Shown here: positions 1 to 21,161 of the stretch, in pieces | Position numbering within the stretch: position 1 is the stretch's first letter | Layout: every line of letters starts with the position of its first letter | IMG/VR virus record: IMGVR_UViG_3300008448_012911 | Span: 1-21,161 of that record | Strand: one strand, 5' to 3' | Source of the DNA: a virus | DNA length: 21,161 nucleotides | Made by a program: the position numbers and the translations under genes | The notes under the pieces: model-generated | What the model saw: only the letters and a program-made list of their open reading frames with translations | Told to the model about the DNA's origin: nothing | Databases searched by the model: none

Positions 1-9
1 AGAACGATA

Positions 10-315
10 ATGGAACAAGAGAAAACAACTTTAGAGATGGTAAATGGTTTGGTAGAGATTGCAGACTATATGCAAGACGAGGAGCTGACAACAGCACTAA
101 CGTTTATTGCTAAGATAATTATTAAGCCTGACATTCCCCTAAACGTAGCAACTGTGGAAATTGTAAGACTACAAGCCATTGCAGCAAAGATGGCGTTTAA
201 AGCTACTTGGATGACTAACGTAGATAAGTCTGACCGTGGTAAGAAAAACATCTACTATACAGCTGCAGAGTCTATTAATAATCTAGTATCTGCCTTGAAG
301 TATATCACCCGTTAA
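10..315 (+). CDS. hypothetical helical protein, 101 aa
   Basis: I do not recognise this protein. It is rich in Leu, Ile, Ala and charged residues and looks all-alpha, with no signal peptide, cysteine motif or membrane segment. The ATG at 10 is the first available start, but the window begins only nine bases upstream, so the ribosome binding site cannot be judged and a longer N-terminus outside the window cannot be excluded. The stop codon (313-315) directly abuts the extended -10 promoter at 316-324 that serves the next gene, so its own transcript probably comes from further upstream. Codon use matches the neighbours. The call as a real gene rests on an intact frame in the dense + strand array. 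Confidence 0.7.
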   Translation: MEQEKTTLEMVNGLVEIADYMQDEELTTALTFIAKIIIKPDIPLNVATVEIVRLQAIAAKMAFKATWMTNVDKSDRGKKNIYYTAAESINNLVSALKYITR

Positions 316-324
316 TGGTATAAT
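295..324 (+). promoter_or_regulatory. promoter P1, TTGAAG-18-TATAAT with extended -10
   Basis: TTGAAG at 295-300 and TATAAT at 319-324 are separated by 18 bases. TGG at 316-318 gives an extended -10, so the core reads TGGTATAATAG (316-326). The same 11-mer recurs at 8385 and 13569, each time just upstream of a gene. It should start transcription near 331, giving a short leader for the exonuclease gene at 353. Confidence 0.7.
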
Positions 325-352
325 AGAAGTCTAAGAGAAAAGAAAACAAATA

Positions 353-1144
353 ATGGCTAAAAATTTTTTACACGAAGTTATGATTAAAAAAGTTGCAGAT
401 AAGAAAACATTTTTAAATAACGAAGAGCTAATTGAAAAGATCCGCTCAGGATACACAATCAATCGCATTGATAAGTTTGCACAAAAGAAAACCTTTGCAC
501 CGTCAACAATTGCATACTCACATGGAGAGTGTCCAAGATACTGGTACCTAGCTTTTGAAGGTGCCGTGTTTGAAGATAATGCAGATGCGTATGGTGGTGC
601 AAACATGACTGCTGGTACAAAGTCTCACGAAAGAATTCAAGAAGCTATGGGCAACGTGCCTGACTTCCTAGTTGATTCTGAATTTAAGATTACTTACAAT
701 GACCCACCTATCTTTGGATTTGGTGACGTAATTCTAAACTGGGGAGGCGAAGAACTTCTGGGTGAAATTAAAACAATGCCTAATGAAGGTTTTGAATATC
801 GTAAAGCTAGTGGTAAGCCAAAAACTGGTCACCTAATTCAGCTATTGATTTACATGAAGATTCTTGGCAAGTCAAAAGCTGTTTTGATTTATGAAAACAA
901 AAACAATCATGACCTGCTAGTTATTCCAGTTGAAGTAAACGACACCTATAGAGAATGGGTAAACAATGCATTCCAGTGGATGCGAGATGTTCGTAAGGCT
1001 TGGGTAGATAAAACCTTACCAACAAAAAACTACAGATCCAATTCAAAGATCTGCAAGACTTGTCCACTAACAAAGGTATGTGCTGATGCAGGGGTAGGGT
1101 CTGTAAAGATTAAATCCCTGGAGGCACTAGTTGAAACAATGTAG
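353..1144 (+). CDS. Cas4/RecB-like PD-(D/E)XK exonuclease with Fe-S cysteines
   Basis: This is a predicted DNA exonuclease of the PD-(D/E)XK (RecB/Cas4-like) superfamily, 263 aa. Visible motifs in order are His92 in GTKSHERI, Asp125 in FGFGDVIL, Glu138-x-Lys140 in LGEIKTM, and Gln163 in HLIQLLIYM: the usual H, D, ExK and Q order. Cys60 (GECPRYW) plus Cys234, Cys237 and Cys243 near the C-terminus match the split four-cysteine 4Fe-4S arrangement of Cas4 and AddB nucleases. No Cas1, Cas2 or repeat array is nearby, so a role in phage recombination, replication or host DNA degradation is more likely than CRISPR adaptation. RuvC-like resolvase lies two genes downstream, supporting a recombination module. 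It has its own promoter (P1); the ribosome binding site is weak (AAGAG/AGAAAAG). Confidence 0.85.
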   Translation: MAKNFLHEVMIKKVADKKTFLNNEELIEKIRSGYTINRIDKFAQKKTFAPSTIAYSHGECPRYWYLAFEGAVFEDNADAYGGANMTAGTKSHERIQEAMGNVPDFLVDSEFKITYNDPPIFGFGDVILNWGGEELLGEIKTMPNEGFEYRKASGKPKTGHLIQLLIYMKILGKSKAVLIYENKNNHDLLVIPVEVNDTYREWVNNAFQWMRDVRKAWVDKTLPTKNYRSNSKICKTCPLTKVCADAGVGSVKIKSLEALVETM

Positions 1145-1430
1145 TTGGTGCAGCACTTATTTTTCAGGATCAGTTTCTTATCAGATATACTGCTCTCCAG
1201 AATGTCGTGACCAATCAACAAAAGAAAAGATAGCTGAAAGACACAAGGCAACAAGAAGACATAAGCGTAATAGCAAAGTCAGAATGTGTGCTGGTAAATG
1301 TGGAACTAAGCTTTCTTTATATAATGACCATACTTACTGTGGTGTATGCTATATTAATAACAAAGAAGTAAATAAAAAGATTAAAGAAATAAGGACGTTC
1401 TTGCATGGGCATCAAGATGACACTGAGTGA
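1131..1430 (+). CDS. double zinc-ribbon protein, 99 aa
   Basis: This small basic protein has two four-cysteine zinc-binding clusters. The first is Cys4-x2-Cys7 with Cys21-x3-Cys25; the second is Cys53-x3-Cys57 with Cys70-x2-Cys73. A Lys/Arg-rich helix (about residues 31-50) links them, so nucleic-acid binding is plausible. The start is TTG at 1131, supported by GGAGG at 1120-1124 with a six-base gap. The gene overlaps the end of the exonuclease gene by 14 bases, which suggests translational coupling. Its position between a Cas4-like nuclease and a RuvC-like resolvase hints at a DNA-processing accessory role, but no catalytic residues of an HNH or GIY nuclease are visible. The function is unknown. 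Confidence 0.75.
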   Translation: MKQCSWCSTYFSGSVSYQIYCSPECRDQSTKEKIAERHKATRRHKRNSKVRMCAGKCGTKLSLYNDHTYCGVCYINNKEVNKKIKEIRTFLHGHQDDTE

Positions 1431-1983
1431 TCAGAAACCTAAGACAATCTGCAGTATTGACGCTAGCACCAATAGCCTTGCATTTGCAATATTTTCTGAC
1501 ATCTCTTTAGTTGCTTTTGGAAAAATTAATTTTCAGGGTGCTAATACCTATGCCAAAGTAAAAGACGCAGCCCGTAAGAGCTATGCATTCTTTAAGAAGT
1601 TTAATATAGACTCTATTGTAATTGAGCATACTGTATTTATTAATAGTCCAAAGACTGCAGCAGATCTAGCTTTGGTTCAAGGTGGCTTGCTTGGTGCAGC
1701 AGGAATTTCGGGTATTAAAATTGCTGGCTCTGTAAATCCAATTAGCTGGCAAAGCTTTATAGGTAATCCAAAACTTACAACCCTAGAAAAGAAAGAGTTG
1801 ATGGAGCAGTATCCAGATAAGTCTAAGGTGTGGTATCAAAACAGAGCAAGAGAAATTAGAAAAATCAGAACTATACAATTTGTTAATACTTATTACGATA
1901 AAGAAGTATCTGATAATGATGTGGCTGATGCTATTGGTATTGGTCACTGGGCTATCCATAATTGGGGAAAGTTGACAAAGTAA
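1405..1983 (+). CDS. RuvC-like Holliday junction resolvase
   Basis: This is a predicted RuvC-superfamily (RNase H fold) crossover-junction endonuclease, 192 aa, close to the usual RuvC length of about 170 aa. The acidic catalytic set is visible: Asp19 in CSIDASTNSLAFAIF on strand 1, Glu74 in SIVIEHTVF, and Asp172/Asp175 in SDNDVADAIGIGHW near the C-terminus. Such phage enzymes resolve branched replication and packaging intermediates before terminase cuts DNA. The ATG at 1405 has AAGGA at 1390-1394 upstream; an in-frame ATG at 1417 is the alternative. It overlaps the zinc-ribbon gene by 26 bases. The C-terminal Asp pair and the HW following it fit the family well, so confidence in the fold is high and in exact substrate moderate. 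Confidence 0.85.
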   Translation: MGIKMTLSDQKPKTICSIDASTNSLAFAIFSDISLVAFGKINFQGANTYAKVKDAARKSYAFFKKFNIDSIVIEHTVFINSPKTAADLALVQGGLLGAAGISGIKIAGSVNPISWQSFIGNPKLTTLEKKELMEQYPDKSKVWYQNRAREIRKIRTIQFVNTYYDKEVSDNDVADAIGIGHWAIHNWGKLTK

Positions 1984-1986
1984 AAA

Positions 1987-2142
1987 ATGGCTGCTAAACT
2001 ATATACAAGCGAAGCTTGGTTACGTAAAAGGTTTCATCTGGATAAAAGAACCCCAGAAGAAATTGCAAAAGAGTGTGGTACAAGTGTTGAGACCATTTAT
2101 GTATACCTTGCAAAGTTTGGATTAAGAAAGAGTAAGAGATGA
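1987..2142 (+). CDS. small helix-turn-helix protein, 51 aa
   Basis: A 51-residue protein fills the gap between the resolvase and the nucleotidyltransferase. It starts at ATG 1987, three bases after the resolvase stop, and its TGA (2140-2142) overlaps the next ATG (2139), so it is embedded in the operon. Residues about 20-45 (RTPEEIAKECGTSVETIYVY) have the spacing of a homeodomain-like or sigma-region-4-like helix-turn-helix, followed by a basic tail ending KSKR. It probably binds DNA; the target is unknown. It has no clear Shine-Dalgarno and may depend on coupling to the upstream gene. Confidence 0.65.
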   Translation: MAAKLYTSEAWLRKRFHLDKRTPEEIAKECGTSVETIYVYLAKFGLRKSKR

Positions 2143-2567
2143 GCATTGTTTATACTGGAGGTACCTTTGACCTGTTTCATTCTGGTCATGTAAATCTATT
2201 GCAAAGATGCAAAAGTATAGCAGGCCCTAACGGCACAGTCGTTGTTTCTTTAAATACTGACGAATTTATTTTTGAGTATAAGGGCAAAGCTCCAGCTTGT
2301 ACATACGAAGAAAGAAAAGCAGTTCTAGAAGCTTGTCAGTATGTGGATGATGTGGTGCCAAATCTAGGAGGCACTGATTCAAAAATTGCCATTCAGCTTT
2401 CAAACCCAGATTACATTGTAATTGGTTCTGACTGGGCAAGAAAAGATTACTACAGTCAAATGAGTTTTGATCAGGATTGGTTGGACGCTAGAGGTATTGG
2501 GTTGGTTTATGTTCCTTATACCAAGCACGTCTCAACAACAACAATTAAAAATAGGATAAAGAATTGA
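2139..2567 (+). CDS. cytidylyltransferase-like nucleotidyltransferase
   Basis: A 142-aa nucleotidyltransferase of the HxGH superfamily (glycerol-3-phosphate cytidylyltransferase TagD / RfaE2 type), which joins CTP or ATP to a small phosphorylated substrate. The motifs are present: GGTFDLFHSGH at residues 7-17 with His14/His17 for the nucleotide phosphates, the YEER helix at 56-59, and STTTIKNRI at 132-140, the ISTTxIxxR signature. The length matches TagD (about 130 aa). The next gene is a putative sugar-transferase-like protein, with which it shares a TTGA stop/start overlap, so the pair may make and transfer an activated polyol or sugar. The substrate cannot be told from sequence. Confidence 0.85.
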   Translation: MSIVYTGGTFDLFHSGHVNLLQRCKSIAGPNGTVVVSLNTDEFIFEYKGKAPACTYEERKAVLEACQYVDDVVPNLGGTDSKIAIQLSNPDYIVIGSDWARKDYYSQMSFDQDWLDARGIGLVYVPYTKHVSTTTIKNRIKN

Positions 2568-3094
2568 AAGAAGCAATTGTAATTGGAACAGCCCCAGGTA
2601 GATCGCACTGGGTAAATGATTGCTTGTCTTCCTTAAAAGTGCCAGCTGTCGTAGTTTCTGGATATGGACAAGAGCTTGGTAAAATTAAATGGGTATACGA
2701 AAATACAAACATAGATAGATTTATTTTTCTACAAGATAGCATAGTTGTTAGAGATAACGACTTGTTGATGAGCTTATTTGATACAGAGGGGTCTTCTTGC
2801 ATAATGTGTGGTCCAAGATGTTTTGGATCATATTTAGGACTGTACGAGCGTCAGACGCTAGATAAACTTGAAATTCCACAAGTCTCTAGCAAGTCAGAAG
2901 CAGTACAGCAAGAAATTGATTGGACACAAAAATATATTAGCAAGTGTGAAAAATTTTCTCATCCAGTTCAAATTGAGCATCAGGTAATTGAAACTATTTA
3001 TAGGCATGGCAGAGAAAACCAGGTTTCCGTAAATAAGCTTTACGAAAAATGGAAGGGTACTTGGAGAACAGACCAGATTAAAGACGATGAATAA
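2564..3094 (+). CDS. putative GT-A glycosyltransferase-like protein, 176 aa
   Basis: The N-terminal half alternates beta strands and helices and has a hydrophobic strand leading into an acidic motif (RFIFLQDSIVVRD, residues 52-64). This resembles the DxD-bearing strand of GT-A nucleotide-sugar transferases, although the motif here reads QDS. The C-terminal third is charged and helical. The start is TTG at 2564, overlapping the upstream stop codon, with AGGATAAAG just before it. Tight coupling to the cytidylyltransferase-like gene suggests a joint sugar or polyol modification task, for instance on the virion, DNA or cell surface. The protein is shorter than most stand-alone glycosyltransferases (about 230 aa and up), so the assignment is tentative. 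Confidence 0.5.
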   Translation: MKEAIVIGTAPGRSHWVNDCLSSLKVPAVVVSGYGQELGKIKWVYENTNIDRFIFLQDSIVVRDNDLLMSLFDTEGSSCIMCGPRCFGSYLGLYERQTLDKLEIPQVSSKSEAVQQEIDWTQKYISKCEKFSHPVQIEHQVIETIYRHGRENQVSVNKLYEKWKGTWRTDQIKDDE

Positions 3095-3109
3095 CTATAA
3101 GGAGTAAGA

Positions 3110-3376
3110 GTGAGCGTACAAACAGAAGAAGATATTGCAAGAGTGTGTAAAGAAGTTACAGATTTATTAATTTCTAAGAATAGATCTTATGGAGATTCAG
3201 CATTGCATCCATCAAGAATATTCTCAAAAACAAACAATGTAGAACAGCTTTTGGTTCGTATTGATGACAAGCTTTCACGCATACAGAATGGTCACGACTG
3301 GCCAGGTGACAATGAGATTGACGACCTACTAGGATATCTTATCTTACTTAAGATAGCAAAAGAAAGATCTGTGTAA
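3110..3376 (+). CDS. Nmad1-like (DUF1599) small helical protein
   Basis: An 88-aa protein with a MazG-like all-alpha look. The pattern KNRSYGDSALHP, then EQLLVRIDDKLSRI, then DDLLGYLILLKI matches what I know of the phage DUF1599/Nmad1 family, which is linked to nucleotide or modified-base metabolism in phages. The GTG start at 3110 is backed by AAGGAG at 3099-3104 with a five-base gap. It overlaps the next gene by one base (TAATG). The acidic residues in DDKLSRI and EIDD could hold metal. Family membership is from memory of the pattern; no reaction is firmly established for it. Confidence 0.65.
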   Translation: MSVQTEEDIARVCKEVTDLLISKNRSYGDSALHPSRIFSKTNNVEQLLVRIDDKLSRIQNGHDWPGDNEIDDLLGYLILLKIAKERSV

Positions 3377-3666
3377 TGGTTAGGTCCAGGAGAGAAGCGT
3401 TAGTATCTCCAACAGATTTTAGCACAGAGTTAAGCTTTGAAATAAATGGTTTTGTTATTAATGCGGGAGACACCGTCAAGGTTGAGGGTGAGTATGGATC
3501 TAGGTTTAAAGTGCAGGGATTAACCACTAATGCCAAGACTGGATCTCAGTGGGTTGATTGCTTTGAAGTAAACCGTGGTCAAATTGGGGCACTTAGAAGC
3601 TTCAAACCTGATAGAATTAAACGTATACCGCAAAAGGGAAAGAGAGCCAAACGTGTCAACAACTGA
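3376..3666 (+). CDS. hypothetical protein, possible SH3-like beta barrel
   Basis: A 96-aa protein that I do not recognise. Residues about 18-70 are beta-rich (FEINGFVINAGDTVKVEGEY, then RFKVQGLT and WVDCFEVN), which looks like a small SH3-like or KOW-like barrel. The last 30 residues are strongly basic (RIKRIPQKGKRAKRVNN), suggesting contact with nucleic acid. It starts with ATG at 3376, overlapping the upstream stop, and its tail overlaps the start of the small terminase gene (GTG 3653) by 14 bases. Location directly before the terminase genes suggests co-transcription with packaging genes. Confidence 0.65.
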   Translation: MVRSRREALVSPTDFSTELSFEINGFVINAGDTVKVEGEYGSRFKVQGLTTNAKTGSQWVDCFEVNRGQIGALRSFKPDRIKRIPQKGKRAKRVNN

Positions 3667-4192
3667 AGAACACCTAATTCAGCATCTTGATGAGGTCAAC
3701 AAGGTTGTAGAGAAGTATCTACAGGGAAATGAGCCTACCCAAATTTCTAAAGAGCTTGCTATGCCACGCACCAAGGTCGTAGCATTAATTGACGAATGGA
3801 AGTCTATGGCTTCTGACAATGCGATTATTCGTGCTCGTGCAAAAGAGGCATTGGCTGGTGCTGATGCCCACTACAACAAGTTAATTCAAAAAGCTTACGA
3901 AGTTATGGATGATGCAACAACTACTGCAAACCTAGGTGCAAAGAATGCATCTATCAAACTTGTAATGGATATTGAAAAAACAAGAATTGATATGCTACAA
4001 AAAGCTGGACTATTAGAAAATCAGCAGCTAGCAGAAGAGATGGTTGACATTGAAAAAAAGCAAGAAGTTCTTGTTGGAATTTTGAGAGACATCGCTTCTG
4101 AGTATCCACAGGTTCGTGACGAGATCATGAGAAGGCTTGCTCAGATTGCCAAAAAGGGAGAGGTCATAACAGTTGTCCACAACAATGTTTAA
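3653..4192 (+). CDS. small terminase subunit (probable)
   Basis: This 179-aa protein lies directly before the large terminase gene. Residues about 22-48 (KYLQGNEPTQISKELAMPRT region) form a helix-turn-helix, and the remainder is long helix and coiled coil, the usual small terminase plan of a DNA-binding head and an oligomerisation segment. TerS would recognise phage DNA and regulate the large subunit. I chose GTG at 3653, with AGGGAAAGAGAG upstream; an upstream in-frame ATG at 3575 would add 26 residues lying entirely over the previous gene with no ribosome site. It overlaps the large terminase start by 20 bases. The fold call is based on position and layout rather than on strong motif identity. 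Confidence 0.7.
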   Translation: MSTTEEHLIQHLDEVNKVVEKYLQGNEPTQISKELAMPRTKVVALIDEWKSMASDNAIIRARAKEALAGADAHYNKLIQKAYEVMDDATTTANLGAKNASIKLVMDIEKTRIDMLQKAGLLENQQLAEEMVDIEKKQEVLVGILRDIASEYPQVRDEIMRRLAQIAKKGEVITVVHNNV

Positions 4193-5966
4193 TGAATTCT
4201 TTGAGGCGTTAAAGAATGATAACTTTGAGGAGATGCCAGTTGATGCTCGCACGTTTGTTGAGGGTGAAGACTATCTGGGTCAACCCCCACTATCTCAAAT
4301 TCAGTATGACATTGTTGAGGCTATGAGTCAGATTTACAGGGAGGAAGACTTAATTGATATCCTGGGAGCAGAAGAGGGAAGACGGTACTATAAAAAGTAC
4401 ACAAAGAATGAAATTATTCTACAGCTTGGTAAAGGATCTGGTAAAGATTTTACGTCTACTGTTGCTTGTTCTTACATCGTATATAAGCTCCTTTGTCTCA
4501 AAGACCCAGCGAGGTACTTTGGAAAGCCAGGCGGCGATGCGATTGATATTATTAACGTGGCGATTAACGCTCAGCAAGCTAAGAACGTTTTCTTCAAAGG
4601 ATTTAAATCAAAAATAGAAAGGTCTCCCTGGTTTGCAGGAAGATTTTATGCAAAGGCAGAATCAATTGAGTTTGACAAAGCCATTACAGTTTATTCTGGA
4701 CACTCAGAGCGTGAGTCTCATGAGGGTCTAAACCTTATTCTAGCGGTGCTTGATGAGATTTCTGGTTTTGCACAAGAGATTGGTACTGGAAATGATCAGG
4801 GTAAAACAGCAGACAATATCTATAAAGCTTTTCGTGCTTCTGTAGATTCTCGTTTTCCAGATCTTGGCAAGGTAGCCCTCCTATCGTTCCCCCGTTTTCC
4901 AGGTGACTTCATCTCTCAAAGATATGATGCAGTAGTAGCAGATAAAGAAGTCATTACAAAGCGTCATAAGTTTATTATGAATCCAGACCTTCCAGATGAT
5001 GCGGAGGGAAACTCATTTGAAATTGAGTGGGAAGAAGACACAATCTTAAACTATAAGTTTCCAGGAATGTTTGCAGTAAAACGTCCAACTTGGGTTGTTA
5101 ATCCTACAAGAAGCGTTGATGATTTTAAGCTAGCTTTTTACACAGATCTTGGTGATGCAATGCAGCGTTTCGCCTGTGTTCCAACTTTTTCATCTGACGC
5201 ATTCTTTAAACAGCAAGAAAAAATTAGGTCTGCAATGACCCTTCGTAATCCATTAGATCAGTTTAGAAGATTTGATGAGACCTTTAAGCCAGATCCAGAT
5301 AAAGTTTATTATGTCCACGCTGACCTTGCACAACGTCACGACAAATGTGCGGTATCAATTGCTCACGTAGAAAAATGGGTGTCCGTTCAAGTAATGAAAG
5401 ACTACGAACAAGTAGTACCAATTGTAGTAGTAGATGCAGTAGCATGGTGGGAGCCAAAGAAAGAAGGTCCTGTAAACCTTTCAGAGGTTAAGCAGTGGAT
5501 TCAAAACCTACGTAGACTTGGATTCAATCTTGGTATGGTCAGCTTTGACCGTTGGCAGTCATTTGATATACAGAATGAGCTAAAGCAAGTTGGAATTAAG
5601 ACAGACACTGTTTCTGTAGCCAAGAAACATTATGAAGATATGGCAATGCTTTTGTATGAAGATAGACTAGCAATGCCAGCTATTGATCTTTTGTTTGAAG
5701 AGCTTACAGAGCTTAAGATTATGAAGGGTAATAGAGTTGACCACCCTAGAAAATCTTCCAAAGACCTTGCAGACGCAGTTTGTGGTTCAGTCTTTGGTGC
5801 TATTAGTCACACACCAAGAGACCTTAATCTTGAGATTGAAGTTCACACTTGGTCAAGTGCAGCAAAAGAAACACAAAAACAACAACAGCTCTTAAAAGAA
5901 TCAAAAATAAATGACGAAGTTTCCAATGATATCAAGGATTACTTGTCAAACTTAAATTTAATTTAA
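4173..5966 (+). CDS. large terminase subunit
   Basis: This 597-aa protein is the packaging motor. The N-terminal ATPase has Walker A GKGSGKD at residues 86-92 and Walker B ILAVLDE at 189-195, with Glu195 the likely catalytic glutamate. The C-terminal RNase H-like nuclease shows Asp383 in VHADLAQRHDKCA, Asp459 in MVSFDRW, and Asp531/Asp534 in SKDLADAVCGS, the usual three-part metal site. It cuts concatemeric DNA and drives it into the prohead at the portal. Start: TTG at 4173 with GGGAGAGG at 4155-4162; the in-frame ATG at 4185 is farther from that site. Unusually for a tailed phage, the next gene is not a portal but a ribonucleotide reductase behind its own promoter. Confidence 0.93.
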   Translation: MSTTMFNEFFEALKNDNFEEMPVDARTFVEGEDYLGQPPLSQIQYDIVEAMSQIYREEDLIDILGAEEGRRYYKKYTKNEIILQLGKGSGKDFTSTVACSYIVYKLLCLKDPARYFGKPGGDAIDIINVAINAQQAKNVFFKGFKSKIERSPWFAGRFYAKAESIEFDKAITVYSGHSERESHEGLNLILAVLDEISGFAQEIGTGNDQGKTADNIYKAFRASVDSRFPDLGKVALLSFPRFPGDFISQRYDAVVADKEVITKRHKFIMNPDLPDDAEGNSFEIEWEEDTILNYKFPGMFAVKRPTWVVNPTRSVDDFKLAFYTDLGDAMQRFACVPTFSSDAFFKQQEKIRSAMTLRNPLDQFRRFDETFKPDPDKVYYVHADLAQRHDKCAVSIAHVEKWVSVQVMKDYEQVVPIVVVDAVAWWEPKKEGPVNLSEVKQWIQNLRRLGFNLGMVSFDRWQSFDIQNELKQVGIKTDTVSVAKKHYEDMAMLLYEDRLAMPAIDLLFEELTELKIMKGNRVDHPRKSSKDLADAVCGSVFGAISHTPRDLNLEIEVHTWSSAAKETQKQQQLLKESKINDEVSNDIKDYLSNLNLI

Positions 5967-6010
5967 CAAAGAGTTTTGTTTATAATAAAACTATCAACTA
6001 TAAATTAAAA

Positions 6011-6039
6011 CACAGTTTTGCTTTTTTAAAAACACTGTG
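6011..6039. repeat. inverted repeat spanning promoter P2, possible operator
   Basis: CACAGT at 6011-6016 and ACTGTG at 6034-6039 form a perfect six-base inverted repeat whose centres are about two helical turns apart. The left arm lies just before the -35 and the right arm ends one base before the -10. The arms extend imperfectly (TTTT / AAAA). No U-run follows on the + strand, so a regulator-binding site is more likely than a + strand terminator. Confidence 0.4.
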
Positions 6040-6046
6040 GTATAAT
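6018..6046 (+). promoter_or_regulatory. promoter P2, TTGCTT-17-TATAAT with extended -10
   Basis: TTGCTT (6018-6023), a 17-base spacer and TATAAT (6041-6046) preceded by TGG form an extended -10 promoter. Transcription should begin near 6053, about 30 bases before the reductase ATG. It separates the reductase-thioredoxin pair from the terminase operon. Confidence 0.7.
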
Positions 6047-6082
6047 TAACATCTAATTCAATCAAGGAAGGTGGCATATTTC

Positions 6083-8128
6083 ATGTCCGATTTTTTCTCA
6101 TTCAGACTTCCAGTAGATTTTGTTGAAAAATACACTACTGTAGAAGCACCATTTGGTTTCAGAGACGCAGGTGAAAACTCCATTGGAGAAATTACTTTTG
6201 CTAGAACCTACTCTCGTGTCAAAGAAGATGGAACCAAAGAACGCTGGTATGAAGTCTGTAAGAGGGTTATTGAAGGCATGTACTCTGTGCAGAAGAATCA
6301 CGCAAAAGATAATCGCCTACCATGGAATGACTACAAGGCACAGAAGTCTGCACAAGAAGCTTTTGACCGCATGTTTAACTTAAAGTGGACACCACCAGGA
6401 CGTGGTATGTGGACCTTTGGAACCCCACTAACAATGGAGAAGCGTAACTCTGCAGCACTACAGAACTGTGCTGTTGTATCTACAAAAGACCTAGATAAGA
6501 ATGATCCAGGAGCTTTGTTTGCTTGGGTGATGGATGCATTGATGCTTGGTATTGGTGTTGGCTTTGATACCCTTGGACAAGACAAGGCGTTGCCAATTTA
6601 TGAACCAATTGAGCCAAAGGTAGTTTATGAAATTCCAGACACTCGTGAAGGTTGGGTAGAAGCCACAAGACTGCTTCTTAATTCATTCTTGAGACCAAAT
6701 CAAAACAGACAAGAACTTGACTACTCTTTAATCAGACCATTGGGTGCACCAATCAAGGGCTTTGGAGGAACTGCTTCTGGTCCTGGTCCACTAATCACTT
6801 TGCACGAACAGATTAGCAAAGTTATTGGGGGTAGGGTTGGAGAAACTCTAGACTCAAGAGCTATCGTAGATATCATTAATCTAATTGGAACCTGTGTTGT
6901 ATCTGGAAACGTACGTCGTTCTGCTACCCTAGCTTTGGGTGTAGAGGGTGACGATGATTTCTTAAACCTAAAGAATGCAGAAGTTTTCCCAGAGCGTAAT
7001 AGCTATGACCCAGCAGCTCCAGGATGGGCATGGATGAGCAATAACTCTATCTCTGCTACCGTTGGTATGGATTACTCAAAGTACGTAGATCGTATTGCTG
7101 ATAATGGAGAGCCAGGATTTATTTGGCTAGACGTTGCTCGTAACTATGGTCGTTTAGCAGACCAGCCAGATGGTGCAGACTATCGTGTAGTAGGCTTTAA
7201 TCCGTGTGCAGAACAGCCACTAGAGTCCTACGAGCTTTGTACCCTAGTTGAGGTACACCTAAACCGTCATGAGTCCAAGGAAGACTTCCTACGCACTCTA
7301 AAGTTTGCCTATCTATATGGAAAGACTGTAACACTTCTTCCAACTCACTGGCAGCAGACCAACGGTATCATGCAGCGTAACCGTCGTATTGGAACATCGC
7401 TAACTGGAATTGCTTCCTTTGCTGATGAGCATGGTTTGCCAACAGTTCGTGGCTGGATGGACGAAGGATACAACAAGATTCGTTTCTATGATAAGAAGTA
7501 TTCTGAATGGCTATGTGTTCGTGAATCAATTCGTGTAACCACTGTAAAGCCATCTGGGTCAGTATCTCTACTATCAGGTGCAACACCTGGAGTTCACTGG
7601 GGACCAGGTGGAGCATTCTACCTACGTGCTATCCGTTTTGGAAACACAGATCCAATGCTACACCTATTCAAGGCAGCTGGATACAAGTGTGAGGATGACT
7701 TAGTGTCATCAAATACAACAGTGGTATACTTCCCAATTAAGTCTGGTCAGAAGCGTAGCGAGAAGCAGGTGTCTTTGTTTGAGAAGATGTCTCTTGCTGC
7801 AACAGCTCAAGAGTACTGGTCAGATAATGGTGTATCAGTAACGCTATCCTTTGACAAGGAAACAGAGAAGCAGCACGTAGCATCTGTTCTTAACATGTAT
7901 GAAGGTAAGCTAAAAGCTGTATCCTTCTTGCCAATGGGAAACACTGTATACCCTCAGCAACCATACACAGAGATTACAGAAGAAGAGTATGACTACTACA
8001 TTGGTCGTATTGCAAAGATTGACTTCTCTGCTATTTATGACGGGGTAGATAATCTAGAAGCACTTGGAGAATCATACTGTACAACAGACTACTGCGAAAT
8101 TAAGATTCCAGACAAGAGAGCTAAGTAA
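6083..8128 (+). CDS. nrdJ: class II (B12-dependent) ribonucleoside-triphosphate reductase
   Basis: This enzyme makes deoxyribonucleotides from ribonucleoside triphosphates using adenosylcobalamin and a thiyl radical. It follows the monomeric Lactobacillus leichmannii RTPR plan (about 740 aa there, 681 here). Cys129 in LQNCAVVS pairs with Cys386 as the substrate-reducing thiols. NPCAEQPLE carries the radical Cys375 and Glu377, and Cys375 to Cys386 are 11 residues apart as in RTPR. The C-terminal CTTDYC (Cys666, Cys671) is the swinging redox pair. I chose ATG 6083, with AAGGAAGGTGG at 6064-6074; the in-frame GTG at 6071 lies inside that ribosome site. Thioredoxin overlaps its stop (TAATG). Being class II, it needs no oxygen and no small subunit but does need host cobalamin. 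Confidence 0.93.
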   Translation: MSDFFSFRLPVDFVEKYTTVEAPFGFRDAGENSIGEITFARTYSRVKEDGTKERWYEVCKRVIEGMYSVQKNHAKDNRLPWNDYKAQKSAQEAFDRMFNLKWTPPGRGMWTFGTPLTMEKRNSAALQNCAVVSTKDLDKNDPGALFAWVMDALMLGIGVGFDTLGQDKALPIYEPIEPKVVYEIPDTREGWVEATRLLLNSFLRPNQNRQELDYSLIRPLGAPIKGFGGTASGPGPLITLHEQISKVIGGRVGETLDSRAIVDIINLIGTCVVSGNVRRSATLALGVEGDDDFLNLKNAEVFPERNSYDPAAPGWAWMSNNSISATVGMDYSKYVDRIADNGEPGFIWLDVARNYGRLADQPDGADYRVVGFNPCAEQPLESYELCTLVEVHLNRHESKEDFLRTLKFAYLYGKTVTLLPTHWQQTNGIMQRNRRIGTSLTGIASFADEHGLPTVRGWMDEGYNKIRFYDKKYSEWLCVRESIRVTTVKPSGSVSLLSGATPGVHWGPGGAFYLRAIRFGNTDPMLHLFKAAGYKCEDDLVSSNTTVVYFPIKSGQKRSEKQVSLFEKMSLAATAQEYWSDNGVSVTLSFDKETEKQHVASVLNMYEGKLKAVSFLPMGNTVYPQQPYTEITEEEYDYYIGRIAKIDFSAIYDGVDNLEALGESYCTTDYCEIKIPDKRAK

Positions 8129-8379
8129 TGAAACAGTTGCTACACTTTACTGCAACTTGGTGTCAACCATGCAAACAGATGGAACCACTAATCGCAAAAC
8201 TTGTTTCAGAAAACTTAGACATTGATTATGACAAGATTGATGTGAGTGATGAGTTTGATCCAGCAGTTGAGTATGGCGTTAAAGGTGTTCCTACTTTTAT
8301 TGCACTTAAAGATGGAAAAGAAGTTGCAAGACACACTGGTATTGCAACCGAAGAAAAGTTGTTGAATCTTTTTAATTAA
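8128..8379 (+). CDS. thioredoxin-like protein (WCQPC)
   Basis: An 83-aa minimal thioredoxin fold protein. The active site is WCQPC (Trp11, Cys12, Cys15) and the cis-proline is Pro55 in GVPTF. It lacks the N-terminal strand and helix of the 105-aa bacterial protein, as many phage thioredoxins and glutaredoxin-size versions do. The QP dipeptide in place of GP should shift redox potential relative to host thioredoxin. It overlaps the reductase stop codon, so it is very probably its dedicated reductant, recycling the C-terminal CTTDYC disulfide. Start ATG 8128 is fixed by the overlap. An extended -10 promoter follows the stop by eight bases. Confidence 0.9.
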   Translation: MKQLLHFTATWCQPCKQMEPLIAKLVSENLDIDYDKIDVSDEFDPAVEYGVKGVPTFIALKDGKEVARHTGIATEEKLLNLFN

Positions 8380-8384
8380 ATAAC

Positions 8385-8395
8385 TGGTATAATAG
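8385..8395 (+). promoter_or_regulatory. promoter P3, extended -10 TGGTATAATAG
   Basis: The -10 TATAAT is at 8388-8393, preceded by TGG. The nearest -35-like hexamer, TTGAAT at 8362-8367, is 20 bases upstream, which is long, so the extended -10 probably carries most of the recognition. The start site is predicted near 8400, inside the left arm of the inverted repeat at 8397-8422. Confidence 0.65.
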
Positions 8396-8396
8396 T

Positions 8397-8422
8397 CTTG
8401 TTAGAAAGACCCCACTAACAAG
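8397..8422 (+). repeat. inverted repeat overlapping the ribosome binding site at 8420
   Basis: CTTGTTAG (8397-8404) and CTAACAAG (8415-8422) are perfectly complementary around a 10-base loop. The right arm includes AAG of the AAGGAG ribosome site (8420-8425). A transcript coming through from the thioredoxin gene would hide part of this site; one starting at P3 would lack some of the left arm. Confidence 0.6.
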
Positions 8423-8433
8423 GAGACCCCAGA

Positions 8434-9804
8434 ATTAAAAAGTTTTTATATTCAGCAATAGTTTTAGCAATAGTTTCTATATCATTTTTTTGGCCAGTTG
8501 CTGCTAAAGCATCTACAACTGCAGTTTGTGATACCTACCAAGTTAATGGTGGTGATCAAGCATTCTTAATGAACTTAAATACCCCACTAGAATTTGGTGG
8601 CACTGTATATAATGGTAACATTTATGTAAGTCCAAAAGGCACAATGACCTTTGGTCAAGGAGACTATACTTTCTGGGACTACCCAGCTACCCCATCCATA
8701 TCAATTGGCTCATGGGACTATCATGCATTTCCAAATACATTTACATCTGGTGGATGGAATCCAGGTTGGGGTATTGGAAAAGATTTGTATGTTAGATATG
8801 GATCAACCGCAACATCTATTTGCGTTGACTGGAAAGTAATGGTTTGGGGTCAGTCTTCTGGAGAGCCAGTCTATATTAGAATGTTAGCACAGGTAGATCC
8901 AGTAAATTATACTTGGACCCCCACTTATCAAGTAAGTTCTAATGCACCAGCAGGAGCTAGGTATGGTGTTCGTTATGTTCAAAATGGTCCAGTGCTACCA
9001 TTGACAATTCAAACAATTACTGAGCCACCTGCTCCAAATCCTACACCAGAACCAACACCTGAACCTACCCCAGAGCCAAGTCCTGAGCCTACCCCTGAAC
9101 CTAGTCCAGAACCAACACCTGAACCTAGTCCAGAACCAACGCCAGAGCCTACTCCAACCCCTGTTGTGCCAGTTGAACCTGTCGTGCCACCAACCAACCC
9201 AGTAGACCCAGAACCACAACCTTCTCAGGATCCTGAGCCAATAGTCCCGCCAGCAACACAGCCAGAGGAACCAGAACAAGCAATCCTGCCAACTGAAGAA
9301 CCTGAAGAACCAATAGAGCCTTCACCTGAACCAACCTCTCCTATTATAGAACCAGAAGAAGAGTTTATCACATCTGCAGAAGAATTACAAGAGGACATAT
9401 CTGCAGAAGAATTAATGCAGGTAGAGCTTGATCAGATTGTGGCTACAGATCTTTCAGAAGCTCAGGTAGAAGCACTTATTGAAGCAGCCTTGGAAGTATT
9501 TGAAACAGCAGAACCTGGTTCTGAAGAATACGAGCAAGCTCTTGAAGCTCTCTTTGTAGCAGCTCAAGCAGATGACATTGTTCTTGATGAAGCTCTAGCA
9601 GCCATTCCACTTCTTGGAGATGTTCTTGGAGGTGCTACAGAACTTGTCAACTTCCTTGGAAATGCTGGGGCAGACATGAGTCCACAGACCAGAGAAGAGT
9701 CAGAAAAAGTAGTCGTTACAGCAATTGTTGCAGTGCAAGCAGCACTATCAGCAGTTTCTATAAGCGGTATAGCAACAACAGTCAACATAAGAAATGGAGC
9801 ATAA
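8434..9804 (+). CDS. Sec-exported Pro/Glu-rich surface protein, ATT start
   Basis: The first ATG (8569) would leave a mature-looking fragment, but the frame is open back to a stop at 8416. Reading from ATT at 8434, eight bases after AAGGAG (8420-8425), yields a textbook signal peptide: Lys2-Lys3, a hydrophobic core, then AAKA before Ser27. No ATG, GTG or TTG lies in that upstream stretch, so ATT is the likely start (456 aa). Residues about 45-195 look beta-rich (FGGTVYNGNIYVSPKGTMTFG), reminiscent of surface adhesion domains. Residues 196-305 are an EPTPEPSP linker and acidic run. Residues 306-456 are helical, ending with a hydrophobic stretch (about 425-447) that may anchor the protein. Two small membrane proteins follow directly. 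Likely a secreted or virion surface protein; function unknown. Confidence 0.85.
   Translation: MKKFLYSAIVLAIVSISFFWPVAAKASTTAVCDTYQVNGGDQAFLMNLNTPLEFGGTVYNGNIYVSPKGTMTFGQGDYTFWDYPATPSISIGSWDYHAFPNTFTSGGWNPGWGIGKDLYVRYGSTATSICVDWKVMVWGQSSGEPVYIRMLAQVDPVNYTWTPTYQVSSNAPAGARYGVRYVQNGPVLPLTIQTITEPPAPNPTPEPTPEPTPEPSPEPTPEPSPEPTPEPSPEPTPEPTPTPVVPVEPVVPPTNPVDPEPQPSQDPEPIVPPATQPEEPEQAILPTEEPEEPIEPSPEPTSPIIEPEEEFITSAEELQEDISAEELMQVELDQIVATDLSEAQVEALIEAALEVFETAEPGSEEYEQALEALFVAAQADDIVLDEALAAIPLLGDVLGGATELVNFLGNAGADMSPQTREESEKVVVTAIVAVQAALSAVSISGIATTVNIRNGA
9041..9155 (+). repeat. 24-base imperfect tandem repeat coding EPTPEPSP
   Basis: Within the exported protein gene, units of 24 bases (eight codons) repeat, with near-identical copies around 9101-9124 and 9125-9148. 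They encode the Pro-Glu-Thr/Ser spacer. Such runs slip easily during replication, so copy number may vary among relatives. Confidence 0.8.
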
Positions 9805-9990
9805 ATGAAATTTTTAATAGCATTAGCTAAGGACGTTATAGACCAGGCATGGACACTGCTTGGTATGGTTGTCGCTTGGCTTGTCCTAGAAGGTTCCGCT
9901 AAGGAACTGACAGGAAACCTTATACTAATTACCCTATTAGTATGGATAGTAACATTTCCTATTTTTCGTTATGAGAAAGAAGATAAATAA
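9805..9990 (+). CDS. small two-TM membrane protein, holin-like
   Basis: This 61-aa protein has two hydrophobic segments (about residues 15-31 and 37-54), a short Gly/Ser/Lys turn between them, and a charged tail ending RYEKEDK. Such small two-helix proteins are typical of phage holins or holin regulators that permeabilise the cytoplasmic membrane. ATG 9805 begins immediately after the TAA of the exported-protein gene (9802-9804), so translation is probably coupled. It lies directly before a second holin-like gene, and such tandem pairs are common. No specific family is recognised. The endolysin is 3.6 kb away, so lysis is not certain. Confidence 0.65.
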   Translation: MKFLIALAKDVIDQAWTLLGMVVAWLVLEGSAKELTGNLILITLLVWIVTFPIFRYEKEDK

Positions 9991-10004
9991 TCATGGGAGG
10001 TAAA

Positions 10005-10271
10005 ATGAAAAAGCAAGCAGTAACAGGTGGTCTTGACACCATCATAAATATCTTTTGGAGAATTCTAGCAGTATTTGCGGCATCAGGACTAACCGTCTTG
10101 GGTGCTGGAGCAGTCGTTGGGGTTGAACTATGGGATGCTGTATTTATGGCAGGTATCCTAGGTGTAGCCACAGTAGTTGAAAAACTAGCCAGATCTTTCC
10201 TAGAAGATGGAAAGCTTACTCTAGCAGAAATTGACGAAGCCTTTGCTAAGGTAGACAAAAACTCTAAGTAA
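10005..10271 (+). CDS. holin-like membrane protein, 88 aa
   Basis: Two membrane segments (about residues 13-38 and 44-60) are followed by a soluble tail, EDGKLTLAEIDEAF, that resembles half of an EF-hand and is common in actinophage holins. It probably forms or modulates the lysis pore in the cytoplasmic membrane. ATG 10005 is preferred because GGGAGG (9995-10000) precedes it; the in-frame ATG at 9993 overlaps that ribosome site. It lies 14 bases after the previous membrane protein gene. The promoter and hairpin at 10279-10329 begin a few bases after its stop. Confidence 0.7.
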   Translation: MKKQAVTGGLDTIINIFWRILAVFAASGLTVLGAGAVVGVELWDAVFMAGILGVATVVEKLARSFLEDGKLTLAEIDEAFAKVDKNSK

Positions 10272-10278
10272 GCAATAG

Positions 10279-10307
10279 TTGACAGCCCCTCCTAGATGGT
10301 GTATAAT
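10279..10307 (+). promoter_or_regulatory. promoter P4, perfect TTGACA-17-TATAAT
   Basis: TTGACA (10279-10284) and TATAAT (10302-10307) are both full consensus with an ideal 17-base spacer. The predicted start is near 10314. The -10 box lies in the loop of the hairpin at 10286-10329, so the promoter's own transcript lacks the left arm. Confidence 0.85.
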
Positions 10308-10329
10308 GATTACATACATTTAGGAGGGG
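10286..10329 (+). terminator. hairpin enclosing P4 -10; terminator and RBS-masking element
   Basis: CCCCTCCTA (10286-10294) pairs perfectly with TAGGAGGGG (10321-10329) across 26 bases, followed by TTTTCTT. In read-through RNA this is a GC-rich stem plus U-run, which could terminate, and it also buries the AGGAGGGG ribosome site of the gene at 10337. RNA begun at P4 keeps only the right arm, leaving the ribosome site free. Confidence 0.7.
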
Positions 10330-10336
10330 TTTTCTT

Positions 10337-10708
10337 ATGGCGTCAGCCAAACCAGTAAAATATCCAAAAATGCCTACAGAAGTTCAAATTGGAACACAGC
10401 TTTGGGCGATTGAGGAACGTAATCGTAATAGGGATTCAGCATTGAGTGATGATTCTTATGGATATACCTTGCACAGAGATTCGCTAATTGTGATAGATTC
10501 TTTAGCTACACCAAGCAGAAAAAGACAAACACTTTTGCATGAGCTAATGCATGCTGTTAGGCATAGTCTTGGAAGCCCAATTACTCCTAAAAATGATGAT
10601 GACTCAGATACCTGGGAGCATTTCTTTATTGGTATGTACGAAGAAGGTTTGCTACTTATCATTCGTGAAAATCCACACGTACTAGACTATCTACTTAGCG
10701 ACGAATAG
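10337..10708 (+). CDS. HExxH zinc metallopeptidase, ImmA/IrrE-like
   Basis: A 123-aa putative zinc protease. The catalytic helix LLHELMHAVRH carries His68-Glu69-x2-His72, and Glu94 in DTWEHF is a plausible third ligand. The compact size, strands before the helix and the helical end (EEGLLLIIRENP) fit small phage or ImmA/IrrE-like peptidases, which often cleave repressors or act as toxin-antitoxin partners; the DNA-binding partner is not adjacent. ATG 10337 follows AGGAGGGG (10322-10329) by seven bases, one of the strongest ribosome sites here. Its own consensus promoter suggests high expression. It has no signal peptide, so it is cytoplasmic. The substrate is unknown. Confidence 0.8.
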   Translation: MASAKPVKYPKMPTEVQIGTQLWAIEERNRNRDSALSDDSYGYTLHRDSLIVIDSLATPSRKRQTLLHELMHAVRHSLGSPITPKNDDDSDTWEHFFIGMYEEGLLLIIRENPHVLDYLLSDE

Positions 10709-10711
10709 TTC

Positions 10712-10740
10712 TTGACATTTTAAGTCAGATGGAGTAAAAT
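10712..10740 (+). promoter_or_regulatory. promoter P5, TTGACA-17-TAAAAT, leaderless arrangement
   Basis: TTGACA (10712-10717), a 17-base spacer and TAAAAT (10735-10740) end six bases before ATG 10747. Transcription should start at or next to the A of the ATG, leaving no 5' leader. Confidence 0.75.
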
Positions 10741-10746
10741 AAAGGT

Positions 10747-10992
10747 ATGAATAAAAAAACTTTTGATGAATGGCTACAAGAAGGTTTAGACCTTAACTTT
10801 TGTGGACCAGCAGTTTGCTATCCACATGATGGTCTACCACTAACTGAGCAAGAAGATGAGCAGTTTGGTGAAGGACAAGATCCTTGCATACATATCATAA
10901 GACTTTATGAAGATGTAGAAACAAAAAAAGCAGTAGAAGCAAATCATTCTCCGTCTGTATGGAGAGCAACCAATTCTGGTTTCAAACTATAA
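10747..10992 (+). CDS. hypothetical Cys-containing acidic protein, 81 aa
   Basis: I recognise no named family, although the pattern of a Trp-Leu-containing helix, then FCGPAVCYPHDG, then DPCIHIIRLY recalls small conserved proteins of actinophages. Three cysteines (Cys19, Cys24, Cys47) and His27 could bind a metal. It is acidic overall, with no signal peptide or membrane segment. The ATG at 10747 lies six bases after a -10 box and lacks a correctly spaced Shine-Dalgarno (GGAG is 12 bases away, AAAGG only one), consistent with a leaderless mRNA. The subtilase gene follows after 19 bases, with its own ribosome site, and may share the transcript. Confidence 0.7.
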   Translation: MNKKTFDEWLQEGLDLNFCGPAVCYPHDGLPLTEQEDEQFGEGQDPCIHIIRLYEDVETKKAVEANHSPSVWRATNSGFKL

Positions 10993-11011
10993 TAAAAACT
11001 AAAAGGATATA

Positions 11012-11881
11012 ATGAAAAAGATAGCAATTTTAATTGCAACAATCGTTTCAGTAATTGGAGTATCTCCAGTTTACGCATCAGAAAAACCATCAGTAGTTAT
11101 TATTGATAGTGGTTTTGATACTTCTAAAGTAACACCAATTGCAGAAGTCTGCATTCTTACACTTAAGTTTTGCCAAAATGGCACAGCCTTTGATGAGTCA
11201 GTTGGATCTTCAAATGCTAATAATCAAGTTTCAAGAAATGGTCAAGCAGAATGGAACCATGGAACGATAATGGCCGACATTGTTCGCCAGATTAACCCAA
11301 ATGCTAATCTAATTTTTATTAGGAATGCTTTTGTAACTAGTAAGGGTGGAGTCAACATTGGCGGTATTAAAGAGTTTAACCTTTCCATGGACTGGGTGAT
11401 TAAGAACAAGGAAAGATATAACATTACAGCTGTGTCTTTTTCACGTGGACAAATTACTTGGACAAAAAATTCAAGCACATGCCCAGTAGATGTAGCTACT
11501 CAAAATCAAATTATCACACTACAAAATCTTGGTGTGGCAACCGCCATCGCAGCTGGTAACAGTAGAAATAAGACTAACGTTAATTATCCAGCATGTATTT
11601 CAGAGGCAGTAGCTATCAGTGGTATCTATTCTTCCAGCTATACTCCAAAAGTATTTTCTACATATAGACAAACCTTTGGAACAAACTCTGGAGCTGCAAC
11701 AGACTTTTTTGTCTACGGTAACTTTGATACAGTAGCAGGCAAGGTTGCTGAGTCTACATCAGCCTCAACAGCAGCTTTTGCAGGGTATTGGAGCAAGGTT
11801 TCTAATGGAAACTACTTTGAAACATATGCACAAATTGCTTCAAGGATGACTTTACAAAAATTCATTGACGTGCTAAACTGA
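11012..11881 (+). CDS. secreted subtilisin-like (S8) serine protease
   Basis: A 289-aa protease with a Sec signal peptide: MKK, a hydrophobic core, then VYA before Ser23. The catalytic triad is readable: Asp32 in VVIIDSGFD, His83 in EWNHGTIMA, and Ser250 in ESTSASTAAFAG, with oxyanion-hole Asn183 in AAGN. The serine loop departs from the usual GTSMAAP, having STSASTA. Four cysteines (47, 54, 157, 195) may form disulfides, fitting export. No C-terminal anchor or sorting signal is seen and there is no obvious propeptide, so it may be active once secreted. AAAAGGAT at 11001 serves as ribosome site. Subtilases are unusual phage cargo; possible targets are host surface proteins, the exported protein at 8434 or virion proteins. 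Confidence 0.88.
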   Translation: MKKIAILIATIVSVIGVSPVYASEKPSVVIIDSGFDTSKVTPIAEVCILTLKFCQNGTAFDESVGSSNANNQVSRNGQAEWNHGTIMADIVRQINPNANLIFIRNAFVTSKGGVNIGGIKEFNLSMDWVIKNKERYNITAVSFSRGQITWTKNSSTCPVDVATQNQIITLQNLGVATAIAAGNSRNKTNVNYPACISEAVAISGIYSSSYTPKVFSTYRQTFGTNSGAATDFFVYGNFDTVAGKVAESTSASTAAFAGYWSKVSNGNYFETYAQIASRMTLQKFIDVLN

Positions 11882-11893
11882 TAGGAAAGAATA

Positions 11894-12001
11894 ATGAAAA
11901 AAACAAAAGGTGCTAGAAACGATAACCGTCCAAATGGAAAAGCTGAAAAGAAACGTCCAAAGGTTTTTGATGCGATCAAGCGTCGTTTAATAAATAAATA
12001 A
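11894..12001 (+). CDS. tiny basic protein, 35 aa
   Basis: This short frame has ATG 11894 after AGGAAAG (11883-11889) and ends at TAA 11999-12001, just before tRNA-Asn. About 14 of 35 residues are Lys or Arg (KKTKGARNDNRPNGKAEKK at the start), with a short amphipathic C-terminus (FDAIKRRLINK). It could bind RNA or DNA. The good ribosome site and spacing behind the subtilase favour a real gene, but small basic frames can occur by chance. Function unknown. Confidence 0.55.
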   Translation: MKKTKGARNDNRPNGKAEKKRPKVFDAIKRRLINK

Positions 12002-12007
12002 TGGTAT

Positions 12008-12079
12008 TCCCCCTTAGCTCAGCGGCAGAGCAGAGAGCTGTTAACTCTAAGGTCCGTGGTTCGAATCCACGAGGGGGAG
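12008..12079 (+). tRNA. tRNA-Asn (GTT)
   Basis: A full cloverleaf is readable: acceptor TCCCCCT / AGGGGGA, D stem GCTC / GAGC, anticodon loop CTGTTAA with anticodon GTT, T arm CGTGG-TTCGAAT-CCACG, discriminator G at 12079. The first anticodon-stem pair is a G-A mismatch. CCA is not encoded. Confidence 0.92.
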
Positions 12080-12135
12080 CTAATGGTGTGGTCCATACCA
12101 CTCTCACAGGGTAGAAGAGATAAAAATGGACACTA

Positions 12136-12209
12136 GGTTCTGTAGCTCAGTTGGTTAGAGCACTACCCTGTCACGGTAGGGGTCGCCAGTTCAAGTCTGG
12201 TCAGAATCG
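12136..12209 (+). tRNA. tRNA-Asp (GTC)
   Basis: Acceptor GGTTCTG / CAGAATC (one G-U), D stem GCTC / GAGC, anticodon stem CTACC / GGTAG with loop CTGTCAC (anticodon GTC), T arm GCCAG-TTCAAGT-CTGGT with G-T wobble, and discriminator G. CCA is not encoded. Confidence 0.93.
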
Positions 12210-12230
12210 CAAATACTAAAGGGGTGGATG

Positions 12231-12974
12231 ATGAGTAAGAATAAAATTATTCTTAATAGACTATTTCCTGGTCCACCCATATTCCCAGTAGTTCCATTAA
12301 GTGCAAAAAGAGAATGGATGAATGAATCTAGGGAAAAGTTTGCTTACAAATGCATTCCACTAAACATTGCTAATCAGTATGGCTATGCAGTTTTATGTCC
12401 AGCAGACTTTACTCTAGACTGGTGGGGTGGAACAGAAGAAAAAGATGTAGACTTTCAAGTAACATCAGAAGAAGAATACTTTATAGAACATCTTCATAGT
12501 TATTTTGGTGGAGGAACGTTTACCATACACGTAGATTTTGTTATACGAACTCCAGAAGGATTCTCAACATACATTCGTGGGGTTCCTAATGAAACAAAAC
12601 AAGGACTAAAACCTCTAGACGCAATTGTTGAAACAGATTGGCTGTCATATACTTTTACATACAACTTTTTGCTCACAGAGCCAGGAAGCTACAGTTTTAA
12701 AAAAGGTGAGCCACTATTTGTGTTTTTTCCAATTGAGCGGGGCACAGTAGAAAGGTTTGAGTTACAAGAATCCAAAGTAGAAGAAGATCCTGAGCTATTA
12801 GCAGACTTTGAAGACTATCATCGTAAAAGAATAAAAGCAATTTCGGTTCCAATAACAAAGCCAGTATTCCAAAATTTTTACAGAGATGGGGTAAAGGCAT
12901 CTGGAGAAAAAGTTAGTATCAAAAACCACATCACAAACTTGATTTTTGGTGGAAAACGTGGTAACATTAAATAG
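12231..12974 (+). CDS. hypothetical protein, DUF6065-like
   Basis: A 247-aa cytoplasmic-looking protein between two tRNA genes. The N-terminal half is rich in Trp, Tyr, Phe and Pro, with a GYAVLCPADFTLDWWGG segment, and the middle has short beta strands (TFTIHVDFVIRT, FLLTEPGSYSF, PLFVFFPIERGT). The C-terminus is charged and helical (FEDYHRKRIKAI). The order 'Pro-rich start, small-residue-plus-W patch, beta core, PERG-like motif' recalls DUF6065, whose function I do not know; this is from memory. AGGGG (12220-12224) is six bases before ATG 12231 and three before ATG 12228, so I prefer 12231. Iron/2-oxoglutarate or kinase motifs are not visible. Confidence 0.7.
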   Translation: MSKNKIILNRLFPGPPIFPVVPLSAKREWMNESREKFAYKCIPLNIANQYGYAVLCPADFTLDWWGGTEEKDVDFQVTSEEEYFIEHLHSYFGGGTFTIHVDFVIRTPEGFSTYIRGVPNETKQGLKPLDAIVETDWLSYTFTYNFLLTEPGSYSFKKGEPLFVFFPIERGTVERFELQESKVEEDPELLADFEDYHRKRIKAISVPITKPVFQNFYRDGVKASGEKVSIKNHITNLIFGGKRGNIK

Positions 12975-12978
12975 TAAT

Positions 12979-13051
12979 GCCTCAATAGCTCATCTGGTAG
13001 AGCAACGCACTTGTAATGCGTAGGTGACGGGTTCAAGTCCTGTTTGAGGCT
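12979..13051 (+). tRNA. tRNA-Thr (TGT)
   Basis: Acceptor GCCTCAA / TTGAGGC, D stem GCTC / GAGC, anticodon stem ACGCA / TGCGT with loop CTTGTAA (anticodon TGT), T arm ACGGG-TTCAAGT-CCTGT, discriminator T. The gene lies four bases after the stop of the upstream CDS. Confidence 0.93.
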
Positions 13052-13058
13052 CTGATTA

Positions 13059-13067
13059 TGATATAAT
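13059..13067 (+). promoter_or_regulatory. promoter P6, extended -10 TGATATAAT
   Basis: TATAAT (13062-13067) with a TGA extension follows tRNA-Thr. A good -35 is not seen at 16-18 bases, where the tRNA lies. It would start near 13074 and give a leader of about 50 bases for the Hsp20 gene. Confidence 0.55.
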
Positions 13068-13123
13068 TAAAATGCCTGCCCAGGAAATGGGAGGAAAACA
13101 ACTCGCTGAAAAGGAGAAACAAA

Positions 13124-13519
13124 ATGGTAACAACATTCACTACGGAGTTCTTAAAGGATCCGTTTTTTAATATGGGACTAAATACCCTAAATGCAACAAA
13201 ACCAAGCTACCCACCATACAACGTAGTTAAAGTAGATGATGATCATCTAGTTATGGAATTTGCGGTAGCTGGATTCAAAAAGGACGAAATTAGTGTTACT
13301 ACTGAAAAAAATGTCCTAACCATTAAATCAACTAAAGACGATGCTGACGAAAAGGATTACCTACACAAGGGTATTGCTGCTCGTAAGTTTACTCGTTCTT
13401 TCACACTACCCGAATATTTTGAGGTAGAAAGTGCAAGCGTTGACAATGGCATTCTATACATTGATCTAATTAGGAACATTCCAGAAGAGAAGAAACCTAA
13501 AACTATTAAGATCAAGTAA
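13124..13519 (+). CDS. small heat-shock protein, Hsp20/IbpA-like
   Basis: A 131-aa ATP-independent holdase chaperone that keeps unfolding proteins soluble. The alpha-crystallin domain spans about residues 32-122: VVKVDDDHLVMEFAVAGF, then NVLTIKST, the IbpA-type stretch YLHKGIAARKFTRSFTLPE, and ASVDNGILYIDLIR. It ends with KKPKTIKIK, an IxI-like tail used for oligomer contacts. Length matches IbpA (about 137 aa). Phage Hsp20s are known in myovirus genomes and may protect the infected cell or assist virion assembly. AAGGAG (13111-13116) lies seven bases before ATG 13124. It is the only gene between P6 and the weak terminator at 13536. Confidence 0.9.
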   Translation: MVTTFTTEFLKDPFFNMGLNTLNATKPSYPPYNVVKVDDDHLVMEFAVAGFKKDEISVTTEKNVLTIKSTKDDADEKDYLHKGIAARKFTRSFTLPEYFEVESASVDNGILYIDLIRNIPEEKKPKTIKIK

Positions 13520-13535
13520 CTAAATCAAAACAACC

Positions 13536-13562
13536 TGAGCATGTTGATAAAAGGCTCATTTT
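13536..13562 (+). terminator. weak intrinsic terminator
   Basis: TGAGC (13536-13540) and GCTCA (13554-13558) form a five-base stem with a 13-base loop, followed by TTTT. It lies between the Hsp20 stop and the next promoter, where a terminator is expected, but the stem is short. Confidence 0.4.
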
Positions 13563-13568
13563 AAAAGA

Positions 13569-13579
13569 TGGTATAATAG
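13569..13579 (+). promoter_or_regulatory. promoter P7, extended -10 TGGTATAATAG
   Basis: TATAAT is at 13572-13577 with a TGG extension; the 11-mer is identical to those at 316 and 8385. TTGATA (13544-13549) is 22 bases upstream, too far for a normal -35, so recognition should rely on the extended -10. Starts near 13584 for the endolysin gene. Confidence 0.65.
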
Positions 13580-13603
13580 GTTTATGCTAACAAGCATATA
13601 ACC
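13579..13603 (+). repeat. 5' leader hairpin of the endolysin mRNA
   Basis: GGTTTATGCT (13579-13588) pairs with AGCATA-T-AACC (13593-13603) around the loop AACA, leaving one bulged T. It overlaps the predicted start site, so the inner stem TATGCT/AGCATA would cap the mRNA 5' end. The ribosome site AAGGAG (13608-13613) stays free. Confidence 0.5.
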
Positions 13604-13620
13604 CTATAAGGAGATTTAAC

Positions 13621-14292
13621 ATGACAACTTGGATTAGGCCAGTAGATGGCGGATCAATTTCAGACAGCTTTGACGGACACAAGAATCGGGCAAAGCCTTC
13701 AGTAAACCCAGGAGTTGACTACGCTGTTGCTACTGGAACACCAGCAAAAGCCGTTGCTGACGGAACTGTTATCAATACTGTTCCAACCTTTGCTGGTGCT
13801 GGTGGACGTATGGTCTTCCTAAGCTTCCCATCAGGTCACACTGCAGATTACTTACACCTTTCACGTATTGACGTACAGCCAGGACAAGCAGTAAAACAGG
13901 GTCAAGTGATTGGCTTAACTGGTGGCTCAGGTCTTGGCAAAGAAAACGGATATGGTGCACACCTTCACTTCTCATTCCGAGTTGGCGGTAAGCCAACAAT
14001 GGGTGCTGGAAACATTGACTACGAAGCTTTCCGTGGAGCACCTACAAGTGCTGCACCTGCAGCTCCAAGTGTTGCACCTGCTAAAGCTGGAACAAGAGCG
14101 TACCCAGGAAGAATGTTAAAACAAGGCGAACCCGCTAACGCAGATGTTCTTTACCTACAAAACAAACTAGGCGTAAACCCTACTGGTCCATTTGGTCCAA
14201 AGACTCACGCTGCTGTTGTTGCTTTCCAGAAGTCCAAAGGATTGACAGCTGACGGCATTGTTGGTCCTAAGACTTGGGGATTACTAGGTTAA
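13621..14292 (+). CDS. endolysin: M23 metallopeptidase plus peptidoglycan-binding domain
   Basis: A 223-aa lytic enzyme. Residues about 25-125 are an M23 (LytM/lysostaphin) fold that cuts peptide bridges in peptidoglycan; the zinc set is Asp33 in NPGVDY plus GAHLHFSF with His115 and His117. An Ala/Pro linker (140-157) joins a PG_binding_1 domain (about 165-222) with GPFGPKTHAAVVAFQKSKGL and DGIVGPKTWG. It has no signal peptide, so it needs a holin to reach the wall, or acts as a virion protein. The position where M23 enzymes normally have the first zinc His (HxxxD) is Asn29, which may alter or abolish activity. ATG 13621 has AAGGAG (13608-13613). Candidate holins lie at 9805, 10005 and 18494. 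Confidence 0.9.
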   Translation: MTTWIRPVDGGSISDSFDGHKNRAKPSVNPGVDYAVATGTPAKAVADGTVINTVPTFAGAGGRMVFLSFPSGHTADYLHLSRIDVQPGQAVKQGQVIGLTGGSGLGKENGYGAHLHFSFRVGGKPTMGAGNIDYEAFRGAPTSAAPAAPSVAPAKAGTRAYPGRMLKQGEPANADVLYLQNKLGVNPTGPFGPKTHAAVVAFQKSKGLTADGIVGPKTWGLLG

Positions 14293-14305
14293 ATATAAAT
14301 AACAA

Positions 14306-14482
14306 ATGCCTATATATGAATATGAGTGCTCTTCTTGCACTGAAAAAATAGCGGTAACCAGAGGCATCAATGAAGATGACCCTGGATATCGTTGTAACAC
14401 TTGCAATTTAGAGCTTAATCGTGTATACTCATTAGGAGCTGTTACTTTCAACGGTAGCGGATTTTACAGTACTGACAAGTAA
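14306..14482 (+). CDS. FmdB-type zinc ribbon protein, 58 aa
   Basis: A 58-residue protein starting MPIYEYECSSC, the hallmark of the FmdB family of zinc ribbons. Two CxxC pairs (Cys8/Cys11, Cys36/Cys39) should hold one zinc ion. Family members are often called regulatory, but their function is poorly known and they occur in many actinophages. ATG 14306 is 13 bases after the endolysin stop with no evident Shine-Dalgarno. The stop at 14480-14482 is nine bases before the next ATG. The exact match of the N-terminal motif makes the family call strong despite the small size. Confidence 0.85.
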   Translation: MPIYEYECSSCTEKIAVTRGINEDDPGYRCNTCNLELNRVYSLGAVTFNGSGFYSTDK

Positions 14483-14491
14483 GGAAACTTA

Positions 14492-14734
14492 ATGCAAGCA
14501 GTAGTAGATAAGACTCCAAAAGTTTGGACGATGAATGCAACAGATCGTTGTGATTCTTGTTCTGCACAAGCCTATGTTTGGGTAAAAGGGATATCAGGAG
14601 AGTTATACTTCTGTTCTCATCACTATAATAAGATCATAGATGATCCAAAAGGTCATGAAAAAATGATGGGCTTTATGCTAGAAATCATTGACGAGAGAGA
14701 TCGTTTAACTGAAAATAGACTAAAGGATAATTAA
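14492..14734 (+). CDS. zinc-binding protein, DUF7455-like
   Basis: An 80-aa protein with DRCDSCSAQAYVW, a Gly-containing turn, then LYFCSHHYNK: Cys20, Cys23, Cys41 and His43 or His44 form a likely zinc site. This matches a small protein common in actinobacteria and their phages that I know as DUF7455; its role is unknown. The C-terminal half is a charged helix (residues 50-80). The start follows AAGGAAACTTA (14481-), whose AAGGAA is near-optimal. The next gene begins directly at 14735. The presence of this host-type protein is one reason to suspect an actinobacterial host. Confidence 0.8.
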   Translation: MQAVVDKTPKVWTMNATDRCDSCSAQAYVWVKGISGELYFCSHHYNKIIDDPKGHEKMMGFMLEIIDERDRLTENRLKDN

Positions 14735-15139
14735 ATGTTTGAGTATTATGTAAAACAAGTTATTGGCGTAGTAGATGGAGATACCATTGACGTTGTTATT
14801 GATTTAGGATTTGATATTAGCTTTACTTCACGTGTGAGGTTGGCTGGCATTGATACCCCAGAAAGTCGTACAAAAGACAAGGCAGAGAAAGCTCTTGGTC
14901 TAGAATCAAAAAAGTATTTAGCAGATCGTATTAAGGCTGCTAAGACTGTTGTTATTAAAACTGAGAAAATGGATTCATCCGAAAAGTATGGACGCATTCT
15001 TGGATGGCTATACCTTGACGGTGAGGGTAACTCAATCAACATGGAAATGATTGAAAAAGGTTATGCCTGGGGGTATCTTGGAGATACCAAGGTTAAAAAC
15101 TTTGATGAGTTAAAGTCCAAGAGAGCACTCAATAGCTAA
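14735..15139 (+). CDS. thermonuclease (SNase-like) DNA/RNA nuclease
   Basis: A 134-aa staphylococcal-nuclease-like enzyme that hydrolyses DNA and RNA with calcium. The metal and catalytic residues are in place: Asp14 and Asp16 in VVDGDTIDV, Arg35, Asp40 and Glu43 in RVRLAGIDTPE, and Arg87 in KYGRILGWL. The numbering of Arg35, Asp40, Glu43 and Arg87 happens to coincide with mature staphylococcal nuclease. No signal peptide is visible, so it may act in the cytoplasm, for example in host DNA breakdown or nucleotide scavenging alongside the ribonucleotide reductase. It is short at the C-terminus, ending after LKSKRALNS. The next ATG overlaps its stop (TAATG, 15139). Confidence 0.92.
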   Translation: MFEYYVKQVIGVVDGDTIDVVIDLGFDISFTSRVRLAGIDTPESRTKDKAEKALGLESKKYLADRIKAAKTVVIKTEKMDSSEKYGRILGWLYLDGEGNSINMEMIEKGYAWGYLGDTKVKNFDELKSKRALNS

Positions 15140-15462
15140 TGATAGAGCCATCAATGGAGGAGCTAATCCTTAATGGTGTGGTAGAGGTAGCTGGAATTGA
15201 TGCTGATACTGGTGAGTTTCTATATAACTTTACTCCAAAACTTAGAGAGCTAATGCCAGATCTATGGAACGAGCGTCTTGATTTTATTCATAACGAAATA
15301 ATGTATTTTTGGGAAAAGGGTTTTATAGATGCTCAAGGAATGGATGACATTAACCCAACTGTCTTATTGACTGATCTGGCTCATGATGAAGATGCTATAT
15401 CTGAACTACCACCAGAAAAGCAGGCATCTCTAAGAGAGATAAAAAGACTGTTTGAAAAGTGA
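15139..15462 (+). CDS. hypothetical acidic protein, 107 aa
   Basis: I do not recognise this protein. It is acidic, mostly helical, with Trp and Leu positions (MPDLWNERLDFIHNEIMYFW, residues about 39-58) typical of a small structural or assembly factor, and resembles the small conserved proteins next to head-gene clusters of other phages only in general character. It lies in a coupled operon with the thermonuclease (one-base overlap). Its last bases carry the -10 box of the next promoter (TATAAT starts at 15463, one base after the stop). Confidence 0.65.
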   Translation: MIEPSMEELILNGVVEVAGIDADTGEFLYNFTPKLRELMPDLWNERLDFIHNEIMYFWEKGFIDAQGMDDINPTVLLTDLAHDEDAISELPPEKQASLREIKRLFEK

Positions 15463-15468
15463 TATAAT
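15460..15468 (+). promoter_or_regulatory. promoter P8, extended -10 TGATATAAT, leaderless
   Basis: TATAAT (15463-15468) with TGA extension ends six bases before ATG 15475. There is no Shine-Dalgarno in the preceding 20 bases, so the mRNA probably starts at the ATG. No strong -35 is seen. Confidence 0.7.
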
Positions 15469-15474
15469 ATAACT

Positions 15475-16581
15475 ATGCCATATCATGTTGGAGAAAAAGG
15501 ATCATACGATTGCTCAGGATACCCTGCAGTAAAAGATGACGGTACCGTAATGGGTTGCCACGACACAGCAGAAGCTGCTGCTAATCAAATTTATGCAATT
15601 AACCAATCTGAGGGAAACATTGAGGCTGGTATTGGTATTAAAAATCCAGAAGACTGGCCTGTTGACAAGTCAGAGTGCTGTCCAGAAGATCCTATCACCA
15701 AACAATCACCTTGCTGGGAAGGCTACGTTCAGCGTGGAATGAAAGAAAAAGATGGCAAGATGGTTCCAAACTGTGTGCCAGTCTCAAAGTCTATGGATGA
15801 AGAGACTTATCGTAAGTTTAAACCAAAGCGTCGCAAGCCAGGATATGTTTCTGACTCTACGGGTGCTGTAATTGCAGGGAGTAGTTCAATGACAACGAAG
15901 TCAGCGATTACTGAGGGTGACTTTGTAATGGGGCAAACATCTGAAGGCATTGTTCATGGTGTTGTTGAGCACATTATGTGGGAGGGCGGAACTCTTGGAA
16001 CACCAGGATCTGAATACGCTCTTGAATCTATGCCACCAGAAAATCCAGCAATGTCTGTAAGAATTTATGAATACGAAGACGATGAAGAGTATTGGGAGCC
16101 AACAGCTTACAGTATTGGAATGATGTATGTAGATGCAACTGTTGTTGATATGGAAGACCACGACATGGACGAAATGGATATGATGTCTAAGGCTGAGGGC
16201 TACGCACCAACATCTGGAATGAAGGCTGCTGCACGTCGTGCTCTTAAATGGAAAGAAGATGGCAAAGCTACTGGTGCAGGAACTCCTGTAGGATGGGGTA
16301 GAGCTACAGACATCGTAGCAGGACGATCAATGTCCTTGAGTGTAGTTAAGCGTATGTATTCTTTCTTCTCACGTCATGAAGTTGACAAAAAGGGTAAGGG
16401 TTTTTTCTCAGGACCAGAGTTTCCATCTAATGGTCGTATCATGTGGGATGCATGGGGTGGAGATGCGGGCTTCTCATGGTCACGTGCAATCGTAAAGCGT
16501 GAAATGGATAAAGCACTATTTGCTGATTTTGGAACAGATTATACAAACGTAGACAAGATAACTCATATTTTTAAAGACTAG
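15475..16581 (+). CDS. multi-module Cys-rich phage protein, 368 aa
   Basis: Three modules are visible. Residues 1-45 (YDCSGYPAVKDDGTVMGCHD) are a short Cys-containing domain seen in various phage structural proteins. Residues 68-101 hold CWEGYVQRGMKEKDGKMVP-type sequence with Cys68, 69, 80 and 100, and 145-225 look like an SH3-like beta barrel (GDFVMGQTSEGIVHGVVEHI). Residues 240-340 hold a helical domain with TSGMKAAARRALKWKEDG and SRHEVDKKGKGF, familiar from head- or tail-associated phage proteins and proteases but without catalytic residues I can name. The acidic, Met/Asp-rich link at 226-238 is low complexity. It is a likely virion or assembly protein. Transcription appears leaderless from P8. 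Confidence 0.75.
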   Translation: MPYHVGEKGSYDCSGYPAVKDDGTVMGCHDTAEAAANQIYAINQSEGNIEAGIGIKNPEDWPVDKSECCPEDPITKQSPCWEGYVQRGMKEKDGKMVPNCVPVSKSMDEETYRKFKPKRRKPGYVSDSTGAVIAGSSSMTTKSAITEGDFVMGQTSEGIVHGVVEHIMWEGGTLGTPGSEYALESMPPENPAMSVRIYEYEDDEEYWEPTAYSIGMMYVDATVVDMEDHDMDEMDMMSKAEGYAPTSGMKAAARRALKWKEDGKATGAGTPVGWGRATDIVAGRSMSLSVVKRMYSFFSRHEVDKKGKGFFSGPEFPSNGRIMWDAWGGDAGFSWSRAIVKREMDKALFADFGTDYTNVDKITHIFKD

Positions 16582-16592
16582 TTGGGAAAATA

Positions 16593-16991
16593 ATGTTAAA
16601 TTATTTTATAGTGTTTTTTGCAGGGGTATTGACAACACTATCCATAATTGCTATAATTGTAAAGTATAATAAGCTAAGTCATGCCAAGATTAAGCCTATA
16701 AGACAAAGCATCATATTCTGGGAATTAAAGCAATTTATGCCAGACATAATGTATGATTTTTTAAATAGGCCTACGCAAGCACAAAGCTACGATAGCAACA
16801 GAAGCTTTAAGTTTATTGAGATGCCAGACAACAAGGCATATTGGTTAGACAGAAACAAGATTTATTATGCAGACATTAAAGATGATGGAAGATTTAATCC
16901 AGGAGAGGGAAAACTTTCTGAGATGAAAAATCTATCTGAAAAACAATTGGTAAAAATGTTGTTTATTTACAACAGTTTAAAGAACGGCTAG
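16593..16991 (+). CDS. single-pass membrane protein, 132 aa
   Basis: The N-terminal membrane segment (about residues 3-23: YFIVFFAGVLTTLSIIAI) is followed by a basic patch (YNKLSHAKIKPIR) and a soluble C-terminal domain that is not recognised. With N-in topology the soluble domain would lie outside, but the positive patch right after the segment favours the cytoplasm (N-out, C-in). ATG 16593 follows GGGAAAA (16583-). A consensus promoter pattern (16629-16657) lies inside the membrane-segment codons; it may be incidental. Function unknown. Confidence 0.75.
   Translation: MLNYFIVFFAGVLTTLSIIAIIVKYNKLSHAKIKPIRQSIIFWELKQFMPDIMYDFLNRPTQAQSYDSNRSFKFIEMPDNKAYWLDRNKIYYADIKDDGRFNPGEGKLSEMKNLSEKQLVKMLFIYNSLKNG
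16629..16657 (+). promoter_or_regulatory. internal consensus promoter-like sequence
   Basis: TTGACA (16629-16634), 17 bases, and TATAAT (16652-16657) preceded by TGC give a full sigma-70 match with extended -10 inside the membrane-protein gene. It could drive the downstream genes 16996-18838, or it may be an accident of Leu-Thr-Thr and Ala-Ile-Ile codons. Confidence 0.45.
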
Positions 16992-16995
16992 AAAA

Positions 16996-17346
16996 TTGAA
17001 AATTGCAGTGCAGGGGACAAAAAACTTTGATGATTACAATGTTTTCATGAGAGCTATTGCTGTGGGCATGTCTATGCTGTCAGAGGATGATAAAGAAATT
17101 TTAGTTTATAGTGTTGGTCCAAGACGGATCAATGGCTACGTTACTGAATTTTGTAACATTACTGAGCGTAGTTTAAAATCTAGAGGAATTAAGATTCGTT
17201 ATCAAAAGGTTCCTTTAGTTTGGGTAGAAGAAAATGTTTCAATTTTTAACTATCTTATTTTTCTAAGTAAGCCAGGAGAGTATAACTCAAAGCTGGTGGC
17301 TCAGGCAGAGCTGTCTGGGGTTGAGGTAGGGTTGTTTAAATTCTAA
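16996..17346 (+). CDS. SLOG/Rossmann-like small protein, 116 aa
   Basis: The protein begins with a beta strand and an early Gly (KIAVQGTKNFDDYNVFMRAI), followed by ILVYSVGPRRINGYVTEFC and a C-terminal strand-helix (FNYLIFLSKPGEYNSKLVAQAELSGVEV). This order is reminiscent of nucleotide-binding SLOG-type domains (YspA and relatives) that sense or process nucleotides. The TTG start at 16996, four bases after the preceding stop, gives MKIAVQG. No canonical Shine-Dalgarno is seen, so coupling to the upstream gene is likely. No antiphage or toxin partner is evident next to it. The fold call is a judgement by eye. Confidence 0.6.
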   Translation: MKIAVQGTKNFDDYNVFMRAIAVGMSMLSEDDKEILVYSVGPRRINGYVTEFCNITERSLKSRGIKIRYQKVPLVWVEENVSIFNYLIFLSKPGEYNSKLVAQAELSGVEVGLFKF

Positions 17347-17381
17347 TGTCAAATACAAACACTCAATATAAAGAGGTAAAA

Positions 17382-17594
17382 ATGAAACAAGTTAAGTCAC
17401 TAGGAAAGATGGAAAAGATCGTTTCTAGAAATAAATCCTTGTCATGGGATGGATGGAATGTAGTGGAGCTCATTAAGAATCCAGGTGCAATGTTTAAACC
17501 AAACGGTGCCAGGATTAAGGGAGTTTGGTATATAAAAAACATTTTCATCGTAGACCAAGATGGATGGAGAATACCTAGTAAATATGCGGAGTAA
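17382..17594 (+). CDS. hypothetical small protein, 70 aa
   Basis: A small basic protein rich in Trp, Lys and Ile with two predicted strands near the end (VWYIKNIFIVDQDGWRIP). I do not recognise the family. Two starts are possible: ATG 17346, which overlaps the upstream stop by one base and would add 12 residues, or ATG 17382, which has AAGAGGT (17371-17377) at a good distance; I chose the latter. It precedes whiB closely (three bases between), within a chain of short overlapping genes typical of phage early or regulatory blocks. Confidence 0.6.
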   Translation: MKQVKSLGKMEKIVSRNKSLSWDGWNVVELIKNPGAMFKPNGARIKGVWYIKNIFIVDQDGWRIPSKYAE

Positions 17595-17597
17595 GAC

Positions 17598-17882
17598 ATG
17601 CAAAATGATAGTTGGAAAAACAAAGCTGCATGCCTTGGGGAAGATACAAATGACTTTTTTGACACATATGAAGAAGACGTTGATTCAAGATCTTTAGTAG
17701 ACAAGATTTGTAGGGAGTGTCCTGTGAGAAAAATATGTTTCGCATCTGGAGTTTCTGGTAAAGAAACTGGGGTTTGGGGCGGTATTTATATTGAACAGGG
17801 TGACATTTCAAGAGAATTTAATAGACATAAGACAAAGCAAGACTGGGGTAATACCTGGCAAGCATTAACGATGGAGCAGTAA
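17598..17882 (+). CDS. WhiB-like iron-sulfur transcription regulator
   Basis: A 94-aa WhiB family protein, an actinobacteria-specific 4Fe-4S transcription factor that binds the host sigma factor. The four ligands are Cys12, Cys38, Cys41 and Cys47 in the expected C-x25-C-x2-C-x5-C order, followed by the G(V/I)WGG turn (GVWGGIY, residues 58-64). Phage WhiBs, such as TM4 WhiBTM4, can interfere with host division regulation or superinfection. GGAG at 17587 supports ATG 17598. The C-terminal basic segment (NRHKTKQD) fits DNA contact. It overlaps the next gene by one base. This is the strongest evidence for an actinobacterial host. Confidence 0.93.
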   Translation: MQNDSWKNKAACLGEDTNDFFDTYEEDVDSRSLVDKICRECPVRKICFASGVSGKETGVWGGIYIEQGDISREFNRHKTKQDWGNTWQALTMEQ

Positions 17883-18127
17883 TGGCATACACAGACGCAA
17901 TGAGACGTGCTTTTCATTCAGTAACGCCACCCAAAGGCTTTGTTGGTGTTGAATTGGTAGACAATGAACACTTTATTTCAATTAGGCTTGACGAGAAAAA
18001 CTTTGCATCGCTTGTTGAAGAAGATAAGCGTAGAGCAATTGAGTATGTATTTAGGGTAAAGGATGCTCTTGAAAATAATGGAGCAGTGGTTCTTGTGGTT
18101 AGAAAAGCATTGGGAGGAAAAGAATAA
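17882..18127 (+). CDS. hypothetical protein, 81 aa
   Basis: An 81-aa protein without recognised family. It has a beta strand-rich middle (FVGVELVDNEHFISIRLDEKNF) and a helix (EEDKRRAIEYVFRVKDALENN) followed by a strand (AVVLVVRKAL), the layout of a small alpha/beta protein. ATG 17882 overlaps the whiB stop (TAATG) and its own stop overlaps the next ATG (18127), so it is embedded in the operon. Nothing indicates a membrane or secretion signal. Confidence 0.65.
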   Translation: MAYTDAMRRAFHSVTPPKGFVGVELVDNEHFISIRLDEKNFASLVEEDKRRAIEYVFRVKDALENNGAVVLVVRKALGGKE

Positions 18128-18492
18128 TGGAACAGTACTTGTATTTGAGTGGTATATTGCTTTTATCTTTTACCACTATTGTTCTTCTAATACTATTAAT
18201 ACTTAGTAAAAGAAAAAATTTAGGATTGGAAAAAAGATTGGCTAATCGTGAAGAGATCGCCAATGAGTCGTATGTAAGGTTTCTTAATGAATCTAGAAAC
18301 ACTGCATATGAATACATTGAAGATGTTCAAGATAAGCTAATTGATTTTGCAAAAAGAGTTGAGCCGCAGCTCGACTATTACAACACATATGGCACGGCAG
18401 TTCAGGGTCCACACACCATACTCGTTAAAGAACTTAGCGAAGCTTATGAAGACCTTAAAGCTGTAATGCCAGAAAATAATAAGGAGAAATAA
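18127..18492 (+). CDS. membrane protein with long helical tail
   Basis: A 121-aa protein with one membrane segment at about residues 5-27 (YLSGILLLSFTTIVLLILLI), then a basic stretch (SKRKNLGLEKRLANR) and a helix-rich, probably coiled-coil, charged region to about residue 75 and beyond. The layout is that of a spanin-like, envelope-tethering or holin accessory protein, but no motif proves this. GGAGG (18115-18119) is eight bases before ATG 18127. The next gene, a holin-like protein with a Lys-Ala tail, begins two bases after the stop, suggesting a membrane-related pair. Confidence 0.65.
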   Translation: MEQYLYLSGILLLSFTTIVLLILLILSKRKNLGLEKRLANREEIANESYVRFLNESRNTAYEYIEDVQDKLIDFAKRVEPQLDYYNTYGTAVQGPHTILVKELSEAYEDLKAVMPENNKEK

Positions 18493-18493
18493 A

Positions 18494-18838
18494 ATGAATA
18501 CAGAAATCAAAGCAATGCTAGACTCTTACCTACGTAACCTACTAGGTGTTGGACTAGCACTAGTTGCAACAACAATGACAAGTGCTGGACTATCTTCACC
18601 AGCTGAGTTTGGTACATCAGAGTGGCTAGCGGTAGCTAACGGTCTATGGGCAGCTGCAGTACCAACCCTAATTCGTTACCTAAACAAAAAGGATCCAGCT
18701 TTTGGATTGGTAGCTGAAGTTGCAGCAAAAGAAGTTTCTAAGAAGCTATCAGAGGCCGCTAAGAAGGCTCCTGCAACCAAGAAAGCTCCTGCAACTGCTA
18801 AGAAGGCTGTAACAAAGAAAGCTGCTACTAAGAAGTAG
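18494..18838 (+). CDS. holin-like protein with histone H1-like Lys-Ala tail
   Basis: A 114-aa protein with two likely membrane segments: residues 12-34 (YLRNLLGVGLALVATTMTSAG) and 43-62. A cytoplasmic tail (84-114) is almost pure Lys, Ala, Pro and Thr (KKAPATKKAPATAKKAVTKK), like histone H1 or mycobacterial HupB tails. The two-helix part resembles actinophage holins; the tail would bind nucleic acid or acidic lipids. AAGGAG (18481-18486) precedes ATG 18494. A strong terminator follows the stop. It could be a membrane-to-DNA tether instead of a holin; the sequence alone does not choose. Confidence 0.7.
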   Translation: MNTEIKAMLDSYLRNLLGVGLALVATTMTSAGLSSPAEFGTSEWLAVANGLWAAAVPTLIRYLNKKDPAFGLVAEVAAKEVSKKLSEAAKKAPATKKAPATAKKAVTKKAATKK

Positions 18839-18853
18839 TTTTAGCTAGGATAG

Positions 18854-18880
18854 GCGGATCACAGTTTTGTGGTCCGCTTT
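18854..18880 (+). terminator. strong intrinsic terminator
   Basis: GCGGATCACA (18854-18863) pairs with TGTGGTCCGC (18868-18877) around the loop GTTT: ten pairs with one G-U, then TTTCCTT. It ends the operon after the holin-like gene and lies 25 bases before the glycosyltransferase ATG. Confidence 0.88.
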
Positions 18881-18894
18881 CCTTATGCTATACT
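18867..18894 (+). promoter_or_regulatory. promoter P9, TTGTGG-16-TATACT, near-leaderless
   Basis: TTGTGG (18867-18872), 16 bases and TATACT (18889-18894) precede ATG 18903 by eight bases with no Shine-Dalgarno. The -35 lies within the terminator stem, so the two elements share sequence. Confidence 0.6.
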
Positions 18895-18902
18895 TGATTA
18901 CA

Positions 18903-19610
18903 ATGAAAGTTTCAATAATAATACTTACTTGGCAAAGACTACAAAGCCTAGGGACAACACTAGAAAGTCTTGAGAGACAAACGTTTAAAGATTTTGATGT
19001 TTATATTTCTAATGGCAACATGAGTCGTCAAACCAAAGTTAATAAATACTATAACATGTTTAAACAAAGGTTAAAGTTGCACCTGTCTCATGATGGTAAC
19101 GACAGCTGGTCTTTTAGAAGAATGTTTGTGGCAAAGAAAGCACTAGAGCAAGGTGCTGAAGTTATACTTTTTATTGACGACGACGTTACAATCCCAGATA
19201 ACTATGTAGAAACCTGCTTGGCTCAGTATGAACCAAAAACTTATAAGTCTGGATATTCTTGGTATTTTACAACAAATACAAGTTATTATAACGGAAGAAT
19301 AAGGGTTACTAATGAAAGAGATCCAGTTCATTATGCTGGAACAGGTATTGCTATGATTGATGCCAGCATTTTTTTAGAAGAAGGACTCTTAAACGCACCA
19401 ACCTGTGCATATAAAATTGAAGATCTTTGGCTGTCTTACTATGCAAATCATGTTCTTGGATGGAAGCTAGGTTGGATAAAAGATAGTGGTGCAAGAGTTT
19501 TTGGAAAAGATAATGTTGCTCTTAACAGAGAAGTAAAAAGATCAAACTGTAATAAAGATGACTTTTTTTCATACTTAACTTTAGAACGTGGTTGGACTTT
19601 AACTACCTAA
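18903..19610 (+). CDS. GT2-family glycosyltransferase, 235 aa
   Basis: A GT-A fold glycosyltransferase that transfers a nucleotide-activated sugar. The N-terminal KVSIIILTWQR and the LESLERQTFKDFDVYISN stretch are typical family 2; IDDDVTIPDN (Asp92-94) is the metal-binding DxD. Residues 135-145 (VHYAGTGIAMI region) and the late KIEDLWLSYY acidic pair fit the acceptor/base region. I chose ATG 18903 rather than the upstream in-frame ATG at 18867, which lies inside the terminator hairpin. Its tail overlaps the convergent gene on the - strand by eight bases. The substrate is unknown; host-surface masking or virion glycosylation are possible. Confidence 0.88.
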   Translation: MKVSIIILTWQRLQSLGTTLESLERQTFKDFDVYISNGNMSRQTKVNKYYNMFKQRLKLHLSHDGNDSWSFRRMFVAKKALEQGAEVILFIDDDVTIPDNYVETCLAQYEPKTYKSGYSWYFTTNTSYYNGRIRVTNERDPVHYAGTGIAMIDASIFLEEGLLNAPTCAYKIEDLWLSYYANHVLGWKLGWIKDSGARVFGKDNVALNREVKRSNCNKDDFFSYLTLERGWTLTT

Positions 19611-20640
19611 GTTCTTTAAATACTTTATTATATTTATCAAGCAAGGATTCGTAAGAAAAGTTTTTGTTTCCAATATCAAAGGCTTTTTGTTTTTCTTGTA
19701 GGGTATCAGATTCTAAATAGTTATCTACAAGTGACGCCAAACGCTTTGCATCTCCCTCATAAACACCTAACATTGTCCTTGTCATTAGCCTGCTAATCTT
19801 TCTTGATTCTACAAGCCACTCTGGTGGAAGTAAATCATTATTTGGAGAAATGTTTGTCATAAAAACTGGCAGGGCACTAACAAGTGCTTCATTCATTGGC
19901 AAACAAAGACCAGCATATCTTCTAGGAAGAATCATGGCGTCATAACCAACATACATATCTGAGTGATTCTCTGTATTATCAGTAATAATATTAATTCTTT
20001 TATCTGTAATTGGAAGATCAATTTTTACCTGAGTCCTAATGTCCAAGACAACATCAGACTTTAAATGCTTCATCATCTCAATGACGGTTTCAGTACCGTT
20101 CCTATCTTTGATAGCAGCTTTGCCAGCTATGTGCAAGATCCTACCATGTTTCTGCTTCAGATTAGTCTCTCGTGCCTTTCTGAAGGCTTCTGTGGCTGAT
20201 GGTGGTGGTAGCAGGATTACCTTTGTTTTGCTTCCAAATTTCTCAACAACATCTTTAAAATACCAAGAGCTTGGAGAAAGTAAGACATCTGGAAGCGGCC
20301 AGGTTGGCTGATTTAAATAGTCTAAAAACTCATAGTTATATTGTAAAACAGTTTTAACTCCAAAAGCTTTTGCAATATTTACAAAAGCATTATTATAAAA
20401 TATTTCACAGCTCAAAACAATGTCAAGATCTTTTAAAAAATCAGAAACTTCTTCTGCAGAAGCAAACCCATTAATAGTCTTAACATCATGTCCAGCATAC
20501 CATTCTGGATTTTGTTTATTGTTATTGAAAGAAGTAGAATCAATTAGCATTATCTTTTTGGGATTAAGCATTGCTACTAGTTCTCTGGTTTGATTTCCCA
20601 GCCCACTATTGTCAGATCTTGCAATGATTCCTATTCTCAT
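19603..20640 (-). CDS. GT4-type (GT-B) glycosyltransferase, 345 aa
   Basis: A two-domain Rossmann (GT-B) glycosyltransferase. The N-terminal domain begins MRIGIIARSDNSGLGNQTREL, with a GLGNQ loop that contacts nucleotide sugar. The C-terminal domain has ILHIAGKAAIKDRNGTETV and the donor-binding stretch YAGLCLPMNEALVSALPVF near residues 244-262, matching the 'glycosyl transferases group 1' acidic site. ATG (20638-20640) overlaps the stop of the upstream - strand gene, so the two are co-translated. It runs convergently into the GT2 gene with an eight-base overlap and no obvious terminator between them. Confidence 0.85.
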   Translation of the reverse strand: MRIGIIARSDNSGLGNQTRELVAMLNPKKIMLIDSTSFNNNKQNPEWYAGHDVKTINGFASAEEVSDFLKDLDIVLSCEIFYNNAFVNIAKAFGVKTVLQYNYEFLDYLNQPTWPLPDVLLSPSSWYFKDVVEKFGSKTKVILLPPPSATEAFRKARETNLKQKHGRILHIAGKAAIKDRNGTETVIEMMKHLKSDVVLDIRTQVKIDLPITDKRINIITDNTENHSDMYVGYDAMILPRRYAGLCLPMNEALVSALPVFMTNISPNNDLLPPEWLVESRKISRLMTRTMLGVYEGDAKRLASLVDNYLESDTLQEKQKAFDIGNKNFSYESLLDKYNKVFKELR

Positions 20641-21161
20641 AAATCATTAAATCCGTATTTTTCTCTTAGCTCTTCTATGCTTCTTTGTTCCCAATAACTT
20701 ATATCATTATCTTTATTATTAAAGGGATTAGAATAAATGTTATCTCCTTTTTCCCAAATAGTTGGGACTCCAAACCAAGGCTCACCTTCATTTTCAGCCA
20801 TCTCAGGTCCACCCCATTTTCCAACAAAGTATTTACGTAAAGGAGCAATCATGACATAGGCACCATCTCTAGTTGCACCACCGTTTATCTGACAGGTTGC
20901 GTTAATCTCAAAATTACCATATTCGTTTTGTTTTGCAAGGTAGTATCTAAAGTCCCAATCACAATCTTCCAAGTATCCTGGATAAAAGTTTTCATCAAAC
21001 CTACCAACAAGCTCAACAGCTTTTTTAGATATACCAATACAGTGCCAAGCATGATTAGTTCTAAAAACCAACCCTTCATAATCTTCTAACATTGCTGCAA
21101 TTGGCTTAAAGCCATTTTCAAAAACCATAGAGCTTGAAACAATAAAAGTCCAATCATGACC
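20637..21161 (-). CDS. GT-A glycosyltransferase, 5' end outside the window
   Basis: The frame is open to the window edge: beyond an internal ATG at 21128 the codons continue as HDWTFIVSSS, which looks like coding sequence, so the gene begins off-window and at least 174 codons are present. Recognisable parts include IGISKKAVELVGRFDENFYPGYLEDCDWDFRYY, a typical GT2-type C-terminal region in which the ED acts as acceptor-activating residues. The end YGFNDL overlaps the next - strand gene by four bases (ATGA). It probably joins a sugar-transfer cassette continuing beyond the window. Substrate unknown. Confidence 0.82.
   Translation of the reverse strand, partial: GHDWTFIVSSSMVFENGFKPIAAMLEDYEGLVFRTNHAWHCIGISKKAVELVGRFDENFYPGYLEDCDWDFRYYLAKQNEYGNFEINATCQINGGATRDGAYVMIAPLRKYFVGKWGGPEMAENEGEPWFGVPTIWEKGDNIYSNPFNNKDNDISYWEQRSIEELREKYGFNDL

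Follow-up and report, generated by a model that had tools for sequence, protein, structure and literature searches.

A single 58-base stretch of a phage genome combines a strong promoter, a hairpin and a ribosome-binding site, and it is quite probably a compact insulator that heads an exchangeable cassette of one or two genes. The stretch lies in IMG/VR virus record IMGVR_UViG_3300008448_012911, of which we analyzed positions 1 to 21,161 (21,161 nt, a fragment of a phage record, hereafter the window). The reading that best explains its features is that the element would block translation, and partly transcription, of RNA that reads through from the genes upstream.

Anatomy of the Element

All parts of the element are on the plus strand and several of them share bases. 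The promoter matches the consensus at 12 of 12 positions, with the -35 hexamer TTGACA (10279-10284), which is kept in nearly all relatives, separated by a 17-nt spacer from the -10 hexamer TATAAT (10302-10307). Within this spacer lies the left hairpin arm, GCCCCTCCTAGATG (10285-10298), an anti-Shine-Dalgarno sequence. The right arm, CATTTAGGAGGGGT (10317-10330), contains the Shine-Dalgarno AGGAGG (10322-10327), nine bases from the ATG at 10337, and the T-rich run TTTTCTT (10330-10336) serves as both a putative terminator U-tract and the spacer between Shine-Dalgarno and start codon.

The core of the repeat, CCCCTCCTA (10286-10294) and TAGGAGGGG (10321-10329), is a perfect 9-bp complement enclosing the -10 box, just as a preliminary description of this DNA had stated, and the hairpin itself is longer than was claimed there. 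By folding, 10285-10298 forms 14 contiguous pairs with 10317-10330, two of them G-U, and five further inner pairs (10299-10303 with 10311-10315), similar to the inner pairing of many relatives, close on a 7-nt loop (10304-10310), making about 19 pairs in all; the -10 box at the hairpin tip is therefore shared between the loop and the inner stem. The minimum free energy of the element is -28.2 kcal/mol, compared with -10.9 in shuffled sequences (z = -6.0; 0 of 200 as good). Judging from the position of the -10 box, transcription should start near A10314 (10312-10315), downstream of the entire left arm: the box ends at 10307, the left arm at 10298 and the left side of the inner stem at 10303, so that RNA from this promoter is expected to miss the 5' arm.

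The 9-bp repeat alone is unremarkable and within chance; perfect 9-bp inverted repeats with a loop of up to 45 occur three times in the window and one to six times per block shuffle. The ensemble exceeds chance, because the repeat coincides with a consensus promoter, a ribosome site, a T-run and a start codon, and above all because relatives conserve it and its arms covary among them. Two 12/12 consensus promoters occur in the first 20 kb of the window, the nested one and one at 16629-16657; the latter, also a perfect TTGACA-17-TATAAT, sits inside the reading frame 16593-16991.

Gene Neighborhood and Exchangeable Cargo

The large terminase encoded in the window is 54% related to those of Streptomyces phages such as Yaboi and Coruscant, and the window also encodes a class II ribonucleotide reductase and a WhiB gene; together these suggest that the host is probably an actinobacterium of low GC content. 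Upstream of the element is a gene for a small membrane protein (9993-10271, plus strand; PHROG 26427), holin-like by inspection, which stops 7 bases before the -35 hexamer. The cargo gene (10337-10708, plus strand) encodes a 123-aa M78/IrrE-like metallopeptidase with an HELMH motif (PF06114, E 3e-7); a search of annotated phages for homologues found none. The downstream flank of the slot is a small gene (10747-10992, plus strand) that is kept when the cargo is swapped. It is preceded, right behind the M78 gene, by its own near-consensus promoter, TTGACA-17-TAAAAT (10712-10740), where folding gives no hairpin of the element's kind. Farther upstream, a 411-aa protein (8569-9804) has a long PEPTPEPSPEP repeat region, and a PHROG search with it found no relative.

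The slot has three alternative contents, an M78 peptidase, an HslV-like hydrolase (PHROG 1040), or a methyltransferase-like protein, so assigned by a weak Pfam match, together with the HslV, and the cargo is swapped while the flanking genes stay constant on both sides. Phage morons are single genes with their own promoter (and terminator) that have entered an operon and are exchanged between related phages. The cargo likewise is replaced between conserved neighbors and has its own promoter; the element differs from the usual moron signals by fusing promoter, possible terminator and ribosome site into one 58-base piece in front of the gene. Similarity among elements follows the class of the cargo (Mantel r = 0.54, p = 0.0002), with little dependence on the upstream gene (r = 0.17), and elements differ even where 96% identical upstream proteins precede different cargo; the element thus travels with its cargo.

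Where HslV is first in the slot, the element is present in 14 of 14 cases. In two contigs (L181 and L595) the methyltransferase-like gene is first, the element stands ahead of it, and the HslV-like gene comes second, forming a two-gene cassette behind one element. The second-position HslV has AAGAGGAGAACTATG, with its ribosome site unpaired, outside any predicted hairpin (two contigs; sequence inspected in one). HslV in first versus second position is a natural control for the predicted hairpin.

Conservation and Covariation in Relatives

A protein search returned six M78 homologues, and the same element precedes all six. With a pattern scan and a search for the upstream gene, the set grew to 24 distinct versions of the element on more than 30 contigs, the family members found here all being metagenomic phages. 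The small membrane-protein gene directly precedes the element in every version that has upstream sequence. The sole annotated phage with the upstream gene, the metagenome-assembled Actinomycetia phage DSL-LC01, has an overlapping gene there and lacks the element. In M78 homologues the element is kept down to 50-57% amino acid identity, and in the two longest records covered, matches to the element model amount to one copy per genome. All versions have the ribosome site inside the right arm and the ATG at a nearly fixed distance; where the stem is extended (GTCCCC/GGGGAC, then TTTC), the T-rich run moves along with it.

The pairing that had been proposed from the window alone is borne out among the relatives; a stem without covariation, which the preliminary description would have counted as a refutation, is not what they display. 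When the 24 sequences are aligned by fitting to the model, standard pairs fill 94.4% of stem cells and 12 stem cells are changed on both sides; the covariation score, 0.365, is reached by none of 500 shuffles and by slid controls is at most 0.19. An anchor-based count, which uses no fitted alignment, agrees, with different pair types at the same level (e.g., UA/CG, CG/UA/UG and UA/AU/GU). Right arms swapped between versions pair more weakly, and in 0 of 20,000 permutations was pairing as good as with a version's own arms, although kinship among the sequences inflates the permutation significance of both the covariation and the arm-exchange tests. In two contigs (L006 and L232) both arms are one base shorter together; in L006, the shortened CCCCTCTA pairs with TAGAGGGG. 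Relatedness alone would not account for such co-shortening or for compensatory changes in separate lineages. G-U pairs make up about a quarter of the kept stem cells, and this abundance points to pairing of RNA rather than to a DNA palindrome.

Predicted RNA Behavior and a Model for Insulation

We propose that RNA polymerase arriving from the upstream genes, a read-through into the slot that we assume from gene order, would copy both arms, and that the resulting RNA would fold into the hairpin of about 19 pairs and hide the ribosome site. RNA from the nested sigma-70-type promoter would begin near 10314, past the left arm, so it could not form this hairpin and AGGAGG would be open. The cargo would thus follow the timing and strength of its own promoter and ignore read-through; we predict that it is translated only from that promoter. 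With a promoter of host-type consensus, expression of the cargo would be expected early or at all times, and not from RNA reading through from upstream. In the version found in the window, the U-run after the hairpin should also halt part of the transcription.

Folding predictions agree with this model. We took accessibility as the mean unpaired probability of the eight bases ending at the last G of the right arm, and modeled promoter RNA as starting 7 bases after the -10 box. Across 21 versions, mean predicted accessibility rises from 0.01 for read-through RNA to 0.47 for promoter RNA; for the Shine-Dalgarno of the window's element the values are 0.00 and 0.50. As the preliminary description had supposed, the ribosome site is predicted to be buried in a stable stem of the long transcript, in 21 of 21 versions, and to be released from it when the left arm is missing, when it would be about half open. 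The same description regarded the stem and U-run as a terminator, a role that the scores favor in some versions only. Scored by the d'Aubenton-Carafa formula, the window's element reaches +12.3 with its short U-run, TTTTCTT, and scores are positive in 10 of 13 M78 versions, 2 of 6 HslV versions and neither of the two methyltransferase versions, falling below zero in 9 of the 21. Termination is therefore probable at the element in the window and uncertain in the other versions. Since all versions are predicted to bury the ribosome site while terminator scores are uneven, hiding this site is the feature common to all.

On balance, if with some reserve, we lean toward a broader reading: the element may be a portable insulator whose bases serve at once as promoter spacer, hairpin arm, ribosome site, start-codon spacing and possible terminator. 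It would be carried with exchangeable cargo entering operons off their schedule, and its design may have arisen independently in several unrelated phage groups.

Occurrence in Other Phages

Across the fetched phage DNA (4.4 Mb), a promoter is nested in a repeat of 8 bp or longer whose right arm carries a ribosome site in 14 unique versions, and the mirror arrangement occurs in none. Because promoter or ribosome-site patterns had served to fetch most of these loci, sites containing a Shine-Dalgarno are favored, and the contrast of 14 versus 0 is indicative only. In the same DNA, promoter spacers ahead of nearby ribosome sites show no enrichment of CTCC (18 of 79 vs. 328 of 1969, p = 0.17); the design is thus limited to particular lineages. 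Sets of promoters with ribosome sites chosen regardless of their arms have a modest excess of pairing between spacer and ribosome site, which is partly operator-like.

Several examples are unrelated to the family of the window. On the minus strand of a 66% GC phage contig (L526:982-1039), a nested promoter lies in a repeat whose right arm contains the ribosome site and which no U-run follows; it has 15 strict pairs and folds into a 20-pair helix. Another phage contig, L371, has an element of 14 pairs, also lacking a U-run, and a weaker second copy 1.1 kb away (7011-7068 and 8126-8185); the two differ in their arms and precede two genes, and in both the promoter spacer includes an anti-Shine-Dalgarno and the right arm the ribosome site; L291 contains a relative of the second copy. 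L234 has 12 pairs, likewise without a U-run. In a common prophage family (L114, L119, L136 and more), CTCCTTTCGTGTATAATG and then CTAAGGAGGTGATAA..ATG precede a 56-aa gene; the promoter spacer of this family contains an anti-Shine-Dalgarno of 6-7 bases, and the fetched loci include more than 100 copies. When host genomes were scanned with a DNA pattern, none of 24 checked loci fit the element model, the matches being mostly cyanobacterial repeats. Matches to CCCCTN{1,4}RGRTRGTGTATAMT (L398-L477) are a repeat of filamentous cyanobacteria (Planktothrix, Okeania) and apparently unrelated.

Alternative Explanations

The element could instead be mainly an intrinsic terminator of the upstream operon with an overlapping promoter, the burial of the ribosome site being a by-product of how close the gene stands. 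The T-rich run does adjoin the stem and shift with its extension, scores are positive in the window and in most M78 versions, and a plus-strand scan from 2244 to the element finds no other terminator-like site. Yet most HslV and both methyltransferase versions keep the stem despite a negative score, the unrelated phages L526, L371 and L234 have the nested arrangement without a U-run, and the right arm always holds the ribosome site, all of which makes this reading unlikely. Less probable still is a DNA operator, in which a repressor dimer bound to both arms would shut the nested promoter and the repeat would act as DNA. Inverted repeats around a -10 box are the usual geometry of operators, some of the strong unrelated matches among the promoter and ribosome-site sets resemble operators, and protein binding was favored for the ESAS repeats of cluster K phages (PMC3203893). 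Against this, the G-U pairs in about a quarter of kept stem cells would be mismatches in DNA, and arm sequence drifts with compensation, without the symmetry expected at the DNA level. An operator would also have to accommodate a ribosome site and T-run fixed in position and on one side only, the absence of the mirror arrangement from the 4.4 Mb, and the single copy in each of the two longest records.

That nothing but chance or shared descent is at work, with a promoter beside a G-rich ribosome site and an accidentally C-rich spacer, is very improbable indeed. A 9-bp repeat alone is expected in a window of this size and CTCC is not generally enriched in spacers, but the arms covary and shorten together, the covariation test already contradicts this reading, and the element is retained in homologues as distant as those of 50-57% identity.

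Comparison with Known Systems

The translational logic that we propose for the insulator is that of T4 e, soc and I-TevI and of IS200, and the principle is already known; novelty lies in the promoter being of host type, in the added U-run and in the attachment to exchangeable cargo. If the model is true, a phage operon could take in a foreign gene that keeps another schedule, with no need of a distinct terminator, promoter and leader, and the element would offer a very short natural template for shielding genes from read-through. It would extend the early/late hairpin logic of T4 to uncultured actinobacterial phages with a host-type promoter. The three-cargo slot and the second-position HslV without a hairpin are natural experiments, and the claim is testable in any sigma-70 host. 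Among mobile elements, IS10 is protected from outside promoters; a literature search on its fold-back found no direct paper.

In T4, the genes e (lysozyme), soc, 49 and I-TevI have their ribosome site concealed in long RNAs, and promoters inside the hairpin element, where studied, make translatable RNA (PMC3014915, PMC2988022). The likeness is that a nested promoter yields RNA without the 5' arm and with a free ribosome site. The T4 promoters, however, are phage late promoters (TATAAATA, gp55-dependent), whereas that of the element is a perfect sigma-70-type TTGACA-17-TATAAT; hence the element works like the T4 set but is not a member of it. T4 silences early read-through, and the schedule expected for the element would be the reverse. 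Relative to the T4 hairpins, the element adds a U-run with possible termination, and the T4 genes are fixed while its cargo is swapped.

IS200 tnpA has a terminator stem-loop plus a stem-loop over the ribosome site (PMC3196728, PMC12594629), shielding a mobile gene from impinging transcription by a terminator hairpin and a hidden ribosome site; the element would resemble it, with a possible terminator. IS200 is a transposon with two separate stem-loops; in the element, one hairpin enclosing the promoter would do both, for phage cargo. Cluster K mycobacteriophages have multi-copy inverted repeats, ESAS, upstream of the start-associated sequence (SAS), and their authors saw little support for RNA pairing (PMC3203893). 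The likeness, a superficial one, is in an inverted repeat just upstream of a G-rich sequence at the start of actinophage genes. The SAS is a 13-bp sequence, GGGATAGGAGCCC, in many copies, whereas the element has a different sequence and, in the records covered, one copy per genome, and hence does not belong to this class; unlike ESAS, its arms covary as RNA and its right arm is the ribosome site.
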